In this document: positions 1 through 64,000 of the stretch, in pieces
Layout: every line of letters begins with the position of its first letter
Numbering within the stretch: the stretch's first letter is position 1
Source: Brachybacterium sp. P6-10-X1
Lineage (GTDB): Bacteria; Actinomycetota; Actinomycetes; Actinomycetales; Dermabacteraceae
Assembly: GCF_001969445.1 (NCBI RefSeq)
Contig: NZ_CP017297.1
Coordinates: 2,852,001 to 2,916,000, forward strand
DNA: 64,000 nt
Direction: 5' to 3'
The notes under the pieces: generated by a model
What the model was told of the DNA's origin: nothing
Seen by the model: the letters and a program-made list of their open reading frames with translations, nothing else
The model's database searches: none
Position numbers and translations under genes: made by a program

Positions 1-633
1 GTGCAGCGAGGATTCCGCCGCGCCCAGGGCACGCTGGCACCCGGCACCACGATGCGGAACCTGTTCGGGCAGCTCGACGGCAGTGCGAACCCCCAGCCGG
101 GCAGCGAGCATTTCGCGAAGGTCGTCTGGATCGACGACGGGCCCTTCGCCGGCGGCACCTCGATGGTGCTGCGCCGGATCCGGATGGACCTCGACGGCTG
201 GGACGAGGTCGACCGGATCGCCCGCGAGAAGTCCACCGGCACGTCCTTGGACGACGGGGCGCCGTTGAGCGGCGGCACCGAGACCTCGCCGGCCGACTTC
301 GAGGCGGTCTCCGACAACGGCTTCGCGGTGATCCCGGAGTTCGCCCACATGCGTCGGGCGAACGGCGTCGACGAGGGCGAGCACCAGGAGATCTACCGTC
401 GGCCGTACAACTACGACGTGCCGCCGCCGGCGGACTCCACGGCGCTGTCGGAGTCCGGTCAGCTGTTCGTCGCCTTCCAGGCGGACCTGACCGGTCAGTA
501 CGTGCCGATCCAGCAGCGTCTGGCGGATCTGGACCTGCTGAACCAGTGGACCACCCCGATCGGCTCGGCGGTGTTCGCGATACCGCCGGGCTGCGCCGAG
601 GGCGAGTACCTGGGGCAGGCGGTGCTGGCGTAG
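1..633 (+). CDS. DyP-type peroxidase, C-terminal part (cut by window start)
   Basis: This is the C-terminal half of a dye-decolorizing (heme) peroxidase of the EfeB/deferrochelatase type. The reading frame is open at base 1, so the true start lies upstream. A GQLDG sequence at residues 23-27 followed by SANP corresponds to the family's GxxDG heme-pocket motif. His116 in AHMRRAN is the expected proximal heme ligand. The family oxidises bulky substrates with peroxide, and EfeB members belong to iron uptake systems. Because the N-terminus is missing, I cannot see whether a Tat signal or the EfeUO partners precede it. The gene ends at a TAG, and a 333-bp gap with a tandem repeat follows. Confidence 0.85.
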   Translation: MQRGFRRAQGTLAPGTTMRNLFGQLDGSANPQPGSEHFAKVVWIDDGPFAGGTSMVLRRIRMDLDGWDEVDRIAREKSTGTSLDDGAPLSGGTETSPADFEAVSDNGFAVIPEFAHMRRANGVDEGEHQEIYRRPYNYDVPPPADSTALSESGQLFVAFQADLTGQYVPIQQRLADLDLLNQWTTPIGSAVFAIPPGCAEGEYLGQAVLA

Positions 634-720
634 GCACGGCTCGCCACGGGCGGGTCAGCACATGCGGGACGCCAGCGGCACGCGCTGCGCCATATCGACA
701 GCGCGTGCCCCTGGCGTCCC

Positions 721-815
721 CTTCCTGCCAGCCGGGCGAGTTCCTGCCAGCCGGGCGAGTTCCTGCCAGCCGGGCGAGTTCCTGCCAGCCGGGCGAGTTC
801 CTGCCAGCCGGGCGA
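721..815. repeat. Five tandem copies of a 19-bp unit
   Basis: The unit gttcctgccagccgggcga is repeated five times without spacers at 721, 740, 759, 778 and 797; the first copy differs only in its first base. The repeat fills part of the 634-966 gap between the peroxidase and the sugar kinase. The rest of the gap shows nothing else I can name. 19 is not a multiple of three, so copies shift frame and a coding role is unlikely. Confidence 0.95.
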
Positions 816-966
816 GACGCTCGAGCAGATCGCTTCTCGCCCGTGGCAACCGGTGGCGCAGTTCTGGTGCTCCGGCGAGCCCCTCGTATGCTGGCACGAC
901 GCTGCGCGTCCACGCATCGGTGCTCGACGGGGCGCAGGCGACTCATCCGATCCGCAGGAGACAGCC

Positions 967-2454
967 ATGCCTCGCTTCAACATTTCCGCCGACGACGCCG
1001 ACGGGCCGCTGGTCGTCGGGATCGACATCGGCTCCGGCGGCACCCGCGCCGCCGTCTACGACGTCAGCGGGCGCGAGGTCGACAAGCTGACCCACAAGGA
1101 GTCCCACGAGTTCACCGTCGGCGACGACGGGACCAGCACGATCGATGCCGACCAGGTCGTCGAGGAGATCCGCACCGCGCTCGGGGCCGTGCTCGGCGGC
1201 GAGCTGCCCGGCACGGTGCGAGGCATCGGCTTCGACACCTTCGCCTCCTCGCTGGTCGCGGTCGACGCCGACGGCCACGCGATCACCCCCTGCATCACCT
1301 ACGCGGACACCCGCTGCCACGCGCAGGTCACCGACCTCGCCTCGCGGCTCGACATCGACGAGCTGCACGAGCGCACCGGCGCCCGCCTGCATTCCTCATA
1401 CACCGCGCCCCGCTTGGCCTGGCTGCGCGAGGAGCATCCGGAGGTCTTCGCCCGCACCGAGCGCTTCATGGCTCTGGGCGAGTACGTCGCCTTCCGGCTG
1501 TTGGGGACGGCTGCGCTGGGCACCGCCTCCGCCGCATGGTCGGGGATGATCGATCGACGCACCGGTCAGTACGTGCCCGAGCTGCTCGAGGCCGTAGGGG
1601 TCCAGGCGTCGACCATGGGCGAGGCCCTCGACCCGGACGACGCCCTACCGGTGGCCGGCACCCCGCTGGCCGAGGAGTTCCCGCAGCTCGCCGACGCGCA
1701 GTGGCTGCCGGTGATCGGCGACGGTCTGGCCGCGAACCTGGGCATCGGGGCACTCGGGGCGGGGACTTGGGGCATCTCCACCGCCACCTCCGGGGCGATC
1801 CGCCAGCTGCTGGACACTGAGATCTCCTCCCTGCCCAGCGGTCTGTGGGCCTACCGGGTGGACCAGAGCCGCACCCTGGTCGGCTCCGCCATGAGCGACT
1901 GCGGGCGTGTGCTGGACTGGGCCCGCAACGAGCTCGATATTCCGTTCGAGATCGCCAAGACGGATACCGAGGCCCTGTTCTCGGCCCCGCCGTCGAGCGC
2001 GACCCCGTTGGTGATCCCCTTCTTCTCCGGGGAGCGCGGCACCAAGTGGCGCGGCTCCTCCCGGGCCCTGTTCGCGAACGTCGGCGCCTCCACCACCGCC
2101 GAGGACATGCTGCGCGGCGCGATGGAGGGCGTGGCCCTGTCTTTCCTGCGCATCGCCGACCAGATGCGCGAGGCCGGCGGCGATCCGGAGCGGATCGTGC
2201 TCTCCGGCGGGATGACCGAGGCGATCCCCTCCTGGCTGCATCTGCTGGCCGACGCGCTCGGCGCTCCCATCGACCACGTCGCGGTCTCCCGCTCGACGAT
2301 GCGCGGCTCCGCCGTGATGGCCCTCGAGCGGGCCGCCCCCGACGCCGCCGTCGCCGAGGCGCCCGTGCTGCGGCGCATCGAGCCGGTCGCAGAGCACGCC
2401 GCCTACTACCGCGAGCGCCTCGAGCGCTTCGAGAAGCTCGCCGACCTCGCCTGA
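967..2454 (+). CDS. FGGY-family carbohydrate kinase (gluconokinase-like)
   Basis: A 495-residue cytoplasmic sugar kinase of the FGGY/actin-fold family, which phosphorylates a sugar or sugar acid with ATP. The N-terminal phosphate-binding motif GIDIGSGGTRAAVYD lies near residues 18-32. The catalytic base is expected at Asp252 in VIGDGLAANLG. The C-terminal ATPase motif is visible as LSGGMTEAIPSW. The start is the ATG at 967, preceded by GGAG; the frame is open upstream to 853 but has no better start. Gluconate or a related acid is the likely substrate because uxaC and uxuB lie next door, but sequence alone does not settle it. It converges on uxuB across a gap with two hairpins. Confidence 0.85.
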   Translation: MPRFNISADDADGPLVVGIDIGSGGTRAAVYDVSGREVDKLTHKESHEFTVGDDGTSTIDADQVVEEIRTALGAVLGGELPGTVRGIGFDTFASSLVAVDADGHAITPCITYADTRCHAQVTDLASRLDIDELHERTGARLHSSYTAPRLAWLREEHPEVFARTERFMALGEYVAFRLLGTAALGTASAAWSGMIDRRTGQYVPELLEAVGVQASTMGEALDPDDALPVAGTPLAEEFPQLADAQWLPVIGDGLAANLGIGALGAGTWGISTATSGAIRQLLDTEISSLPSGLWAYRVDQSRTLVGSAMSDCGRVLDWARNELDIPFEIAKTDTEALFSAPPSSATPLVIPFFSGERGTKWRGSSRALFANVGASTTAEDMLRGAMEGVALSFLRIADQMREAGGDPERIVLSGGMTEAIPSWLHLLADALGAPIDHVAVSRSTMRGSAVMALERAAPDAAVAEAPVLRRIEPVAEHAAYYRERLERFEKLADLA

Positions 2455-2514
2455 TGCGCGACCTCTGACGCCGCGACGGGGACAGGCGCCGCTGGGGAGC
2501 GAGGCCTTGCCGCG

Positions 2515-2574
2515 GGATCGGGCACAGCGGTACGGAAGGATCGGGCACAGCGGTGCGGAAGGATCGGGCACAGC
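2515..2574. repeat. Tandem repeat, 2.6 copies of a 23-bp unit
   Basis: The unit beginning ggatcgggcacagcggt is seen at 2515-2537 and 2538-2560 with one base change, and a partial third copy runs 2561-2574. It lies just downstream of the kinase, in the convergent gap 2455-2838. Confidence 0.9.
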
Positions 2575-2592
2575 ACCGATCGGACGCAGCCG

Positions 2593-2643
2593 TGCGGTCT
2601 GATGTGTCGGAATGGAGACCACTATTCGACACGTCAGACCGCA
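2593..2643. repeat. Inverted repeat, 17-bp arms, 17-nt loop
   Basis: Arms 2593-2609 and 2627-2643 are complementary with one mismatch (tgcggtctgatgtgtcg against its partner). The element lies between convergent genes, so a bidirectional terminator is possible, but no T-run follows on either strand. Its design resembles the hairpin at 2737. Confidence 0.85.
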
Positions 2644-2736
2644 AGGCGGGACTGATGCACGCTCAGGTGACAGTCGGGGTGTCAGGCCGCGAGGCTCACG
2701 GCGGGGTTCATGGTGCGCGGTTCATGATCGTCCCCG

Positions 2737-2783
2737 GGTTCTGTGCATGTGGCTTCCATGGACGGAACCACATGCACAGAACC
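2737..2783. repeat. Inverted repeat, 16-bp perfect arms; hairpin family member
   Basis: Arms 2737-2752 (ggttctgtgcatgtgg) and 2768-2783 are perfectly complementary. The stem continues inside as ttcc/ggaa after a one-base bulge. It lies between the convergent kinase and uxuB genes, so it may end transcription from both sides. Its arm shares GTTCTGYGCA and TTCC-ATGG with the hairpin at 61421-61480. Confidence 0.9.
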
Positions 2784-2838
2784 AGTGAACGACCATCCGG
2801 ACCGGTCACCCAGCCACCCGAGCACCCAGGACGCGCCC

Positions 2839-4110
2839 TCAGGGGCGCGGGAGGCGCTTCTCCACGGCGATGACCGCATCGACCAGGGGGTCGACGGCGG
2901 GGACGTCGAGCAGGTTCAGCAGGGCGCTGATCCGTTCGGTGGTGTCCTCCAGCACCGCAGCGGCGGCGATGGCCTCGGCCTGCGGATCCTTGACCTCGTG
3001 CCCGGCGCGCACGCGGTCGGTGACCCACGCGGTCCAGGCGGCGACGGCGGCGGCTTCGCCAGGGGCCTTCGCGGGCCCACCGAGCTCGGCGATCACCGGC
3101 AGCGCGCGCACGGGCAGCTTGGCGCTGCCGTCGGCGGCGATGCGGATCAGGTTGTCCGCCAGGCGCGGGTTGCGGAAGCGGTCCTCGAGGGCCGCCGTGT
3201 AGGCATCGAGGTCGGCGGTCGGCAGGTCCAGCGTGGAACGGGCCTCGGACCACAGCTGCTCGACCAGGGCGCGCACCTCGCGGTGGCGGATCGCCTCGTC
3301 GACGCGCTCGAGGCCGGCGACCTGACCGGCGTAGGCCATGAGGGTGTGGGCACCGTTGAGCAGACGCAGCTTGCGCAGCTCGTGGAGTCCGAGATCGTCG
3401 GTCAACTGCACCCCGGCTTTCTCCCACTCGGGGCGGCGGCCGCGGAAGCCGTCCTCGACGACCCACTCGGTGAACGGCTCGGTGACCACCGGGACGGCGT
3501 CGGCCAGGCCCGTGCGCTCGGCGACCAGCGCGGCGGCGTCCTCGTCGGCCGAGGGGGTGATCCGATCGACCATGGTGGAGATGACGTCGACGTGGTCGGC
3601 GAACCAGGCGCGGGTCCCTTCGTCGGCCGCCGCGAGCACGGCGTCGCGCAGCACGCCGCCGTTGCCCGTGAGGTTGTCGCAGGAGACCAGGGCGATCGGT
3701 TCCTCGACACCGGCCTCGCGGCGGGCCTTCAGGCCCAGGGCCAGCCGGGCCGGGGCGGAGGTCGCGGGGTCGTCGCCGGCGGCGTAGCCCTTCTCCGTGA
3801 TGGTCAGGGTGACCACCGCGGTGAAGGGATCGGCGATCAGACGCACCAGGGCATCGACGTCGTCGGCCGGGTGCACCTCGTCGATCACGTCGACGATGCT
3901 GACCTCGTCGTCCTCGGCGCCGCGCACGATCAGGCCGTACCGGCCGCCCTGGGCGTTCAGCGCATCGGCCATCGCGGCGGTGCGGCCGGTGAAGGCGCTG
4001 ACGGACCAGCCGCCCGCGCGCTGGGTGGCGACCAGGGTGTGGGCGCGGGCGAAGTTGCCGATGCCGAGGTGGACCAGGCGGCCCACGTCGGAGGGGGCAG
4101 GGGTGCTCAT
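2839..4110 (-). CDS. uxuB: Mannitol dehydrogenase-family oxidoreductase, probable fructuronate reductase
   Basis: A 423-residue NAD-dependent polyol/sugar-acid dehydrogenase. The N-terminal nucleotide-binding segment is VHLGIGNFARAH. The family's substrate-site signature appears as KLRLLNGAHTLMAYAG, with the Lys, Asn and His of the K-x4-N-x2-H pattern. Its start ATG overlaps the uxaC stop by one base (TGATG), so the two are co-translated. In the hexuronate pathway uxaC makes fructuronate from glucuronate and UxuB reduces it to mannonate; that context favours fructuronate reductase over mannitol dehydrogenase. The frame is open further upstream, but that part is the uxaC gene in another frame. 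Confidence 0.8.
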   Translation of the reverse strand: MSTPAPSDVGRLVHLGIGNFARAHTLVATQRAGGWSVSAFTGRTAAMADALNAQGGRYGLIVRGAEDDEVSIVDVIDEVHPADDVDALVRLIADPFTAVVTLTITEKGYAAGDDPATSAPARLALGLKARREAGVEEPIALVSCDNLTGNGGVLRDAVLAAADEGTRAWFADHVDVISTMVDRITPSADEDAAALVAERTGLADAVPVVTEPFTEWVVEDGFRGRRPEWEKAGVQLTDDLGLHELRKLRLLNGAHTLMAYAGQVAGLERVDEAIRHREVRALVEQLWSEARSTLDLPTADLDAYTAALEDRFRNPRLADNLIRIAADGSAKLPVRALPVIAELGGPAKAPGEAAAVAAWTAWVTDRVRAGHEVKDPQAEAIAAAAVLEDTTERISALLNLLDVPAVDPLVDAVIAVEKRLPRP

Positions 4111-5549
4111 CAGTTCTTCTCTCCTGCAGCGTCGCCGAGGCGGAAGACCTCGCGGGGCTGCTGATCGGGCAGGGTGGCAGCGATCTCGCGGGCGTCCTCG
4201 AGACGCATCCGGTGCTCGGCGACCAGGCCTGCGAGGTGCGTCGCGTCGAGGCGGCGCGACATGTCGTGGCGCGCCGGGATCGAGCAGAACGCGCGGGTGT
4301 CGTCGATGAAGCCGCTGGTGCGGGAGTATCCGATGGTCTCGGAGACGGCCCGGCGGTAGCGCAGGATCGCGTCCGGCGCGTCGATGAACCACCACGGGGC
4401 GCCCGCGTACACGGAGGGGTACACCCCGGCCAGCGGGGCGATCTCGCGGGAGAAGACGGTCTCGTCGATCGTGAACAGCACGGTGCGGAAGTCCGGCTCG
4501 TGGCCGACGTCGTTCAGCATCGGCGCGATGTGGTGGACGTAATCGACGGCGACGGGGATGTCGAAGCCGACGTCGGGCCCGAACTTCTGGAACATCGACT
4601 CGCTGTGGTTGCGGTACACCGCGGGGTGGATGGTCATGACCAGGCCGTCCTCGGCCGCCAGGCGAGCCTGGTCGGCGAGCAGGTGGCGACGCAGGGCCAC
4701 GGCCTCGTCGACGCCGATCGTGCCCGCGCGGGCGGCACCGTACAGGCGGCGGGCGTCCTCGTCGGCGAGCCGCGCGGTGCCCGGATCGATGTGGGCGTGG
4801 TCCGAGGAGACGGCGCCGTGGTCGCGGAAGTACAGACGGCGGGCGCGCATCGCCTCGTGGTAGCCGTCGTAGGTGCCGACGTCGACGCCGGCGGCCTCGC
4901 CGAGGGCGTCGGTGAGCACCGGGAAGTCGGGACGACCGGCCTCGAGGTACTTGTCCGGGCGGAACGTGGGGATCACGCGGCCGCCGAAGCCGGCATCGGC
5001 CGCGAGGGCGTCGTGGGGCGCGAGGTCGTCGACGGGGTCGTCGGTGGTGGCGAGCACCTGGATGCCGAAGCGCTCGAAGAGGGCGCGGGGGCGGAACTCG
5101 GGCCGGGCGAGCTTCTCGGCGAGCGCGTCGTACATCGCGTCGGCGGTGCGCGGGTTCAGCACGGTCTCCAGGCCGAAGACCTCGTAGAACTCGTGCTCCA
5201 TCCAGTAGCGCGAGGGGGTGCCGGCGTAGGCGTGCCAGTGCTCGGCGAGCAGGTGCCAGGCCTTGCGGGAGTCCTTCTCGTCCAGCGGGCCGCGACCGAC
5301 GCCGAGGTCGGCGAGGTCGACGCCGCGGGAGTGCATCAGCCGGTTGACGTAGTGGTCCGGGGTGATGAACAGCGAGGTCGGGTCGCGGAAGGGCTCGTCG
5401 TCCAGCAGCAGCCGGGGGTCGACGTGGCCGTGCGGCGAGACGATGGGCTGATCCTTCATCCCGTCGTAGAGGTCGCGCGCGATGCCCCGGACAGCAGGGT
5501 CCGTGGGCAGCAGTCGGTCAGAGTGGGGCACGTAGGCGTCGTCGCTCAT
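4110..5549 (-). CDS. uxaC: Glucuronate (uronate) isomerase
   Basis: A 479-residue cytoplasmic isomerase that converts glucuronate to fructuronate and galacturonate to tagaturonate. It is full length for the family and begins with the typical segment LLPTDPAVRGIARDLYDGMKD. The amidohydrolase-like metal motif SPHGHVDPRLL is near residue 40, and other conserved blocks include TDDPVDDLAPHDALA and IPTFRPDKYL. It forms a two-gene operon with the downstream dehydrogenase. A LacI-family gene lies upstream in the same direction, with a candidate operator in the gap, so hexuronate-dependent derepression is likely. Confidence 0.93.
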   Translation of the reverse strand: MSDDAYVPHSDRLLPTDPAVRGIARDLYDGMKDQPIVSPHGHVDPRLLLDDEPFRDPTSLFITPDHYVNRLMHSRGVDLADLGVGRGPLDEKDSRKAWHLLAEHWHAYAGTPSRYWMEHEFYEVFGLETVLNPRTADAMYDALAEKLARPEFRPRALFERFGIQVLATTDDPVDDLAPHDALAADAGFGGRVIPTFRPDKYLEAGRPDFPVLTDALGEAAGVDVGTYDGYHEAMRARRLYFRDHGAVSSDHAHIDPGTARLADEDARRLYGAARAGTIGVDEAVALRRHLLADQARLAAEDGLVMTIHPAVYRNHSESMFQKFGPDVGFDIPVAVDYVHHIAPMLNDVGHEPDFRTVLFTIDETVFSREIAPLAGVYPSVYAGAPWWFIDAPDAILRYRRAVSETIGYSRTSGFIDDTRAFCSIPARHDMSRRLDATHLAGLVAEHRMRLEDAREIAATLPDQQPREVFRLGDAAGEKN

Positions 5550-5622
5550 GGATCCATCCTCCCGCGCGGGACCGGCCCGGGTCCCCCGGTTGTCATCGGT
5601 TGCCGACCAGGTCAGAGCCGCG

Positions 5623-5636
5623 CCGAGCGCTTTCCC
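5623..5636. promoter_or_regulatory. Candidate LacI-family operator upstream of uxaC
   Basis: The minus strand reads ggaaagcgctcggc here, with the AANCGNTT-like core centred on CG that LacI/GalR repressors recognise. It lies about 75 bases upstream of the uxaC start and in the gap below the LacI gene. Only one half-site is a good match, so this is tentative. Confidence 0.35.
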
Positions 5637-5712
5637 AGGTCATGGGCGCCCAGCGTACCGGCGCACGGGCCCGACGAGGCGGGCCCGGGCGCCGCCGACG
5701 ACGGTGCGGGCC

Positions 5713-5791
5713 GCCCATCCGTCGCCCCCCATCGGTCGCGCCGCCCATCCGTCGCGTCGCCCATCCGTCGCGTCGCCCATCCGTCGTGCCG
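5713..5791. repeat. Degenerate tandem repeat, about 15-bp unit
   Basis: About five copies of a unit like gcccatccgtcgcgtc run through the gap between uxaC and the LacI gene. The first copies are diverged and the last ones nearly identical. No coding frame through it looks real. Confidence 0.85.
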
Positions 5792-5813
5792 CCAGGCCGT
5801 CGCGCTGCCGGGC

Positions 5814-6815
5814 TCACCCCGTGCCCCGCGGCCCGGTGGTGCCGCGCGGCACCAGGCGCACGGGCAGGGAACCCTCGACCGGGGTGCGGTGGGCCGAGGG
5901 ATTCTCGATCCGTCGCACGAGACGTTCGACGGCGGCGCGGCCCTGGGCCCGCTTCGGGGTGACGACTGTGGTCAACCCGCCGCCGATGAATCGTGAGAGG
6001 AGGATGTCGTCGTGGCCCATGACCGACAGCTCGGAGGGCACCTTGACCCCGGTCCGCAGCGCGGAGACCAGGAACCCGAAGGCGACCAGATCGTTGTAGC
6101 AGACCACGGCGTGCGGCAGGGAGTCGCGCAGCTCCTCGAAAGCCTGCTCCCCGCCGACGGTGGTCGGGGCGAAGGGACCGTGACGCTGGACGACCAGGCC
6201 GTTCGCGCGGGCGGCGGCGCGGGCGGCGCGCCACCGCTCGCTGTCGGACCAGGAGTTCACCGGGCCGGCGACGTAGGTGACCGTGCGGATGCCGTTCTCC
6301 GCGAGGTGCGCCATCGCCTGCTGCATCCCGTGCTCGTAGTCGGGCGTCACGGAGTCCAGGCCCGCGACGCGGCGGTTGAGGACGACGACGGGGATCCGCT
6401 TGGTGAGGTGGTTCAGCGTCGCGTCCGACAGCCGGGTGCCGGACAGCACGATCCCGTCGACGACGTTGATCGCGCTCTCGAGGCTCGAGCGCTCCCGCAC
6501 CTCGTCCTCCACGGTGTCGAGCAGGAGCATCAGGAAGTCCTGCTCGTGGGCGGATTCCTGCATGCCGGAGACGAGCTCGGCGAAGTAGGGGTTGGTGAGG
6601 TCGGCGATCTCGATGCCGAGGCGGTGGTGACGCTCGTCGCGCTCCTGAGCGTCAGGGGCGGCGGTGCGGTAGTTCAGCTGCTTGGCCGCGGCCATCACCG
6701 TGGCGTGCGTGGCGGCGCTGACGCGGCCGGGCCGGGAGAAGGCCCGGGAGACGGTCGACGGCGCGACCCCGGCGGTCTTGGCGACGTCGTAGATCGTCAC
6801 GCGCTTGTCCGCCAC
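5814..6815 (-). CDS. LacI-family transcriptional regulator
   Basis: A 333-residue repressor. The N-terminal helix-turn-helix is ITIYDVAKTAGVAPSTVSRAF-like (here VTIYDVAKTAGVAPSTVSRA, residues 6-25) followed by the hinge helix. The rest is a periplasmic-binding-protein-like sugar sensor, with landmarks GIEIADLTNPYFAE and VMGHDDILLSRFIGGGLTTV. It sits directly upstream of uxaC-uxuB in the same orientation, so it most likely senses a hexuronate or a pathway intermediate and represses that operon. The short spacer holds a candidate operator. Which sugar it binds cannot be read from sequence. Confidence 0.92.
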   Translation of the reverse strand: MADKRVTIYDVAKTAGVAPSTVSRAFSRPGRVSAATHATVMAAAKQLNYRTAAPDAQERDERHHRLGIEIADLTNPYFAELVSGMQESAHEQDFLMLLLDTVEDEVRERSSLESAINVVDGIVLSGTRLSDATLNHLTKRIPVVVLNRRVAGLDSVTPDYEHGMQQAMAHLAENGIRTVTYVAGPVNSWSDSERWRAARAAARANGLVVQRHGPFAPTTVGGEQAFEELRDSLPHAVVCYNDLVAFGFLVSALRTGVKVPSELSVMGHDDILLSRFIGGGLTTVVTPKRAQGRAAVERLVRRIENPSAHRTPVEGSLPVRLVPRGTTGPRGTG

Positions 6816-7003
6816 CTGGTCGCTCCGTCCTCGCCTGCGCGGCGATACGCTCTCGCTCCGGCACGGCGCCGGATGCTCCGCCGGGAACGGTCGTCGTCGC
6901 CGGGGCCCGGGAGAGGAACTCTACCCCGCCGCGGCGGCAACCTGCGGCAACCTCGAAGGTCGTGGGCTCGGACGTCGCCCGCGAGAGGCGTCACCGACAG
7001 TCG

Positions 7004-7035
7004 ACTATGCACAATAGTCGTCGATGTCGCATAGT
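7004..7035. promoter_or_regulatory. BlaI-type operator upstream of blaI-M56 unit
   Basis: Positions 7004-7018 read ACTAT-GCACA-ATAGT, a perfect palindrome (extended by one more G/C pair on each side). A weaker copy with only the right half ATAGT follows at 7021-7035, about one and a half helical turns on. BlaI-family repressors bind ACTA/TAGT-type dyads and usually repress their own gene. The same motif occurs twice at 11725-11755, in front of the DsbA-like operon. Confidence 0.7.
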
Positions 7036-7041
7036 GGTGTC

Positions 7042-7188
7042 ATGGACCGTACCGGGGAGTGGATGAGGCGCGCGCGGGAGACGCTGGCTCCGGCCGGCAC
7101 GGCGCTGCGCGCCGGGGGACCGCGCCAGGTGTCCGTGGCGATCACCGCGGGGCCGGCCGTCGGCCGACGGGCGGTGACTGCGTCGTGA
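7042..7188 (+). CDS. Small 48-residue ORF coupled to the BlaI gene
   Basis: An ATG six bases past the operator opens a 48-codon frame (MDRTGEWMRRARETL at the start), rich in Arg and Ala. Its TGA at 7186-7188 overlaps the GTG start of the BlaI gene at 7185 (GTGA). This explains why the repressor's apparent start is about 150 bases from its operator. There is no good ribosome-binding site before the ATG, which would suit a leaderless transcript. I do not recognise the product; it may be a leader peptide whose translation drives blaI. Confidence 0.4.
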   Translation: MDRTGEWMRRARETLAPAGTALRAGGPRQVSVAITAGPAVGRRAVTAS

Positions 7189-7589
7189 CTTCCGCCGACC
7201 CCTCCCCCGACCGTTTCGAGCCGGTTCCCCTGGGCGCCCTCGAGCAGCAGGTCATGGATGCCCTCTGGGACTCCGGCGAGCTGACGGTCCGCGAGGTGAT
7301 CACAGCGCTCGGCGACGTGCATGCCTATACGACCATCGCCACCGTGCTGACCCATCTCGGCCGCAAGGGCATGATCCGCTCGCGGCGCCAGGGCCGCTCC
7401 GTGCGCTACGCCGCCCGGCGCAGCCGTTCCGAGCATGCCGCGCGGGTGATGGAGCACGCCCTGTCGGCCAGCAGGGATCGTCGGGCCTCGATCGTGCACT
7501 TCGTGGAGACCATGGACCCCGGCGAGGTCGACCTGCTGCGCTCGTACCTCGACCAGCACCCCGCATCCGGGGGGCGGGACGACGGATGA
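7185..7589 (+). CDS. BlaI/MecI-family transcriptional repressor
   Basis: A 134-residue winged-helix repressor. The DNA-binding domain covers about residues 15-85: LGALEQQVMDALWDSGELTV, then YTTIATVLTHLGRKG, which is the typical recognition-helix region. The C-terminal helices, about residues 85-125, serve dimerisation. The GTG start is chosen because the family match begins there and it overlaps the preceding small ORF's stop; the frame is open upstream to 7059 without family similarity. It overlaps the M56 gene by four bases (ATGA). In this family the partner M56 protease inactivates the repressor. Confidence 0.9.
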   Translation: MTSADPSPDRFEPVPLGALEQQVMDALWDSGELTVREVITALGDVHAYTTIATVLTHLGRKGMIRSRRQGRSVRYAARRSRSEHAARVMEHALSASRDRRASIVHFVETMDPGEVDLLRSYLDQHPASGGRDDG

Positions 7590-8617
7590 GCGTGCTGACC
7601 CTCCCCCTGCTCATCGCGCTCCTGCTGGTCGCGAGCGCCGTGGCGGGCCCGGCGCTGCTGCGGGCAGGGTCTCCGCTGCTCATGCGGGTCCCCCGCACCG
7701 CCGTCGCGGTGCTGCTGACGTCCCTGGGCGCCTGGCTGCTCGCGGCCGCATCGCTCAGCCTGCTCCTGGCCTGGACGCTCACGGGACCGGATCTGCTGCC
7801 CGGGGCCGTCGGCGAGGTGTGTCAGCGGTGCCTGGACGCCTCCACGCCCTTCACCCCCGACCAGACCGTCGAGACCGCTCTGCCGATCGCGGTCCTCGTG
7901 GCCCTGCCGGTCCTCGGCGCCGTCACGGTGCTCGTCCTCGGGGCGCGGCGCGCGATCCGGGCCCGCTCCGCCGCCCGGGATGCGGCGCGGGACATCACGG
8001 CCGGCGCCCGCGCCATCCGCCTCGCCGGTCACGACGTGTGGCTGGTCCCCGACGAGGAGCCCGCGGCCTTCGCGCTGCCCGCCCGCCTCGGCGGGATCGT
8101 GGTCTCCGCCGGGCTGCGACGGGCCCTCAGCGACGCGGAGCTGAGGGCCGTTCTCGCCCACGAGGGCGCTCATCTGCGCCAGCGCCATCATCTGGTCCTG
8201 TCGGCGACGCGCTCCCTCGCGGAGCCGCTGCGCTGGATCCCGCTCGCGGCGGCGATCGCCGAGGCGGTCCCGCGATATCTCGAGATCGCGGCCGACGAGA
8301 GCGCCCGCCGATGTTCCGGGACCCGTTCGCTGGCCAGTGCTCTGCTGAAGATCGGCGCCCCGGTCCGCCCCGCGACCCCGACGGCCGCTGCCCCCGCGAC
8401 GGCCACCGCGTCGGCGGGTCCGCAGCTGCATGCAGGTCTGCTGCACGCGGGTGGCCCGGACCGCATCCGCCATCTGGTCGCCCCGGCCGGGGCGGGATCG
8501 GCTCTGCTGCCGACGGCGCTGCTGGCCGGGCTGATGCTCGTCCTGACCGCCGTCATCGTCGCCGTGCACGGCCCGTACCTGCAGGTGCTGCTCGCGGGGT
8601 GCGCGATCCCCGGGTGA
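7586..8617 (+). CDS. M56-family (BlaR1/MecR1-like) membrane zinc metallopeptidase
   Basis: A 343-residue integral membrane protease. Hydrophobic segments occur near residues 1-25, 35-65, 95-120 and 300-335. The zinc site is HEGAH at residues 192-196 (HExxH type), with the third ligand expected in the following EIAADESARR helix. Classical BlaR1 has an extracellular penicillin-binding sensor domain; this protein ends shortly after its last membrane helix and has none. It is therefore a sensorless anti-repressor that presumably responds to something in or at the membrane and cleaves the BlaI protein encoded just upstream. Confidence 0.88.
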   Translation: MSVLTLPLLIALLLVASAVAGPALLRAGSPLLMRVPRTAVAVLLTSLGAWLLAAASLSLLLAWTLTGPDLLPGAVGEVCQRCLDASTPFTPDQTVETALPIAVLVALPVLGAVTVLVLGARRAIRARSAARDAARDITAGARAIRLAGHDVWLVPDEEPAAFALPARLGGIVVSAGLRRALSDAELRAVLAHEGAHLRQRHHLVLSATRSLAEPLRWIPLAAAIAEAVPRYLEIAADESARRCSGTRSLASALLKIGAPVRPATPTAAAPATATASAGPQLHAGLLHAGGPDRIRHLVAPAGAGSALLPTALLAGLMLVLTAVIVAVHGPYLQVLLAGCAIPG

Positions 8618-8640
8618 GGCGGTCGGCGTCGCGCCGCACC

Positions 8641-8740
8641 GAGCCACCCGGCATCGCTCCGTGCCGAGCCACCCGGCATCGGTCGGTGCCGAGCCGCCCG
8701 GCATCGGTCCGTGCCGAACCACCCGACGTCGGTCAGCGAG
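8641..8740. repeat. Four tandem copies of a 25-bp unit
   Basis: The unit gagccacccggcatcgctcc-gtgcc repeats at 8641, 8666, 8691 and 8716, and the last copy is the most diverged. It fills the gap between the convergent M56 and lipoprotein genes. Confidence 0.93.
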
Positions 8741-8807
8741 GGGACGCCCCGTGCCGGCCGGTCCCGGGATATCGGGCACGAGTCCGTGCCGCGGCGCCGC
8801 GCACCGG

Positions 8808-10028
8808 TCAGCGGGTGCCGTAGTCCTCGTCGAAGGTCGTGGTGACCAGGTATCGGGGCCCGCCGACGTCCACCGCGGCCGCCGACTCACCGGAGAAGAT
8901 CTCGGGGACGGCGAGCGCGCCCTCCTGATCGACGTCATAGGGCTGGACCATGCGTCCCTGCGAGGTGTCCAGCACCACCAGGGTGCCCTCCTCCTGCCGC
9001 TGGGCGTAGGCCAGCCGCTCGCCGGCGGTGAGGAAGAGCAGCTGTTCGGGGTCCTCGTGCCGCCAGCTCTCCGAGCCGTCGGGGTCGAGTCCTCGGACCA
9101 TGGCCCCGGCGGCGACGACCGTGACGTCCAGGACGTGGTCGTGGGCCACCCGCTCGGCGTCGCGGGCGATCACGGCCCCGTCGGCGAGGTCGATCACGGT
9201 CCCGGCCTCGCGGCCGTCGCCGAGGACGGCGTACCCGGTGTTCGGATCGATGCGGGGGCCGATGGCGCTCCGCTGCGGGTCGAGCCCCTCGGGAAGCGTG
9301 ATCCGCCACCGCTGTTCGCCGTCGTCCGCCGCGAGCGCGACCAGCTCGCCGCCGTCGATCGTGACGACGAGTCCGCCGTGCTCGGCCAGGATCCTGCCGC
9401 CGTCGAGCTCCTCCTCGGTCAGCGCGATCTCGCCGGTCCCCGCGGCCAGGGCGGTGCGCGTCTGCGACGAGCCCATCGGAGAGGTCTCCGGCGCGGAGTA
9501 CACCAGCCCCTGCGCGGCCTGCGGGCCCGGCACCTCGACCGGTCCCCAGCGCACCTCGGCGGTGCGCAGGTCGTAGCCGGTCAGGCTCGTGGCCAGCGGG
9601 GCATCGCCGTCCGTGGCCGTGTCCGCGAGCACCGCGATCGCAGCCCCGTCGGCGTCAGCGGAGAGGCAGAATCCGGTGCAGCTGAGCGGTCGCTGCGCCT
9701 GCCACAGCAGGGTGCCGTCCTCGGCGACGGCCCGGAAGCGCAGGCGATCGCCGTCGTCGGAGTACCCCAGGAAGATCCCGTCCCGCTCGAGGGGCGTCGC
9801 GGTCCACCCCGGATCGACCACGATCATCGGGGTCATCTCCAGCGGCAGGCGCAGCTCGGTGACGTCCACCGTCTCGGCGCGCTCCTCCAGCACGGTCGGA
9901 GCGGGGTCGACGTCGACGTCCGGCCCCGTCCCGTGCCCGCTCGCGGTTCCCGCGGGCTGGTCGGGGTCGCAGGCGGCGAGGGCGGCCAGCCCCAACGGCA
10001 GGGTGAGGACGAGGGCGCGCCGCCTCAT
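8808..10028 (-). CDS. Lipoprotein with PQQ-type beta-propeller repeats
   Basis: A 406-residue exported lipoprotein. An n-region MRRR and a hydrophobic stretch lead to the lipobox LAAC with Cys20. The mature part shows repeated blades of the PQQ-binding-like type, for example DGTLLWQAQRPL, TGYDLRTAEVRWGP, ADDGEQRWRITLPEG and GLDPDGSESWRHEDPE. Such propellers act as scaffolds; no enzyme motif is evident. It is the last gene of the dsbA-ccdA-like operon and overlaps its neighbour by four bases, suggesting a role with secreted thiol proteins. Function remains unknown. Confidence 0.75.
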   Translation of the reverse strand: MRRRALVLTLPLGLAALAACDPDQPAGTASGHGTGPDVDVDPAPTVLEERAETVDVTELRLPLEMTPMIVVDPGWTATPLERDGIFLGYSDDGDRLRFRAVAEDGTLLWQAQRPLSCTGFCLSADADGAAIAVLADTATDGDAPLATSLTGYDLRTAEVRWGPVEVPGPQAAQGLVYSAPETSPMGSSQTRTALAAGTGEIALTEEELDGGRILAEHGGLVVTIDGGELVALAADDGEQRWRITLPEGLDPQRSAIGPRIDPNTGYAVLGDGREAGTVIDLADGAVIARDAERVAHDHVLDVTVVAAGAMVRGLDPDGSESWRHEDPEQLLFLTAGERLAYAQRQEEGTLVVLDTSQGRMVQPYDVDQEGALAVPEIFSGESAAAVDVGGPRYLVTTTFDEDYGTR

Positions 10029-10897
10029 CGGCGACCCGTCCGCGGAAGGACGGGTCCGACCTCGACGCGTCGGCGGCGCCGTCGATCATGGCGCCGCCAC
10101 AGGGCCAGGGCGAGCAGCCCGAGGACGGCGATCACCGCGATCTGGACGCCCGTCCCGCTGAGCGCGCTGCTGCGGGACTGCCAGCTCGCCAGCACGCTGG
10201 TGGGGATCAGGGAGGGCAGGGTGACCAGGCCGTTGGTGGTCCAGAACAGGACGCCCAGGGCGATGATCACCGCGCCGGTGAGGACGGTGGTGGTGTGCAG
10301 CGTCCGGCCCAGCACGGTGAACTCCCGGCCCCGCAGCAGCGAGCGGGTCCGGACGCTGAGCCGGTCCCACACGGCTGCGAGCACCATCAGGGGCACCACC
10401 ATGCCGGCACCATAGACGGCCAGCAGGATCGCGGCCAGGACCATGCTCCCCTGCCCCATGGCGAGGGTGAGCACGGCGCCCAGGATGGGGCCGGCGCAGA
10501 ACCCGGCCACTCCGCCCACGGCGCCGAGCAGGATCGTGCGCGGCAGTCCGCTGCCCCGCGAGGAGGCCTGCTGCGCGCGGTCGATGCCGGGCAGCGCCCG
10601 CGAGAGGTCGAAGCCGAGGCCGAGCGCGTGCATCACCCCGAGCACGATGAGGATCACGGAAGTGACGGTGACCAGCGCGGAGCGGTGCTGGGCGAACATC
10701 GTCCCGAGGGCGCCCGCGCCGATGCCGAGCGGGACCAGGGTGAGCACCAGGCCGAGGTAGAAGGCGAGGGCGTGCGGGAGCAGGCGGGCGCGGCTGGTGA
10801 CGGTGGCGGCGAAGAAGCCGGGCAGCAGGAACGCCCCGCACGGGCTCAGCAGGGCGAGCGCGCCGCCCAGGAAGGAGGTCAGGATCCCGACCTCCAC
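10025..10897 (-). CDS. CcdA/DsbD-family thiol-disulfide transport protein
   Basis: A 290-residue polytopic membrane protein of the cytochrome c biogenesis CcdA family, which passes reducing equivalents across the membrane. The two family cysteines are present: Cys20 in LLSPCGAFLLPG and Cys134 in VAGFCAGPILGAVL. About seven to eight hydrophobic segments follow, and the C-terminus is basic. The GTG start at 10897 lies one base after the DsbA-like gene's stop, and the gene overlaps the lipoprotein gene by four bases. Paired with a CPYC oxidoreductase, it likely keeps that protein's redox state. Confidence 0.85.
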   Translation of the reverse strand: MEVGILTSFLGGALALLSPCGAFLLPGFFAATVTSRARLLPHALAFYLGLVLTLVPLGIGAGALGTMFAQHRSALVTVTSVILIVLGVMHALGLGFDLSRALPGIDRAQQASSRGSGLPRTILLGAVGGVAGFCAGPILGAVLTLAMGQGSMVLAAILLAVYGAGMVVPLMVLAAVWDRLSVRTRSLLRGREFTVLGRTLHTTTVLTGAVIIALGVLFWTTNGLVTLPSLIPTSVLASWQSRSSALSGTGVQIAVIAVLGLLALALWRRHDRRRRRRVEVGPVLPRTGRR

Positions 10898-10898
10898 C

Positions 10899-11678
10899 TC
10901 AGCCCTCCGCCTCGGCGAGCGCGTCGTCGAGCGCGTCGGTGAAGACCTCGGTGGGCTGGGCGCCCGCCATCGGCGTGCCGTCGAGGAGGAAGGCCGGTGT
11001 GGACATGGCACCCAGCTCGATGCCCTGCCGGGCGTTGGCGTCGATGGTCGCCGCGACCTCCTCGGAGTTCAGGTCCGCGGTGAACTGCTCGGTGTCCAGA
11101 TCGAGGTCGCCGGCCAGCTCGACCAGCGAGTCCTCGTCGAGCTCCTGCGGGGAGCGGATCTCGCCGTCCGCGAAGAGGGCGTCGTGGTAGTCCTGGAAGC
11201 GGTCCTGCTTCGCGGCGGCGAGAACCGCACGGGCCGCCCGCTCGGACTCGTCCCCGTAGATGTTCACGTCGCGGTATTCGATGCGCAGCTCCCCGCGCTC
11301 GACGTACTCGCGCAGGACGGGCAGGGTCTCGTGCGACCACTGGGCGCAGTAGGGGCACTGGAAGTCGGAGAACATCACCAGCACCACCGGGGCGTCGACC
11401 GGGCCCTCGGCCAGGAGATCGTCGGGATCGCGGGCCTCCTCCTCGCTGAGGTCCGGCTGCGCCACCTGGTCGGGGTGCTCGACCGCGCCGGGCTGCTCGG
11501 TGCCCTCGGCCGGGGCGGCGGTGCCGGCCGCCTGCTCGGAGTCGTCGTCGCCGCCCATCCAGAGCGCGGCCGCGATCAGCGCGGCCACCACGGCGAGGAT
11601 CACCAGCGGAGCCAGCCAGCGGCTGCGCCCGCCGGAGGGCTGCTCGGCCGGTGTCCCGGTCGTCTGCGGGTCAGGCAT
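10899..11678 (-). CDS. DsbA-like membrane-anchored thioredoxin-fold oxidoreductase
   Basis: A 259-residue protein with an N-terminal membrane anchor (about residues 21-41), an acidic linker, and a DsbA-type thioredoxin domain outside the cell. The active site is Cys108-Pro-Tyr-Cys111 in FSDFQCPYCAQWS. The cis-Pro loop is seen as MSTPAFLLDG. The ATG at 11678 is preferred because GGAGAA lies 7 bases upstream; a GTG five codons earlier is the alternative. It heads a three-gene operon, and its promoter region carries two ACTAT-N5-ATAGT palindromes like the one before the blaI gene. Confidence 0.88.
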   Translation of the reverse strand: MPDPQTTGTPAEQPSGGRSRWLAPLVILAVVAALIAAALWMGGDDDSEQAAGTAAPAEGTEQPGAVEHPDQVAQPDLSEEEARDPDDLLAEGPVDAPVVLVMFSDFQCPYCAQWSHETLPVLREYVERGELRIEYRDVNIYGDESERAARAVLAAAKQDRFQDYHDALFADGEIRSPQELDEDSLVELAGDLDLDTEQFTADLNSEEVAATIDANARQGIELGAMSTPAFLLDGTPMAGAQPTEVFTDALDDALAEAEG

Positions 11679-11724
11679 CCGTTCTCCGATCACGCGGGGG
11701 AACGGCGCACCGCGGCACCGTTCG

Positions 11725-11755
11725 ACTATCCATCATAGTAACTATGGTGGATAGT
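11725..11755. promoter_or_regulatory. Double BlaI-type operator before the DsbA-like operon
   Basis: Two adjacent 15-bp dyads, ACTAT-CCATC-ATAGT at 11725-11739 and ACTAT-GGTGG-ATAGT at 11741-11755, are separated by one base and are nearly mirror images. They lie 47-77 bases before the DsbA-like start codon. The match to 7004-7018 indicates common control by the BlaI protein. Confidence 0.7.
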
Positions 11756-11798
11756 ACGCAGATCGATGCGCTCGACTCAACCTCGGGTGACCGGCCGC

Positions 11799-12119
11799 TC
11801 AGTGCGCGCCGCCCAGCTCGATGAGCAGCACGCCGGCGACGATCAGCCCCATGCCCCCGAGCATCGTCGGGGTCAGCGCCTCGCGGAACAGGACGCGGGA
11901 GAGCAGGGCGGTCAGCACGATGCCGGCCGCGGCCCAGACGCCGTAGGCGATGCCCAGCGGCATGCCGGTGGCGAGCGAGCCGGACAGGAAGGTGAAGGCG
12001 ACGACATAGCCGAGCACCACCAGCAGGTAGGCGGCGCGCCGACCGTCGGCGGCGACCCGCAGCGACAGGGTCGCGCCGACCTCGCTGACCACCGCGCCGA
12101 TCAGCAGGATCCAGCTCAT
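11799..12119 (-). CDS. Small multidrug resistance (SMR) efflux protein, second subunit
   Basis: A 106-residue protein with four transmembrane segments of the EmrE/SugE superfamily. The essential membrane Glu is present as SEVGATLSLR in the first helix, and the GIAYGVWAAAGIVLT signature lies in the third. It overlaps the preceding SMR gene by four bases (ATGA). Two adjacent unequal SMR genes usually form a heterodimeric pump. It is the last gene of a tetR-smr-smr operon. Confidence 0.9.
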   Translation of the reverse strand: MSWILLIGAVVSEVGATLSLRVAADGRRAAYLLVVLGYVVAFTFLSGSLATGMPLGIAYGVWAAAGIVLTALLSRVLFREALTPTMLGGMGLIVAGVLLIELGGAH

Positions 12120-12502
12120 GGCGCCCCCTCCCTTCTCGCAGCCGGGAGATCGGGGGTCGACCCCGCGCCCTCGCGCCGTCGGGCCCGGTGCGAGCCGATC
12201 TCGACCACGGCGACGCCGGCGGCGATCAGCACGACGCCGCTGATCTTCATCGCGGTGAAGGCCTCGCCGAACAGCACCGCCGAGAGCGCGGCGGTGAGCA
12301 CCACGCCGCAGGCGGCCCAGATGCCGTACGCGACGCCGAGCGCCATCCCGCGCCGCAGCACGAGCGCGAGGCAGCCGAAGGAGAGGGCGTAGCCGATCAC
12401 GACCACGATGTAGAGCAGGGGGCGATCGAGCGCCCCGCGCAGGGAGAGGGTCGCGGTGACCTCGCTGAGGATCGCCCCGACCAGCAGCAGCCAGGCGATC
12501 AC
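12116..12502 (-). CDS. Small multidrug resistance (SMR) efflux protein, first subunit
   Basis: A 128-residue four-helix SMR protein with the key Glu in LSEVTATLSLRGA and the signature GVAYGIWAACGVVLT. It carries a charged C-terminal tail of about 20 residues that its partner lacks. The GTG start at 12502 overlaps the TetR gene's stop (GTGA), so translation is coupled. It probably pairs with the following SMR protein to export cationic compounds or guanidinium-like molecules; the substrate is not evident. Confidence 0.88.
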   Translation of the reverse strand: MIAWLLLVGAILSEVTATLSLRGALDRPLLYIVVVIGYALSFGCLALVLRRGMALGVAYGIWAACGVVLTAALSAVLFGEAFTAMKISGVVLIAAGVAVVEIGSHRARRREGAGSTPDLPAARREGAP

Positions 12503-13086
12503 GCCTCGCCCCCGAGCAGGCCCAGGGCGAGGGCGTGGACGGAGCGAGCATCCTCGGCAGGCAGCTCGAGCTGGCCGGTGGCACGGTCGAACCAGAGCCC
12601 GTCGGCCATCAGGCGCACCGCGAGCAGGCGCTGCCGGGTGACGACGGGAGTGCCGGCGGGGATCGAGAGCCACCCCGCCAACTGCTCCTGCCAGCGCGCC
12701 GTGAGGCTCACGCGGAGCTTCGGATCGGCGAAGATCACCAGGTCCGCCGGGGAGAGCCGCGCGTGGCAGGCCCAGTCGAGGTAGGCGAGGAATCGGCGGT
12801 GGGCGGGCACGGCGGCGAGGTCCTGGACGCCGGTGCCGTGGACGGCCTCGATCTGGGCGAGCACCTCGCGCTCGTAGCGGTCGGCGATGTGGTCCAGCAC
12901 GGCCCGCAGCAGGGCCTCCTTGGTGGCGAAGTGGTACATCAGCCCGGTCTTGGTGACCCCGGCGGCGCGGGCCGCCGAGTCGAGGGTCAGCGTGCCGTCG
13001 ACGCCGAGATGGGACTCGGCGGCATCCAGCATCGCCATCCGGGCCGACGGGCGGTGGGCGGGTCGGGGCGAGGGATCGGGCGCCAT
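12499..13086 (-). CDS. TetR/AcrR-family regulator of the SMR operon
   Basis: A 195-residue repressor with an N-terminal helix-turn-helix at about residues 18-65 (MLDAAESHLGVDGTLTLDSA, then GVTKTGLMYHFATKEALLRA) and a helical ligand-binding C-terminus. It is first in an operon with the two SMR genes and overlaps the next gene by four bases, so it probably represses the operon and is released by an exported compound. An imperfect dyad lies 35-57 bases upstream of its start. Confidence 0.9.
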   Translation of the reverse strand: MAPDPSPRPAHRPSARMAMLDAAESHLGVDGTLTLDSAARAAGVTKTGLMYHFATKEALLRAVLDHIADRYEREVLAQIEAVHGTGVQDLAAVPAHRRFLAYLDWACHARLSPADLVIFADPKLRVSLTARWQEQLAGWLSIPAGTPVVTRQRLLAVRLMADGLWFDRATGQLELPAEDARSVHALALGLLGGEA

Positions 13087-13120
13087 GAGGACTCCTCCGG
13101 GACGGCGGGCCCTCGCTACT

Positions 13121-13143
13121 TTACTGGCCTCTTGGTCAAGTAA
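13121..13143. promoter_or_regulatory. Candidate TetR operator
   Basis: TTACTGGCC and GGTCAAGTAA form an imperfect inverted repeat around TCTT. A TTGACC box on the minus strand falls inside it, so a bound repressor would block the promoter of the tetR-SMR operon. The site lies directly between the TetR gene and the Doc relic. Confidence 0.5.
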
Positions 13144-13146
13144 GCA

Positions 13147-13326
13147 ATGGGGCGCGCACTCACGGTCCTGACGCCCTGCGGTATCACAGCTGTCGTCGTG
13201 TCCTATGGGCTCAACGACATCGATCTCGATGCCCCGGATGACGAGGCCTATGACCTGGTCATCGCCGTGGCGACGGGCGATGTGAGCCTCAAGGAGATCG
13301 CCGCAGCACTTTCCGACTGGCGGTGA
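13147..13326 (+). pseudogene. C-terminal relic of a Doc (death-on-curing) toxin
   Basis: The 59-codon frame ends with DIDLDAPDDEAYDLVIAV, ATGDVSLKEIAAAL and SDWR, which reads like the C-terminal third of Doc-family Fic-fold toxins. The first 20 codons do not match, and the catalytic HPFxDGNKR block expected just upstream is absent. No Phd antitoxin lies next to it. It abuts the TetR operator, so the efflux operon or its promoter probably replaced the 5' part of the gene. Identification rests on memory of the family pattern. Confidence 0.55.
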
Positions 13327-13353
13327 GGCTCCCGCCCCGGGCGGCGCGATTCG

Positions 13354-14106
13354 TCAGCCGGCGCTCTCTCCCGGCCCCGGCGCCCAGCGGGCGATCTGGG
13401 CGGCGAGGTGCCCGGCGCCGTAGCCGTTGTCGATGTTGACCACCCCGATGCCCGGCGCGCAGGCGGAGAGCATCGTCAACACGGCGGCGCGGCCGCCCTC
13501 GGCGACGCCGTAGCCGACGGAGGTGGGCAGGGCGACCACGGGGGCGCTGATCTGCCCGGCGACCACGGTGGGCAGGGCGCCGTCCATGCCGGCGGCGACC
13601 ACCACGCAGGCCGCCTCGCGCAGCTCCGGCAGGCGGGCGAGCAAGCGGTGGAGGCCGGCGATGCCGATGTCCGCGATCAGGCGGGTGGGGCGGCCGAGGT
13701 AGCGGGCGGTGAGCTCGGCCTCACGGGCCACAGGCAGGTCGCTGGTGCCGGCGCAGGCGATGATCACCTCTCCCCCGCTCGCCGCGGGCGGAGCGGCGGG
13801 CCAGACCAGCAGGTGGGCATCGGCCGCGTGGAAGGCGTCGGGCAGCACGTCGAGGATCGCCGCGGCCCGGGCCTCGTCGGCGCGGGTGAACAGCACGGGG
13901 CCGAGGCCGTCGTGGCCGGCGACGCCCAGCCGCGCGTACTCGGCGGCGATGGTGGCCACCTGCTCGACGCTCTTGGCGTCGCACAGCACGGCCTCGGGGG
14001 CGCCGCGGCGGCGCGAGCGGTCCAGGTCCAGCTCGAGGACGCCCTCGATCCGACCGTCCGGCTCGACGTGCCGCCCGCCCGGCGGGGCCGGCTCAGCTCC
14101 GGTCAC
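13354..14106 (-). CDS. larB: LarB: pyridinium carboxylase/hydrolase of nickel-pincer cofactor synthesis
   Basis: A 250-residue protein whose C-terminal half is related to PurE (AIR carboxylase). Landmarks are CAGTSDLPVAREAELTA, VVAAGMDGALPTVVAGQ and ALPTSVGYGVAEGG. LarB carboxylates nicotinic acid adenine dinucleotide and hydrolyses its phosphoanhydride, the first step toward the nickel-pincer cofactor of LarA. The GTG start at 14106 lies inside the end of larE (14-base overlap). It is the last gene of a larA-larE-larB operon. The GC-rich region downstream shows no obvious terminator. Confidence 0.9.
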   Translation of the reverse strand: MTGAEPAPPGGRHVEPDGRIEGVLELDLDRSRRRGAPEAVLCDAKSVEQVATIAAEYARLGVAGHDGLGPVLFTRADEARAAAILDVLPDAFHAADAHLLVWPAAPPAASGGEVIIACAGTSDLPVAREAELTARYLGRPTRLIADIGIAGLHRLLARLPELREAACVVVAAGMDGALPTVVAGQISAPVVALPTSVGYGVAEGGRAAVLTMLSACAPGIGVVNIDNGYGAGHLAAQIARWAPGPGESAG

Positions 14107-15073
14107 GATGGCTCGAGATGATCTGCAGGGAGAACAGGCCGGAACGGATGCCGTCGAGGTCGATCGTGACGTGGGCGAATCCCGCCTCCTTGCCGGCGGT
14201 GACCAGCGCGGTGCGGATCTCCGACTCCATGGCGCGGGCCAGTTCCGCCGTGGGCAGCTCGATGCGACCCACCTCGCCGTGGTGGCGCACCCGGCAGTCG
14301 CTGAAGCCCTGCTCGTAGACGGCGTCCTCGAGGTCGTCGATCTGGCGCAGCTTCTCGGGGGTGACGGACTGCCCGAAGGGGACGCGGGACGCCAGGCACG
14401 GAGCGGCGGGCTTGTCCGCGACCGGCAGGGAGAGCGCGCGGGCGACGTCACGGACCTGCTGCTTGGCCATCCCGGCGCTCGACAGCGGGCGCAGCACCCG
14501 GTGGCGGGTGGCGGCGCCGGAGCCGGGACGGTCGCGGCGCCGGGCGTCGTCGGCGTTCTCCCCGTAGGCGACGGCGTCGAGCCGGTGCGCACCGACGATG
14601 TCGTCGTCGATGCGGGTGAACAGCTCGTCCTTGCAGTGGAAGCAGCGCGATGCGTCGTTCTTCTGGTAGTCCGGGTTCTCGCCCTCGTGGGTGGGGATCT
14701 CGACGACGTCGATGCCGATCACGGCGGCGACCCGGTGGGCCAGGCGGCGTTCGCGGCGTGCGAGCGACGGTGAGACGCCGAGCAGGGCGACGACGTTCTC
14801 GGCGCCGAGGGCGCGCACGGCCAGCGCCAGCAGGGTCGCGGAGTCGACGCCGCCGGAATAGGCGACGCCGAGGCGCTGGACGGTGCTGAGCTGGGCGGAT
14901 ACCTCGTCGGCGAGGGTGAGAGCCTCGCCCTCGAGCGCCTCGGGCGTCATGCCCTCGACGTCGAATCCGGTGCGGCCGGGGTGGAACAGCGAGGTGGGGG
15001 CCGACGGGTCGGCGCCGCCGCCGGCGGCCGGGGCGGTCAGCGGGCGGGTGGTGTGCTGGGGGTTCGCGGTCAC
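14093..15073 (-). CDS. larE: LarE: ATP-dependent sulfur transferase of nickel-pincer cofactor synthesis
   Basis: A 326-residue PP-loop enzyme that adenylates the LarB product and installs sulfur on it. The PP-loop SGGVDSATLL lies near residue 57. Further conserved blocks are CFHCKDELF, AYGENADDARRRDRPG and APCLASRVPFG; the family's sulfur-donating cysteine is expected in the last. The GTG start overlaps the larA stop by four bases (GTGA). An N-terminal extension of about 35 residues (VTANPQHTTRPLT onward) has low complexity. Several ATGs exist inside, but the overlap supports the GTG. Confidence 0.9.
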   Translation of the reverse strand: MTANPQHTTRPLTAPAAGGGADPSAPTSLFHPGRTGFDVEGMTPEALEGEALTLADEVSAQLSTVQRLGVAYSGGVDSATLLALAVRALGAENVVALLGVSPSLARRERRLAHRVAAVIGIDVVEIPTHEGENPDYQKNDASRCFHCKDELFTRIDDDIVGAHRLDAVAYGENADDARRRDRPGSGAATRHRVLRPLSSAGMAKQQVRDVARALSLPVADKPAAPCLASRVPFGQSVTPEKLRQIDDLEDAVYEQGFSDCRVRHHGEVGRIELPTAELARAMESEIRTALVTAGKEAGFAHVTIDLDGIRSGLFSLQIISSHRDRS

Positions 15074-16404
15074 AGGGACTGGCGCTCCTCGGCGAGTCGG
15101 AACAGGACTTCTCCCGCGTGGTCGATGACGAGGGTGTCGGGATCCTCGCGCAGGGCCTCGATGTCCAGGGAGGCGGGATCCTGGTACAGGACGTTGTACT
15201 CCTCGCACTCCTGCTGCGAGATCGACGTGGCGAAGTAGCGGTTCACCCGTTGCTTCTCCTCGCCGGTGGCGGGATCGTAGGTGCCCAGGCCGGTGACGTG
15301 CGTGGAGTGGGCGAGCTCGCCCCAGGGATGGTCCTTGAACCGGTCCCACTGCTTCGTGAAGTACTCGATGTTGTGATACCCGATGTCGCGCAGGCCGGGG
15401 TGCATGGCGGCGACCTCGGTGATGTGCGGGGCGTAGATGATCACGTCGCCGCCGTCGGCGCAGACGGGCTCGGACTTGTAGAAGCCCTTGGCGCCGGTCC
15501 ACATGTCGTCGTACATCTCCGGGACCAGCGCCACGATGCGCTTGTACGGCGTGTCGACGTAGGTGATGTGGGTCTGCGCGGAGATCTTCGCGCTGGCGGC
15601 CCAGGCGGCCTGCGGGTCGCCGTAGGCGACGGCGCCGAGATCCGCCCCGCCCTCCTTGACGTCCATGGTGAAGCAGTACTTCTCGGTGGTCACGAGCTCG
15701 CTGGCGGCGTCGATGAGCTGGCGCACCGGGGTGATGCCGAGGGTGCCGATGATGCGGCTGGCGGTGATGAGCGCGCCCACCCAGTGGGAGATGTCGATGA
15801 CGTCGTGCACCGAGCAGCCGGGGAAGAAGTACTTGTTCCCACCGGAGAAGCCGACCACCTCGTGCGGGAAGACGGGGCCGACGATGAGGTTCACGTCCGA
15901 TTCGACGCACAGCCGGTTGATCTGCACGCGCATGGGGACGTCGGTGAGCAGGCCGCCGGTGAGCGCGGCGATGCGCTCGGCGGAGATCTCGCCGAGGTCC
16001 GCGATCTGGTCCGGATCGTCCCAGGCGTGGTTGACCACGGTCCATTCGGGGTAGGTGGCCTGCGCGCCGCGCTCGGTGGAGCCCAGCAGCGTGTCGATCG
16101 CGCCGTCGTCCATGGCGGCGTGGGTGCCCAGCGCGATCAGCACGGTCACCGAGGCGGCACGACCGGCGAGCGCGTCGTGGATCGCGGGCAGCACCTTGGG
16201 CAGCGGGACGGAGCGGGTGCCGTCGGGGACGATCAGGCAGACGGACTTGCCGTCGTAGTCGGTGCCGGCGAGCTGCTCGGTGACGAAGTCCCGGATCTGC
16301 TGGTCGGTGAGCGTCGAGTCCGGGCCGCCGAGCAGGGCGGCGCGCTCCGCGAGTCCCTCGGGGATCGGCTCGATGGTCGGCGTCGTCGCAGTCTGCTCGC
16401 TCAT
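15070..16404 (-). CDS. larA: LarA-family nickel-pincer racemase/epimerase
   Basis: A 444-residue DUF2088/LarA protein. Family motifs are VPDGTRSVPLPKVLP, ALGTHAAMDD, FPHEVVGFSGGNKYFFPG and DISHWVG. The His of LGTH, the His of FPHE, the Lys of GGNKYF and the His of ISHW match the four residues that contact the nickel-pincer cofactor in lactate racemase. The ATG at 16404 is favoured; the frame extends upstream but without family similarity. Lactate racemase is the best-known activity, but LarA homologues act on several 2-hydroxy acids, so the substrate is open. Confidence 0.88.
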   Translation of the reverse strand: MSEQTATTPTIEPIPEGLAERAALLGGPDSTLTDQQIRDFVTEQLAGTDYDGKSVCLIVPDGTRSVPLPKVLPAIHDALAGRAASVTVLIALGTHAAMDDGAIDTLLGSTERGAQATYPEWTVVNHAWDDPDQIADLGEISAERIAALTGGLLTDVPMRVQINRLCVESDVNLIVGPVFPHEVVGFSGGNKYFFPGCSVHDVIDISHWVGALITASRIIGTLGITPVRQLIDAASELVTTEKYCFTMDVKEGGADLGAVAYGDPQAAWAASAKISAQTHITYVDTPYKRIVALVPEMYDDMWTGAKGFYKSEPVCADGGDVIIYAPHITEVAAMHPGLRDIGYHNIEYFTKQWDRFKDHPWGELAHSTHVTGLGTYDPATGEEKQRVNRYFATSISQQECEEYNVLYQDPASLDIEALREDPDTLVIDHAGEVLFRLAEERQSL

Positions 16405-16568
16405 GGCTCCATGATGGACGCCCTGACCGGGGACGACAAGGAAAGGCTCGCTGTTGCCACCACCCCGGGTCGGATCCGGGATCGACGCATCGTGGCAGGT
16501 GCGCAGATCCGCCTCGCATCCGCTGAAAACAGGTATGCGACTGTTCCCGGCCGATCTACCCTGAGCGG

Positions 16569-17057
16569 ATGACCACGTCGGCCTCACCCCCGGCCCCGAC
16601 CGTCACGGCAGCTGCTGGCGAGGAGTTCGCGCTGCTGGAACGGCTCCTGCAGCTGTACCTCCACGACGTCTCCGAGCACGCAGGGTACGACGTCGACGAG
16701 GCCGGGTCCTACCGATACGCCTGGCTCGGCGCCTACCGTCACGACGCGGACCGTCACGCCTTCATCCTCCGCGTGGAGGGTCACCCGGCCGGCTTCGCGC
16801 TCGTCCGCGCCGGCGAGCCGACGCGCATGGCGGAGTTCTTCGTGCTCCGGAAGTATCGCCGCGGCGGCGTGGGAACCCTGGCCGCTCGCGACCTGATCGC
16901 CATGTTCCCCGGCACGTGGTCGATCACCCAGCTCGCGACGAACCGAGACGCCACGGAGTTCTGGCGCCGCGCGATCCCTGCGTCGTTCGACGAGTGCGTC
17001 CATGCCGACGGAGGCGTGGAGCAGACCTTCTCCACCGCGCCCCCGAAGCACGGCTGA
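16569..17057 (+). CDS. GNAT-family N-acetyltransferase
   Basis: A 162-residue acetyl-CoA-dependent transferase. The central motif AEFFVLRKYRRGGVGTLAARDL contains the RxxGxG/A coenzyme A loop around residue 100. A family feature, FWRRAIPASFDECVHADGG, follows. The start is the ATG at 16569, which is divergent from larA across 164 bases. The stop overlaps the next gene's start by one base (TGATG), so it is co-translated with a small phosphotransferase. Acceptor unknown. Confidence 0.85.
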   Translation: MTTSASPPAPTVTAAAGEEFALLERLLQLYLHDVSEHAGYDVDEAGSYRYAWLGAYRHDADRHAFILRVEGHPAGFALVRAGEPTRMAEFFVLRKYRRGGVGTLAARDLIAMFPGTWSITQLATNRDATEFWRRAIPASFDECVHADGGVEQTFSTAPPKHG

Positions 17058-17806
17058 TGCGCTGGCTCCCCGGCCTGGACGAGGGATTCCGAGATCGACT
17101 GCTGGCCACCCTGGACGGCCACGGCGCCGTCGAGGTCCACGACGCGGACCTCGAGCACAGCGCGCTTCTCCTGGAACAGGTGACCGGCCCGACCCTCGCG
17201 GAGGAGACCGACCGCGCGGGCCCTCTCGGGACGGCATCCTTCGCCGGGAGCGTCGCCCGCAGGATCGCAGGCGTCCCCGCGCCGCACGACGCACCCCAGC
17301 TCGCCGACGGAGCCGAGCACTGGCTCGCGCAGTTCGAGACGCAGCACGACACGGCCCGTCATGTCGGCATCGCCCTGGACGCAGAGACCTTCGCTGCTGC
17401 CGTCGACGGCGTGGAACGGCTGGGACGAACCCGGTCCGCCACGCTGACCCACGGCGATCTCAGCGTCGAGAACATCATGCGCCGCTCGGACGGCCCGTGG
17501 ATCGCCATCGATCCCGACTTCCTCGCCGGCCCGGTCGAGCACGAGGCCCACACGATCCTTCGGAGCCTGCTGACCTCGATCGTCGCATCCTCGAACCCGA
17601 TCACGGCGAGGGCAGATGCCGCCCGCGCGTTCTGCTCGGCCTCCGGGGCCGATCCGGGCCTGGCGCTCGACATCTCCCACGCACGGTTCGCCGCCTCCTA
17701 CTACTGGGAGGCCCAGCACCAGGGCGACCCCGAGAACGTCGAGAACCTGCGGGTCGCCACCTGGTACGCGGCCGAGCTGCGTCGGAGGCACGCGCGCGAC
17801 CGCTGA
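17057..17806 (+). CDS. Aminoglycoside/hydroxyurea-type phosphotransferase
   Basis: A 249-residue kinase-fold enzyme resembling the APH(6)/hydroxyurea phosphotransferase group. The catalytic loop is THGDLSVENIM (Asp as base, Asn as metal ligand), and the second metal motif is WIAIDPDFL. The N-lobe is short: a Gly-rich loop is not clear, and the ligand segment DLEHSALLLEQVTGPTLAEE is the first recognisable block. It is translationally coupled to the GNAT gene. Together they could form a small modification pair acting on an antibiotic or metabolite; that is inference. Confidence 0.75.
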   Translation: MRWLPGLDEGFRDRLLATLDGHGAVEVHDADLEHSALLLEQVTGPTLAEETDRAGPLGTASFAGSVARRIAGVPAPHDAPQLADGAEHWLAQFETQHDTARHVGIALDAETFAAAVDGVERLGRTRSATLTHGDLSVENIMRRSDGPWIAIDPDFLAGPVEHEAHTILRSLLTSIVASSNPITARADAARAFCSASGADPGLALDISHARFAASYYWEAQHQGDPENVENLRVATWYAAELRRRHARDR

Positions 17807-17872
17807 TGCTCAGCGGAGTGCCGACGGTCCCGATGAGGCACGGCCCCGACGATCCCGGCACCGGGCACCGGC

Positions 17873-18238
17873 TCAGGGCGCACAGTCGATGCAGGTGGTC
17901 GCCTCCGGTCGGGCGGCCAGCCGGGCCGAGGCGATCGGGGCCCCGCAGCGCCGGCAGCGACCGCCCTCCCCGCGCTCCATGCGCTCGGCCGCCTCGTCGA
18001 TCCCGACGAGAGCCTCGGTCCGCGCGAGGCGCAGTCCCTCCAGGCGGGACCACTGCTCCGACAGCGGCACGCCGTCGGGGTCGTGCTCGTCATCGTCCGC
18101 CGTGCCCTCACGGGACCGCCGCAGCGCCGCGAGCTCGCTCTCGACCTCCTTCAGCTGAGCCCGAGCGTCCCGCCGACGGGACGCGAGCTGCTCGGCACGG
18201 TCACGGGCCACGTCGGAGTTCTGCGACACGTCATCCAT
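17873..18238 (-). CDS. TraR/DksA-type zinc-finger protein
   Basis: A 121-residue protein with a long coiled-coil N-terminal half (QLASRRRDARAQLKEVESEL, up to about residue 95) and a C-terminal C4 zinc finger, RCRRCGAPIASARLA ending TTCIDCAP. This is the DksA/TraR layout, in which the coiled coil reaches into the RNA polymerase secondary channel. Actinobacterial members are often linked to transcription control or stress. No operon partner is evident; it converges on the phosphotransferase gene. Confidence 0.85.
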   Translation of the reverse strand: MDDVSQNSDVARDRAEQLASRRRDARAQLKEVESELAALRRSREGTADDDEHDPDGVPLSEQWSRLEGLRLARTEALVGIDEAAERMERGEGGRCRRCGAPIASARLAARPEATTCIDCAP

Positions 18239-18367
18239 GAGCCCAGTCTGCTCCGCAGCTCGCGATCGGTGAGCAGCCGGCCCGACCGAAGACCGAAGCT
18301 CTCGATCCCGCCGTGACGATGCCGTCGGAGTACGTCCTCATCGACCGACAGCTGTACGAAGCCATGA

Positions 18368-18976
18368 TCAGCACTCGACCGTCCGCAGGGATGACGACAT
18401 CTCCCCGAGTTCCGATCCTGCCGAGACCTTCGCGTGGACATGCATGTCATGCCATCCGTCGGCGTACAGAGCGCCGTCACGGCGCGTCCCCTCCGCCGTG
18501 AATCCCGCTCTGGTCGCGACACGGCATGACCCGGGATTCCTCGTCGAGTGTTCGAGCTCGACGCGGTGCATTCCGACGGAGAGGGCCCACACGGTCGCCC
18601 GATGAAGTGCTCGGGAGGCGATCCCCCGACCGCGGGAGGCGGCCCTTGTCCAGGAGGCCGCTTCCGCGGATCCGTCCGTCAGGTCGAACGTGAGCGTCAT
18701 GCGACCCTCCAGCGTGCCCTCGATGTCGACGGCCCAACTGGCCGCCGCCTCCGACACCCACGCCGACGCGGCCTCCGCGACCCACCTGCTGGCCTCATCC
18801 GGCGACATGGAGCGGGCATGCCAGCGCTGGATCTCGGACTCCGCGTACGCCGAGACCACCGCTGGAACATCGTCGTCCGCCCACGGGCGCAGCATGATCG
18901 GTCCCGCGACGAGAACGGGCTGCGCAGAGGCCGACAGCGATCCCGCAACGATGGCCGGCTCGACGAGGGAGGGCAT
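18368..18976 (-). CDS. GNAT-family N-acetyltransferase (RimJ/RimL type)
   Basis: A 202-residue acetyltransferase with motif A seen as ASRGRGIASRALHRATVWAL and the RimJ/RimL-like ending VELEHSTRNPGSCRVATRAG followed by GFTAEGTRRDG. The upstream frame starts with TTG at 19012, but the ATG at 18976 fits the family start (a short lead followed by GPIMLRPWADDDV). It is probably involved in modification of an amine group on a protein or small molecule. No partner gene is evident. Confidence 0.85.
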   Translation of the reverse strand: MPSLVEPAIVAGSLSASAQPVLVAGPIMLRPWADDDVPAVVSAYAESEIQRWHARSMSPDEASRWVAEAASAWVSEAAASWAVDIEGTLEGRMTLTFDLTDGSAEAASWTRAASRGRGIASRALHRATVWALSVGMHRVELEHSTRNPGSCRVATRAGFTAEGTRRDGALYADGWHDMHVHAKVSAGSELGEMSSSLRTVEC

Positions 18977-19058
18977 GCCCAAGAGCTTTACAGCACGGGA
19001 CCGCGAAGACAACCGGGTGGACGCAGGCCATCGCGGGCAGCGGCCGACGGTGCACCCC

Positions 19059-19412
19059 TCAGTCGCCCTGATCGACCCCCGTCCGTCGCTCCGAGCCCGA
19101 GTCGCGTCGCGCCTCCGCGGCCAGCACCGCGTCGAGCAGGCCGGGGAAACGCTGGGCGAGGTCCTCCTCGCGCAGGCAGTTGAGGATGGCGGTGCCGCGG
19201 TACCGCTGCGTGATGACGCCTGCCTCCCGCAGCACCCGGAAGTGGTGGGTCGAGGTCGACTTGGTGACCGGCAGATCGAAAGCGATGCAGGCCTGGTCGT
19301 CGTGCCCGCCCGCGAGCTGGCCGACGATCACCCGCCGGATCGGGTCCGCGAGCGCGGAGAGCACCTGGTCCAGGGCGATCTCCTGGACGTCGGGGTGATG
19401 GAGAGTACGCAC
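19059..19412 (-). CDS. ArsR-type winged-helix regulator, divergent to an old yellow enzyme
   Basis: A 117-residue regulator. The DNA-binding domain is VLSALADPIRRVIVGQLAGG followed by VTKSTSTHHFRVLREAGVI. The GTG at 19412 is chosen over the ATG at 19445 because the ATG lies inside a candidate operator and the family begins RTLHHPD. The region before the recognition helix, HDDQACIAFD, contains a Cys that could sense oxidants or electrophiles. It is divergently transcribed from the flavin oxidoreductase, which is the classic arrangement for electrophile-responsive control. Confidence 0.85.
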   Translation of the reverse strand: MRTLHHPDVQEIALDQVLSALADPIRRVIVGQLAGGHDDQACIAFDLPVTKSTSTHHFRVLREAGVITQRYRGTAILNCLREEDLAQRFPGLLDAVLAAEARRDSGSERRTGVDQGD

Positions 19413-19461
19413 GGCCGCGCCCTTTCTCTCAGGATTGCGGCCCATAGTACTAGGGCCCTCG

Positions 19462-19483
19462 TAGTACGGTGCTCCTCGTACTA
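19462..19483. promoter_or_regulatory. Candidate ArsR operator between regulator and OYE gene
   Basis: TAGTACG at 19462-19468 and CGTACTA at 19477-19483 form a perfect inverted repeat with an 8-base spacer. A further TAGTAC lies at 19445-19450, one and a half turns away. Both divergent promoters must lie here, so binding would control both genes. Confidence 0.55.
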
Positions 19484-19510
19484 ACCGATAACGCTCTGGA
19501 GACGACTCCT

Positions 19511-20602
19511 GTGACGACTCTGTTCACTCCCTTCCGCATCCGCGACCTCGAGATCCCCAACCGGGCCTGGATGTCGCCGATGTGCACCTACAGCGCGGAC
19601 GCCTCACCGGGTTCGGCCGGTCGTCCCACCGATTTCCACCTCGGCCACTACTCCGCCCGCGCCGCCGGCGGAGCGGGCATGGTGATGGTCGAGGCCACGG
19701 GCGTGGCTCCCGAGGGGCGGATCTCACCGTTCGACCTGGGCCTGTGGGACGACGCGCAGATCCCGGACTTCGCCCGGATCACGAATGCGGTCCGCTCCCA
19801 GGGAGCGGTCGCCGGCATCCAGCTGGCGCACGCCGGCCGCAAGGCCTCCACGGGTCGCCCCTGGGAGGGCGGCGACTGGTTGGGCACCGAGGAGTACGGA
19901 TGGATGCCGTACGGCGCGAGCCCCGTCGCGTTCCCCGGCGGCCCGGTCCCCCACGAGATGAGCCGCGAGGACATCAGGGCCGTCGTCTCCGCGTTCGCCG
20001 AGGCCGCCCGGCGCGCTCTCGAGGCGGGGTTCCAGGTGGCCGAGATCCACGCAGCGCACGGGTACCTGCTGCACTCGTTCCTCTCCCCGATCGCGAACCG
20101 GCGCATCGATGAGTACGGCGGCGACCTGACCGGCCGGGCTCGGCTCGTGCTCGAGGTCATCGACGCGGTCCGCGCGGTCTGGCCGGACGATGCCCCCGTC
20201 TTCCTGCGCATCTCGACCACCGACTGGATCGAGGAGAACTCCGAGGACCCCCGGGACAGCTGGACCTACGAGCAGTCCGCCCGGCTGACCACCTGGGCCG
20301 GCCAGCACGGCGTGGACCTGGTCGACGCCTCCTCGGGCGGTACGGACATCGTCCCCATCCCCCACGACGCCGACTACCAGACCCGCTACGCCGCACGACT
20401 GCGTCAGGACACGACCGTCCCGATCGCCGCCGTCGGCCGCGTGAAGGACGCCGAGCAGGCGGAGGAGCTGATCGGCTCCGGTGCGGCCGATGCCGTCCTC
20501 GTCGGCCGCGAGATGCTCCGGGACCCCTCCTGGGCCAACCGCGCCTCGCGCGCTCTCGGCGCGGAGCCGCGTTTCATCACGCAGTACGCGTACGCGCTGT
20601 GA
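19511..20602 (+). CDS. NADH:flavin oxidoreductase, old yellow enzyme (YqjM-like)
   Basis: A 363-residue FMN-dependent ene-reductase. The YqjM-class active-site Cys is in MSPMCTYSA, and further markers are QLAHAGRKAS, EIHAAHGYLLHSFLSP and the FMN/phosphate segment LVGREMLRDP. The enzyme reduces activated double bonds, so electrophiles such as quinones or maleimides are likely substrates. The GTG start at 19511 fits the family (TTLFTPFRIRDLEIPNR); the frame opens slightly earlier at 19469. It runs into the end of the MerR gene with a 26-base tail-to-tail overlap. Confidence 0.92.
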   Translation: MTTLFTPFRIRDLEIPNRAWMSPMCTYSADASPGSAGRPTDFHLGHYSARAAGGAGMVMVEATGVAPEGRISPFDLGLWDDAQIPDFARITNAVRSQGAVAGIQLAHAGRKASTGRPWEGGDWLGTEEYGWMPYGASPVAFPGGPVPHEMSREDIRAVVSAFAEAARRALEAGFQVAEIHAAHGYLLHSFLSPIANRRIDEYGGDLTGRARLVLEVIDAVRAVWPDDAPVFLRISTTDWIEENSEDPRDSWTYEQSARLTTWAGQHGVDLVDASSGGTDIVPIPHDADYQTRYAARLRQDTTVPIAAVGRVKDAEQAEELIGSGAADAVLVGREMLRDPSWANRASRALGAEPRFITQYAYAL

Positions 20603-21368
20603 GGTCCGCGCCGACCGGTGCTCCGCCGCGGGTGGTGGCCCGGTCCGCCCCGTCGTCGTCCTCCAGGGCGAGACGGTACGCCTGGCGCAGAGCCTCGAGC
20701 TGCGCCGGGTTGTAGAGGTCGGTCACCGCCTGATTCAACGCTCGCATCGACTCGCGCCGCCGGCCGCCGGCCGCGACGGGCGGGGTCCGCGTGCCGGGGT
20801 ACCGCTCATGGATGGTGCGCAGCAACGGGACGAGCCGTGCGGCGACAGCACGCACGGCGCCCTCGTCCGCATCCGCCGGCAGGTCGTTGAAGTCCTCGTC
20901 GGCCTCCTGATGGTCGGCGACGATGCCGCGCAGGTCCCGCATGCCCTGGTCGTCGTAGAGCACGCCGCTGATCGTGATCATCGCCCGATCCGCCTCGGTG
21001 AGGCTGCCGGCGACGGATTCGAAGCCGGCCGGGACGTCCGGCCCGGCGGGGTGGGCCAGCAGATCGACCAGCTCGGCGCGGACTGCCTGCTGGCGGGCGA
21101 TGGAGTCGGCGAGCTGGGCGTCGAGCCCGCGCACCGCTTCGGCATAGCTCTCGTCGGACTCCCCGGCCTGCGCGATCTCGGCGAGGGACATCCCCAGCTC
21201 CCGCAACCGCGTGATCTGCAGCAGGCGCACCAGATGCGGCGTGCCGTACTGCTTGTACCCGTTCGCCGCCCGCGCGGGCTCCTCGAGCAGCCCCACCGCG
21301 TGATAGTGCCGCACGCTCTTCACCGTGGTGCCCGCCAGATCGGCGAGCCGGCGCGTGCTCCAGGCCAT
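20577..21368 (-). CDS. MerR-family transcriptional regulator
   Basis: A 263-residue regulator with an N-terminal MerR winged helix (residues 3-70, STRRLADLAGTTVKSVRHYH, then a YKQYGTPHLVRLLQITRLRE block) and a C-terminal helical sensor of about 160 residues with no recognised ligand motif. It diverges from the CPBP gene. A promoter with a 15-bp palindrome between the hexamers lies in between, the classic MerR target. The 3' end overlaps the OYE gene. Confidence 0.9.
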   Translation of the reverse strand: MAWSTRRLADLAGTTVKSVRHYHAVGLLEEPARAANGYKQYGTPHLVRLLQITRLRELGMSLAEIAQAGESDESYAEAVRGLDAQLADSIARQQAVRAELVDLLAHPAGPDVPAGFESVAGSLTEADRAMITISGVLYDDQGMRDLRGIVADHQEADEDFNDLPADADEGAVRAVAARLVPLLRTIHERYPGTRTPPVAAGGRRRESMRALNQAVTDLYNPAQLEALRQAYRLALEDDDGADRATTRGGAPVGADLTARTRTA

Positions 21369-21437
21369 CAGCGGACCCTCGGCAGCTCGGACATGCCCCC
21401 ATCATCGCGGACCGCAGGACGCAGGGGAAGCGGACTC

Positions 21438-21468
21438 TTGACCGTGCCCCAGGGGCACCGTTTCGGAT
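21438..21468 (+). promoter_or_regulatory. MerR-type promoter/operator before the CPBP gene
   Basis: A TTGACC -35 box (21438-21443) is followed immediately by GTGCCCC-A-GGGGCAC (21444-21458), a perfect 15-bp dyad, and then by a -10-like tcggat around 21463-21468. A palindrome filling a long (about 19-base) spacer is the hallmark of MerR-activated promoters. It reads toward the CPBP gene 30 bases further on. Confidence 0.65.
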
Positions 21469-21496
21469 GGGGTCACCCATGATCACGAGGAGACAC

Positions 21497-22408
21497 ATGA
21501 GCACCGCCCCCAGCTCCCTGACCCACGACTCCGCGACGCCCACCCCGTCCGTCCGCCCGTCCCGACCCTTCGGGGCGCATCTGTCCATGCGCTGGTGGGT
21601 CCCGGTGGTGCTGACGCTCGTCGTCGTCGCGGCCACCTATCTGCTGCAGCTGCTGCTCCTGGGCGCGGCCGCGCTGGTGGAGGTCGGCATGTTCGGCAAG
21701 GATCCCGCCGACACCTCGCTGACGCCGCTGACGTATGTGGCCAAGGACCTCTCGATCATCCTCCTGGCCCCCCTGACCCTCGTGGTCCTGGCACGGGCGG
21801 CCCGGGTGCCCTGGCGCTCGGCTCTGCGGGCTACGGGGCAGTTCCGGTGGCGGCGCCTGGGGGCGTATCTCGGCCTGTTCGCGGTGCTCATGGTGGCCGT
21901 GAACCTCGCCCTCCAGCTCGTCCACCCCTCGCCGCTGTCGCTGTTCGCCGTCTCCGGCACCACGGTGGCGCTGCTGGTGATGGTGCTGCTGACCACGCCG
22001 CTGCAGGCTGGGGCCGAGGAGGTCGTCTTCCGCGGCGTGCTCACCGCGTCCTACGCCTCCTGGGTTCGGGCGGCTCGTCCGGCGGCCGTCGTCGGCATCA
22101 TCGGCTCGAGCACCCTGTTCGCCGTGCTCCACACCAGCGCCGACCCGTGGATGATCGTGAACTACCTCGGCCTCGGGGCGAGCACCGCGGTCATGGCGCT
22201 GCTGGGCCGCGGTCTCGAGGCGCCGATCGCCTTCCACGTCATGAACAACGTCTTCTCGATGGGCATCGGCGCCCTCTTCGCCGACGGCGGCGGGATCGGT
22301 CAGGATCGTGGCGCCGGCTCCGCGGGCCCCTACATGCTGCTGTTCCTCCTGGCCGAGGTCGTGGCGGTGCTCCTGGTGTGGTGGATCGAGCGGAGGCGCA
22401 GCACCTGA
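21497..22408 (+). CDS. CPBP-family intramembrane glutamic endopeptidase
   Basis: A 303-residue membrane protein with about eight hydrophobic helices. All three CPBP/ABI motifs are present: AEEVVFRGVL (EExxxR), FAVLHTSAD (FxxxH) and HVMNN (HxxxN). The start ATG at 21497 has a good site (GAGGAG) upstream. Such proteases process membrane-bound substrates, including bacteriocin-immunity or prenylated targets. Expression probably depends on the divergent MerR protein via the palindromic promoter. Confidence 0.9.
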   Translation: MSTAPSSLTHDSATPTPSVRPSRPFGAHLSMRWWVPVVLTLVVVAATYLLQLLLLGAAALVEVGMFGKDPADTSLTPLTYVAKDLSIILLAPLTLVVLARAARVPWRSALRATGQFRWRRLGAYLGLFAVLMVAVNLALQLVHPSPLSLFAVSGTTVALLVMVLLTTPLQAGAEEVVFRGVLTASYASWVRAARPAAVVGIIGSSTLFAVLHTSADPWMIVNYLGLGASTAVMALLGRGLEAPIAFHVMNNVFSMGIGALFADGGGIGQDRGAGSAGPYMLLFLLAEVVAVLLVWWIERRRST

Positions 22409-22447
22409 ACACCGCTGCGACCCTTCCCCTGATGGCAGGATGCCCCC

Positions 22448-22864
22448 ATGCCGATCACCGATCTCGCCGACCTGCTCCGCTCCATGCGGCCGATCCGCCA
22501 GGACGGAGAGTACGTCTTCGTCGACGCCGAGGCGCTGCCCGCCGAGGTCCGCGTCGAGGCGAGCGTGCGCGAGGAGGAGGGCCCCTCGGGCGTGATCGCC
22601 CGCGGTGACGCCGACCTGCTCGGCCTGCCCTATGACGTCGTCACCACGTGGATCACGCTGACCGTCCACTCCTCGCTCGAGGCCGTCGGCCTCACCGCCG
22701 CGGTCAGCACAGCGCTGGCAGAGGCCGGACTGCCCTGCAATGTCATCGCGGGACTGCGGCACGACCATCTGCTGGTCCCGACCGGCTCGGCCGACGACGC
22801 GCTGCGCGTCCTCCAGGAGCTCTCCGCCCGGTCCGCCCACGAGGCCGCCGATGCGGCAGGATGA
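22448..22864 (+). CDS. ACT domain-containing protein
   Basis: A 138-residue protein with a tandem ACT-like fold. The C-terminal part, WITLTVHSSLEAVGLTAAVS then LAEAGLPCNVIAGLRHDHLLV, is typical of stand-alone DUF/ACT regulators. These proteins usually bind amino acids. No enzyme domain is attached. It lies 39 bases after the CPBP gene and 38 bases before the thiolase gene, so it may be co-transcribed with either. Confidence 0.75.
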   Translation: MPITDLADLLRSMRPIRQDGEYVFVDAEALPAEVRVEASVREEEGPSGVIARGDADLLGLPYDVVTTWITLTVHSSLEAVGLTAAVSTALAEAGLPCNVIAGLRHDHLLVPTGSADDALRVLQELSARSAHEAADAAG

Positions 22865-22902
22865 GTCCTGACACCGTTGTCGACGGGCTAGGAGGCCCCA
22901 CC

Positions 22903-24075
22903 ATGAACGACATCGTGATCGTCGCCGCGGCCCGCACTCCGCAGGGGCGTCTGCAGGGGGCGCTGGCCCCGTTCTCGGCCCCGCAGCTGGGGTCCGTCGC
23001 CATCGAGGGCGCCCTCGCACGGGCCGGCGTGGACGCGTCCGGTGTGGATGCCGTGATCCTGGGGCAGGTGCTGCCCGCGGGCAGCGGCCAGAACCCGGCC
23101 CGTCAGGCCGCCCTCGGCGCGGGGATCGGCTGGGACGTCCCGGCCCACAGCGTCAACAAGGTGTGCCTGTCCGGGCTGACCGCCGTCATCGACGCGGCCC
23201 GGATGATCGCGGTCGGGGACGCGGAGGTCGTCGTCGCAGGCGGCATGGAGTCGATGTCCCAGGCTCCGCACCTGCTCATGGGCTCCCGCTCCGGGTGGAA
23301 GTACGGGGCGGTCGAGGCGCTGGACCACATGGCCCACGACGGCCTGACCGATGCGCAGGACCGGGAGAGCATGGGGCAGTCGACGGAGCGGCACAACCCG
23401 CGCTTCGAGGTCACCCGTGAGGACCAGGACCGGGTGGCGGCGCTGTCCCACCGGCGTGCGGCCGCGGCCGCCGAGGTGCTCGCCGAGGAGATCGTCCCGA
23501 TCGAGGTGCCGCAGCGCCGCGGCGAGCCGCTGGTCGTCGCCGCGGACGAGGGGATCCGCCCGGACACGACGGCCGCCTCCCTCGCGGCGCTCCGCCCTGC
23601 CTTCGCCGCGGGCGGGAGCATCACGGCGGGCAACTCCTCGCAGATCTCCGACGGCGCCGCGGCGCTGGTGCTCACCACCCGCGCCCGCGCCGACGAGCAG
23701 GGCTGGCAGGTCATGGCCGAGATCGGTGCTTCGGGCCAGACCGCCGGGCCGGACAACTCCCTGCAGGCTCAGCCTGCGGATGCGATCACCCGCGCCCTGG
23801 CGAAGCAGGGGATCACGCCCTCGGACCTCGACGTCGTGGAGATCAATGAGGCCTTCGGCGCGGTCGTCGCCCATTCTCAGCGCGCGCTCGGTCTGCCCGA
23901 GGAGATCGTCAACCCCCACGGCGGGGGCATCGCGATCGGTCACCCCATCGGGGCCTCGGGTGCCCGGCTCGCGGTGCACGTCGCCCATGAGCTGACGCGC
24001 CGGGGCTCCGGCACCGCCGCCGTGGGGCTCTGCGGCGGCGGGGGCCAGGGTGAGGCGCTGCTCCTGTCGCGCTGA
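22903..24075 (+). CDS. Acetyl-CoA C-acetyltransferase (thiolase)
   Basis: A 390-residue thiolase II that condenses or cleaves acetoacetyl-CoA. The catalytic set is complete: Cys88 in KVCLSG, the INEAFGAVVA block, His347 in GIAIGHPIGASG and Cys377 in LCGGGGQG. The start ATG at 22903 follows GGAGG. Actinobacteria use this enzyme in fatty-acid or isoprenoid supply and ketone metabolism; the surroundings give no clue. A hairpin repeat follows its stop within 30 bases. Confidence 0.93.
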   Translation: MNDIVIVAAARTPQGRLQGALAPFSAPQLGSVAIEGALARAGVDASGVDAVILGQVLPAGSGQNPARQAALGAGIGWDVPAHSVNKVCLSGLTAVIDAARMIAVGDAEVVVAGGMESMSQAPHLLMGSRSGWKYGAVEALDHMAHDGLTDAQDRESMGQSTERHNPRFEVTREDQDRVAALSHRRAAAAAEVLAEEIVPIEVPQRRGEPLVVAADEGIRPDTTAASLAALRPAFAAGGSITAGNSSQISDGAAALVLTTRARADEQGWQVMAEIGASGQTAGPDNSLQAQPADAITRALAKQGITPSDLDVVEINEAFGAVVAHSQRALGLPEEIVNPHGGGIAIGHPIGASGARLAVHVAHELTRRGSGTAAVGLCGGGGQGEALLLSR

Positions 24076-24104
24076 CCGCTCCCCCTTCCGCGCACCACAC
24101 GGTC

Positions 24105-24158
24105 GAGATCTACGGTCTCGTGGTCACAGACGCGTGTGGCACCACGAACGCAGAGCTC
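24105..24158. repeat. 54-nt imperfect hairpin, dispersed family member
   Basis: Left arm GAGATCTACGG and the right arm (complement reads GAGCTCTGCG) form an imperfect stem closed by CACA-GACGCG-TGTG. Aligned base to base without gaps, it shares about 39 of 54 bases with 60456-60509, in the same orientation. It lies just beyond the thiolase gene and its last two bases enter the copper-ATPase relic. Confidence 0.75.
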
Positions 24159-24384
24159 AGCTGCGGGCGGGGGTCGGCGTGCCAGGGTCAGCGCCGCCGA
24201 TCTGCGCCGGTGTGGGCAGCGCCGCGCCGTATCCGGTCTGCTCGACGGTCGTGACCAGATCCCGCGGCTCGTACTCCGCGGGGGAGGTGACCTTCGCCGT
24301 CTCGGTGGCGTCGTCGACGCTCGCGCTGACCCCGTCGAGCTTGTTGAGCTTGCGCTCGATGCGGTGCGCAGCTCGGGCACGGGG
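24157..24384 (-). pseudogene. Relic of a copper-ATPase heavy-metal-associated (HMA) domain
   Basis: On the minus strand the frame that follows copZ's stop reads RIERKLNKLDGVSASVDD then ATETAKVTSPAEYEPRDLVT and VEQTGYGAALPTP. That is the body of an HMA domain as found at the N-terminus of CopA-type ATPases. The metal-binding part appears only in another frame (CPSC), so about two bases have been lost before RIER. There is no start codon or ribosome-binding site, and a TGA ends it before any ATPase segment. It seems to be what is left of a replaced copA gene. Confidence 0.65.
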
Positions 24385-24390
24385 AGAACG

Positions 24391-24606
24391 TCAGGCGCGG
24401 GTCGCGGCGTACCCGGCCTCCTGGACCGCGGCGAGCACGGCGTCGTCCGGGACAGGCTGGGTGGCGGTGAACGAGAGGGCCCCCGTCTCATGGCTGACCT
24501 CGATCTGGTCGATGCCGGGGATCTCGCCGACCTCCTCGCGCACGGACATCTCGCAGTGCCCGCAGGTCATGCCGGTCACCCGGTACTCGTAGCGGTTCTG
24601 GGCCAT
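24391..24606 (-). CDS. copZ: CopZ-like copper chaperone
   Basis: A 71-residue HMA-domain protein with the Cu(I)-binding motif GMTCGHCEMSV near residues 12-22 and the fold VTGMTC to VSHETGALSFTATQPVPDDA. The ATG at 24606 follows GAGGAG. CopZ carries Cu(I) to ATPases and to CsoR-type repressors. Its promoter region holds two TACCC-N5-GGGTA dyads. Confidence 0.9.
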   Translation of the reverse strand: MAQNRYEYRVTGMTCGHCEMSVREEVGEIPGIDQIEVSHETGALSFTATQPVPDDAVLAAVQEAGYAATRA

Positions 24607-24628
24607 GGGGCGTCTCCTCGTCGTTGCG

Positions 24629-24675
24629 TACCCTCGAGGGGTATCCGTCTCTCTCAAATGTACCCTTTGGGGGTA
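24629..24675. promoter_or_regulatory. Two CsoR-like operators before copZ
   Basis: TACCC-TCGAG-GGGTA at 24629-24643 and TACCC-TTTGG-GGGTA at 24661-24675 are 15-bp dyads of one design, 32 bases apart. They lie between the copper ATPase's stop and the copZ start. The motif resembles the TACCC/GGGTA operators of copper-sensing CsoR repressors. A third copy lies at 26991. No csoR gene is visible in this window. Confidence 0.65.
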
Positions 24676-24725
24676 TGTAGGTCACGGTGCTGCCGCGGAT
24701 CCGTGAGGCACTGCGGCGTCCTGCG

Positions 24726-26978
24726 TCAGTCGCTGTGACCCACCGCCGCGGCAGCGGCCTCCGGACGCAGGTCCACCCGGCGCAGCAGCTGGGCGTTCAG
24801 CGCCACGACCACGGTGGACAGGGACATGAGGACAGCGCCGACGGACATCGGGAGCACGAAGCCGATCGGGGCGAGGACCCCTGCCGCCAGCGGCACGGAC
24901 AGCAGGTTGTAGCCGGCCGCCCACCACAGGTTCTGCCGCATCTTGCGATAGGCGGCGCGGGAGAGCTCGATGACCGAAAGCACCGCGCGGGGGTCGGAGC
25001 TCGCCAGGACCACGCCGGCCGAGGCGATCGCGACGTCGGTGCCGGCGCCGATCGCGATGCCGACGTCGGCCCGGGCCAGAGCGGGAGCGTCGTTGACGCC
25101 GTCGCCGACCATCGCGACCTTCTTGCCCTCCTGCTGGAGCTCGGCCACCTTCGAGGACTTGTCCTCGGGGCGGACGCCGGCGAAGACGCGGTCGATCCCC
25201 AGCTCGGCCGCGACGCTGTGCGCGACCGACTCGGCGTCGCCGGTGATCATGACGACCTCGAGGCCGCGGGCGTGCAGCGCGTCGACAGCATCGCGGGACT
25301 CGCCACGCACCTCGTCGCTCAGCTTCAGCGCGCCGATCACCGTGCCGTCGCGCAGCACGTGCAGAACGGTCGCCCCTTCCTCGCGCCAGGCGGCGGCGCC
25401 GGCGTGCTCGTCCCGGCCGGCCTCCTCCAGCAGCCGCGGTCCACCGACACGGATCTCGCGGCCCTCGACCCGGGCGCTGACGCCCAGGGCGGGGGTCGAG
25501 GAGAGGTCCGACGCGGCGGGGATGTCGACCCCGTCGGCCTGCGCCCGGCCGATGATGGCGCGGGCCAGGGGGTGCTCGCTCTCGGCTTCGGCCGCAGCGG
25601 CCAGGGCCAGGACCTGCCGGGAGTCCTCGCCGGCGATCTCGTCGAGGGCGGGCTCACCCGTGGTCAGGGTGCCGGTCTTGTCGAACAGGACGGCGCCGAC
25701 GGTGCGCATTCCCTCCAGGGCGAGCCGATCGGTGACCAGCACGCCGCCACGGGCGGCGCGCTCGGTCGCGATGGAGACCACCAGCGGGATCGCGAGCCCC
25801 AGGGCGTGGGGGCACGCGATCACCAGCACGGTCACGGTCCGCACGACCGCCTCGTCCGGCAGCCCGACCAGGGACCAGATGATCGCGGTGAGCACGGCGG
25901 CCCCGAGCGCGAACCAGAACAGCCAGGCCGCGGCCTTGTCCGCGATGCGCTGCGCGCGGGAGGAGGAGTTCTGCGCCTCGCGGACCAGCCTCTGGATCCC
26001 GGCGAGCGCGGTGTCGTCCCCGATGGCGGTGATCTCGAGGCGCAGGCTGGAGTCGGTGGCGACGGTGCCGGCCACGACCTGGTCCCCCGCCGCGCGGGTG
26101 ACCGGTCGGGACTCACCGGTGACCATGGACTCGTCGACGTCGGCGCGCCCCTCGAGGATCACGCCGTCGGCCGGGACGCTCGCCCCGGGCCGCACCAGCA
26201 CCTTGTCCCCGCGCTGCAGCTCCGCCGGGGAAACGGTCACCAACCCATCGCCCTCGATCCGCTCGGCCTCATCGGGCAGCAGCGCCGCCAGGGAATCCAG
26301 CGCGGACGTGGTCTGCGCCAGGGAGCGCATCTCGATCCAATGCCCCAGCAGCATGATCACGACCAGCAGGGCGAGCTCCCACCAGAACTCGAGCTGGGGA
26401 TCGAGCAGGCCCAGCGTGGACCCCCAGGAGGCCAGGAAGGCGACGGTGATCCCGAGGGCGATCAGCAGCATCATCCCCGGCCGCCGGGAGCGGATCTCCC
26501 CGACGCCGCCGGTGAGGAACGGGCGCCCGCCCCAGATGTACATCACGGTGCCCAGCACCGGGGCGATCCACCGCGCGCCGGGGAACTCGGGGACCGTGTA
26601 GCCCAGCAGCATCGCGAACATCGGCGAGAAGACCACCACGGGGACCGCGATCAGGAGGTTGATCCAGAACAGGCGGCGGAACTGCGCGACGTGATCGCCG
26701 TGGCCGCTGTGGCCGCTGTGGTCGCTGTGGTCGCTGTGGTCGCTGTGGCCAGAATGACCTGCGTGACCATCATGACCTGCGTGGCCGGAATGACCCGCCT
26801 GGCCATCATGCCCTGCGTGGCCGGAGTGCTCGGACGGGCCCGCATGCCTCTCGCGCTCGGTGCGGCCGCCGTGCTCTCCGTGCTCTCCGTGCTCCGAGAG
26901 AGCAGGGTCCGCCTCGCGGACGGAGTGGCCGCCCTGCTCGGCGTTACTCGTGTGCGGGGATTCGCGGTGGGACATCAT
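24726..26978 (-). CDS. copB: CopB-type heavy-metal P-type ATPase with His-rich N-terminus
   Basis: A 750-residue P1B-type ATPase. The N-terminal 100 residues contain about 20 HxGH/HSD repeats instead of an HMA domain. Motifs in order: TGES, Cys389-Pro-His391 (the CPH ion motif of CopB/P1B-3 pumps rather than CPC), Asp433 in DKTGTLT, and GDGVNDAPAL. It exports copper, possibly Cu(II) or Ag(I). The His-rich region is encoded by short tandem DNA repeats around 26700-26830. It starts 12 bases before a TACCC-N5-GGGTA operator and lies upstream of copZ in the same direction, so the two form one copper locus. Confidence 0.93.
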   Translation of the reverse strand: MMSHRESPHTSNAEQGGHSVREADPALSEHGEHGEHGGRTERERHAGPSEHSGHAGHDGQAGHSGHAGHDGHAGHSGHSDHSDHSDHSGHSGHGDHVAQFRRLFWINLLIAVPVVVFSPMFAMLLGYTVPEFPGARWIAPVLGTVMYIWGGRPFLTGGVGEIRSRRPGMMLLIALGITVAFLASWGSTLGLLDPQLEFWWELALLVVIMLLGHWIEMRSLAQTTSALDSLAALLPDEAERIEGDGLVTVSPAELQRGDKVLVRPGASVPADGVILEGRADVDESMVTGESRPVTRAAGDQVVAGTVATDSSLRLEITAIGDDTALAGIQRLVREAQNSSSRAQRIADKAAAWLFWFALGAAVLTAIIWSLVGLPDEAVVRTVTVLVIACPHALGLAIPLVVSIATERAARGGVLVTDRLALEGMRTVGAVLFDKTGTLTTGEPALDEIAGEDSRQVLALAAAAEAESEHPLARAIIGRAQADGVDIPAASDLSSTPALGVSARVEGREIRVGGPRLLEEAGRDEHAGAAAWREEGATVLHVLRDGTVIGALKLSDEVRGESRDAVDALHARGLEVVMITGDAESVAHSVAAELGIDRVFAGVRPEDKSSKVAELQQEGKKVAMVGDGVNDAPALARADVGIAIGAGTDVAIASAGVVLASSDPRAVLSVIELSRAAYRKMRQNLWWAAGYNLLSVPLAAGVLAPIGFVLPMSVGAVLMSLSTVVVALNAQLLRRVDLRPEAAAAAVGHSD

Positions 26979-26990
26979 GCCGGCACCATA

Positions 26991-27005
26991 TACCCCCTAT
27001 GGGTA
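26991..27005. promoter_or_regulatory. CsoR-like operator before the CopB gene
   Basis: TACCC-CCTAT-GGGTA, flanked by A and T, so it is a palindrome of 17 bases apart from its centre. It has the same design as the two copies before copZ. A diverged second half-site (GAGGGGTA) follows about 10 bases on. It overlaps the expected promoter of the ATPase. Confidence 0.65.
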
Positions 27006-27089
27006 TCCGTCGAGGGGTAACCCGTCACGTCGGTCGGCCGTCGCGACCCGAGATGGCCGTCGCCCTTCTTTTCATCGCTGATCGACGAT

Positions 27090-27111
27090 ATGATCGCTGC
27101 ATGACGATCAT
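27090..27111. promoter_or_regulatory. Candidate ArsR/SmtB operator over the regulator's start
   Basis: ATGATCG (27090-27096) and CGATCAT (27105-27111) form a perfect 7-bp inverted repeat around the start codon of the ArsR gene at 27101. The ATCGCTG string also occurs twice just upstream. Autorepression by the encoded regulator is plausible. Confidence 0.4.
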
Positions 27112-27475
27112 CGATGTCACACGCGAGCCCCAGTTCGAGATCGGCGACGGGCAGGCCGCGCTGTTCCACGCCCTGGCCGAGCCGACGCGGCTGGCACTGC
27201 TCCAGCACCTCTCCACCGGGGAGCACCGGGTGCGGGACCTCGTCGACCACATGCATCTGGCGCAGTCCACGGTGAGCAAGCACCTGGCCTGCCTGCGCGA
27301 CTGCGGCCTGGTCGCCGTGCGCAGCGAGGGCCGTGCGTCGTGGTTCTCCTTAACGGACCTGGACCACCTCTCGGGCGTGCTCTCCTCGGCCGACGCGCTG
27401 CTCGACGCCGCCGGCACCTCGCTGTCCCTGCGGGACCACCACGACCACGACGTCGGCCTGGACGGAGAATTCTGA
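27101..27475 (+). CDS. ArsR/SmtB-family metal-sensing repressor
   Basis: A 124-residue repressor. The winged helix comprises LFHALAEPTRLALLQHLSTG followed by MHLAQSTVSKHLACLRDCGLV. Putative metal ligands are the HMH before the recognition helix and the C-terminal RDHHDHDV. It overlaps the CDF exporter gene by one base (TGATG), so transporter and sensor form one operon. Zinc or a related divalent metal is the likely signal. Confidence 0.9.
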   Translation: MTIIDVTREPQFEIGDGQAALFHALAEPTRLALLQHLSTGEHRVRDLVDHMHLAQSTVSKHLACLRDCGLVAVRSEGRASWFSLTDLDHLSGVLSSADALLDAAGTSLSLRDHHDHDVGLDGEF

Positions 27476-28407
27476 TGGGCGCCGGGCACGACCACTCGCA
27501 CAGCCACGGCGCCACCGGGACGGCCCGCACCCGCCTCGCGATCGCCTTCGCCATCACGGCGCTCATCGTGCTGGCCCAGGCGGTGGGCAGCGTCGTCACC
27601 GGGAGCCTCGCGCTGCTGACCGACACCGCCCACGCCCTCGTGGACGCCTCCGGGCTGCTGGTCGCCCTGCTCGCGGCGACCATGATGCTGCGGCCCGCCA
27701 GCAACGCTCGCACCTGGGGCTTCGCCCGGATCGAGGTGCTGGCGGCCCTGGCGCAGGCGACGCTGCTGATCGTCGTCGGCACGTACACGGCCGTCGAGGG
27801 CATCTCGCGCCTGGCCGACCCGCCCACCGTCCCCTCCGGGGAACTGCTCGTGTTCGGCGTGATCGGCCTGCTCGCCAACATCATCGCGATCGCCGTGCTC
27901 GTCGGCGGGAAGGACTCGAACCTGAACCTTCGCGCGGCCTTCCTCGAGGTCGTCAACGACGCCCTCGGCTCCCTCGGCGTGATCGTCGCAGCGCTGGTGA
28001 TCCGCTATACCGGGTTCGAACAGGCCGACGCCCTGGCGGGGCTGTTCATCGCGGCGCTGATCGTGCCGCGCGCCGTGCGCCTGCTGCGCGAGACGCTGCG
28101 GATCCTCATGGAGTACACGCCGAAGGGGGTCGACCTCGACGAGGTCCGCGAGCACCTCCTTGCCCTGAAGCACGTCCAGGACGTCCATGACCTGCACGCC
28201 TCCGCGATCGGCTCGAGCCTGCCCATCATCTCGGCGCACGTCGTGGTGAGCGAAGAGTGCTTCGAGTCGGCGCACGCCCTGCGCATCCTCGAGGATGTGC
28301 AGACCTGCGTGCGGACCCACTTCCCGGTGGCGTTCGAACACGCCACCATTCAGATGGAGAGCCCGGAGGTCCACCGGCGGGAGGCGGCACGGAGCCTGCA
28401 CGCATAG
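27475..28407 (+). CDS. Cation diffusion facilitator (CzcD/ZitB-like)
   Basis: A 310-residue six-helix metal/proton antiporter. A His-rich N-terminus (GHDHSHSHG) is followed by six membrane segments and a cytoplasmic C-terminal domain. The TM2 metal site is DTAHALVD. The TM5 site reads EVVND instead of the usual HxxxD, with Glu where zinc exporters have His. It is in an operon with the ArsR-type repressor, which supports export of zinc or a similar ion, possibly with altered selectivity. Confidence 0.9.
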   Translation: MGAGHDHSHSHGATGTARTRLAIAFAITALIVLAQAVGSVVTGSLALLTDTAHALVDASGLLVALLAATMMLRPASNARTWGFARIEVLAALAQATLLIVVGTYTAVEGISRLADPPTVPSGELLVFGVIGLLANIIAIAVLVGGKDSNLNLRAAFLEVVNDALGSLGVIVAALVIRYTGFEQADALAGLFIAALIVPRAVRLLRETLRILMEYTPKGVDLDEVREHLLALKHVQDVHDLHASAIGSSLPIISAHVVVSEECFESAHALRILEDVQTCVRTHFPVAFEHATIQMESPEVHRREAARSLHA

Positions 28408-28496
28408 CCGCGGGCTGCCGGATGGACGCCGGGGGCCGTCGGCCCGAGCAGGACTATTCCGTTGTCCTCCCCGTGGTCGCACCGGATGATGAGCGC

Positions 28497-29417
28497 ATGC
28501 ACGAGGACCCGAGTGACCGGACCATCCACCAGCATCCCCTGGCGTACCTGCTGGGCCTGGAGGGTGTCGCCCTGATGCGAGCCTTCGCCGGCGAGCACGG
28601 CCGCGCTTTCACCGAGGCCCGCATCGCCGAGGTACGCGATCTGCTCGAGCGGGCTGCGGAGCTGGGCCCCGGGGTCGACGTCCCGCCCCTGCCCGTCGAG
28701 GACGGCTACGACGGCTGGGCGAGCACCTACGACGGGGAGGACAACGGCTGCTTCCCGATGCGCGATGACGTGCTCGCTCCCCTGCTCGACCGCCTCGAGA
28801 CGGGCCGCGCGCTCGATGCCGCGTGCGGCACCGGCGCTGTGGCGCGCCAGCTGGTCGATCGCGGGCACGACGTCACCGGCGTCGACTTCTCCGAGGTCAT
28901 GATGACCCGCGCCCGGCAGGCCGTCCCGGAGGCGGACTTCGTGACCGGGGAGCTCACCGCGCTGCCCCTGCCGGACGGCGACGTCGACCACGTGGTGTGC
29001 AGCCTCGCGCTCACGCACCTGGGCGACCTGTGGCCGTTCTTCGCCGAGGCCGCGCGGGTGATGCGTCCGGGCGGGCACCTCCTCGTCCTCGACACCCGCG
29101 GCCACTTCCTCGGATCGACCCGGTATCCGCTGGTCAAGACGGCTCCGGACGGCCGGGTCGGCCACATCGCCGGCCATCACCACGGACTCGGCGACTACCT
29201 CCGCGCGGCCCTGCCGCAGGGTTTCGTGGTCCGCGACTGCATCGAGACGCACCTCGGGGACTGCTTCGTCCCACCCGAGCAGGAGGCGCGACCGCTGACG
29301 CCGGGCCCGCCGAACATCTGGGAGCTTCACCCCTGGGCGCGGGCCGCCGTCAACGCCGCCAAAGCCGGCCAGTCCGCGGTCGTCGCCTGGGATTTCCAGC
29401 TGCTTCCGGAGGTCTGA
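28497..29417 (+). CDS. Class I SAM-dependent methyltransferase
   Basis: A 306-residue methyltransferase. Motif I is ALDAACGTGAVARQLVDRG (about residue 102) and the acidic end of strand 2 is VTGVDFSEVM. The post-I block LPLPDGDVDHVVCSLALTHL and the RVMRPGGHLLVLDTRG block complete the fold. The N-terminal 70 residues are helical with no recognised domain. The substrate is unknown. The start is chosen at 28497 because the family similarity begins after it. Confidence 0.8.
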   Translation: MHEDPSDRTIHQHPLAYLLGLEGVALMRAFAGEHGRAFTEARIAEVRDLLERAAELGPGVDVPPLPVEDGYDGWASTYDGEDNGCFPMRDDVLAPLLDRLETGRALDAACGTGAVARQLVDRGHDVTGVDFSEVMMTRARQAVPEADFVTGELTALPLPDGDVDHVVCSLALTHLGDLWPFFAEAARVMRPGGHLLVLDTRGHFLGSTRYPLVKTAPDGRVGHIAGHHHGLGDYLRAALPQGFVVRDCIETHLGDCFVPPEQEARPLTPGPPNIWELHPWARAAVNAAKAGQSAVVAWDFQLLPEV

Positions 29418-29633
29418 ACCGCGCTCGGCGATGGCGCCCGAGCCGACGCCGGGGGCCTGTGACACAGCCCCGGGAGATCGATCCCGACACCCTCTTGCGC
29501 GCCGGGTCCACGAAGGTCAGAATTATCCGCAACAGGCCTGTTCAGGCGGTGATTCGGTGCAGACATGAAGCACCGGTGCCGTCTGCCTGCGGTGTCCCGG
29601 ATGTCGTCCGGGCCGTATGAAAGGTGAAGCGGG

Positions 29634-29810
29634 ATGATCAGGACCATCGGACGCGGCATGCTCGAGGTCGCGCGAGCGATCGACACCGGCCACGCCATCA
29701 AGCACGGGCTCACCCCGAGGGCGTATCGCAACGGCGGGCCGACGGCGCCGTCGGCGGCTCCCGTGGCGAACACCGTGAGGCCGCTCGAGGAGCTCGACAT
29801 GCAGCCCTGA
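29634..29810 (+). CDS. Small conserved-looking hypothetical protein (58 aa)
   Basis: A 58-codon gene with a good ribosome-binding site (AAGGTGAAG) and a strong terminator directly after its stop, so it is a discrete transcription unit. It begins MIRTIGRGMLEVARAIDTGH, and a Pro/Ala-rich middle leads to the acidic end LEELDMQP. I do not recognise it; no membrane segment or Cys is present. Confidence 0.5.
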   Translation: MIRTIGRGMLEVARAIDTGHAIKHGLTPRAYRNGGPTAPSAAPVANTVRPLEELDMQP

Positions 29811-29817
29811 GCTGCCG

Positions 29818-29853
29818 AGGGGCCCGCCGAGCACAGGTGCTCGGCGGGCCCCT
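29818..29853. terminator. Strong bidirectional terminator hairpin
   Basis: Arms 29818-29834 and 29837-29853 are complementary over 17 bp with a two-base centre (AG). The arm reads aggggcccgccgagcac. It lies between the small gene and the convergent oxidoreductase, six bases before the latter's stop. Confidence 0.85.
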
Positions 29854-29858
29854 GGTTC

Positions 29859-30908
29859 CTACGGGTGCAGGACGATCTTGCCGACGTGATTCCTCCTGCT
29901 CAGTTCCTCCTGAGCAGCTCCAGCACGCTCCACCGGGAAGGCGTCGGCGATCACCGGGCGAACCTCGGAACGGCGGGCAATGTCCATCAGCAGCTCGAAG
30001 TGCTCGGGCGTGTGCATGCTGGAGCCGATCAGCTGGATGTTGTGCAGATAGAGGCGCCGGACGTCGAACGAGACCTCGTGCCCGCCCAGGGCGCCGGCGA
30101 TGACCCATCGGCCGCCCTCGGCCAGCAGGGGGATCCCCTCGCCGACGAGATCTCCGGCGACGACGTCCAGGACCACGTCGATCCCGTGCGGTGCGAGATC
30201 CTGCACCTGGTCGACGACGCTCCGCCCGCGGTCGATGACGTCGTGCGCCCCCGCCTCACGGACGTCCGCCAGCTTCGACCCGCTGCTGACGGCCAGGACC
30301 CTCGCACCGCGGGCGCGGACGAGCTGGACCGCGGCCAGGCCGACCCCGCCGGAGGCGCCGGTGATGAGCACGACGTCGTCGGCTCGCACCTGTCCGCGTT
30401 CGATCATGCCCAGCGCGGTGCCGTAGGCCGTCGGCAGCGCTGCCAGCTGGTCGTCGGACAGCTCGGAGCCGGTCACGTCGTGGAGACGCTCGAGCGGGGC
30501 TGTCACGTACTGGGCATAGCCGCCGTCGCGCTCGCTGCCCATCAGGCCGACGGGGTTCGCGTCGGCCCGAAGGGAGTCGTAGATCGCCGGGTCGATCACG
30601 ACGCGTCGTCCGATCAGCGCCGGATCACCGTCCCGACCCACCGCGGCGACGACGCCGGCGACGTCGGCTCCCTGGATGCGGGGGAAGTCGATCGCACCTC
30701 GCCATCCGGCCGATGCGTCCGGGTCGCCGGGCAGCCCGTAGGAGCCCTCCCGGGTCCACAGGTCGGTGTTGTTCAGCGCCACCGATCGCACCTGCACCAG
30801 TGCTTCGCCGGCCGACGGCGTCGGCACGGGCACCTGCGCGATCTCCATCGCCTCGGTGCCGCCGTGCGCGGTGATCCGCACCGCGGTCATCGTGCGGGGA
30901 ATGGTCAT
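29859..30908 (-). CDS. Zinc-independent quinone oxidoreductase (MDR family)
   Basis: A 349-residue NADPH-dependent reductase of the medium-chain dehydrogenase superfamily. The groove contains DLWTREGSYGLPG, and the Rossmann signature is ITGASGGVGLAAVQLV, typical of quinone reductases and enoyl reductases rather than Zn alcohol dehydrogenases. The family's zinc cysteines are absent. It diverges from a small gene and a TetR repressor across a 22-bp perfect palindrome, so it is a likely TetR target responding to quinones or electrophiles. Confidence 0.88.
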   Translation of the reverse strand: MTIPRTMTAVRITAHGGTEAMEIAQVPVPTPSAGEALVQVRSVALNNTDLWTREGSYGLPGDPDASAGWRGAIDFPRIQGADVAGVVAAVGRDGDPALIGRRVVIDPAIYDSLRADANPVGLMGSERDGGYAQYVTAPLERLHDVTGSELSDDQLAALPTAYGTALGMIERGQVRADDVVLITGASGGVGLAAVQLVRARGARVLAVSSGSKLADVREAGAHDVIDRGRSVVDQVQDLAPHGIDVVLDVVAGDLVGEGIPLLAEGGRWVIAGALGGHEVSFDVRRLYLHNIQLIGSSMHTPEHFELLMDIARRSEVRPVIADAFPVERAGAAQEELSRRNHVGKIVLHP

Positions 30909-31036
30909 GGGTGGATCTCCCGTTCTCTCGTGCTCGGCTGATCTCGTCCTGGCTCCCGACCGTCGCAGCAGACGGCAGCGGCCGCGCCGTCGACGACGGG
31001 CAGATGCGTCGAGCCGCCTCCGCGACGGAGGGCGCG

Positions 31037-31058
31037 GTAGGTAGACTAGTCTACCTAC
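31037..31058. promoter_or_regulatory. TetR operator, 22-bp perfect palindrome
   Basis: The left half GTAGGTAGACT is exactly mirrored by AGTCTACCTAC. It sits between the divergent oxidoreductase (start 30908) and the small gene plus TetR gene (start 31096). The sequence is of the GTAGACN-type TetR site, so the encoded TetR protein very probably binds here and controls both directions. Confidence 0.75.
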
Positions 31059-31095
31059 TGACCGAACGCATCCCCGAACCCTCGTAGGAGGACTC

Positions 31096-31290
31096 ATGTC
31101 CAGCAGACCTGGCAGACCTGTCGTCGCCCTCGACATCGGAGGAACACTCCTGGACAGCACCGGCGCCGCGCAGGAGGAAGCGCCCGCCTTGCTCCCCCGG
31201 GACGACCTGGAGGCCGACGGGATCGAGTTCGCCGCGACCCTCTCCCCCCTCGCCGAATTCATCGTCGACGCGGCAGGAGAGGAATCATGA
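31096..31290 (+). CDS. Small ORF coupled to TetR gene, HAD-like N-terminus
   Basis: A 64-residue frame with a good ribosome-binding site (GTAGGAGGA) whose last four bases overlap the TetR start (ATGA). It begins SRPGRPVVALDIGGTLLDST, like the first strand of HAD phosphatases (DIGGTL) or ROK proteins, then stops without the rest of such a fold. It is either a leader gene or a residue of a larger gene. Function unknown. Confidence 0.5.
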   Translation: MSSRPGRPVVALDIGGTLLDSTGAAQEEAPALLPRDDLEADGIEFAATLSPLAEFIVDAAGEES

Positions 31291-31856
31291 GCGCTGTCGC
31301 CCCGGCCCGGGACCGGCTGCTGGAGGCCGCGGACGAGCTGTTCTACGCCCACGGCGTCACCGCCACGGGCATCGATGCGATCACCGCCCGCGCCGGGGTC
31401 GCCCGCAAGAGCCTGTACAACAACTTCGCCTCGAAGGACGCCCTCGTCACCGCCTACCTCGAGGACCGTCACGGTCAGTGGCTCACCCGGCTCGGCGTCC
31501 GACGGGAGGAGGCCACGACCTCTCGCGAGCGCGTGCTCGCCGTGTTCGATGCCTACATCGACCATGCCGAGTCCGAGCACCTGGAGGGCTTCCGCGGCTG
31601 CGGGCTGCTGAACGCCGCCGCGGAGCTGCCCGTCGGCTCTCTCGGGCGCGAGACCGTGCGCCGTCACAAGGAGCAGGTGGAGGACCTGCTGTGCGAGCCG
31701 CTCGCCGAGACGCGGAGCGAGGTGGACGCACGCGTGCTCGCCGAGCACCTGTCGTATCTGCTGGAAGGTGCCGTCTCCCGGGCCGGCCTGGAGAGCAGCG
31801 CGGAGCGTCTGCACCGCGCCCGTCGGATCGCGGAGGCGCTGCTGGCCCCGCAGTGA
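31287..31856 (+). CDS. TetR-family regulator
   Basis: A 189-residue repressor. The helix-turn-helix (ATGIDAITARAGVARKSLYN, residues 26-45) is followed by the usual NFASKDALV. The C-terminal ligand domain resembles YcdC/QacR types with HLEGFRGCGLLNAAAELP. It is coupled to the small ORF upstream. The palindrome at 31037 is the best target, linking it to the divergent quinone oxidoreductase. Confidence 0.9.
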   Translation: MSAVAPARDRLLEAADELFYAHGVTATGIDAITARAGVARKSLYNNFASKDALVTAYLEDRHGQWLTRLGVRREEATTSRERVLAVFDAYIDHAESEHLEGFRGCGLLNAAAELPVGSLGRETVRRHKEQVEDLLCEPLAETRSEVDARVLAEHLSYLLEGAVSRAGLESSAERLHRARRIAEALLAPQ

Positions 31857-31894
31857 CTCCCGTCACGGACGCCGGAGTGGCCTACGGTGGTCGC

Positions 31895-32104
31895 ATGGAG
31901 GCACTTGTGAGCGCCGACGAGCGGCTGGACCTCGCCCAGCGTCTTGCGGCGGCGCTCTCCGCCGCCTGTCCGGGGTCGGAGGGGGCCCTGCGGGGTTCGC
32001 TGGCCGCGGGCACTGCCGACGACCCACCACCCGACGCTCCTGCGGTGATGCCGTGGGACCCGTACGAGCACCTGACGTCGAACGAGTCAAGACACCTGTT
32101 CTGA
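31895..32104 (+). CDS. Small hypothetical protein (69 aa)
   Basis: A 69-residue frame (MEALVSADERLDLAQRLAAA at the start) with an ordinary start codon but a weak ribosome-binding site. It is acidic and Ala-rich, with no recognised domain, membrane segment or signal. It follows the TetR gene by 38 bases. Codon use fits the neighbours, but the support is thin. Confidence 0.4.
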   Translation: MEALVSADERLDLAQRLAAALSAACPGSEGALRGSLAAGTADDPPPDAPAVMPWDPYEHLTSNESRHLF

Positions 32105-32240
32105 TGCGACAGCGACCGGACCTCGACGTCGCTGCAGCAGCAGGCGGGACCACACATGCCCGTCGGCACCCCCGCGCGTGACGGGCCGTTGCCGCTCCCC
32201 GTTCCCGCCGCCCGCCCACCCCTTGTTCCCTCCTCCTTTG

Positions 32241-32263
32241 TTGCATCCATTGATGCATGCATT
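32241..32263. promoter_or_regulatory. Candidate GntR operator before GntR-MFS operon
   Basis: The region tgcatccattgatgcatgca holds the perfect palindrome ATGCATGCAT (32253-32262), preceded by a TGCAT half-site. It lies 12 bases before the GTG of the GntR gene. This is typical of an autoregulatory site; GntR/FCD proteins bind dyads of this size. Confidence 0.5.
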
Positions 32264-32274
32264 AGGGTGGCCGT

Positions 32275-32946
32275 GTGGAATCCCTGGACCTGCCCTGGCT
32301 CGACGCCTCCTCCCGTCGGCCGCTCGCCGAGCGCATCGCCGCCGCCGTCGCCCGCCGCATCGCCGAGGGGGACATCGATCCCGGCGAGCTGCTCACCGAG
32401 GTCGACGTGGCCGCCGAGCAGGGAGCGAGCCGCACTCCGGTCCGCGAGGCGATGCTGAAGCTCTCGACGTGGGGGCTGGTGCGCCTGGTGCCGAAGAAGG
32501 GCGCGCTAGTCACGAGCCCCACCGCCCGGGAGCGCCGTGAGCTGCTGTCGGTGCGCTCCATGCTGGAGGGTCATGCGGTGGCCCGCGTCGTCGATGACGA
32601 GGAGCTGCGCACGAGCCTGCTCGAGGCGCTGGAGACGACCCTGGCCGCGCAGGCCGACAGCGTCGACCGCCCCGCGGAGTTCGCCGTGCACGACCACGCC
32701 TTCCATCTGCGGATCATCCGCCATCAGGGCAACAGCGTCGTCGACGAGATCATCGCCTCGCTCGCCCCGCGGCTGTACCGGCTCAGCCATCTCGCGGTCA
32801 CCGCCCCGTCGGCCGATCTGACGGCCCTGCACCGCGAGCACGTCGAGCTGACGCAGGCCGTGCGCGGACAGGACGTCGCGGCATTCCGCGAGCTCATCGA
32901 GCATCACCTGACCTCCGGTCACGAGCACTACGAGGTCATGCCGTGA
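32275..32946 (+). CDS. GntR-family regulator (FadR/FCD type)
   Basis: A 223-residue regulator. The N-terminal winged helix LAERIAAAVARRIAEGDIDP, then ASRTPVREAMLKLSTWGLV, matches the GntR pattern. The all-helical FCD sensor domain follows, with metal-binding His in HDHAFHLRIIRHQG and an HREHVELTQAV helix. The GTG start at 32275 is the only good start. It overlaps the MFS gene by four bases (GTGA), so the regulator probably controls uptake or export of an acid by that transporter. Confidence 0.9.
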   Translation: MESLDLPWLDASSRRPLAERIAAAVARRIAEGDIDPGELLTEVDVAAEQGASRTPVREAMLKLSTWGLVRLVPKKGALVTSPTARERRELLSVRSMLEGHAVARVVDDEELRTSLLEALETTLAAQADSVDRPAEFAVHDHAFHLRIIRHQGNSVVDEIIASLAPRLYRLSHLAVTAPSADLTALHREHVELTQAVRGQDVAAFRELIEHHLTSGHEHYEVMP

Positions 32947-34226
32947 GCCGCCGTCCCGTGCCCGCCTGGCTGCGGGTGGCCCCGACCGGATTCGTGCTCG
33001 CCTGGGGCGGCAACCACTTCACGCCGCTGCTGCACGTGTACGAGAGCCTCGGCGGCTACGCACCGTGGCAGGCGAACCTGCTGCTGGGCATGTACGTGGT
33101 CGGGCTCGTCCCCGGCATGCTGCTCGCCGCGGCGCTCTCGGACCGGCACGGCCGCCGGCCTCTGGCGATCGCGGGACTGATCAGTGCGGCGATCGCGAGC
33201 TTGCTGCTGGCGGTCGGGATGGAGAGCTTCCTGGTGCTGTGCTTCGGCCGGGTCCTGGCGGGGGTCGGGGTGGGCGTCGGGATGTCCGTCGGCTCCAGCT
33301 GGATCAAGGAGCTCTCGAGCGCTCCGCACGACGTCGCCGCGACGGCGACCGCCGGGGCCCGGCGGTCCTCGCTGACCCTCACCCTCGGCTTCGCGATCGG
33401 TGCCGGCGTGACGGGCTCCCTCGCCCAGTGGGGGCCGCTGCCGGGGCAGCTGCCCTACGCCGCTCATCTGCTGCTGTGCCTGCTCGCTGCGGTCGCCTTG
33501 GTCACCGCGCCGGAGAGCCTGCCGCGCGAGCTGAGGGCCCGCGGCTCCCTGCGCGATGACCTGCGCGTCCCGTCGGCCGGCCACCCGATCTTCGTGCGCC
33601 TCGTGCTGCCGGCCGCCCCCTGGGTGTTCGCCGCCGCGGGCGTCGCCTACGCGATCCTGCCCAGCACCGTCGAGGCGCACCTCGGGGACTCGGCGACGAT
33701 CTACGCGACCGGCCTGACCGTGCTCACCCTCGGCGTCGGCGCCCTCGCGCAGGGCACCGTCGGGCTGCTGAACCGCCTCACCCGTGGCCGCGCGCTGCTG
33801 GTGGGCATGAGCGGGATGACCGTCGGGATGATCCTGGCCGCCGTCGCGAGCAGCCTGGGCAGCCCCGTGGTCGCCGCCGCCGTGGCCGCCCTCCTCGGCG
33901 CGTCCTACGGGGTGTGCGTGGTCTCCGGGCTGATCATCGCTCAGTCGCTGGCGACCCCGCGGGATCTGGCCGGGATCACGGGCGTGTACTACTCGCTGTC
34001 CTACCTCGGGTTCCTGCTCCCCACGATCCTCGCCGCCCTCACCCCGGTGCTGTCGTACACCGGCGGGCTCACGATCGTCGCCGTGATCTGCGCGCTCTGC
34101 CTGAGCACGGTCGGCATCGGACTGCGCCGCCCGCCCCGATCGGCGGCATCGGTCGAGATCGACGCGGCCGACGACGTCCCCGCGGAGGAGCCCTCGGCGG
34201 CCGCGGATCTCACCCTCAGCCGCTGA
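32943..34226 (+). CDS. MFS transporter (12 TM)
   Basis: A 427-residue major facilitator with twelve hydrophobic segments. The loop 2-3 motif is LSDRHGRRPLAIAG, which is the MFS signature. The GTG start overlaps the GntR gene. The C-terminal tail, about 35 residues, is acidic and Ala-rich. Regulation by an FCD-type GntR protein suggests an organic-acid or sugar-acid substrate. It cannot be told from sequence whether it is an importer or an exporter. Confidence 0.9.
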   Translation: MSRRPVPAWLRVAPTGFVLAWGGNHFTPLLHVYESLGGYAPWQANLLLGMYVVGLVPGMLLAAALSDRHGRRPLAIAGLISAAIASLLLAVGMESFLVLCFGRVLAGVGVGVGMSVGSSWIKELSSAPHDVAATATAGARRSSLTLTLGFAIGAGVTGSLAQWGPLPGQLPYAAHLLLCLLAAVALVTAPESLPRELRARGSLRDDLRVPSAGHPIFVRLVLPAAPWVFAAAGVAYAILPSTVEAHLGDSATIYATGLTVLTLGVGALAQGTVGLLNRLTRGRALLVGMSGMTVGMILAAVASSLGSPVVAAAVAALLGASYGVCVVSGLIIAQSLATPRDLAGITGVYYSLSYLGFLLPTILAALTPVLSYTGGLTIVAVICALCLSTVGIGLRRPPRSAASVEIDAADDVPAEEPSAAADLTLSR

Positions 34227-34304
34227 CCCTCGCCGCCGTGGCCGGCCCCCGTAGTGTGTGTGCAAACGCATTCCCCGCCCTGCACCGGCCAGGAGGTCAC
34301 CACC

Positions 34305-35153
34305 ATGAGCAGCCCCGCATCCCTTGAGGTCCCCACCACGACCTTCGCCGACGGCTCCCCGGTCCCGCTGATCGGCTTCGGCACCGGCGGCGCGCAGGGC
34401 CCCGCCGGGGTCGAGGTGATCGTCTCCGCGCTGCGCACCGGCTACCGGCTGCTGGACACGGCTGCCCAGTACGGGAACGAGGCAACTGTCGGCGAGGCCG
34501 TGCGCCGCAGCGGCGTGGATCCCGCCGACGTGCTCGTGACCACCAAGGTCGCCGGCGGCGATCACGGACGGAAGGCGACCCGCACCGGGATCCTGGAGTC
34601 CCTGCGACGACTGGGGATGGAGAGCGTGGGGATCGCGCTGATCCATTGGCCGAACCCCTCGCGCGGGCTGATGGTCGAGACCTGGCGCAGCCTGCTGGAC
34701 CTGCGGGCCGAAGGCCTCGTCACCCACGCCGGAGTCTCCAACTTCCGGCCCGAGCAGCTCCAGGAGCTGTACGACGAGACCGGGCACTGGCCCGAGATCA
34801 ACCAGATCCAGCTCTCCCCGGCCCTCCCCCGGCAGGAGCCGGACGCGTTCCACCGCGAGCACGGCATCGTCACCGAGGCGTGGGGCCCGCTCGGCACCCG
34901 GGACGGCCTCTCCGAGCAGTTCGCGCTGCGCACGGTCGCCGCGAAGCACGACGTCTCGGTCGCGCAGGTGGCGCTGCGCTGGGCCGTGGACCGGGAGATC
35001 GTCGTGATCCCCCGCTCCTCCGATCCGGGCCGGCAGCGCCTGAACCTCGACCTCGCAGCGCTCCATCTCGACGACGAGGACCGCCGTCTCCTGGCGAGCC
35101 TGGACCGCGGCGAGGAGAAGGCCTGGGACTCGCGCGAGCACGAGGAGTGGTGA
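34305..35153 (+). CDS. Aldo/keto reductase
   Basis: A 282-residue NADPH-dependent reductase with a TIM barrel. The catalytic tetrad Asp-Tyr-Lys-His is present: DTAAQYGNE, TTKVAGGDH and LIHWPNP. The coenzyme-binding end is VVIPRSSDPGRQRLNL. The start ATG at 34305 follows AGGAGG. Similar enzymes (2,5-diketo-gluconate reductase type) handle sugar or ketone substrates. It is convergent to the isomerase gene and close to it. Confidence 0.9.
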   Translation: MSSPASLEVPTTTFADGSPVPLIGFGTGGAQGPAGVEVIVSALRTGYRLLDTAAQYGNEATVGEAVRRSGVDPADVLVTTKVAGGDHGRKATRTGILESLRRLGMESVGIALIHWPNPSRGLMVETWRSLLDLRAEGLVTHAGVSNFRPEQLQELYDETGHWPEINQIQLSPALPRQEPDAFHREHGIVTEAWGPLGTRDGLSEQFALRTVAAKHDVSVAQVALRWAVDREIVVIPRSSDPGRQRLNLDLAALHLDDEDRRLLASLDRGEEKAWDSREHEEW

Positions 35154-35165
35154 GCCCGCCTTCCG

Positions 35166-35990
35166 TCAGCCGGTGACGGTGCGCGCGATCGCGTGCATCT
35201 CGTCGAGCCGGCCCCACTCGTCGTCGTCCGTGCCGGCGTAGACGTACGAGATCCGGCCCGCGTAGCCGACATCGCGCAGCACGGTGAGCGCACGGGTGAG
35301 GTCCTCGGCGTCGAGCACGCCCGGGGCGGATTCGCGAGCCTTGACCTGGGAGCACTCCGCCGTGCCCGCCACGGCGGCGATCTGCTCGTACTTGTCCTCG
35401 CCGGTCCAGTTTCCGGTGTCGATGAGCAGACCGACCTCGCCCTCGAGCTGGTCGAGGAGCCACTGCGTGACGTCCGCGTCGATCAGCAGCGACTTCCAGT
35501 TCTCGGTGATCACCCGGATGCCCTGGTGCTCCGCCGCGAGGGCGCGGAGCCGACGCGCGCTGAGCGCGATCGTCTCCTCCGACGGCGCCTGGTCCCCGGC
35601 GGGCACCCGCACCCGCGGGGCACCGAGCTGCTCGGCGACGTCGATCCAGCCGGACAGCCAGCGCTGCTGCTGTTCGCCGTGCTCGGGATGGAGCACGTCT
35701 CCGTCGTCCACCAGGAAGCACTCGAGGTCCACGCCGGCGGTGTCGAAGGCGTCGCGCACCTCGGCGAGGTAGGAGGCCTCGGTGCGGGGCAGGTAGAAGT
35801 GGCACAGCTGCGCGCTGGCGAAGCCGTGCTCGGCGAGCCGCCCGGGCAGCTCGAGCAGGTCCAGGCCGCCGCCGGAGGTGTTCTCGGTCAGCACGCCCGA
35901 CGGCGCCGAACCCGGCGCGACGAAACGCCCCATCGTCCGGAACACGGACCAGGTGTGCAGGGCCTTGGTGGGATCGAGCGTGTGGACCAT
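35166..35990 (-). CDS. Sugar phosphate isomerase/epimerase-like TIM-barrel protein
   Basis: A 274-residue xylose-isomerase-like protein. The metal-binding Glu of the family is expected in VITENWKSLL, with GLLIDTGNWTG and GRISYVYAGTDDDEW as later barrel strands. The start ATG at 35990 has GGAG a few bases upstream; the frame extends further but has no support. It may isomerise a sugar acid or keto-sugar; no pathway partner is close. Confidence 0.8.
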   Translation of the reverse strand: MVHTLDPTKALHTWSVFRTMGRFVAPGSAPSGVLTENTSGGGLDLLELPGRLAEHGFASAQLCHFYLPRTEASYLAEVRDAFDTAGVDLECFLVDDGDVLHPEHGEQQQRWLSGWIDVAEQLGAPRVRVPAGDQAPSEETIALSARRLRALAAEHQGIRVITENWKSLLIDADVTQWLLDQLEGEVGLLIDTGNWTGEDKYEQIAAVAGTAECSQVKARESAPGVLDAEDLTRALTVLRDVGYAGRISYVYAGTDDDEWGRLDEMHAIARTVTG

Positions 35991-36088
35991 GGGATCTCCT
36001 GTGATCGGGGTGGCGAGGGCGGCGTCGCCATGAGGCACCGGACCATCATGGCGCACCGTCCATTGGTTCCCCCAGCTAGCGTAGGCTC

Positions 36089-36346
36089 ATGACCCCCGAC
36101 GCGGAGGACTCCGCGAGCGCGACGCCCCAGGACAGGGCCCGAAACGCCGCTCAGGTGCTGGGTACGCAGGAGCTCGCGCACTGCGCTGAGATCCTGACCG
36201 GCGAGTTCGACCTCAACGTCGTCGGCGAGATCGAGCAGGTTCCCGCAGTCCTCTCCGCCCTCCGCCACGACGATCCGGCCGTCGTGCGCGCCGCAGTACG
36301 AGCGGTCGAACAGATCGAAGTCCGCCTCGACCGGCCGCTCAGCTGA
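36089..36346 (+). CDS. Small hypothetical protein (85 aa)
   Basis: An 85-residue protein, acidic and helical, with the HEAT-repeat-like stretch VLSALRHDDPAVVRAAVRAV at its end. It has one Cys (HCAEIL). It is divergent from the isomerase across about 100 bases and lies upstream of the kinase fusion by 60 bases. No family recognised. Confidence 0.6.
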   Translation: MTPDAEDSASATPQDRARNAAQVLGTQELAHCAEILTGEFDLNVVGEIEQVPAVLSALRHDDPAVVRAAVRAVEQIEVRLDRPLS

Positions 36347-36406
36347 CCGCGGTCACCGCCCCGAAACTCCATTGCCCGTCCGGAGCGCCGGACCTACGGT
36401 CGATAC

Positions 36407-37732
36407 GTGCACACCGCAGAGGCCACCCGTGCCCGTCGGGCCGGCGCCGAGCTGGCGCGATCACTCGACCTTCCGGTCGACGACGTCGTCGACCTGCACG
36501 ACTCCAACCGGCTCACCGTGCGCCTGCTGCCCTGCGATCTCGTCGCCCGCATCGGGCGGCTCGAGCAGGGCGGAGCACAGCTCGAGGTCGATCGTGCGCG
36601 GCGCCTCGCCGAGGTCGACGCTCCCCTCGTCCCTCTCGATCCGCGCATCCCGCCGCAGGTGCACGTCCGCGACGGCTTCGAGATCACCCTGTGGACCTAC
36701 TACCCGACATCGCGCCCCGAGCTCCCGCCCGCGGCGTATGCAGACGCCCTCGCGCGCCTGCACGCCGCGATGCGCCGCGCCGACCTCGCGGCGCCGCACG
36801 TCTCGACCCGCGTCGACCAGGCGCTCGCGCTCGTCGACGATGCCGAGCGCACCCCGCGCCTCACCGGTGCGGACCGCAGCTTCCTGCGCGCCACTCTGGC
36901 CCACCTCGGCGCGGAGATCGACCGCCGCGGCCCCCAGCAGCTCCTGCACGGCGAGCCTCATCCCGGCAACGTGCTCGACACCCCGGAGGGCCCGCTGTTC
37001 ATCGACCTCGAGACCTGCTGCACGGGCCCGGTCGAGTTCGACCTCGCTCATGCCCCGGCAGCGGTCGCGGCCCACTACCCGGAGATCGACCCCGACCTGC
37101 TCGAGGACTGCCGGATCCTCACGAGAGCACTCGCGACCACGTGGCGCTGGGACCGTGAGGACACCCTGCCCGACGGCGAGCTGCTGGCCATCGGCTGGTT
37201 GCAGCAGGTGCGCGCCCTCATGGCGCATCGGGGCACAGCCCGTGTGCAGCCGACCCTGACGATCCTCTGCGGCCTGCCCGGCAGCGGGAAGACCACCGCA
37301 GCGGACCGGATCATCGAGGCCACCGGCGCCTCGCGCCTGAGCGCCGACGACTGGATGGCCCGCCTCGGCAGCTCCCCGTGGGACGAGGGCCTGCGCGACC
37401 GCATCGAGCAGCGGCAATGGCAGATCGGCCAGGAGCTGCTCGCGCAGGGCATGAGCGTCGTCGTCGAGTGGGGCACCTGGGGACGCGCGGAGCGCGAGCG
37501 TCTGCGCGTGGAGGCCCGCGCACTCGGCGCCCGCGTCGCACTGCGGTTCCTGGACGCCGACGACGACGAGCTGTTGCGCCGGATCACCTCCCGGGGCGCC
37601 GAGGACCCTCCGATCACCCGCGAACAGATCAGGTCCTACCGGGCGCTGCTCCAGGCACCGACGGCCGACGAGCTCGCGCTCTACGACGAACCCGTCATCG
37701 GCAGGGAGAACCGACCTCGAACGCGACCATGA
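36407..37732 (+). CDS. Fusion of an aminoglycoside-type phosphotransferase and a P-loop kinase
   Basis: A 441-residue two-domain protein. Residues 1-275 form an APH-type kinase with the catalytic loop HGEPHPGNV (His181) and metal motif FIDLETCC. Residues 284-441 form a P-loop nucleotide kinase with Walker A GLPGSGKT (289-296), the lid region and RVALRFLDADDDELLRRI typical of zeta-toxin/gluconate-kinase-like ATPases. Both domains have intact catalytic residues. The GTG at 36407 is the start. The 3' end overlaps the next gene, on the other strand, by 38 bases. Confidence 0.75.
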   Translation: MHTAEATRARRAGAELARSLDLPVDDVVDLHDSNRLTVRLLPCDLVARIGRLEQGGAQLEVDRARRLAEVDAPLVPLDPRIPPQVHVRDGFEITLWTYYPTSRPELPPAAYADALARLHAAMRRADLAAPHVSTRVDQALALVDDAERTPRLTGADRSFLRATLAHLGAEIDRRGPQQLLHGEPHPGNVLDTPEGPLFIDLETCCTGPVEFDLAHAPAAVAAHYPEIDPDLLEDCRILTRALATTWRWDREDTLPDGELLAIGWLQQVRALMAHRGTARVQPTLTILCGLPGSGKTTAADRIIEATGASRLSADDWMARLGSSPWDEGLRDRIEQRQWQIGQELLAQGMSVVVEWGTWGRAERERLRVEARALGARVALRFLDADDDELLRRITSRGAEDPPITREQIRSYRALLQAPTADELALYDEPVIGRENRPRTRP

Positions 37733-37919
37733 CGCCATCCGGGACCGTCCTCAGGAAGTCGCGGAACAGCAGGTAATCGGTGAACGTGACCGAATCCCCG
37801 GGGACGACGTGCACATGGTTCGTGCGGTGGTCGTCGATGATCCGGTGGAGGAATGCGTGGTCGGGGTCATCGGCGAGGGGTTCTCGCCGCCTGACCGCGC
37901 TCGCAGACCCCGGGGTCAC
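37695..37919 (-). CDS. Small hypothetical protein coupled to amidohydrolase
   Basis: A 74-residue frame whose GTG start overlaps the amidohydrolase stop (GTGA). The product has the compact segments DPDHAFLHRIIDDHRTNHVH and FTDYLLFRDFLRTVPDG. Codon use is like the neighbours. It overlaps the fusion gene tail-to-tail by 38 bases. The phasing with the amidohydrolase supports a real, co-translated gene; function unknown. Confidence 0.5.
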   Translation of the reverse strand: MTPGSASAVRRREPLADDPDHAFLHRIIDDHRTNHVHVVPGDSVTFTDYLLFRDFLRTVPDGVMVAFEVGSPCR

Positions 37920-39181
37920 CCGCGATCGACGACCCGACCGTCCTTCATGATCATCGCGAAAGCCTCGTCGGGGCGGGCGAGGAGCGAGATGTCCTCGAGG
38001 GGGTCGCCGTCGACGAGCACGAGGTCGGCGAGCGCGCCTTCCTCGACCACGCCGAGCGCCCCCGGGTACGGGTTCCTCCTCCCGCACAGCCGCAGCAGCT
38101 CCGCATTGCGGAAGGTCGCCTGCTGGAGGGCCTGCGCCGGGGTGTACCAGCGGGTGAGCTTGGCCAGCTGTGCGCCCTGCCGCGTGGCCAGCCTCGCGTC
38201 GAAGAGGGTGTCGGTGCCGAATGCGACCTTGATGCCGTGGTCGATGGCGAGCTGGTAGGCACGGTCCGTGCCGGCGACCATCTCCTGCTGCTTGCGCTTG
38301 TTGGGCCCCGTCATCGGCACCGCGTCCTCGTCGTCCAGGAAGGGCTGCAGGCACCACCACACGTCGTGCTCGGCCAGGAGCGCGGCGGTCTCCTCGTCGA
38401 TGAGGTGACCGTGCTCGATGCATCGCACTCCGGCCTCCACCGCCGTCCGGATCGCCCGCGGCGTGTACGCGTGCACGGTCACGTACGTCCCCCAGTTCTC
38501 CGCGGCCGAGACCGCCGCCCGCATCTCGGCGACCGTGTACTGTGAGACGTCCAGCGGGTCGTAATGGGAGGCCACACCGCCGCCGGCCATGAGCTTCAGC
38601 TGCGAGGCTCCCTGCCGGAGCACCTCCCGGGAGGCGCGCAGCACCTCCGCCTCGCCGTCGGCGATCACGGCCGCCCCGGCCATCTCGCTGTGGCTGAGGT
38701 GCCCGGCCACGCCCCGGGGCACCTCGTGCGGCATGCGGAAGTCGCCGTGACCGCCGCTCTGGGAGATGAACGCGCCCGAGGGGAAGATGCGCGGCCCGGG
38801 GGTGACGCCCTCATCGATCGCCCGCTTCAGCCCGTGCGTCGGTCCGCCGAGGTCGCGGACCGTCGTGAATCCGCGCTGGAGCGTGTGCCGGGCGCCGACG
38901 ACGGCCGTGGCGAACAGGTACCCGGCATCGCCCGACAGCACCGCGCTCGGCGCGATCGCCGCGAAGGCGGCATGCCAGTGGGCGTCGATCAGGCCCGGGA
39001 TCAGGGTCCTTCCCGTCCCGTCGATCACGGACTCCACGGCGGGGTCCGTCGGCCGTGCAGCGGCCGGGGGCCGGAGCGCACGGATCGTGCCCTCGGCGAC
39101 CTCGACGTCGTACGGTCCGGTGTTCTCCCCCGCTCGGGAGTCGAAGACCGTGACGTTCTCGATCCTGATCATGCCGTTCAC
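37916..39181 (-). CDS. Amidohydrolase-family metalloenzyme
   Basis: A 421-residue hydrolase of the imidazolonepropionase/Xaa-Pro dipeptidase-like group. The metal motif is IDAHWHAAFAA (HxH), with the carboxylated Lys expected in LKLMAGGGV, and later metal ligands in VTVHAYT, IEHGHLID and GTDTLFD. It likely hydrolyses an amide or ester bond, for example in a dipeptide or urea derivative. The GTG at 39181 is preferred because GGAG lies 6 bases upstream. It is translationally coupled to the small gene below. Confidence 0.88.
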   Translation of the reverse strand: MNGMIRIENVTVFDSRAGENTGPYDVEVAEGTIRALRPPAAARPTDPAVESVIDGTGRTLIPGLIDAHWHAAFAAIAPSAVLSGDAGYLFATAVVGARHTLQRGFTTVRDLGGPTHGLKRAIDEGVTPGPRIFPSGAFISQSGGHGDFRMPHEVPRGVAGHLSHSEMAGAAVIADGEAEVLRASREVLRQGASQLKLMAGGGVASHYDPLDVSQYTVAEMRAAVSAAENWGTYVTVHAYTPRAIRTAVEAGVRCIEHGHLIDEETAALLAEHDVWWCLQPFLDDEDAVPMTGPNKRKQQEMVAGTDRAYQLAIDHGIKVAFGTDTLFDARLATRQGAQLAKLTRWYTPAQALQQATFRNAELLRLCGRRNPYPGALGVVEEGALADLVLVDGDPLEDISLLARPDEAFAMIMKDGRVVDRG

Positions 39182-39326
39182 CGTGATCTCCCGTCTCGTG
39201 ACGATGCGCCCGGCACTCTACTCCCGAGTAATGGATCAGGAACCGCCCGCGTCGGCCCCGGACCGGGTAGCCCGTCCCCGGGTCCGCGGCATATTCCCTG
39301 GCCTCGTCCCCCTTTGATCTCGCAGG

Positions 39327-39866
39327 ATGAGCGGCATGCAGCTCTGCGATGTGCTCCTCCGCCCGTGCACCGCCGACGACCTCGTCGCGCTGGAGGCCTG
39401 GGCGCCCACCGGCAACAGCCGGGTCCATGCGATGAGGTTCGCCCACCAGGAGGCCGGGACCAGCACCTACTTCCTGGCTGTCCGCCGGCAGGAGCCGGGG
39501 ACCGTCGTCGGGTCCTGTGAGCTCCGCTGGAACGGATGCGCAGCGACCGAGGTGCCCCGATGCCCCGAGGCCAACGGGCTCCAGGTGTGGCCCCCGGACC
39601 TCCAGTCCCACGGGATCGGGACGCAGATGCTCGGCCTGCTCGAGCACGAGGCGCGGGAGCGCGGCCATCACACCCTCGGGCTCGGGGTCGGTGATCCGCG
39701 GCCGAAGCGGCTCTACCTGCGGCTCGGCTACGTGGACACCGGTCCGGACTACCTCGACCGCTATACGTGGATCGACGAGCACCATCGGGAGCACCACGTC
39801 GCCGAGCGGACACGGTGGATGATGAAGCCTCTGACCGGGGGCCGGCTCGAGGCCGGTCGCCTCTGA
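39327..39866 (+). CDS. GNAT-family N-acetyltransferase
   Basis: A 179-residue acetyltransferase. The coenzyme A loop is LQSHGIGTQMLGLLEHEARE, and the later strands are HTLGLGVGDPRPKRLYLRLG. The family ending TRWMMKPL is clear. Adjacent genes give no clue to its acceptor. The start ATG at 39327 is supported by GCAGGATG. Confidence 0.85.
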   Translation: MSGMQLCDVLLRPCTADDLVALEAWAPTGNSRVHAMRFAHQEAGTSTYFLAVRRQEPGTVVGSCELRWNGCAATEVPRCPEANGLQVWPPDLQSHGIGTQMLGLLEHEARERGHHTLGLGVGDPRPKRLYLRLGYVDTGPDYLDRYTWIDEHHREHHVAERTRWMMKPLTGGRLEAGRL

Positions 39867-40180
39867 TGCGCGGGATCCTCACCACCGCTCTCGAGGAGGC
39901 TGCCCGGGACGATCTCTTGCAGGCTGCTGGGTGCCGGGTGCTGGGTGCCGCGACGGCGCCGTGACCGATGGACTTCCCGGGCCCTGGTGCCCTCCGTGGG
40001 ACCTCCGTCAGGAGGAACCCGTCCGTGGGGACGTGGTGAAGAGGGTGGCGACATACGACCCCAGAACCGCATAGTGGGGGATGGATCCAGGCGCGCCGAG
40101 CGCCGTACGGCGCGGGATCACCCCGTCGGCCACAGGCCTGCACGGACATCGACCCGCCCCCGGACAGGCAAGGAGTCGAC
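39867..40180. other. Gap without a convincing gene
   Basis: Apart from a short direct repeat (GCTGGGTGCC at 39926 and 39940) and GC-rich spacer sequence, I see nothing here. Small frames on both strands have no start-site support or recognisable product. The last bases carry the ribosome-binding site (AAGGAG) of the next gene. Confidence 0.6.
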
Positions 40181-40801
40181 ATGAGCCCACGACGCCGCGG
40201 TCGCCTGCGACTGGATCTCGAGGAGCTGCCGCCCGACCTCGCGGCCGTCCTCGACGCCGCCGTCGCCGGCGAGGAGGTCACGCTGACGCGGTCCGACGCT
40301 CCGCTCGGCACCCTCGTCGTCCGCTCCTCGACCCTGGAAGGGGTGGTCCGCGGGACACCCCGAACGGAGGTTCCACGCTCGGTGCCCGAGGGGGCCACCG
40401 TGGTCGCGACCGCGATGGAGCTCTCGGAAGGGTCGCGCCAGCGGATCTCCGAGGAGCTCGGCGCGGGCTACATCGTCCTCGACCTCCACGAGGCACCATC
40501 CAGTGCCGACGTGCTGCTCGTCCCGCCGATCAGCCCGCAGCTGGTCGGGGCGCTGCGCGGGCAGTTCCCCGACGCGCGACTGCTGGTCACCGAGATCGAG
40601 GACGAGGAACTGGGCGTCCACTACGCCGGACCCGTCGGCCGCATGCTCGAGGCGGGCGCCTCCGGCTACCTGCCGCCGCGGCCGGTGGCCGAGCTCGCCG
40701 CCACCGTGCACGCCCACCTGGCGCGTCAGGATGCGCTCGCCCTGGAGGCCTCCGCTGCCGTTCACCAGCAGACCGGTGAGGACCGGACCCTCACCGACTG
40801 A
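40181..40801 (+). CDS. Hypothetical protein with Phd-like N-terminus and receiver-like C-terminus
   Basis: A 206-residue protein. The segment near residues 17-45 (LAAVLDAAVAGEEVTLTRSD) resembles the start of Phd/YefM antitoxins. The C-terminal block LEAGASGYLPPRPVAELAAT matches the last beta-alpha unit of response-regulator receiver domains. The phosphorylatable Asp and the conserved Lys of true receivers are not evident (RP replaces the KP). It may be a pseudo-receiver protein. A good ribosome-binding site precedes the ATG. Confidence 0.6.
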   Translation: MSPRRRGRLRLDLEELPPDLAAVLDAAVAGEEVTLTRSDAPLGTLVVRSSTLEGVVRGTPRTEVPRSVPEGATVVATAMELSEGSRQRISEELGAGYIVLDLHEAPSSADVLLVPPISPQLVGALRGQFPDARLLVTEIEDEELGVHYAGPVGRMLEAGASGYLPPRPVAELAATVHAHLARQDALALEASAAVHQQTGEDRTLTD

Positions 40802-40976
40802 CGACGGGTGGCGGCTCGGGCACCCTGCTCCCGAGCATCGGAACAGACCCGCCGTCTTCGCCCCCGGAGCACGTCCTCGAGCCATGGGTCTGCGACGTGC
40901 CCCTGGCCGCGACCTGGAGGATCCCCGACGACGTACGGCGATGGGGGCCGCGTCGTCCCGAGGTCGACACTGCCCA

Positions 40977-41000
40977 ACTGTACAGAAGAGGCTGTACAGT
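40977..41000. promoter_or_regulatory. ArsR operator before the second ArsR-CDF operon
   Basis: ACTGTACAG and CTGTACAGT form a perfect 9-bp inverted repeat around AAGAGG. The dyad ends six bases before the ArsR start codon, so a bound repressor would cover the start of translation and the promoter. Confidence 0.7.
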
Positions 41001-41006
41001 CAGGGC

Positions 41007-41342
41007 ATGCACGAGACCGTCACCCTCAGTCACACCGCGTCCCTCGCCCGCCTGGGCCATGCGCTGTCCGACGAGACCAGAACTCGGGTACTTCTGGCGC
41101 TTCGCGAGGCCCCGGCCTTCCCGTCCGACCTCGCCGACGCACTCGACGTCTCCCGGCAGAAGCTGTCCAACCACCTCACGTGCCTCCGCGGATGCGGGCT
41201 GGTCGAGGGGGTGAAGGAGGGCCGGAACACCTGGTACCGCCTGAGCGACCCGCACCTCGCCGATGCCCTGAGCGATCTGATGAGGCTCGTGCTGGTCGTC
41301 GACCCCGACTGCTGCTCCGGCGAGGACTGCGCCTGCGCATGA
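41007..41342 (+). CDS. ArsR-family metal sensor with Cys-rich tail
   Basis: A 111-residue repressor: LGHALSDETRTRVLLALREA, then ALDVSRQKLSNHLTCLRGCG, and a C-terminal DPDCCSGEDCACA with four to five Cys. Soft-metal sensors (CmtR/CadC types) use recognition-helix Cys (TCLRGC) and tail Cys in this way. The gene overlaps the following CDF gene by four bases (ATGA). Cadmium, lead or copper are candidates rather than zinc. Confidence 0.88.
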   Translation: MHETVTLSHTASLARLGHALSDETRTRVLLALREAPAFPSDLADALDVSRQKLSNHLTCLRGCGLVEGVKEGRNTWYRLSDPHLADALSDLMRLVLVVDPDCCSGEDCACA

Positions 41343-42022
41343 GCCGGCCGGAAGCCCAGGTCCCCGCCGTACCGAGCGGTGCGCGCCGATCGGTCCTGCG
41401 GAGCCGCATCCGCTGGATCGTCGCCGCGACGATCACCTACAACGTGCTCGAAGCCGTGATCGCCCTGGCCGCAGGGCGGACGGCGTCCTCCGCCGCGCTG
41501 ATCGGCTTCGGGCTCGATTCGATCGTCGAGGTCCTCTCTGCGGCCGCGGTGGCCTGGCAGTTCGCGGGGCCCGATCCGCACCGCCGGGAGAAGATCGCCC
41601 TGAAGGTCATCGCGCTCTCGTTCTTCGCCCTGGCTGCGTTCGTGAGCGTCGATGCGCTGCGCTCGCTGCTCGGGGCCGGTGAGGCAGACCACTCCTCGGC
41701 GGGGATCGCCCTGGCCGCGGTGAGCGTCGTGATCATGCCCGCGTTCTCCTGGTTCGAGCGCCGCACCGGGCTCGAGCTGGGGTCGGCCAGCGCCGTCTCC
41801 GATTCGAAGCAGACGCTGATCTGCTCCTACCTCTCCGCCGCCGTGCTGCTCGGGCTGCTCGCGAACAGCCTGCTGGGATGGGCCTGGGCCGACGCGGTCG
41901 CGGCCCTCGTGATCGCCGTCTTCGCGATCCGCGAGGGCCTCGAGGCCTGGCGCGGGGACGCCTGCAAGCAACCGGTCTCGGCGCTGGTCGGCGAGAGCGA
42001 GGAGCACGGAGACTGCTGCTGA
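41339..42022 (+). CDS. CDF-superfamily cation transporter, short form
   Basis: A 227-residue membrane transporter with six predicted segments but no large cytoplasmic C-terminal domain. GFGLDSIVEVLSA and ASAVSDSKQTLICSYLS correspond to the TM2 and TM5 metal sites, with Cys in the latter. It ends in ACKQPVSALVGESEEHGDCC, a Cys-containing tail like its regulator's. It is co-translated with the ArsR sensor; a soft metal is the probable cargo. Confidence 0.85.
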   Translation: MSRPEAQVPAVPSGARRSVLRSRIRWIVAATITYNVLEAVIALAAGRTASSAALIGFGLDSIVEVLSAAAVAWQFAGPDPHRREKIALKVIALSFFALAAFVSVDALRSLLGAGEADHSSAGIALAAVSVVIMPAFSWFERRTGLELGSASAVSDSKQTLICSYLSAAVLLGLLANSLLGWAWADAVAALVIAVFAIREGLEAWRGDACKQPVSALVGESEEHGDCC

Positions 42023-42048
42023 CGCCGGAGAGATCCTGAGCCAGGAGA

Positions 42049-42066
42049 TCCGACGGGCCCGTCGGA
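42049..42066. terminator. Palindrome, possible terminator
   Basis: TCCGACGGG/CCCGTCGGA is an 18-bp perfect palindrome between the convergent CDF and VOC genes. No T-run follows; it could equally be a protein-binding site. Confidence 0.45.
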
Positions 42067-42107
42067 ATCGGGACCCTCGGCGCGATGGCTGCCTGCCCCA
42101 CCAGGCC

Positions 42108-42518
42108 TCACCCCACGAGCAGGCAGAACGGATGACCCTCCGGGTCGGCCATGACGTACAGCGGCTCCTCGGCAGCGCCCGAACGGTCCATCAGCAGGCG
42201 GGCACCGAGGTCCTCGGCGCGCTCGCGCTGGACCTCGAGCTCCTGCTCGTCGGGCACTCGGAAGTCCATGTGCAGCTGCATGGGGATCTCTTCGCTGGGC
42301 CAGGTCGAGGGGCGCAGGTCGGGCTTGGCCTGGACGGCGAGGACGCGGCGCTCCGCGGCATCCAGCAGCACGATCCAGTCGGTGTCATCGGGTTCGGGCG
42401 GCGGCGGCATGTCATCGCCGGGCCGGCAGTGCAGCCCGAGCAGGGCGCTGTAGAAGTCGGCGAGCGCCCGGGGATCTCGGGCGTCGATCGCGGTGCAGCT
42501 GAGCACGGGATACGTCAT
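42108..42518 (-). CDS. VOC-family (glyoxalase-like) protein
   Basis: A 136-residue protein with two beta-alpha-beta modules of the vicinal oxygen chelate fold: DPRALADFYSALLGLHCRPG and LHMDFRVPDEQELEVQRERA, ending DPEGHPFCLLVG. Such proteins bind drugs or act on small epoxides or lactones. The metal ligands His/Glu of glyoxalase I are only partly evident. Substrate unknown. Confidence 0.85.
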   Translation of the reverse strand: MTYPVLSCTAIDARDPRALADFYSALLGLHCRPGDDMPPPPEPDDTDWIVLLDAAERRVLAVQAKPDLRPSTWPSEEIPMQLHMDFRVPDEQELEVQRERAEDLGARLLMDRSGAAEEPLYVMADPEGHPFCLLVG

Positions 42519-42688
42519 CGGGGCCTCCTCGCTCCCCTTCCACCGTATCGGAGGCGGATCTTCACCACGGGCGAGGGGTGGCGTCCGGAGGGCATGTCAT
42601 CGACGATAGGGCCAGGACCCGAGGCCCCGACCACGTCGCGCGGCAGCTCGATCCTCGGGCGCGCCACGTGGACGACAGGAGGAGAGCC

Positions 42689-43591
42689 ATGACGGACGAC
42701 GGGACGGTCGACCAGGGTGCCGACGAAAGCGTCCTCCCCGGCGGCGGGAGGCCGACGACGGTCGAGGTCGACGGGATCACCCTCGGCATCGAGCACTTCG
42801 GCGACCGGACAGCACCGCTGGTGCTGCTCGTCGGAGGGACGACGATGCTCTCCTGGCCCGATGCGCTCTGCGCCGAGCTTGCGCGCGGCGGGCGCCACGT
42901 CGTGCGCTACGACCTGCGCGACTGCGGCACATCGACGACTCAGGACCCCGCCGCTCCTGCCTACACGCTGCGCGACCTCGCCGCGGACGCCGCACACCTC
43001 GCCCGGTCGCTCGATCGAGGGCCGGTGCATCTGGCGGGCGTCGGCGTGGGCGGGATGGTCGCCCAGGTCGCCGTGCTCGACCACCCCGAGGCGTTCTCGG
43101 CCCTCACCCTCGTCGGCACCCGACCCGTCGCCCCGGGGCCGGTCGACGGGGACCTCCCCGACCACGACGCGGCGAAGATGGAGCAGCTGCAGGCACGCCC
43201 GATGCCGGACTGGTCCGACCGCACCTCCGTGGCGGGCTATGTCGCCGACGGCGCGAAGATCCTCGGCGACGATCCGCAGGGTGCTCGGGTTCGTGCCGAG
43301 CGCATCTGGGACCGCACGCCGAGCACGGATCCAGCGGTGCAGATGGCCAATCAGATGGGCATGACCTTCGCCGCGCTCGACTGCACTCCGCGCTGGCGCG
43401 AACGGCTGCCTGACATCGCGCTCCCGGTCCTGGTGGTGCACGGCGCTCGTGACCCGTTCTTCCCCGTCGGCAATGGTCGGCACCTCGCACAGGAGATTCC
43501 CGATGCGCGGCTGGTCGTGCTGGATGACGCCTCCACGGCGATCCCGGACGGTGCCACCGAGAGGATCTCCGCCGCGATGCTCGCGCTGTGA
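42689..43591 (+). CDS. Alpha/beta-hydrolase-fold protein lacking catalytic Ser and His
   Basis: A 300-residue protein closest to the RdmC/aclacinomycin esterase group. The fold is complete (HFGDRTAPLVLLVGGTTMLS, DLRDCGTS, VVHGARDPFFPV). The nucleophile elbow, normally GxSxGG, reads GVGVGGM, so residue 119 is Gly instead of Ser. Where GxGHxLP is expected near the end, it reads DDASTAIPDG, so the catalytic His is also missing; the Asp (ARDPF) remains. It is probably a non-catalytic binding protein. Confidence 0.75.
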   Translation: MTDDGTVDQGADESVLPGGGRPTTVEVDGITLGIEHFGDRTAPLVLLVGGTTMLSWPDALCAELARGGRHVVRYDLRDCGTSTTQDPAAPAYTLRDLAADAAHLARSLDRGPVHLAGVGVGGMVAQVAVLDHPEAFSALTLVGTRPVAPGPVDGDLPDHDAAKMEQLQARPMPDWSDRTSVAGYVADGAKILGDDPQGARVRAERIWDRTPSTDPAVQMANQMGMTFAALDCTPRWRERLPDIALPVLVVHGARDPFFPVGNGRHLAQEIPDARLVVLDDASTAIPDGATERISAAMLAL

Positions 43592-43759
43592 CGTCGACGT
43601 CGCACGTCGCCCTGGTCGGGGCCTGGATCGACCCTTCCGACACTCGAGGCATCTCCACCCGCGGTCGGACCCGCACCATCCCCCGGGATGATCCGGCGGG
43701 CCGGCCGGTGTTCCTAGGCTGAGGACATCCGCCCGGCGCACCGGACGGGACATCCCTGA

Positions 43760-44068
<309 letters not shown>

Positions 44069-44121
44069 CGCCCTCGGCAGCTGACGCCTCGCCGGCCGAC
44101 GGCCCGTCAGCCGGCGCGCCC

Positions 44122-45111
44122 TCAGCCGACGGGCCCCTCGAGGATCGTCAGCTCATCGGCCACGCGGAAGCCGAATGCCCTGTTCAGCGCGAGCATCGCG
44201 GTGTTGTCGGGGGCGGTGTACGTCTGGACCCATCGGGCGCCGCGCGCCTCCTCGACGGTGCTGAGGTTCTCCAGGTTCGCGAGCTTCAGGGCGCGGCCCA
44301 CGCCGTGGCCCCGGTGGCCGCGGTCCACCAGGGTGTCGTCCTGGGTGATGATCTCCGGGTCGTGACGGGAGACGAACAGCTCCGTGTACCCGACCCCCAC
44401 CCCGTCCAGGCGGGCGAGGCTGCGCACCAGGACCCAGCCCTGGTCCGCCATCCGCTGCTCCCCGCGACGCACGCTGTCCACGTCGCTGCGCGTGGCCGGG
44501 CGGGTGAGGTCCCCCATCGGCACGTCCTCCTCCATCTGGGTGGTCAGTCGGGCCCACTCCTCGATCACGTCCTCCGGGCAGGCACCGGTCCACGACCGCA
44601 CCTGCACGTCCGGGGCCGACGGGGCACGTTCCGGTCGCGCATGATGCGCCCACAGGGCCTCCAGATCCACGGGCAGGTCGAGCAGGAGCCGGTGCTCCTG
44701 GTGGCCCGCCTGCAGCCCGAGGGAGGTGGCGAAAGCGACCCCGGTCTCGGAGTACGTCTCGGCCTGCAGGATCTTCGCGGCGCCGCGGAGCCGTTCGCGC
44801 ACCGCTGTGGCCAGCGCGGTGCCGATGCCCTGCCGGCGCTGCTGCGGCAGCACGGAGATCTCCACGTCGGCCGCCTCACCGGGGTCGACGTCGGCCCCGG
44901 CGGCGCCGACCGGCCGTCCGTCGAGGGTGGCGGCCAGCAGCACGGAGGTGCGGCCGGGCTTGGGATCCCCGTACTGGGCCAGCGCGGTCTCGTCGCTCGC
45001 CCACCAGGCGGCCTCGCGCCCGGCGTTGAATCCCTCCCCGAGCAGGGCGTTCCACGCCAGAAGATCGCTCTGGCGGGTCGGGTCGACGTCGGTGATGCGC
45101 AGATCGCTCAT
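44122..45111 (-). CDS. Two-domain GNAT acetyltransferase
   Basis: A 329-residue protein with two GNAT folds in tandem. The N-terminal domain has EISVLPQQRRQGIGTALATA. The C-terminal domain has LVDRGHRGHGVGRALKLANL and WVQTYTAPDNTAMLALNRAF. This is the layout of mycothiol synthase and its relatives, so an acetyltransferase of a thiol or sugar amine is possible. The ATG at 45111 is chosen because family similarity starts there; the open frame continues to 45291. Confidence 0.85.
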   Translation of the reverse strand: MSDLRITDVDPTRQSDLLAWNALLGEGFNAGREAAWWASDETALAQYGDPKPGRTSVLLAATLDGRPVGAAGADVDPGEAADVEISVLPQQRRQGIGTALATAVRERLRGAAKILQAETYSETGVAFATSLGLQAGHQEHRLLLDLPVDLEALWAHHARPERAPSAPDVQVRSWTGACPEDVIEEWARLTTQMEEDVPMGDLTRPATRSDVDSVRRGEQRMADQGWVLVRSLARLDGVGVGYTELFVSRHDPEIITQDDTLVDRGHRGHGVGRALKLANLENLSTVEEARGARWVQTYTAPDNTAMLALNRAFGFRVADELTILEGPVG

Positions 45112-45289
45112 GGGGCCATCGGACCATGTGGGGGCCTGCGCGCTCCACCGGTTTTCGATGCGGGCGGGCCGGGAGCGGGCATCGAGCGCCCCCGGATCTG
45201 CCCCGGAGCGGTTCCGTTCGTCGGCCCTCCGGCTTACGCTCACCTCGAGCGCACGGCATCGTGCCGGCGCCGACGTCGAGGAGGACGCC

Positions 45290-45715
45290 ATGCCCGCAGC
45301 CCTGCACCCCTATCTCAACTTCGACGGCAACGCCCGCGAAGCGTTCGAGTTCTACGGTCGCGCCCTCGGGGCGACCCCGCAGTTCGCCACCTTCGGCGAG
45401 TTCCAGGCCGTGCCGGAGGGCGATCCCTCGGCCGACAAGATCATGCACGGCTCCCTCGAGGTCACCGACCTCATCCGCCTGTACGTCTCCGACGTCATCG
45501 AAGGTATGGGCGCCTACGTGCCCGGCACCAACGTGACCCTCTCGCTCATGGGCGACGACGAGCCCGTGCTGCGCAGCGCCTTCGAGAAGCTCTCCGAGGG
45601 CGGGTCCATCACCATGCCGCTGGAGAAGCAGATGTGGGGCGACGTCTACGGCGCCTTCACCGACCGCTTCGGGATCGTGTGGCAGGTGAACATCAGCCAG
45701 GGCGAGCAGGGCTGA
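45290..45715 (+). CDS. PhnB-like VOC protein
   Basis: A 141-residue protein of the PhnB/3-demethylubiquinone-methyltransferase-like VOC family: LHPYLNFDGNAREAFEFYGR, SADKIMHGSLEV, LEKQMWGDVYGAFTDRFG and IVWQVNISQ. The family is common and rarely has a known substrate. It is divergent from the two-domain GNAT. The ATG at 45290 has GAGGAGG upstream. Confidence 0.9.
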   Translation: MPAALHPYLNFDGNAREAFEFYGRALGATPQFATFGEFQAVPEGDPSADKIMHGSLEVTDLIRLYVSDVIEGMGAYVPGTNVTLSLMGDDEPVLRSAFEKLSEGGSITMPLEKQMWGDVYGAFTDRFGIVWQVNISQGEQG

Positions 45716-45745
45716 GCTCCGCGGCCGTGCGGCTGCGTGTGGAGG

Positions 45746-45949
45746 TCACCCGGCCAGCCGCACGGCCTCCCGCGCCGCAGACGGGACGAGCTGGGCGAGC
45801 GCGAGCTCGCGCCGGCAGGCATCCTGCGGCGTCTCACCGGGTTCGATCCCGCCGCCGGGCAGGACGCTGTATTCGCGACCATCCCGACGTCGGCGAATCA
45901 CCAGGAGATGACCCTGTTCGATCACGACGGCGACGGCACGGATCCGCAT
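45746..45949 (-). pseudogene. Truncated NUDIX hydrolase
   Basis: A 67-codon frame with a normal NUDIX start (MRIRAVAVVIEQGHLLVIRR) and the first half of the Nudix box (GGGIEPGETPQDACRREL), which breaks off before the catalytic EExG residues. The last 19 codons are unrelated to the box. A typical family member has about 140 residues. The gene starts four bases beyond the MFS stop, so it once was the next gene in that operon; a deletion in the box is the likely cause. Confidence 0.6.
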
Positions 45950-45953
45950 GATC

Positions 45954-47165
45954 TCAGCGCGCCGTCTCGAGCTCGTCGGTCCGCTCGTCGTGGTCCCCCG
46001 GTCGGGCCGCGGTCGCCGGCGCGATCACGGCGGCCAGCAGCACCACCGCCAGCGGTACCACGAGGGCGCCGCGCAGTCCGATCTCCTCGCCGAGGAAGCC
46101 CAACGTGGGTGGCCCGACGAGGAAGGCGAGGTAGCCGATCGTCGAGGCCAGCGCGACCCGGGCGGCGGGGTTCCCTCCCGAGTCGCCGGCCGCCGACAGC
46201 GCCAGCGGGAAGCCGAGCGAGGCGCCGAGCCCCCACAGCACCACGGCGGCCACGGCCGTCGGCCGGCTGTCGACGAACGAGATCAGCGCGAGCCCGGTGG
46301 CGGCGAACAGGGCGCTGACCATGAGCACACGGGAGCGGCCCACGCGAGCGACGATCGGCCCGCCGGCGAAGCGACCGGCGGTCATGGAGGCGGCGAAGAT
46401 CGCGAAGACGGTCGAGCCCATGGTCGCGCCGAAGCCGTGCCCGTCGACCATGACCAGCGGCAGCCAGTCATTGGCGGTGCCCTCGGCCAGCGCCATCGCG
46501 AGCACGATGCAGCCGATCAGCACCAGGCGGGCGTCCTTCCAGATCGCCGGGCGCGGGGTCGCGGCCTGCTCGGCGCGCTCCTGGGACGGGACCAGCCCCG
46601 TTCCCGCGGGAACGGATCGCATCGCCCAGACCAGCAGCGCCGCTCCGACCACGCCGGTCAGCGTCAGATGGGCGAGGACCGGGAAGCTCACGGCGTTGGC
46701 GAGGATGCCCAGGCCCGCCCCGATCACCGTGCCGAGGCTGAAGCAGCCGTGCAGAGCGGGCAGGAAGGGCCGCCCGCCGATCGTCTCGACGTCGGCCCCC
46801 TCGACGTTCATGGCGACCTCGCCGCCGCCCATGCCGGCGCCGAACATCGCCAGGCCGGCGGCGGTGAGCAGCGGCATCCCCGCGGCGGCTCCGAGGGCGA
46901 CCGTCGGCATCGCGACCACGATCAGGGCCGAGCCCACGGCGACGACCGGTCGGGTCCCCCGTCTCATGACCAGCGGCCCGGACGAGAGGATCCCGATCAT
47001 CGAGCCGACCGAGAGTCCGAACAGGACCAGCCCCATCTGCGCCGTGGAGGCCCCGAGCAGGTCGCGCACCGCCGGTGTGCGCGTGACCCAGGCGGACATG
47101 CTCAGGCCCGGCAGCAGGAACAGGGCGTACAGCGCCCAGCGGCGCGCGCGCAGAGAGATGGGCAC
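45954..47165 (-). CDS. MFS transporter
   Basis: A 403-residue transporter with twelve hydrophobic segments. The family signature after TM2 is SSGPLVMRRGTRPVVAVGSA, and TM5 has GTVIGAGLGILANAV. It is similar in type to YbjJ/fucose-permease-like MFS proteins. The GTG start at 47165 follows GAGGAG. The gene is followed by the truncated NUDIX gene. Substrate unknown. Confidence 0.88.
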   Translation of the reverse strand: MPISLRARRWALYALFLLPGLSMSAWVTRTPAVRDLLGASTAQMGLVLFGLSVGSMIGILSSGPLVMRRGTRPVVAVGSALIVVAMPTVALGAAAGMPLLTAAGLAMFGAGMGGGEVAMNVEGADVETIGGRPFLPALHGCFSLGTVIGAGLGILANAVSFPVLAHLTLTGVVGAALLVWAMRSVPAGTGLVPSQERAEQAATPRPAIWKDARLVLIGCIVLAMALAEGTANDWLPLVMVDGHGFGATMGSTVFAIFAASMTAGRFAGGPIVARVGRSRVLMVSALFAATGLALISFVDSRPTAVAAVVLWGLGASLGFPLALSAAGDSGGNPAARVALASTIGYLAFLVGPPTLGFLGEEIGLRGALVVPLAVVLLAAVIAPATAARPGDHDERTDELETAR

Positions 47166-47335
47166 GGGGGCTCCTCGAGGTCGGCGGGAGGGGCCGCAAG
47201 CATGGGTCAGCCGGGGCGGCGGGGAGCCGGCGCGCTGGTGAGCGCGCCGTACTCGGTCACGGTACGCCTGATCGTGGGACCGGGGCACCGAGCGTGTCCC
47301 CCCCCCCGACTCCATAAGGGGCGTAGATTGCCCGC

Positions 47336-48472
47336 ATGCGCTCCGTCCCCCTGACCCTCGATCTGGTGCCCGGCCTCGCCGAGCTCGAACCGACGCCCCG
47401 CGGGCTGCGCACCCACCGTCTGCCCGCCTGGACGCGCGCCCAGCTCCCGGATCCGCAGCTGCTGGCGATGGAGCAGCAACCTTCGGGCGCCCGCATCGCG
47501 GTGCGCACCAGCGCACCGGATCTCGAGCTCGAGCTGCACACCACCCGGATCTCCTATCTCGGGGCGGAACGACCGCGGGGCCGCGTCGATGTGGTGATCG
47601 ACGGAGAGCTCGTGCTGAGCGACCCCCTCACAGGCGGGGACGCCCTCGAGGTCGACATGAGCACGGGCGAGACCACGCCACGACCGGGCCCGGCCCACCG
47701 CACGGTCCTGTCCGGCCTCGGTACGTCGAGCACGGAGATCGAGTTCTGGCTCCCCCACAACGAGGGGGTGGAGCTGGTGGCGCTCCGCGCCGACGCGCCC
47801 GTCCTTCGCCCCGAGACGGACGCCCGACCGGCCTGGGTCCACTACGGCAGCTCCATCAGCCAGGGGTCCAACGCGGCGTCGCCCACGCAGATCTGGCCTG
47901 TGATCGCCGCCCGCGCCGCCGGCCTGCGCCTGCGGAACCTGGGGTTGGGCGGCAGCGCACTGGTGGACCCGTTCGTGGCCCGCACCATCCGCGACACCCC
48001 GGCGGACGTCATCTCGCTGAAGCTCGGCATCAACATCGTGAACCTCGACGGCTTCCGGCGGCGCACCCTCGTGCCCGCCGTCCACGGATTCCTCGACACC
48101 ATCCGGGACGGCCACCCGGAAACCCCGGTCCACCTGGTCACGCCGCTGTTCTGCGGCATCCACGAGCACACCCCCGGCCCCGGGACCGTCGACCCCTCCT
48201 CGCTCGGAGCCGGCCAGGTGCGCTTCGCCGCCTCCGGCACCGAGGGTGACACCGAGCTGGGCCGCCTGACGCTGACGGTGATCCGGGAAGCGCTCGAGGA
48301 GGTCGTCGGCCGACGGGACGACGAGAACCTGCACCTCGTCGACGGTCTCGCGCTGTACGGCGAGGCCGACGCCGTCGAGCACCCGCTGCCCGACGCCCTG
48401 CACCCGGACACCGCGACCCATCGGCTCATCGGTGAGCGCTTCGCGGCCCGAGTGTTCGGGGTGGGAGCGTGA
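47336..48472 (+). CDS. SGNH/GDSL-type hydrolase
   Basis: A 378-residue esterase-like protein. The N-terminal ~150 residues form a beta-rich domain. The SGNH domain follows with the nucleophile loop VHYGSSISQGSNA, the Gly block LGLGGSALVD, the Asn block LKLGINIVN, and DALHPD with the catalytic Asp and His. Such enzymes deacylate carbohydrates or lipids. No signal peptide is seen, so it likely acts in the cytoplasm. Ten C residues in a row sit in its upstream region (47299-47308). Confidence 0.85.
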   Translation: MRSVPLTLDLVPGLAELEPTPRGLRTHRLPAWTRAQLPDPQLLAMEQQPSGARIAVRTSAPDLELELHTTRISYLGAERPRGRVDVVIDGELVLSDPLTGGDALEVDMSTGETTPRPGPAHRTVLSGLGTSSTEIEFWLPHNEGVELVALRADAPVLRPETDARPAWVHYGSSISQGSNAASPTQIWPVIAARAAGLRLRNLGLGGSALVDPFVARTIRDTPADVISLKLGINIVNLDGFRRRTLVPAVHGFLDTIRDGHPETPVHLVTPLFCGIHEHTPGPGTVDPSSLGAGQVRFAASGTEGDTELGRLTLTVIREALEEVVGRRDDENLHLVDGLALYGEADAVEHPLPDALHPDTATHRLIGERFAARVFGVGA

Positions 48473-48494
48473 AGCCGTCCGGGAGGCTCCGGGG

Positions 48495-48932
48495 TCAGCG
48501 GAAGGACTTCTTGAAGTAGGTCGCCGAGTCCTCGAAGCCGATCGACCGGTAGAAGCCATCGGCCCGACGAGTTGCGACCGCCATGTATGCGACGTCGGAG
48601 TGCTCCCGCGCCCACTGCTCCGCCGCGGACATCAGGGCGCGGCCGCTGCCGCTGCCTCGTCGGTCTGGGCGCACCATCAGCTCCTCCACCCATCCGATGG
48701 CCCCATCGGCGTGGAACGCCTCGTGGGTGAGCACGTGGACGTAGCCGGTCACCGTGCCGTCGGCGTCCGCGACCAGGACGGTCGCGGGGGGGGCGGCGAG
48801 GATCCCCCGCAGGATCTCGCGGAAGCGATCTCGCGTGGGTCGGTAGGAGGTGGCGAGCGCCGAGGCCAGCGGCCAGAGTTCCGACTCGTCCTCGCTCCTC
48901 GCCGCACGGATCCGGGGTGTCGTCGCGCTCAT
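48495..48932 (-). CDS. GNAT-family N-acetyltransferase
   Basis: A 145-residue acetyltransferase: IGWVEELMVRPDRRGSGSGR carries the coenzyme A loop, and YMAVATRRADGFYRSIGFED is the usual last motif. It converges with the SGNH gene. The start ATG at 48932 lies 74 bases from the divergent MerR-clamp gene. Acceptor unknown. Confidence 0.87.
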   Translation of the reverse strand: MSATTPRIRAARSEDESELWPLASALATSYRPTRDRFREILRGILAAPPATVLVADADGTVTGYVHVLTHEAFHADGAIGWVEELMVRPDRRGSGSGRALMSAAEQWAREHSDVAYMAVATRRADGFYRSIGFEDSATYFKKSFR

Positions 48933-49006
48933 GGCCGGGACCGTATCGCACCTCCCCGTCCCAGGATCGCGGCGCGTTCCTCTCCCTCGGGTGCCACGAT
49001 GCAGGG

Positions 49007-50062
49007 GTGGCCGATGAACAACTGCTGACGATCAGCACCTTCGCCCGGGCGGTGGGGATCCCGGCCAGCGCACTGCGCCACTACGCCGCACAGCACATCC
49101 TCAGGCCGGCTGAGGTGAACCGCTTCACCGGCTACCGGTATTACTCGCCCGCGCAGATCGACGACGGAATCCTGGTGCGGCAGATGCGGTCCGCCGACGT
49201 CCCGCTTCCCGTGATGCGCGGCGTGCTGACCGGGACGTCGCGCGAGGCATCGACCCTCCTCACCGAGATGCTCGCGGAGCACGGCACCACGTCCCGGCGC
49301 CGGGAGGAGGAGCTGCGTGCGCTGCGGACACGACTCTCGGCCCCCACGACCGGCTCGTCCCTGGTGACGGTCGCCGGCACCGCCCTCGCCGACGCCATCA
49401 CGCAGGTCGTCACCGCGACGTCGAACGCCGCACACGATGTGGCCGGCCTCGTATGGACCTTCGACCGCCAGGGTCTTGAGCTGGTGGCGACCGATCGCTA
49501 CTGGCTCGCCCACCGACGGATCACGGCCCCGACCGACGGGAGAGAGGCCCGGGCGATCACCACCTCGGAGGAGTCGCTCGCTCTCGCCCGCGTCTGTGCG
49601 CGCCAGGGCGACGTCCGGATCGACCTGGCCGAGGGGGAGCTGACGATCTCCACCGATGACGGTCGGCACCTCACGGGGTGCGGCACTCTCGAGCGGTCGG
49701 TCCCCGACCTCGGTCTGCTGGTCTCCTCGCAGCCCGCCGCTCGGTTCGCCGTGGGTTTCGAACGTGCCGAACTGTCCGACCACGTGGCCCGTGGCGAGAG
49801 CGTGACCCCGCTGCGGCTGGTGATCGACGGGGAGGTCGCGACCCTGCAGGCGGGCTGGGCCCTCCGCGGGTGGGCGTCCCGGCGCCCGGACGACACGGAG
49901 CGCTCCGAGGTCCTGCTGCAGACAGCCCTCCTCGCCGCGGCGGTCGCCGCCTGCCCCGGCCCGGACGTCGTGCTGTCCGTGGTCGACGGCAGCACCCCCC
50001 TCCGAGTGAGCTCACCGGTGCAGGACACGTTCACCGCACTGGTGATGCCGATGCGGCCTTGA
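49007..50062 (+). CDS. MerR-type regulator fused to a DNA sliding-clamp-like domain
   Basis: A 351-residue protein. Residues 5-75 are a MerR winged helix (LLTISTFARAVGIPASALRH, TGYRYYSPAQIDDG), and residues 78-112 form the usual helical linker. Residues 120-351 resemble DnaN beta-clamp modules: LELVATDRYWLAHRRI, DLAEGELTISTDDG, PDLGLLVSS, and DTFTALVMPMR, which mirrors the clamp's C-terminal LLMPVR-like strand. About 230 residues would make two clamp modules. MerR sensors are normally ligand-binding; a clamp fold is unusual and may oligomerise or bind DNA. It lies 33 bases before an MFS exporter. Confidence 0.7.
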   Translation: MADEQLLTISTFARAVGIPASALRHYAAQHILRPAEVNRFTGYRYYSPAQIDDGILVRQMRSADVPLPVMRGVLTGTSREASTLLTEMLAEHGTTSRRREEELRALRTRLSAPTTGSSLVTVAGTALADAITQVVTATSNAAHDVAGLVWTFDRQGLELVATDRYWLAHRRITAPTDGREARAITTSEESLALARVCARQGDVRIDLAEGELTISTDDGRHLTGCGTLERSVPDLGLLVSSQPAARFAVGFERAELSDHVARGESVTPLRLVIDGEVATLQAGWALRGWASRRPDDTERSEVLLQTALLAAAVAACPGPDVVLSVVDGSTPLRVSSPVQDTFTALVMPMRP

Positions 50063-50095
50063 CCTTCACGTCGCTCGAACCTTCACGCTCACCGC

Positions 50096-51313
50096 GTGAG
50101 CCTCCACGTCGCCTCTGCCCTACCGGCTCGTTTCCACCTGTGGTGGGCCGTCTCCACCCTCGGGTCCGCAGGGAGCGCGATGCTGTCCTTCGCGGTGATC
50201 TGGCTGGCGACCGGTCACGGGGCCGGCGCCGTGGCACTGGTCAGCACCCTGTCCGTGCTGCCGCCCGTCGTCCTGCTCCTGCTCGGCGGGGTGCTCGGGG
50301 ACCGTCACGGCCCGCGGCGCCTGCTCACGATGACGAGCAGTGCGCAGTGTCTGACCCTGCTCGCACTGCTCGCCATCGCGCAGGGTGACACCGGTGTCCT
50401 GCTCCTGGCGGCGATCGCGGCCACCAGCTCGGTGATCACCGCTCTCCAGCAGCCCGCCGCGCTGGTCTACCCTCGGCTGCTGATCGCCTACGAGGACCAG
50501 CTCGCCCGTGCTCTCGCCCGCATCTCGGGGAGCGTCAGCGCCGCGCGCATCCTCGGCGTCGCCGCGGGAGGCGCCCTCATCGCCGCCGTTCCCCTGCACG
50601 TCGTTCTTGCGGCGAATCTGCTGATCGCAGGCATCTTCCTCGTGGTGCTCCGGACGCTGCGCCCGCGAGGGGATGCGAGCCCGGCGGATTCCCGGGGGCG
50701 CGACGGCGGGGTCTGGCACGCCGTGGTCGACGGGATCCGCTCGGCACGTGCGCTCCGCGTCGGTCCGCTGCTCGGGGCCGTCGCACTGGTGTGCTCCGCG
50801 GTGATGCCGGTGGTGGCCGTCGTACTGCCGTCCTCGGCGCGCGCGCAGGGGTGGAGCGCCGCTCAGGCGAGTCTCCTGGAGTCGTCATGGGCCGGAGGGA
50901 TGCTCTCGGTGACGCTGCTGATCTCCGTCACCGGCACCCTGGCCCGGCCCCGGCGCGCTCTCGTCGGCGGGCCGCTCGTCATCGCGATCGCCCTGGTCAT
51001 TGTCGCGCTCCCCCTGGACGTGCCGTGGGCGCTGAGCACCGCCGCAGTGCTCGGTGCCGGGACCGCCCTGTTCACCACGCACGTCGCCCCCGCCCTCCTG
51101 CGGCGGGCGCCCGCCGGCCAGATGGCCCGCTTCCAATCGCTCACGGCCCTGGTGCAACTGGCGCCGGCGGCGCTGCTGAACGGTGTCTTCGCAGCCCTCG
51201 CGGGGTCCGGGTGCGCTCTTCTTGCCTTCCTCCTCGCGGCGGGACTGGCCGGCGGCGCCGCTGTCATGGTCGCTCGCGTGGTGAGGGAGAGCGCGGAGAT
51301 TCTCCCGGCGTGA
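50096..51313 (+). CDS. MFS exporter
   Basis: A 405-residue major facilitator with twelve hydrophobic segments. The signature after TM2 is LGDRHGPRRLLTMTSSAQC. It resembles MDR-type exporters of the DHA family. The GTG start lies 33 bases after the MerR-clamp gene, so it is probably its regulatory target. Confidence 0.85.
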   Translation: MSLHVASALPARFHLWWAVSTLGSAGSAMLSFAVIWLATGHGAGAVALVSTLSVLPPVVLLLLGGVLGDRHGPRRLLTMTSSAQCLTLLALLAIAQGDTGVLLLAAIAATSSVITALQQPAALVYPRLLIAYEDQLARALARISGSVSAARILGVAAGGALIAAVPLHVVLAANLLIAGIFLVVLRTLRPRGDASPADSRGRDGGVWHAVVDGIRSARALRVGPLLGAVALVCSAVMPVVAVVLPSSARAQGWSAAQASLLESSWAGGMLSVTLLISVTGTLARPRRALVGGPLVIAIALVIVALPLDVPWALSTAAVLGAGTALFTTHVAPALLRRAPAGQMARFQSLTALVQLAPAALLNGVFAALAGSGCALLAFLLAAGLAGGAAVMVARVVRESAEILPA

Positions 51314-51411
51314 GCGGGGTGCGTGAGCTCTGTCGGGGCCAGATCCTACGATGTCGGCGTCCACACCGCCCGTGGCACCGCCGCATCACCACACCGCCCG
51401 AGGGAGAGCCC

Positions 51412-51972
51412 GTGACCGCCGCCGAGGATATCGTCGAGACGACCGAGCGCCTGGACTTGCGCAGGGCCACCCTCGAAGACGTCCCGGAGCTGTTCGCCAT
51501 CCTCTCGGACTCCCGAGTGTGGACGCATCTGCCCTCCGGCCGCCACACGGCTCCGGAACGGACGGCGCAGTCCGTGGAGACCTGGATCGCCGGGTGGCGG
51601 AAGGACGGCATCGGGACCTGGGTGGTGCGCGAGCGTGACACGGAGGAGGTCGTCGGATACGGCGGGATCTCGGACCTCGGCGGCGTCGCCTGGAATCTGG
51701 GCTACCGCTTCGCGCCCGACGTGCAAGGGCACGGATATGCGACCGAACTCAGCCGCCATGCGCTCGACCGCGCGCAGCACCTGTCGCCCGAGCGCGCCGT
51801 CATCGCCTACCTGCTCGAGCACAACATCGCATCGGCGGCCGTGGCCCGCAAGGTCGGCCTCCACCTGGTGGACCGGGGCCCGGATGCCGGAAATCCCGAC
51901 CCGGACGCGGTGCGCCTGGTCTACGCCGACCGGGAGCTGAGCGCCGAGGAACTGGCAGCGGCTCACCGCTGA
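51412..51972 (+). CDS. GNAT acetyltransferase (RimJ/RimL type)
   Basis: A 186-residue enzyme: LRRATLEDVPELFAILSDSR, YGGISDLGGVAWNLGYRF, PDVQGHGYATELSRHALDR and ASAAVARKVGLHLVDRG fit the RimJ/RimL N-terminal acetyltransferase fold. The GTG at 51412 is used because GGGAGAG precedes it. It converges with the DUF402 gene. Target unknown. Confidence 0.88.
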   Translation: MTAAEDIVETTERLDLRRATLEDVPELFAILSDSRVWTHLPSGRHTAPERTAQSVETWIAGWRKDGIGTWVVRERDTEEVVGYGGISDLGGVAWNLGYRFAPDVQGHGYATELSRHALDRAQHLSPERAVIAYLLEHNIASAAVARKVGLHLVDRGPDAGNPDPDAVRLVYADRELSAEELAAAHR

Positions 51973-51979
51973 GCTGCCC

Positions 51980-52696
51980 TCACCCGCCCCGGAGCGAGCG
52001 CGGGTCGAGGTCGCGCCAGCCCTCCGGCAACGTCGTGGGGCGCACATCCGCCCCGGGCACCCACTGCTCCCAGTCGGCGTCGAACGGCCACGTGCCCTCG
52101 ACGAACACCTCTCGCAGGCGGGATCCCTGCTCTCGGATCCGCTCCACCTCGGCCGACGTGGTTGCTCCGATCCGGTGCAGATACTCGAGCTCGTCGTCGT
52201 CCTTGAACGAGACGTCCCACGAATCGGTGTCAGGCATCCCGACGCCGACGACGTCGAGCACCCAGTCCTGCGTGTCGAACCCGATCGGGGAGCGCTGCCA
52301 GGGGCATTCGAGGTTCCCGTACCAGTCCCCGATCCAGGAGCGGCCGTCGTGCCATCGCCAGATCGACCAGTTCTCCCCGTGGGGGTGGACCCGGATCACC
52401 GTGGCGCCCTTCCAGGTCTTCTCCTCATGCGTGCCGTCCCAGGCCAGCGGCGCGACCAAGCGATCTCGCGGCCCCTCCGCCCGCCCTGCGCGGCGGGCCA
52501 TCCCCGATCCCACCGGGGTGGTGACCACGGCGTACGACGCGGAATCGACCAGGACCGTTCCAGCGACCGCGAAGCTGGGCGCCGGCGCCGCCGAGGGGCG
52601 GTTCCGGATGCTGCGCAGCGCGATGCCCGTCCCCGGGGCGAAAGGGGCGAGAGGCGGATCGGGCTCCGGGACGGGGACGCGCTCGGAGAACGTCAT
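51980..52696 (-). CDS. DUF402 domain protein
   Basis: A 238-residue protein. The core WYGNLECPWQRSPIGFDTQD, VLDVVGVGM and KDDDELEYLHRIG matches DUF402, a FomD-like beta-barrel with nucleotide phosphohydrolase relatives. The ATG at 52696 overlaps the HD gene's stop by four bases (ATGA), so it is co-translated with that hydrolase. Both could act on nucleotides; that is inference. Confidence 0.8.
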   Translation of the reverse strand: MTFSERVPVPEPDPPLAPFAPGTGIALRSIRNRPSAAPAPSFAVAGTVLVDSASYAVVTTPVGSGMARRAGRAEGPRDRLVAPLAWDGTHEEKTWKGATVIRVHPHGENWSIWRWHDGRSWIGDWYGNLECPWQRSPIGFDTQDWVLDVVGVGMPDTDSWDVSFKDDDELEYLHRIGATTSAEVERIREQGSRLREVFVEGTWPFDADWEQWVPGADVRPTTLPEGWRDLDPRSLRGG

Positions 52697-53718
52697 GCCT
52701 CTGTCCCGTCGACGCGTCGGATCACGAACTCCAGCGGCAGCTGGGCGGTCAGGTCCTCGATCTCCTGGTTCCGCAGGGGTTCGCCGTCGACGGTAGGCAG
52801 GTCGAGGTAACCGCGGCTGATGCGGTGCGTGAGGTGCGTGCCACCCTTCGGGGCCTCGCCGTCGCGCCGCACCCGCCAGCTCCCGGGGTCCTCGAGCAGC
52901 TGTCGGGCTCCGTCCCGGGTGGCGGGGCATGCCACGAGGGCCGCCCACAGCTCGGCGTCGGTCATCTCGACCAACTGCTCGGGCGACAGTGCGTGATCCG
53001 GCACGGACAAGGCGGTGGAGACCAGGTCGCGCAGCACCGCGACGGGCAGAACGTCCGCGCGGGAGCGCTGGGCGCGGGCCTCGGCGGCGACCAGGCGGGC
53101 GAGCTCGGCGGCGGTCTCGAGGTCGGTGTCCACGGTGCCGCCGTCCAGGCGCAGACGGGGCAGGAGTTGCGAGGGCATGGTGCGGGTCCGCCCGTGGGCC
53201 TGCCCGCTGCGCAGGAAGGAGTCGAGGTGGTCGAGCTTCATGGTGCCCGGTCGGCTGCCCAGCGGCGAGGGGGACTCCCCCTCGTCGATCGCGATGATCT
53301 GCTCGGGCGTGATGCCGTTCGGCTCGAGCAGCGGGCCCATCTCCAGGATCCGCTGGTGGGAGAGGTCGTGGTGGTCCAGGCCCTCGATCCCCTCGAGCGT
53401 GTGGCTATAGGGCAGGTGGCCCACGTCGTGCAGCAGGGCCGCGGCCCGGGACGCCTGGTCATCGGGGGCGAAGTGCGCCACCAGGGCGAGCAGCCCGAGG
53501 GAGTGCTCGAGCCGCGAGTAGGTCTGCGTGGTCGTCAGCGCCGCGGCCCCGGCATGGGCGATGTGGGCCAGGCGGCGCACGCGGGCATGGTCCAGCAGCC
53601 TGCGCTCGAGGGGGCTGAGCTCCACCTCGAGCCGCCACAGGGGGTCGAACCAGCGGCCGTCCAGCCCCAGGGTGTCGGCGGCATCGGCCGCATTCGTCGT
53701 CGTCTCCACGAGGAACAA
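52693..53718 (-). CDS. HD-domain phosphohydrolase
   Basis: A 341-residue HD superfamily protein of the SAMHD1/dGTPase-like group. The motifs are YSRLEHSLG (first His), LLHDVGHLPYSH (HD pair) and MKLDHLDSFLR (final Asp). It begins with PLWRLEVELSPLERRLLDHA. Such proteins hydrolyse (deoxy)nucleoside triphosphates or cyclic nucleotides. It is in an operon with the DUF402 gene. Confidence 0.88.
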   Translation of the reverse strand: MFLVETTTNAADAADTLGLDGRWFDPLWRLEVELSPLERRLLDHARVRRLAHIAHAGAAALTTTQTYSRLEHSLGLLALVAHFAPDDQASRAAALLHDVGHLPYSHTLEGIEGLDHHDLSHQRILEMGPLLEPNGITPEQIIAIDEGESPSPLGSRPGTMKLDHLDSFLRSGQAHGRTRTMPSQLLPRLRLDGGTVDTDLETAAELARLVAAEARAQRSRADVLPVAVLRDLVSTALSVPDHALSPEQLVEMTDAELWAALVACPATRDGARQLLEDPGSWRVRRDGEAPKGGTHLTHRISRGYLDLPTVDGEPLRNQEIEDLTAQLPLEFVIRRVDGTEA

Positions 53719-53778
53719 CGCTAATGCGTCACGGCGCTGCCAGGGCGCCGGCCCGCAGATCCACCACCCGCCGCGCGG

Positions 53779-54549
53779 TCAGCCCGCGTCGGCGGCGAGC
53801 CACTGCGCGAGGGTGACCTCGTCGACGATGCCGTCGGCGGGGACGAGCCCGCCGCCCGCGATCCCCCGCCCCAGATAGGGCAGCTGCCCCAGGAGACGGG
53901 GCCGGCGCCCGCCGATGCTGCCGCGGGCCCCGAGGATCGCGCGGGCGACCTCGCGGGTGGTCGCGACCTCCGGACCGCGCAGCGTCAGGGTGCGCGAGTG
54001 CGGATCGGCGGCGGAGTCCTCGAGCTCGTCGGCGATGTGGGCGGCGGCCCTCTCGGCGGACAGCGCCGCCATGGTCATGGTCGGCAGCACCGAGACGGGG
54101 CCGATCGAGGCGCGGCGCACCATCTCGTCCATCAGCTCGAACCACTGCGCGGACCGGATGATCGTGACCGTCTCGCCGCTGTCCGTGTACACCTGCTCCT
54201 GCGCGGCCTTGCCCTGGTAGTAGCCCATCAGGCGGTTCACGGCGGGGTCTGCGGCTCCGGCGATCGAGACGCATGCGATCCGTCCGATCCCCTCCTGCCG
54301 GGAGGCGCGGACGACGTGCTGCGCGGTGCCCTCGAAGAAGGCGCGGGCGGTGGCGGCGCGCAGCGCTTCGATGTTCAGACAGTCCACGACGACGTCGGCC
54401 CCGCGCAGCGCCGCGCGCAGCCCGACGCCGGTACGGGCGTCGACACCGCTGCGGCGGCTCGCCCGGCGCACGTCGTGGCCCCGCCCCTCGAGCTGCTCGG
54501 CCAGGAGCGAGCCGATGGTCCCGCGAGCGCCGAGCACCGTGAAGATCAT
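53779..54549 (-). CDS. NmrA-like NAD(P)-binding protein
   Basis: A 256-residue atypical short-chain dehydrogenase. The N-terminal Rossmann motif is MIFTVLGARGTIGSLLAEQL, followed by RASRRSGVDARTGVGLRAAL and YYQGKAAQEQV. It lacks the Tyr-x3-Lys catalytic pair of classical SDRs, as in NmrA/NAD-sensing proteins. An ATG three codons earlier (54558) is equally possible as start. Confidence 0.8.
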   Translation of the reverse strand: MIFTVLGARGTIGSLLAEQLEGRGHDVRRASRRSGVDARTGVGLRAALRGADVVVDCLNIEALRAATARAFFEGTAQHVVRASRQEGIGRIACVSIAGAADPAVNRLMGYYQGKAAQEQVYTDSGETVTIIRSAQWFELMDEMVRRASIGPVSVLPTMTMAALSAERAAAHIADELEDSAADPHSRTLTLRGPEVATTREVARAILGARGSIGGRRPRLLGQLPYLGRGIAGGGLVPADGIVDEVTLAQWLAADAG

Positions 54550-54580
54550 GGACCTCATCGTCCTCCGACGGCCGACGGGC

Positions 54581-54616
54581 GGCAAGGGCGGCAAGGACGG
54601 TAAGGACGGCAAGGAC
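54581..54616. repeat. Four tandem copies of a 9-bp unit
   Basis: ggcaaggac (with one-base variants) repeats at 54581, 54590, 54599 and 54608 just upstream of larC. The unit length is a multiple of three, but no gene covers it. Confidence 0.85.
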
Positions 54617-54665
54617 GGCATGGCCGCGACGGCACCGTCCGGGCCCCGAGGCCTACGATCGATCC

Positions 54666-56354
54666 ATGGTGCCGACCCCGATCCCCGTCCCGCCCGCCGA
54701 GCACATGACCTCGCTCGAGGCAACGGCACCGCCCGGTCACGCCCTCGGCCGCCTCGCGTACGTCGACGCGACCGCCGGCGTCGCCGGGGACATGCTGCTG
54801 GGGGCGCTGGTCGATGCCGGCGCCGACCTCGACGGGGTCCAGCGGGTGCTCGATGCCCTGGTCCCGGGCTCGGTGCGCTTCGTCCGCCGCGGGGTGGACC
54901 GTGCCGGTCAGCGCGCCACCAAGGTGGACGTCGAGGTGCTGGTCGAGGATCCGCCGCATCGCACCTGGGCCTCGATCCGCGCGATGCTCGAGCGGGCGCG
55001 GGCTTCGGAGGAGGTGCCCGCCCGCACGATCGATCTGGCGCTGGCGGTGTTCTCCCGACTGGCCGAGGCGGAGGGCGCCACCCACGGGGTGCCGCCGGAT
55101 CAGGTCCACTTCCACGAGGTGGGGGCGCTGGACTCCCTGGCCGACGTGATCGGGGCCTGTGAGGCCTGGCGGCGGCTCGGCATCACCGCGGGCGTGGGCA
55201 GCGTGATCGCGGTGGGCAGCGGTCGCATCCGCGCCGCGCACGGCGACATCCCGGTCCCCGTCCCGGCCGTGGCGCGGCTCGCGCAGGGATGGCCGACGGT
55301 GGCCGGCGAGCTGCTGCCGCCGCGCGGTCACGACCCGGCTCACCACCACGCCCATCCGCACGGCGAGGGCGACCGCCCGCCGCACGAGGACCACGGCCCC
55401 GACGCGACGCACGCCCCGCACCACGGCACCGACCCCGCATCGGGCGACCTCGCCGTCCCGGACTCGGACGTGGCCGTGCCCGAGCACGTCGCCGGCGGTC
55501 CTCACGAGCACGGCGGCCGACGGGTCCCGCCCGGCGTCGCCCCCGGCATCGGCGAGCTCGCCACCCCCACCGGGGTCGCCCTGATGCGGGGCCTGGTCGG
55601 CTTCGCAGGACCACAGCCGATGCTGTCGACCGAGGCGGTCGGCATCGGCGCCGGCACCAAGGACACCCCGGGCCGGCCGAACGTGGTGCGGGTGGTCGTC
55701 GGCCGCCCCGGATACGGCGAGGCCGACCTGGCCGGCTCCCACCAGGGCGACTCCACGGAGCATCGCACTGAGCACCGGGCCGAGCATCCGGTCGGGACGA
55801 CGTCGGCCGCCCCCTCGGCGCTGGCGGCGTCCGAGCTGCCGACCGGACCGGCCGCAGCGGCCGCGTCGAGCGGGACCGCCGCCGACGCTCATGACACCCC
55901 GACGTCGGCCCTGCAGCTGGAGGCGAACGTCGACGATCTCGACCCGCGCCTGTGGCCCGGCGTGCTCGAGGAGCTGTTCGCCCACGGGGCGCTGGACGCC
56001 TGGCTGACCCCGATCACCATGAAGCACGGACGTCCGGCCGTCACGGTGCACGCCCTGGTCAGGGAAGAGTCCGCGGGCAGCACGGCGGCGCTGCTGATGG
56101 ACCGCACCGGGACGCTCGGGGTGCGGATGCACCGGGTGGAGCGCGTGATCCGCACCCGCGAGTTCACCGAGATCGAGGTGCGCGGACAGAAGGTCGCGGT
56201 GAAGATCGCCCGCGACCGCGATGGTGCCGTGGTGCGGCGCGAGCCGGAGTTCCGGGACGTCGCCGCGGCGGCCCGGGTGCTGGGGATCAGCGAACGCGCG
56301 ATGCTCGATCTGGCGAAGGAATCCACCACGGAGCTGACGGATCCGCGCCCGTGA
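54666..56354 (+). CDS. larC: LarC: nickel-insertion cyclometallase of nickel-pincer cofactor synthesis
   Basis: A 562-residue LarC. The N-terminal part, YVDATAGVAGDMLLGALVDA and HFHEVGALDSLADVIGACEA, is the LarC1 region, and the C-terminal part (LQLEANVDDLDPRLWPGVLE, EIEVRGQKVAVKIA) is LarC2. In Lactobacillus these are made by a ribosomal frameshift; here they are one frame. A His-rich insert (HHHAHPHGEGDRPPHEDHG from residue 226) probably holds nickel. It is about 38 kb from larA-larE-larB, which encode the other steps. Confidence 0.9.
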   Translation: MVPTPIPVPPAEHMTSLEATAPPGHALGRLAYVDATAGVAGDMLLGALVDAGADLDGVQRVLDALVPGSVRFVRRGVDRAGQRATKVDVEVLVEDPPHRTWASIRAMLERARASEEVPARTIDLALAVFSRLAEAEGATHGVPPDQVHFHEVGALDSLADVIGACEAWRRLGITAGVGSVIAVGSGRIRAAHGDIPVPVPAVARLAQGWPTVAGELLPPRGHDPAHHHAHPHGEGDRPPHEDHGPDATHAPHHGTDPASGDLAVPDSDVAVPEHVAGGPHEHGGRRVPPGVAPGIGELATPTGVALMRGLVGFAGPQPMLSTEAVGIGAGTKDTPGRPNVVRVVVGRPGYGEADLAGSHQGDSTEHRTEHRAEHPVGTTSAAPSALAASELPTGPAAAAASSGTAADAHDTPTSALQLEANVDDLDPRLWPGVLEELFAHGALDAWLTPITMKHGRPAVTVHALVREESAGSTAALLMDRTGTLGVRMHRVERVIRTREFTEIEVRGQKVAVKIARDRDGAVVRREPEFRDVAAAARVLGISERAMLDLAKESTTELTDPRP

Positions 56355-56396
56355 TCGATACTGGGCAGGGACCGCCCCCGCTCCCTGGAGGTTTCC

Positions 56397-56855
56397 ATGG
56401 CTGCCCTGTCCGACACGATCACCCAGGCCATCGACCGCGCCCGCAAAGCCGAGAACGGACGCCACGCCGAACTGCTGATCAACGACGGCCCGCTGCGGCA
56501 GACCGTCATCGCCCTGAAGCAAGGCGTGCGACTGGCCGAGCACAACTCCCCGCCCGCCGCGTCGATCCAGGTGATCCGCGGCGCCGTGAGGGTCACGGGC
56601 GAGGAGGAGGCCGTCCTGGAGACCGGCGTCGTCGAGGCCCTGACCCATCACCGTCACGCCGTCGAAGCGCTGGACGACTCCGTGTTCCTGCTGACCACGG
56701 TCACCTCCGTGCCCGGGTCGGAGAGCCACGGCGGGCACATGAGCACCACCGGTGAGCTCCTCCCCGTGCGCGAGGAGGAGATGACCGAGACCGAGCAGGC
56801 CACCGCGCACGCGGAGATGGACCACGAGTCCGGCGGCGGCCGCACCGACCGCTGA
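56397..56855 (+). CDS. Cupin-type protein
   Basis: A 152-residue protein. The core LRQTVIALKQGVRLAEHNSP, ASIQVIRGAVRVTGEEEAVL and EALTHHRHAVEALDDSVFLL is a cupin barrel, with His residues as potential metal ligands. A His/acid-rich C-terminal tail follows. It lies 42 bases after larC and may be in the same operon, but no role in nickel metabolism is established. Confidence 0.8.
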   Translation: MAALSDTITQAIDRARKAENGRHAELLINDGPLRQTVIALKQGVRLAEHNSPPAASIQVIRGAVRVTGEEEAVLETGVVEALTHHRHAVEALDDSVFLLTTVTSVPGSESHGGHMSTTGELLPVREEEMTETEQATAHAEMDHESGGGRTDR

Positions 56856-56878
56856 ATCCGGTCGGGCCCCGCACACCC

Positions 56879-56922
56879 GCCTGAGCTCCTACCGCTCGTT
56901 CCTCGCAGAACGTCGCTCAGGC
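56879..56922. terminator. Nested hairpin between cupin and ppsA genes
   Basis: GCCTGAGC (56879-56886) and GCTCAGGC (56915-56922) are complementary, and CGTTC/GAACG pair inside. It ends on the ppsA stop codon, between convergent genes, so it may terminate both transcripts. Confidence 0.5.
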
Positions 56923-59304
56923 CGTCCCGTCGCCCTGACCGGCCAGCCGCAGCCAGGTGTCCACCACCGTGTCGGGGTTCAGGGACATCGAGGTGATGCC
57001 CTGCTCCATCAGCCAGTGCGCGAGATCGGGGTGGTCGGAGGGGCCCTGCCCGCAGATGCCCACGTACTTCCCGGCCGTCCGGCAGGCCTCGATGGCGCGG
57101 GAGAGCATGAACAGCACGGCGGGATCACGCTCGTCGAAGGCGTCGGCGACCAGGCCGGAGTCGCGGTCCAGGCCCAGGGTCAGCTGGGTCATGTCGTTCG
57201 AGCCGATGGAGAAGCCGTCGAAGTGCTCGAGGAACTGCTCGGGGATCGCGGCGTTCGAGGGGATCTCGCACATCATGATCACCTCGAGATCGTTCTGCCC
57301 GCGCACCAGGCCGTGGCCGGCCAGCAGGTCGATGACCCCTTTGCCTTCGGCGGGCGTGCGTACGAAGGGGATCATGAGCTTCACGTTGGACAGCCCCATC
57401 TCCTCGCGCACGTACCGCAGCGCCTCGCACTCCATCGCGAAGCACTCCGCGAAGTCCTCCGAGAGGTACCGGCTCGCCCCCCGGTACCCGATCATCGGAT
57501 TCTCCTCGTGCGGCTCGAACAGGCTCCCGCCCAGCAGGTTCGCGTACTCGTTGGACTTGAAGTCGCTCATCCGCACGATCACCGGCTCCGGAGCGAAGGC
57601 GGCAGCGATCGTGGCCACCCCCTCCGCCACGCGCCGGATGAAGAACTCCCGCGGCGAGGCGTAGGCCGCGACCCGAGCGCTCACGTCGGCCGCGAGGTCC
57701 GGCTCCTCGGTGCGCAGACGGTCCAGCTCCAGCAGGGCGCGGGGATGGATGCCGATCTGGCGGTTGACGATGAACTCCAGCCGCGCCAGGCCCACGCCGG
57801 CGTGCGGCAGGCGGGAGAAGGCGAAGGCCTGCGCCGGGGTGCCGACGTTCATCATGATCTTCGTGCCCAGCTCGGGCATGGCGTCCACCTCGCTGGTGGC
57901 GACGGTGAAATCGAGCGTCCCGTCGTAGACGAAGCCGGTGTCGCCCTCGGCGGCGGAGACGGTGACCTCCTCGCCGTCGGCCAGCTCGCGGGTCGCGCCG
58001 CCGGTGCCGACCACGGCCGGGATCCCCAGCTCGCGGGCGATGATCGCGGCATGGCAGGTGCGCCCGCCGCGGTTGGTGACGATGGCGCTCGCGCGCTTCA
58101 TGATCGGCTCCCAGTCGGGATCGGTCATGTCCGCCACCAGCACCTCGCCGGGGACGAACTCGTGCATGCGATCGATCGACGTCATCACCCGCACCGGGCC
58201 CGCCCCGATCTTCGCGCCGATCGCCCGGCCCTCGACGCGGACGTCCCCGCGGCCGGTGAGCTGGTACTTCTCCAGGGTGCCGCCGGCGCGGGACTGCACG
58301 GTCTCGGGGCGGGCCTGGAGGATGTACAGCTCGCCGTCGGCTCCGTCCAGGCCCCATTCGACGTCCATCGGCCGCCCGTAGTGCTCCTCGATGATCAGCG
58401 CCTGGTGGGCGAGCGCCGTGACCTGCTCGTCGGTCAGGGACAGCCGCGTCCGCTCGGCGGGGTCCACCTCGATGAACTCGGTGGTGCGGCCGACGGCGGG
58501 GTCGTCGGTGTAGACCATCTTGGTGGCCTTCTCGCCGATGGTGCGCTGGAGGATCGCGGGACGATCCTCCCGCAGGCCAGGCTTGTACACGTAGAACTCA
58601 TCGGGGTTGACCGCGCCCTGGACCACGCCCTCCCCCAGCCCGAAGGCGGAGGTGATGAACACGGCCTGGTCGAACCCGGATTCGGTGTCGACGGTGAACA
58701 GCACACCGCTGGAGCCGAGGTCCGAGCGGACCATCTTCTGCACCCCGGCGCTCAGCGCCACCGCGGCGTGCTCGAAGCTGTGGTGGACGCGGTAGGCGAT
58801 CGCCCGGTCGTTGTACAGCGAGGCGAAGACCTCACGGATCGCCCCGAGCACAGCATCGATGCCGCGCACGTTCAGGAAGGTCTCCTGCTGACCGGCGAAG
58901 GAGGCGTCGGGCAGGTCCTCCGCGGTGGCCGAGGAGCGCACGGCGAACGACGCCTCGGCGCCGCTGCCCGCCGCGAGGCGCTCGTAGGCGGTGCGGATCT
59001 CGGCCTCGAGCCGTTCGGGGAAGGGCTGGGCGACCACCATCTCGCGGATCTCGCGGCCGGCGGCGGCCAGCGCCACGGTGTCCTCGGTGTCGAGTTCGCT
59101 CAGCTGCTTCTCGATCCTCTCGGCGAGCCCGGTGGCGCCGAGGAACTCGCGATAGGCGTCGGCCGTGGTGGCGAAGCCGTCGGGGACCTGGACGCCGAGC
59201 CGGGCGAGGTTCGAGACCATCTCCCCCAGCGAAGCGTTCTTGCCGCCGACCTGCTCGAGGTCGGTCATCCCGAGGTCGGAGTACCAGCGGATCGTGGTGG
59301 TCAT
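56917..59304 (-). CDS. ppsA: Phosphoenolpyruvate synthase (pyruvate, water dikinase)
   Basis: A 795-residue enzyme of normal length that makes PEP from pyruvate, ATP and water for gluconeogenesis. The N-terminal ATP-grasp domain starts [20 protein letters not shown]. The phosphohistidine is His418 in [13 protein letters not shown], and the PEP-binding Cys751 is in VGICGQ. The ATG at 59304 begins the family similarity; the frame is open further upstream. It lies 52 bases after the gene for its regulatory protein, so both are likely co-transcribed. Confidence 0.95.
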
Positions 59305-59356
59305 GTCGGGCTCCTTGAGACGGCGGCGCTGCCGCGGCGGGGGTGGTCGAGGACTG

Positions 59357-60238
59357 TCAGCTGCGGGGCCGACGAGCGGTGAGGGATTGGAGGATGCGGG
59401 TGGACATCTCCTCGACGGAGGTCGCCGAGGAGTCGATCGAGGGGACGCCGTAGCGGCGATAGAGGCGACGGGCCCCCTCCAGCTCCCAGCGGGTCTGCTC
59501 CAGCGAGGCGTAGCGGGAGTTCGCACGGCGCTCACCGCGGACCTCCGAGAGCCGCCGGGCGGAGGTCTCCAGACCGAAGCAGCGGTCGGCGAGCTCGGCG
59601 ATCGCGCCGGGCAGGCGGTCGTTCTCGAAGTCCTCGTCGACCAGCGGATAGTTCGCGACGAACAGGCCGTGCAGCAGCGCCAGATACATCGAGGTGGGGG
59701 TCTTGCCGCAGCGGGAGGGGGCGATGAGGATGACGTCGGCCTTCTCCAGCGCCCGCACGGACTGGCCGTCGTCGTGCTCGATGGTGAACTCGACCGCCTG
59801 CATGCGGCGGTTGTACCGGCCCATGTCGCCCACGCCGTGCAGGCGGGCCGGGGCATGGTCGCCGCTGACCCCGAGCTGGGCCTCGAGCTGGGCCAGGGGC
59901 CCGGAGACGAAGTCGACGACGGTGGCGCGGGTGCGCAGCAGCACCCCGCGGACGGCTTCGTCGACGGCGGTGAGGAACACGATCGGGGGTGCCGGGCCGT
60001 CGGCGGCGGCATCGAGCATGGCCAGCACCTTCTCCGCTTCCTCCAGGGTGCGCAGGAACGGGACCCGGTGGCGCTCGAAGGGGATCGACGGGAACTGCAG
60101 CAGCAGGGCGTTGCCCATGGACTCGGCGCTGATGCCGGTCGAGTCGGAGACGAAGTAGACGGGCACCGACGGCTTGTCAGGCATCGACGGCTCGTCGGGC
60201 ATCGACGGCTGGTCAGGCATCGACGGCTGGTCAGGCAT
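59357..60238 (-). CDS. PEP synthase regulatory protein (DUF299 bifunctional kinase/phosphorylase)
   Basis: A protein of up to 293 residues that phosphorylates and dephosphorylates PEP synthase. The motifs are [20 protein letters not shown] at the start and the P-loop [14 protein letters not shown]. The N-terminus is unusual: MPDQPS-type six-residue repeats precede the family start, and each carries an ATG. Translation could begin at several of these, giving proteins of different length. It precedes ppsA in the same direction. Confidence 0.9.
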
Positions 60239-60240
60239 CG
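60163..60240. repeat. Four 18-bp tandem repeats over the regulator's start
   Basis: The unit gcatcgacggctggtcag repeats at 60163, 60181, 60199 and 60217, plus six bases. It encodes MPDxPS repeats on the minus strand, each with its own ATG. Repeat-number change would lengthen or shorten the protein's N-terminus without shifting frame. Confidence 0.9.
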
Positions 60241-60455
60241 GCCACCTCCTGTCTCTGGCATCGTCGCCGGGATGGGCACACCGTACCGACGGTTTGCACG
60301 GGGACCAGGCCCGACGGCGTGTCCGTGTCCCAGTTCACCTGTCCGGGGCCGCGACGTGCACGAACCCTGGCGGATCGGTGCGCGTTCGGTCACGACCGGG
60401 CACGGGCGCGGGCCGGGAATCCGCGCAGCCGCCCCACAACCGACTCACCCCAGGC

Positions 60456-60509
60456 GACCTCTACGTTCTCGGTCCCACGAGCGACGGTGGCACCGCGAAC
60501 GCAGATCTC
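60456..60509. repeat. 54-nt imperfect hairpin, dispersed family member
   Basis: It has the left arm GACCTCTACGTTC and a right arm whose complement reads GAGATCTGCGTTC. It is close to the copy at 24105-24158, in the same orientation and of the same length. It lies in the 335-base gap between the methyltransferase's stop and the start of the PEP synthase regulatory gene. Confidence 0.75.
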
Positions 60510-60573
60510 GAAGGACAGATCCGGCGAGCGGCCCACCAGGCCTCACGGGCAGGGGCCGGGCCAGGGGCTCGAG

Positions 60574-61320
60574 TCAGGCGTGCTCGAGGATGCCGACCAG
60601 GAACTGCTCGTTCGCCGGGCGCAGGTCCCAGGTGGAGAAGCGCTGGGCGAGGCGCAACCGGGCCGCTTCGGCATCGGCCGCGAAGTCGTCCAGGTCGTAC
60701 CCCCGATCGAGCCCGAAGCCGACCACCAAGCGCCCGTCGTCCGCGAGGTGCTCACCGAGACGGGCCAGCGCCGGTCGCCGCTCGCTGCCCGCGAGGAAGG
60801 TGAGGACGTTGCCGGCGCTGAGGGCCAGGTCGAACTGCTCGCGACGGCCTTCCGCGTCCCGCACGTCGAGCTCGGCAAGGTTCCCGACCTCCCAGCGAGC
60901 CGCAGGGTGGTCCTCGCGCGCGACGTCGATCAGGTGCGCATCGAGGTCGACCCCGACGACGCGGTGGCCGGCGCGGGCCAGGTGCCCGCCGAGGCGTCCG
61001 TTTCCGCAGCCGGCATCGAGGATCCGGGCGCCGCGCGGGGCCATGGCGTCGATCAGCCGGGCCTCGCCGTAGATGTCCTGGCCGGAGGCCTCGATCCGTC
61101 GCCAGCGCTCGGCGTAGCCCCGGGCGTGCTCAGGGTTGCGACGCACCGCGGCGACCCAGAGATTCTCGGCCGGGCCGGGGCCCGAGGCGGTCGACGGGCC
61201 CGGCTCCCGCCCCGGACCCTGCCCCTGACCCTGACCCTGAGCCGGCCCCTGACCCTGACCCGATGCGGCCAGAAGGTCGTCGGATGATGATGGCCGGGCG
61301 TCGCCGAAGGGAATGCTCAT
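60574..61320 (-). CDS. Class I SAM-dependent methyltransferase
   Basis: A 248-residue methyltransferase. Motif I is RILDAGCGNGRLGGHLARAG, and the acidic strand end is GVDLDAHLIDVA. The next block is DLALSAGNVLTFLAGSERR, followed by GRLVVGFGLDRGYDLDD. Residues 20-45 are a Gly-Gln-Pro linker encoded by a repeated ctgacc sequence near 61220-61260. Substrate unknown. Confidence 0.85.
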   Translation of the reverse strand: MSIPFGDARPSSSDDLLAASGQGQGPAQGQGQGQGPGREPGPSTASGPGPAENLWVAAVRRNPEHARGYAERWRRIEASGQDIYGEARLIDAMAPRGARILDAGCGNGRLGGHLARAGHRVVGVDLDAHLIDVAREDHPAARWEVGNLAELDVRDAEGRREQFDLALSAGNVLTFLAGSERRPALARLGEHLADDGRLVVGFGLDRGYDLDDFAADAEAARLRLAQRFSTWDLRPANEQFLVGILEHA

Positions 61321-61420
61321 GGTCCCATCGTGCCCCACCCGGCCGTGCACGGGTCTCGGCAGCGGCCGCCCACGGTCGTGGTGCCCACAAGGCCTCCGAC
61401 GAGATGGGGCCCTTCTCGCC

Positions 61421-61480
61421 TCCGAGTTCTGCGCAGTCGTTGCCACAGCCTGCCATGGGAACAACTGCGCAGAACTCGGG
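61421..61480. repeat. Hairpin with 25-nt arms, dispersed family member
   Basis: Arms 61421-61445 and 61456-61480 (ccgagttctgcgcagtcgtt against its partner) match with about three mismatches; the loop is about 10 bases. The shared GAGTTCTGCGCA start and the TTCCCATGG end resemble 2737-2783. It lies in the 413-base gap between the methyltransferase and the CNNM gene. Confidence 0.85.
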
Positions 61481-61558
61481 GGCGGAGAGGCGGGCAGGCG
61501 GCTGGCAGGGGGCGGGCAGAGGGCAGAGGGGGCGGGGATCGGCATGGCGGTGGCCGAC

Positions 61559-61733
61559 CCAGCTCAGCCGGCCCGCCCCGTCCACTCAGCCGTCCGCCGG
61601 CCCGGCCCAGCTCAGCCGCCCGCCGGCCCGGCCCGCTCAGCCGCCCGTCGGCCCGCTCCACCCGCTCAGCCGCCCGCCGGCCCGGCCCGCCCCGTCCACT
61701 CAGCCGCCCGCCGGCCCGGCGCGCTCCGTCCGC
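61559..61733. repeat. Irregular GC-rich tandem repeats next to CNNM gene
   Basis: Variants of cagccgcccgccggcccggc run up to the stop codon of the CNNM gene, with inserts such as cgtccactcagccgt. The order is irregular, so it is more a low-complexity block than a clean array. It fills the second half of the 61321-61733 gap. Confidence 0.75.
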
Positions 61734-62774
61734 TCAGGCGGCCATGCGGGAGTCGTCGCGGATCTGGCCCACGAGCTCCTCGAGCATGTCCTCCAGGGTG
61801 ACGATGCCGACCACCGCGCCGTCCTCGCCGGTGGCGGCACCGAGGTGCGCGCCGGTGCCCTGCATGGTGGTCAGCGCCTGACGCAATGGCTCGTCGGCGC
61901 CGATCTCGGGCAGGGCGCGCAATCGCTCGGCCGGGATCGGGTCGTCCCGGTGCTCCTGCACGGAATCCAGCAGATCCTTGATGTGGACGTAGCCGGTCAG
62001 TCGCCCGTCGGCCGCCCGCACCGGGAAGCGGGAGAAGCCCTCGACGGCGGCCGCCTCGGCCTCGGCGGCAGTGACTCCCTCGGGCAGGAACGAGATCCGG
62101 TCCAGCGGGATCACGAGGTTGGCCACGCTGCGGGCCTCGAAACGCAGCGCCCCCAGCAGGAGCGCCTCGTCGTTGTCCTCCAGCAGCCCGCCCTCGCGGG
62201 ACTCGCTGACCATCGCAGCCACCTCGTTCCGGGTGAACACGCTGGTCACTTCGTCCTTCGGCGTGACGCCGAGCATCCGCAGCACCAGATTGCCGATGGA
62301 GTTGAGCAGCCACAGCAGCGGGCGCAGCACCGTCACGATGCCCATCAGCAGAGGTGCCAGGATCAGTGCCATCCGCTCCGGGCCGGCCAGCGCGATGTTC
62401 TTGGGCACCATCTCGCCGAAGACGACGTGGAGGTAGGTCACCAGCGTCAGGGCGATCACGAAGGAGATCGGATGGACCAGCGCACCGGGCACACCGATCG
62501 CCTCGAACGGTGGTTCCAGCAGATGGGCGATGGCGGGTTCGCTGATCGCGCCGAGCGCCAGCGAGCACACGGTGATGCCCATCTGCGCGCCCGCCATCAT
62601 CAGCGAGACCTGCTCCATCGCCGAGATCGTGATCCGCGCCGCCCACTTGCCCTCGAGGGCCTTGGGCTCGATCACGGAGCGACGGGCGGAGATCAGCGAG
62701 AACTCCGCGCCGACGAAGAAGGCGTTCAGCGCCAGCAGCAGCAGGGTCAGGCCGAGGCCGAGTCCGGTGCTCAT
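61734..62774 (-). CDS. CNNM/CorC-type membrane protein (HlyC/CorC family)
   Basis: A 346-residue protein with an N-terminal CNNM transmembrane domain (segments at about 1-25, 55-75, 100-125, 130-160, with the conserved FVGAEFSLISARRSVIE) and two CBS domains (RISFLPEGVTAAEAE, RFPVRAADGRLTGYVHIKDL, IVTLEDMLEELVGQIRDD). The family handles magnesium or cobalt efflux, or stress tolerance. It lacks a C-terminal CorC/HlyC domain. The start overlaps the other CNNM gene's stop (ATGA), so the pair is co-translated. Confidence 0.9.
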   Translation of the reverse strand: MSTGLGLGLTLLLLALNAFFVGAEFSLISARRSVIEPKALEGKWAARITISAMEQVSLMMAGAQMGITVCSLALGAISEPAIAHLLEPPFEAIGVPGALVHPISFVIALTLVTYLHVVFGEMVPKNIALAGPERMALILAPLLMGIVTVLRPLLWLLNSIGNLVLRMLGVTPKDEVTSVFTRNEVAAMVSESREGGLLEDNDEALLLGALRFEARSVANLVIPLDRISFLPEGVTAAEAEAAAVEGFSRFPVRAADGRLTGYVHIKDLLDSVQEHRDDPIPAERLRALPEIGADEPLRQALTTMQGTGAHLGAATGEDGAVVGIVTLEDMLEELVGQIRDDSRMAA

Positions 62775-64000
62775 CGGCTCACCTCGCTCGTCTCGGCCGC
62801 GGGCATCGCATCATGCTCGGCCGTCACCCTCTTCTCGTCGGTGTTCCGGTCCGGGTGCTTCTCCGTGGTCCGGTCCGTCTCCGCATCGTCGCCCTCGTCC
62901 GCGGCCGGTTCGACCTTCACGTGGACGGTCTCGATGCGCATGCCGTCGACCTCGGTGACCTCGATGCGCAGCTGCGCGAGCTCCTCGCCGGGGACCGGAT
63001 CGGTGTCGACGACGATCTCGTCGCCCACCTCCGCGAGACGTCCGAGCTCGAGGGTGACCAGGCCGGCCAGGGTGTCGTAGTCCTCGTGCTCGGGCACGGT
63101 GACGCCGAGGCGCTCGGTGGCCTCGTCGGGGCGCATCCGGGCGTCGAGATCCCAGGAGCCGTCGGGCTCGGGGGTGTCGTCCCTCTCCTCGTCGTGCTCG
63201 TCGCGCACCTCGCCGACGATCTCCTCGACCAGGTCCTCGAGCGTGATCAGGCCGGCGTGGTCGCCGAACTCGTCGACCACCACGGCCATCTGCAGGCCGC
63301 CGCCGCGCAGGGTGTCCATGAGGTCGTCCAGCGGGACCGTGTCGGGCACGAAGGTGGCGGTGCCCATGACCCCGTCGACCCGGGTGGTGGACCGCTGCTC
63401 GAAGGAAACGGCCAGGCCGTGGCGGATGTGCGCGACCCCGGAGATCTGGTTCTGGTCGGTCAGCACGGGGAAGCGGGAGTGACCGGTGGTGCGGGCCAGC
63501 TCCAGCATGTCCGCGACGGTGTCGTCCTCGTCCAGGGAGTCCATCCGCCCGCGCGGGACCATCGCGTCGTGGGCCCGACGGTCGCCGAAGGCGAGGGTCC
63601 GCTGGACCAGCGAGGCGGTCTCCTCCGCGAGAGCGCCCTCGTCGGCCGAGCGCTTGACCAGGGCCGAGAGCTCCTCGGCGCTGCGGGCGGAGCCGAGCTC
63701 CTCCTGCGGCTCGACGCCGAGGGCTCGCACCACGGCGTTCGCGTTGCCGTTGAACAGACGGATCGGCAGACCGAAGATCGTGGTGAAGAGCCGCTGGAAG
63801 CCGACCACCAGCTTCGCGGTGCGCAGGGGCTGGGCGATCGCCATGTTCTTGGGGACCAGCTCGCCGAAGATCATGGTCGCGCCGGTGGCGAGCACGAGAG
63901 CGATCGTCACCGAGACGGAGCGCGCCGCGACGGTGCCGAGGCCCATGTCCACCAGCGCCGGGCTCACCAGAGCGGCGATCGCCGGCTCCGCGAGGAAGCC
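62771..64000 (-). CDS. CNNM/CorC-type membrane protein, start outside window
   Basis: At least 409 residues, cut at the window's right edge. The frame is open to base 64000; an internal GTG at 63967 is too late to be the start because FLAEPAIAAL before it fits the CNNM domain. Present are the transmembrane part (MIFGELVPKNMAIAQPLRT), two CBS domains (VPRGRMDSLDEDDTVADMLE, FGDHAGLITLEDLVEEIVGE) and a CorC/HlyC domain, plus a charged tail of about 65 residues. It is the longer partner of the co-translated CNNM pair. Confidence 0.9.
   Translation of the reverse strand, partial: GFLAEPAIAALVSPALVDMGLGTVAARSVSVTIALVLATGATMIFGELVPKNMAIAQPLRTAKLVVGFQRLFTTIFGLPIRLFNGNANAVVRALGVEPQEELGSARSAEELSALVKRSADEGALAEETASLVQRTLAFGDRRAHDAMVPRGRMDSLDEDDTVADMLELARTTGHSRFPVLTDQNQISGVAHIRHGLAVSFEQRSTTRVDGVMGTATFVPDTVPLDDLMDTLRGGGLQMAVVVDEFGDHAGLITLEDLVEEIVGEVRDEHDEERDDTPEPDGSWDLDARMRPDEATERLGVTVPEHEDYDTLAGLVTLELGRLAEVGDEIVVDTDPVPGEELAQLRIEVTEVDGMRIETVHVKVEPAADEGDDAETDRTTEKHPDRNTDEKRVTAEHDAMPAAETSEVSR

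Follow-up and report, generated by a model that had tools for sequence, protein, structure and literature searches.

The window, the whole 64,000-nucleotide stretch of Brachybacterium sp. P6-10-X1 DNA that was analysed, contains two operons in a convergent arrangement. On the forward strand, a gene for a BlaI/MecI/CopY-family repressor (7185..7589; PF03965, 90.7 bits against a cut-off of 22.6) is followed by one for an M56-type membrane zinc protease (7586..8617) that has HExxH and ExxxD motifs and four hydrophobic regions but no penicillin-binding domain. This repressor, BlaI, is the single PF03965 match in the genome, and a profile of 11 relatives matches 2g9w, the BlaI of Mycobacterium tuberculosis and the closest solved repressor relative (E 5e-23), as well as 1p6r. 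On the reverse strand, the gene for a membrane-anchored DsbA/thioredoxin_4 protein with a CPYC motif (10899..11678; PF13462, 90.8 bits; PF01323, 70.2 bits) precedes those for a CcdA-type thiol electron carrier (10025..10897; PF02683, E 8e-10, 38.8 bits against 27.1, with a GTG start at 10897 assumed) and a lipoprotein with a PQQ-type beta-propeller (8808..10028; PF13360, E 1.2e-14). The lipoprotein gene is the last of the operon and adjoins ccdA in the genus loci. Both CxxC cysteines of the DsbA-like protein are found in 70 of 70 aligned sequences, and the membrane cysteines C22 and C136 of CcdA (P0004) in 64 (with one gap) and 65, respectively, of 65.

A scan of the window recovers exactly three perfect copies of ACTAT-N5-ATAGT, at 7004-7018, 11725-11739 and 11741-11755, as a preliminary description of this DNA had reported. 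We regard these strandless dyads as putative BlaI-type operators. Two of them, ACTATCCATCATAGT and ACTATGGTGGATAGT, lie back to back in the dsbA promoter, 16 bp apart and upstream of the dsbA start at 11678. The third, ACTATGCACAATAGT, was said to stand before the blaI-M56 unit. It is indeed 5' of the blaI transcription unit but is not adjacent to blaI, as a 48-aa ORF that had been overlooked lies between them (7042..7188, forward strand). Alignment with G009 shows this ORF to be the in-frame remnant of a gene for a CPVC membrane protein (MP), reduced by one internal deletion; it overlaps blaI, which has a GTG start, by 4 bases. A degenerate second dyad with two mismatches (7021..7035, forward strand) is found 17 bp past the 7004 dyad, and its right half, CATAGT at 7030-7035, is 6 bases 5' of the ATG at 7042. 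This CATAGT resembles the -10 box of a promoter giving a leaderless transcript. The sequence GCATAGTG is kept closely 5' of the start codon in 11 of 11 genus loci examined, and among 63 named BlaI-containing loci, ATAGT-N4-8 leads in frame into a start codon in 38 and, by hand count, ATAGT is placed exactly at the aligned start in 28. A scan from 6800 to 12200 for consensus sigma-70 promoters and terminators gave no match.

The preliminary description suggested searching this genome and its relatives for the motif. In the whole genome (4.39 Mb), the exact motif occurs only three times, always inside the window, where 0.08 exact sites would be expected per genome of such size from the window base composition. 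No one-mismatch copies exist genome-wide outside the window sites; a reversed control pattern is found, within one mismatch, in 5 places. Of 38 genomes of the genus, 11 have a BlaI of this clade, and these 11 and no others contain the exact motif. Seven genus genomes have BlaI homologues of other kinds only; because the exact motif is absent from these, we reject the dyad as a general BlaI-family site. All 11 have an exact dyad 5' of dsbA, in tandem in 4, and 10 have a dyad at the promoter of the blaI unit (8 exact, 2 with one mismatch), the remaining genome, G015, having none there within one mismatch. In ten regions that have the dsb operon without this BlaI, a search allowing one mismatch likewise found no dyad. 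The sequences themselves show the sites, how exclusive these are, that they co-occur with BlaI, and the synteny; the binding of BlaI to them we infer. Separately, one MAG (G026) carries a third exact site 5' of an ORF resembling a luciferase-like monooxygenase (L084).

Dyads recur across many genera. In 80 named Actinomycetota loci, a set that includes the near-identical island copies L130, L134, L135 and L136 as separate entries and is not independent of the genus genomes, with which it overlaps (L098, judged by its length, is a contig of G028), a dyad with at most one mismatch is located upstream of MP in 61 of 63 loci with BlaI versus 2 of 17 without. In both of the latter, the contig stops short of the expected blaI position. 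Shuffled sequences put through the same test yielded a mean of 0.13 loci. The two exceptions with BlaI are L113, where the genes run in one direction and the dyad instead precedes dsbA, the first of the row, and L166, which has no dyad. Exact sites number 89 in the 310-bp regions upstream of MP; the rest of the 1.2 Mb has 26, of which 14 are at most 66 bp from a dsbA start. When dyads of up to one mismatch each and under 60 bp apart are counted as pairs, 70 of 78 pairs in the 80 loci are spaced by 16 or 17 bp. The tandem motif with 17-bp spacing is rare at the level of the class, being found in 2 of 393 genomes and both times at this gene set. Chance occurrence is ruled out by the rarity in the genome, the co-occurrence in the genus, the shuffles and the class scan.

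The usual layout is divergent, with CcdA and DsbA genes on one side of tandem dyads and MP, BlaI and M56 on the other. Since most relatives share this one divergent promoter, the split, convergent arrangement of Brachybacterium is likely derived. That history lends some substance to an alternative that we nonetheless consider very improbable, namely that BlaI governs its own operon only, the dsbA dyads being either sites of another regulator or left over from the ancestral divergent promoter. In all 11 genomes of the convergent arrangement, exact dyads persist at the dsbA promoter, over 4 kb away from that of blaI, and in 4 of them these are in tandem; the exact motif is missing from genus genomes that lack this BlaI; and a second PF03965 protein does not exist in the genome. 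The comparison strongly supports the earlier proposal of one BlaI regulon that covers both the M56 unit and the DsbA-CcdA operon. The outcome named in advance as refuting it, a motif not conserved before the DsbA operon of relatives, is not what we find.

The M56 protein was initially described as having HExxH and as sensorless. Its HExxH is HEGAH at residues 192-196, accompanied by E233xxxD237, and this combination defines the zinc-protease motif in the available part of PMC9834060. H192, E193, H196, E233 and D237 are invariant in 48 aligned M56 sequences. The protein scores 24.7 bits with Pfam M56 (PF05569), under the curated cut-off of 31, and 42.6 bits with M48 (PF01435), over the cut-off of 20.3; the best matches among solved structures are to M48 proteases (HtpX, E 6.5e-7). 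In genomes drawn from the class, M56 matches occur in 167 of 246 and exceed the PF05569 cut-off in 35 of 246. Hydropathy peaks at residues 1-29, 37-67, 93-124 and 301-342 are compatible with the plan of BlaR1 and MecR1, in which four helices leave both termini outside and helices 3 and 4 flank the protease domain. The protein, 343 residues long, stops at its last hydrophobic segment (301-342) and so has no penicillin-binding domain, nor does Pfam detect such a sensor domain in it.

The absence of a penicillin sensor therefore stands, but to call the protease sensorless passes over cysteines specific to its clade. A CxxC, C79-Q-R-C82 (codons at 7820..7831, forward strand), aligns between hydrophobic regions 2 and 3, in a predicted outer loop at the position of EL1 in BlaR1, and C339 (codon at 8600..8602, forward strand) is in or just past the last hydrophobic region, near the C-terminus. 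C79 is kept in 55 of 55 aligned M56 proteins of these loci, the window included, C82 in 54 and C339 in 51, the exceptions to C339 being three gaps and one Thr. Across 41 other M56 proteins scored, a control set whose members are not all distinct, as L024-L026 look alike in the stretch compared, the 180 residues preceding HExxH contain no CxxC. According to PMC9834060, EL1 of BlaR1 lies outside the cell, and signalling is proposed to begin when beta-lactam displaces it. We view the loop CxxC and the C-terminal Cys as candidate sensors, although they could be structural or metal-binding.

If the cysteines were structural, the regulon would still be real, with M56 an indirect sensor of beta-lactams or of stress on the membrane or cell wall. 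The BlaI-BlaR pair of M. tuberculosis (Rv1846c-Rv1845c) may be a parallel, as its protease also lacks a penicillin sensor domain and is reported, in the available portion of PMC5473688, to act on BlaI. Indirect sensing nevertheless seems rather doubtful for the clade studied here. The CxxC occurs in 0 of the 41 other M56 proteins, most of them BlaI-paired, versus 54 of 55 here, where it stands beside thiol-redox neighbours, and the five proteins of both operons include no match to a beta-lactamase or PBP. The M56 proteins drawn from the class are without CxxC, unlike the window clade; Rv1845c itself is outside that set.

Another alternative keeps the regulon but takes as its signal a soft metal, whether copper, mercury, cadmium or arsenite, that binds to the extracytoplasmic cysteines; DsbA-CcdA would then repair metal-damaged thiols as Scs systems do in Gram-negatives. 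The CxxC and third Cys could make a thiolate metal site, and the repressor family includes a metal-responsive branch, that of CopY; CopY_TcrY is the best NCBIfam match of the window BlaI, although sub-threshold. CopY carries a C-terminal cysteine motif, however, which the window BlaI cannot have, as it contains no Cys. With TIGR02698 at 35.2 bits against a cut-off of 121.95, we reject membership of the CopY metal-responsive branch. A copper-ATPase-like protein (cluster 24, assigned by eye from its His-rich start) is encoded in 4 of 80 loci, whereas persulfide-type genes, sought in long loci other than the window with queries taken from these loci themselves, are near 17 of 53 versus 0 of 39 control stretches, and were not found near the remaining 36. 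Copper CsoR uses a His that the CsoR-like proteins near the loci lack. Taken together, a soft-metal signal appears unlikely, if not negligibly so.

Cysteines do appear in BlaI elsewhere. Eight BlaI-containing loci have no HExxH protein after the repressor, and in these the repressor itself bears a cysteine pair. These variants form two lineages, and one of the pairs is also present in two loci that retain M56. At least two cysteines occur in 11 of 55 BlaI proteins paired with M56.

The preliminary description held that derepression would serve oxidative protein folding, a role that the evidence does not establish. In that pathway DsbA acts as an oxidant and regains its oxidised state from a quinone-linked partner, DsbB or VKOR. 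Proteins of the CcdA type, by contrast, move electrons outward, and so a reductive or sulfur-handling role for the dsb module is at least as likely as an oxidative one. The sulfur link has the support of about a third of the long loci, the 17 of 53 with persulfide-type genes nearby.

We propose, at a probability of roughly 60%, a two-operon BlaI regulon in which M56 relieves repression upon a thiol or sulfur change outside the cytoplasm. BlaI dimers would occupy tandem ACTAT-N5-ATAGT dyads, spaced by 16-17 bp, at both promoters and thereby repress the (MP)-blaI-M56 and dsbA-ccdA-(lipoprotein) units. In the predicted topology, M56 would be a membrane zinc protease with its active site toward the cytoplasm, and its extracytoplasmic cysteines, the CxxC of the EL1-like loop and the C-terminal Cys, would register the change. 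Once signalled, M56 would inactivate BlaI, presumably by cleavage. Derepression would then supply more DsbA-like protein and CcdA, and also more CPVC membrane protein in genomes that retain it intact; together these may restore the thiol or sulfane-sulfur balance. It is tempting to go further and see a transmembrane proteolytic sensor of extracytoplasmic thiols or sulfane sulfur, built on the BlaR1 chassis with a cysteine triad in place of the penicillin domain and joined to a horizontally spread DsbA-CcdA-CPVC module. In protease-less lineages, sensing would reside in BlaI itself, much as in SqrR/BigR and CstR, persulfide repressors with two cysteines. This fuller picture is tentative, and we would place it somewhat short of even odds.

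The staphylococcal BlaR1-BlaI and MecR1-MecI systems share with this one the Pfam repressor family, an adjacent membrane gluzincin with HExxH and ExxxD, and, in BlaR1, the loop between helices 2 and 3, which there is outside the membrane. The sequence match to BlaR1 (8exp) is very weak, with E 0.36 over the HExxH region. In place of the penicillin-binding sensor of BlaR1 and MecR1, the window protease has the loop CxxC and C-terminal Cys, and the putative targets are DsbA-CcdA genes rather than beta-lactamase or PBP2a. Targets reported for M. tuberculosis BlaI are blaC and the ATP synthase and cytochrome bd genes (accessible part of PMC5473688), along with ftsQ and Rv1303 (likewise PMC12565901). 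Closer in gene content is the CYT module of the Arthrobacter plasmids pA58H2 and pA40H2, with a COG3682 regulator, CcdA, a DsbA family protein and DsrE, adjoining a sulfur-dioxygenase module (PMC6305408). Its gene set is the same, and pA58H2 (L232) has two exact dyads; no M56 is annotated after its blaI, whose product has two cysteines. The available text of PMC6305408 describes cytochrome/sulfur genes, with no operator or regulon analysis, and is the sole related notice from a full-text literature search in which, within the accessible texts, we recognised no description of this regulon. The CsoR/CstR sulfane-sulfur circuits of Streptomyces coelicolor (PMC7533328) and Staphylococcus aureus (PMC5480029), as far as the accessible texts go, involve gene kinds (persulfide dioxygenase, sulfurtransferase or rhodanese, TauE) that adjoin about one third of our long loci. 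Their repressors are cytoplasmic members of the CsoR family, however, whereas the loci studied here pair BlaI with a protease in the membrane and have DsbA and CcdA as putative core targets.

Many actinobacteria, M. tuberculosis among them, encode BlaI-M56 pairs, and this clade gives a candidate sensor for an M56 of the sensor-less kind. The three-cysteine candidate sensor, the defined operator and the small regulon make signal, cleavage and output testable in a reporter strain. Should the proposal be true, a switch best known from antibiotic resistance would have a new use, and resistance would be one application of a general chassis whose outer loop here reads redox or sulfur chemistry. It would also offer a regulatory handle on the envelope thiol systems of Gram-positive bacteria.

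The loci further point to a conserved, unnamed family of CPVC membrane proteins, partly beside sulfur genes. Neither Pfam nor NCBIfam assigns MP to a family above its cut-off, PHROGs has no matching family, and no solved structure matched with an E value under 1. The available text of PMC6305408 gives its module two CcdA; a profile comparison at 1% probability leads us to reject MP as a CcdA relative. MP is intact in 8 of the 11 genus genomes, at 186-207 aa, and reduced to remnants of 48 aa in the window, 59 aa in G037 and 19 aa in G015; its loss in these three genomes indicates that it is dispensable.

Our main reading is that BlaI controls two operons, the blaI-M56 unit and the dsbA-ccdA-lipoprotein (dsb) operon, as one regulon through putative operators; we give this reading a probability of about 0.93. 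The three exact copies of the dyad ACTAT-N5-ATAGT named in the preliminary description were recovered by pattern matching at 7004-7018, 11725-11739 and 11741-11755, and they are the sole places with at most one mismatch in the genome (4,385,603 bases). A two-mismatch dyad was also matched at 7021-7035. The reversed pattern, used as a control in the same search, occurs at 5 places, and the base composition of the window predicts 0.08 exact dyads per genome, against the 3 present. The genome holds a single PF03965 match, the window BlaI.

Within the genus, BlaI was matched in 18 of 38 genomes, closely (E 2e-40 or better) in 11, and the exact motif is present in precisely these 11. It was found in none of the other 27, seven of which have distant BlaI homologues only. 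Conservation before the DsbA-like operon, on which the preliminary description had staked its reading, is borne out by an exact dyad upstream of dsbA in all 11 fetched regions with close BlaI, in tandem in four. The blaI unit is preceded by a dyad with at most one mismatch in 10 of the 11, exact in eight; in genome G015 the blaI promoter keeps only the -10-like half. No dyad at this threshold occurs in the fetched 7-11 kb regions of 10 genomes having the orthologous dsb operon without close BlaI. Genome G017 encodes a BlaI of 43% identity, and the M56 gene behind it is divided between two frames (L087, G017:C1:124000-138000, about 5984-7291); no dyad at up to one mismatch is present there, and the dsb operon of this genome lies apart, in L089. 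One MAG with about 6% assembly contamination has a third exact dyad (L084, G026:C201, 1293-1307) about 25 bases upstream of an ORF resembling a luciferase-like monooxygenase.

A gene overlooked at first reading lies between the blaI-unit dyad and blaI in 8 of the 11 genus genomes. It encodes a membrane protein (MP) of 186-207 residues with an invariant CPVC and distal Cys, which has no match of weight in Pfam, NCBIfam, PHROGs or PDB. Remnants of 48, 59 and 19 codons survive in the window, G037 and G015, respectively, each with a stop that overlaps the blaI start codon. In alignment, the window MP differs by one internal deletion from that of G009, a genome with a 92%-identical BlaI. In each of the 11 genus loci examined, the element GCATAGTG stands a few bases 5' of the start codon of MP, and leaderless actinobacterial promoters have a comparable element shortly before the start codon. 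Haloarchaeal plasmids are also among the MP matches in the plasmid collection (Natrinema, 5 records; Haloterrigena, 2), and the range of the protein may thus extend beyond bacteria.

A contig scan with the MP alignment gave 101 relatives, of which the best 80 (L098-L177), drawn from many Actinomycetota genera, were analysed; the loci are related, some being near-identical islands, so their counts are not independent events. Among these best 80, the commonest layout is divergent, with (lipoprotein)-CcdA-DsbA and MP-BlaI-M56 on either side of the dyads. All five of MP, BlaI, M56, DsbA and CcdA are present at 51 loci, including L144, where BlaI and M56 are merely distant (32 and 38% identity). 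Of the 63 loci with BlaI, 61 have a dyad with at most one mismatch upstream of MP (exact in 54). The exceptions are L166, which has no dyad, and L113, where dsbA-ccdA-MP-blaI-M56 all run in one direction and an exact dyad lies 49 bases ahead of dsbA. Without BlaI the figure is 2 of 17 (L159 and L175), and both contigs stop short of the expected blaI position. Shuffled upstream regions gave a mean of 0.13 loci with a dyad and a maximum of 2 in 100 shuffles.

Exact dyads number 89 inside the 80 regions of 310 bp versus 26 elsewhere in 1,195,946 bases. Of these 26, 14 lie no more than 66 bp from a dsbA start and another lies about 245 bp ahead of a blaI; ten more, spread over five related islands, form a third, tandem site, and the last is a single site in L144. 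Among 78 close pairs, spacing is 17 bp in 47 and 16 bp in 23. The 17-bp tandem motif (at most one mismatch) occurs in 2 of 393 class genomes, both times at the MP-BlaI-M56/dsb gene set; this pattern misses 16-bp spacings, the window's included, and measures motif specificity rather than how common the system is. The third tandem site (13.6-13.9 kb in L130, L133, L134, L135 and L136; 13862-13892 in the plasmid stretch L231) precedes a gene for an unnamed membrane-anchored protein or an AraC-family regulator on related islands in different genera, and an ImmA/IrrE-type gene is annotated near it in L231. It is possibly a mobile third regulon member.

The window M56 has HEGAH and ExxxD motifs and hydrophobic regions at 1-29, 37-67, 93-124 and 301-342, and lacks a sensor domain, as the preliminary description had it. 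Among solved structures its profile matches M48 proteases best and BlaR1 at E 0.36, which counts against M56 membership. Between hydrophobic regions 2 and 3, C79 is kept in 55 of 55 aligned M56 proteins and C82 in 54 (all but L144); C339, near the C-terminus, is kept in 51, with three gaps and one Thr. No C..C pair was found in the 180 residues before HExxH in 41 control M56 (24 from an even class draw, 10 genus proteins and 7 paralogues from genomes reached through named loci); three controls lack a BlaI neighbour, and L016 is frame-broken. Loci with no frame that fits the pattern, five of the 30 from the class and L021 from the genus, were left out. A further class match, L181, carries the CxxC and belongs to the present system, because MP and a close BlaI adjoin its M56. 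In BlaR1, one study places the loop between helices 2 and 3 (EL1, residues 56-96) outside the cell in an N-out/C-out topology and proposes its displacement as the start of signalling (PMC9834060). The C79/C82 loop occupies the position of EL1 and, if the fold is shared, the window M56 cysteines would lie outside the membrane with the CxxC pair in the signalling loop.

At eight loci with BlaI, a stretch of about 1.8 kb following blaI contains no HExxH frame, and a genome-wide search of these eight genomes found no close M56 relative. Best matches were E 3e-27 to 1e-21 in four Arthrobacter-type genomes, all four lacking CxxC, and about 2e-4 in the remaining four; three genomes that do encode a close M56 gave 4e-120 or better. 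In all eight, BlaI has a cysteine pair, placed differently in each of two lineages. Among 55 BlaI proteins accompanied by M56, 39 are free of cysteine, five contain a single one and 11 contain at least two, and one of the two pairs recurs in two M56-keeping loci (L137, L153). This pattern fits, but does not prove, a movement of cysteine sensing between protease and repressor.

In the proposed BlaI-M56 switch, M56 probably relieves BlaI repression. Oxidative folding, the proposed output, is not an obvious role for the dsb operon, since CcdA proteins carry electrons outward from cytoplasmic thioredoxin. We lean towards cysteine-based sensing and prefer a thiol or sulfane sulfur signal to a metal. 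The most economical model would be a response of the envelope to thiol or sulfur stress, closed by negative feedback. The M. tuberculosis BlaR, like the window M56, lacks a sensor domain (PMC5473688). The Arthrobacter plasmid 'CYT' module places a COG3682 regulator next to a sulfur module together with CcdA, DsbA and DsrE (PMC6305408), and amounts to an M56-less form of the present gene set. Searches of open-access full texts, a scope outside which most subscription journals fall, turned up no account of this operator, of the regulon or of the cysteines in M56.

Persulfide-dioxygenase/rhodanese-type, CsoR-like, DUF302 or DsrE matches lie near 17 of the 53 loci that are 14 kb or longer (16 with BlaI, one without; 27 shorter loci left out) and in none of 39 control stretches (18.5 kb each, from 39 class genomes, 11 of them genus members), a partly circular comparison in that the query proteins came from case loci and the Arthrobacter plasmid pA58H2 (L232). 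MP was matched in 61 plasmid records. In all three inspected, MP-DsbA-CcdA sits beside rhodanese and TauE genes, with an MBL hydrolase in two and a DUF302 gene in two. On the Streptomyces plasmid among them (L233, NZ_CP108570.1), MP-DsbA-CcdA adjoins a CsoR-like regulator and rhodanese/TauE genes, with no BlaI annotated and no dyad; the same core module is apparently under a different thiol repressor there. CsoR-like proteins were found at 15 of the 80 loci and in two of the three plasmid stretches, and each has two cysteines. In Streptomyces coelicolor, a sulfane-sulfur sensor of the CsoR-like kind has been described amid the same neighbours (PMC7533328).

Beyond the dyads in the window, inspection by eye of 11799-16404 (minus strand) picked out a small multidrug-resistance transporter-like gene (11799-12119), a TetR-type regulator gene (12499-13086, minus strand) and three LarB, LarE and LarA-like genes (lactate-racemase maturation and enzyme). 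LarE-type proteins are sulfur transferases.
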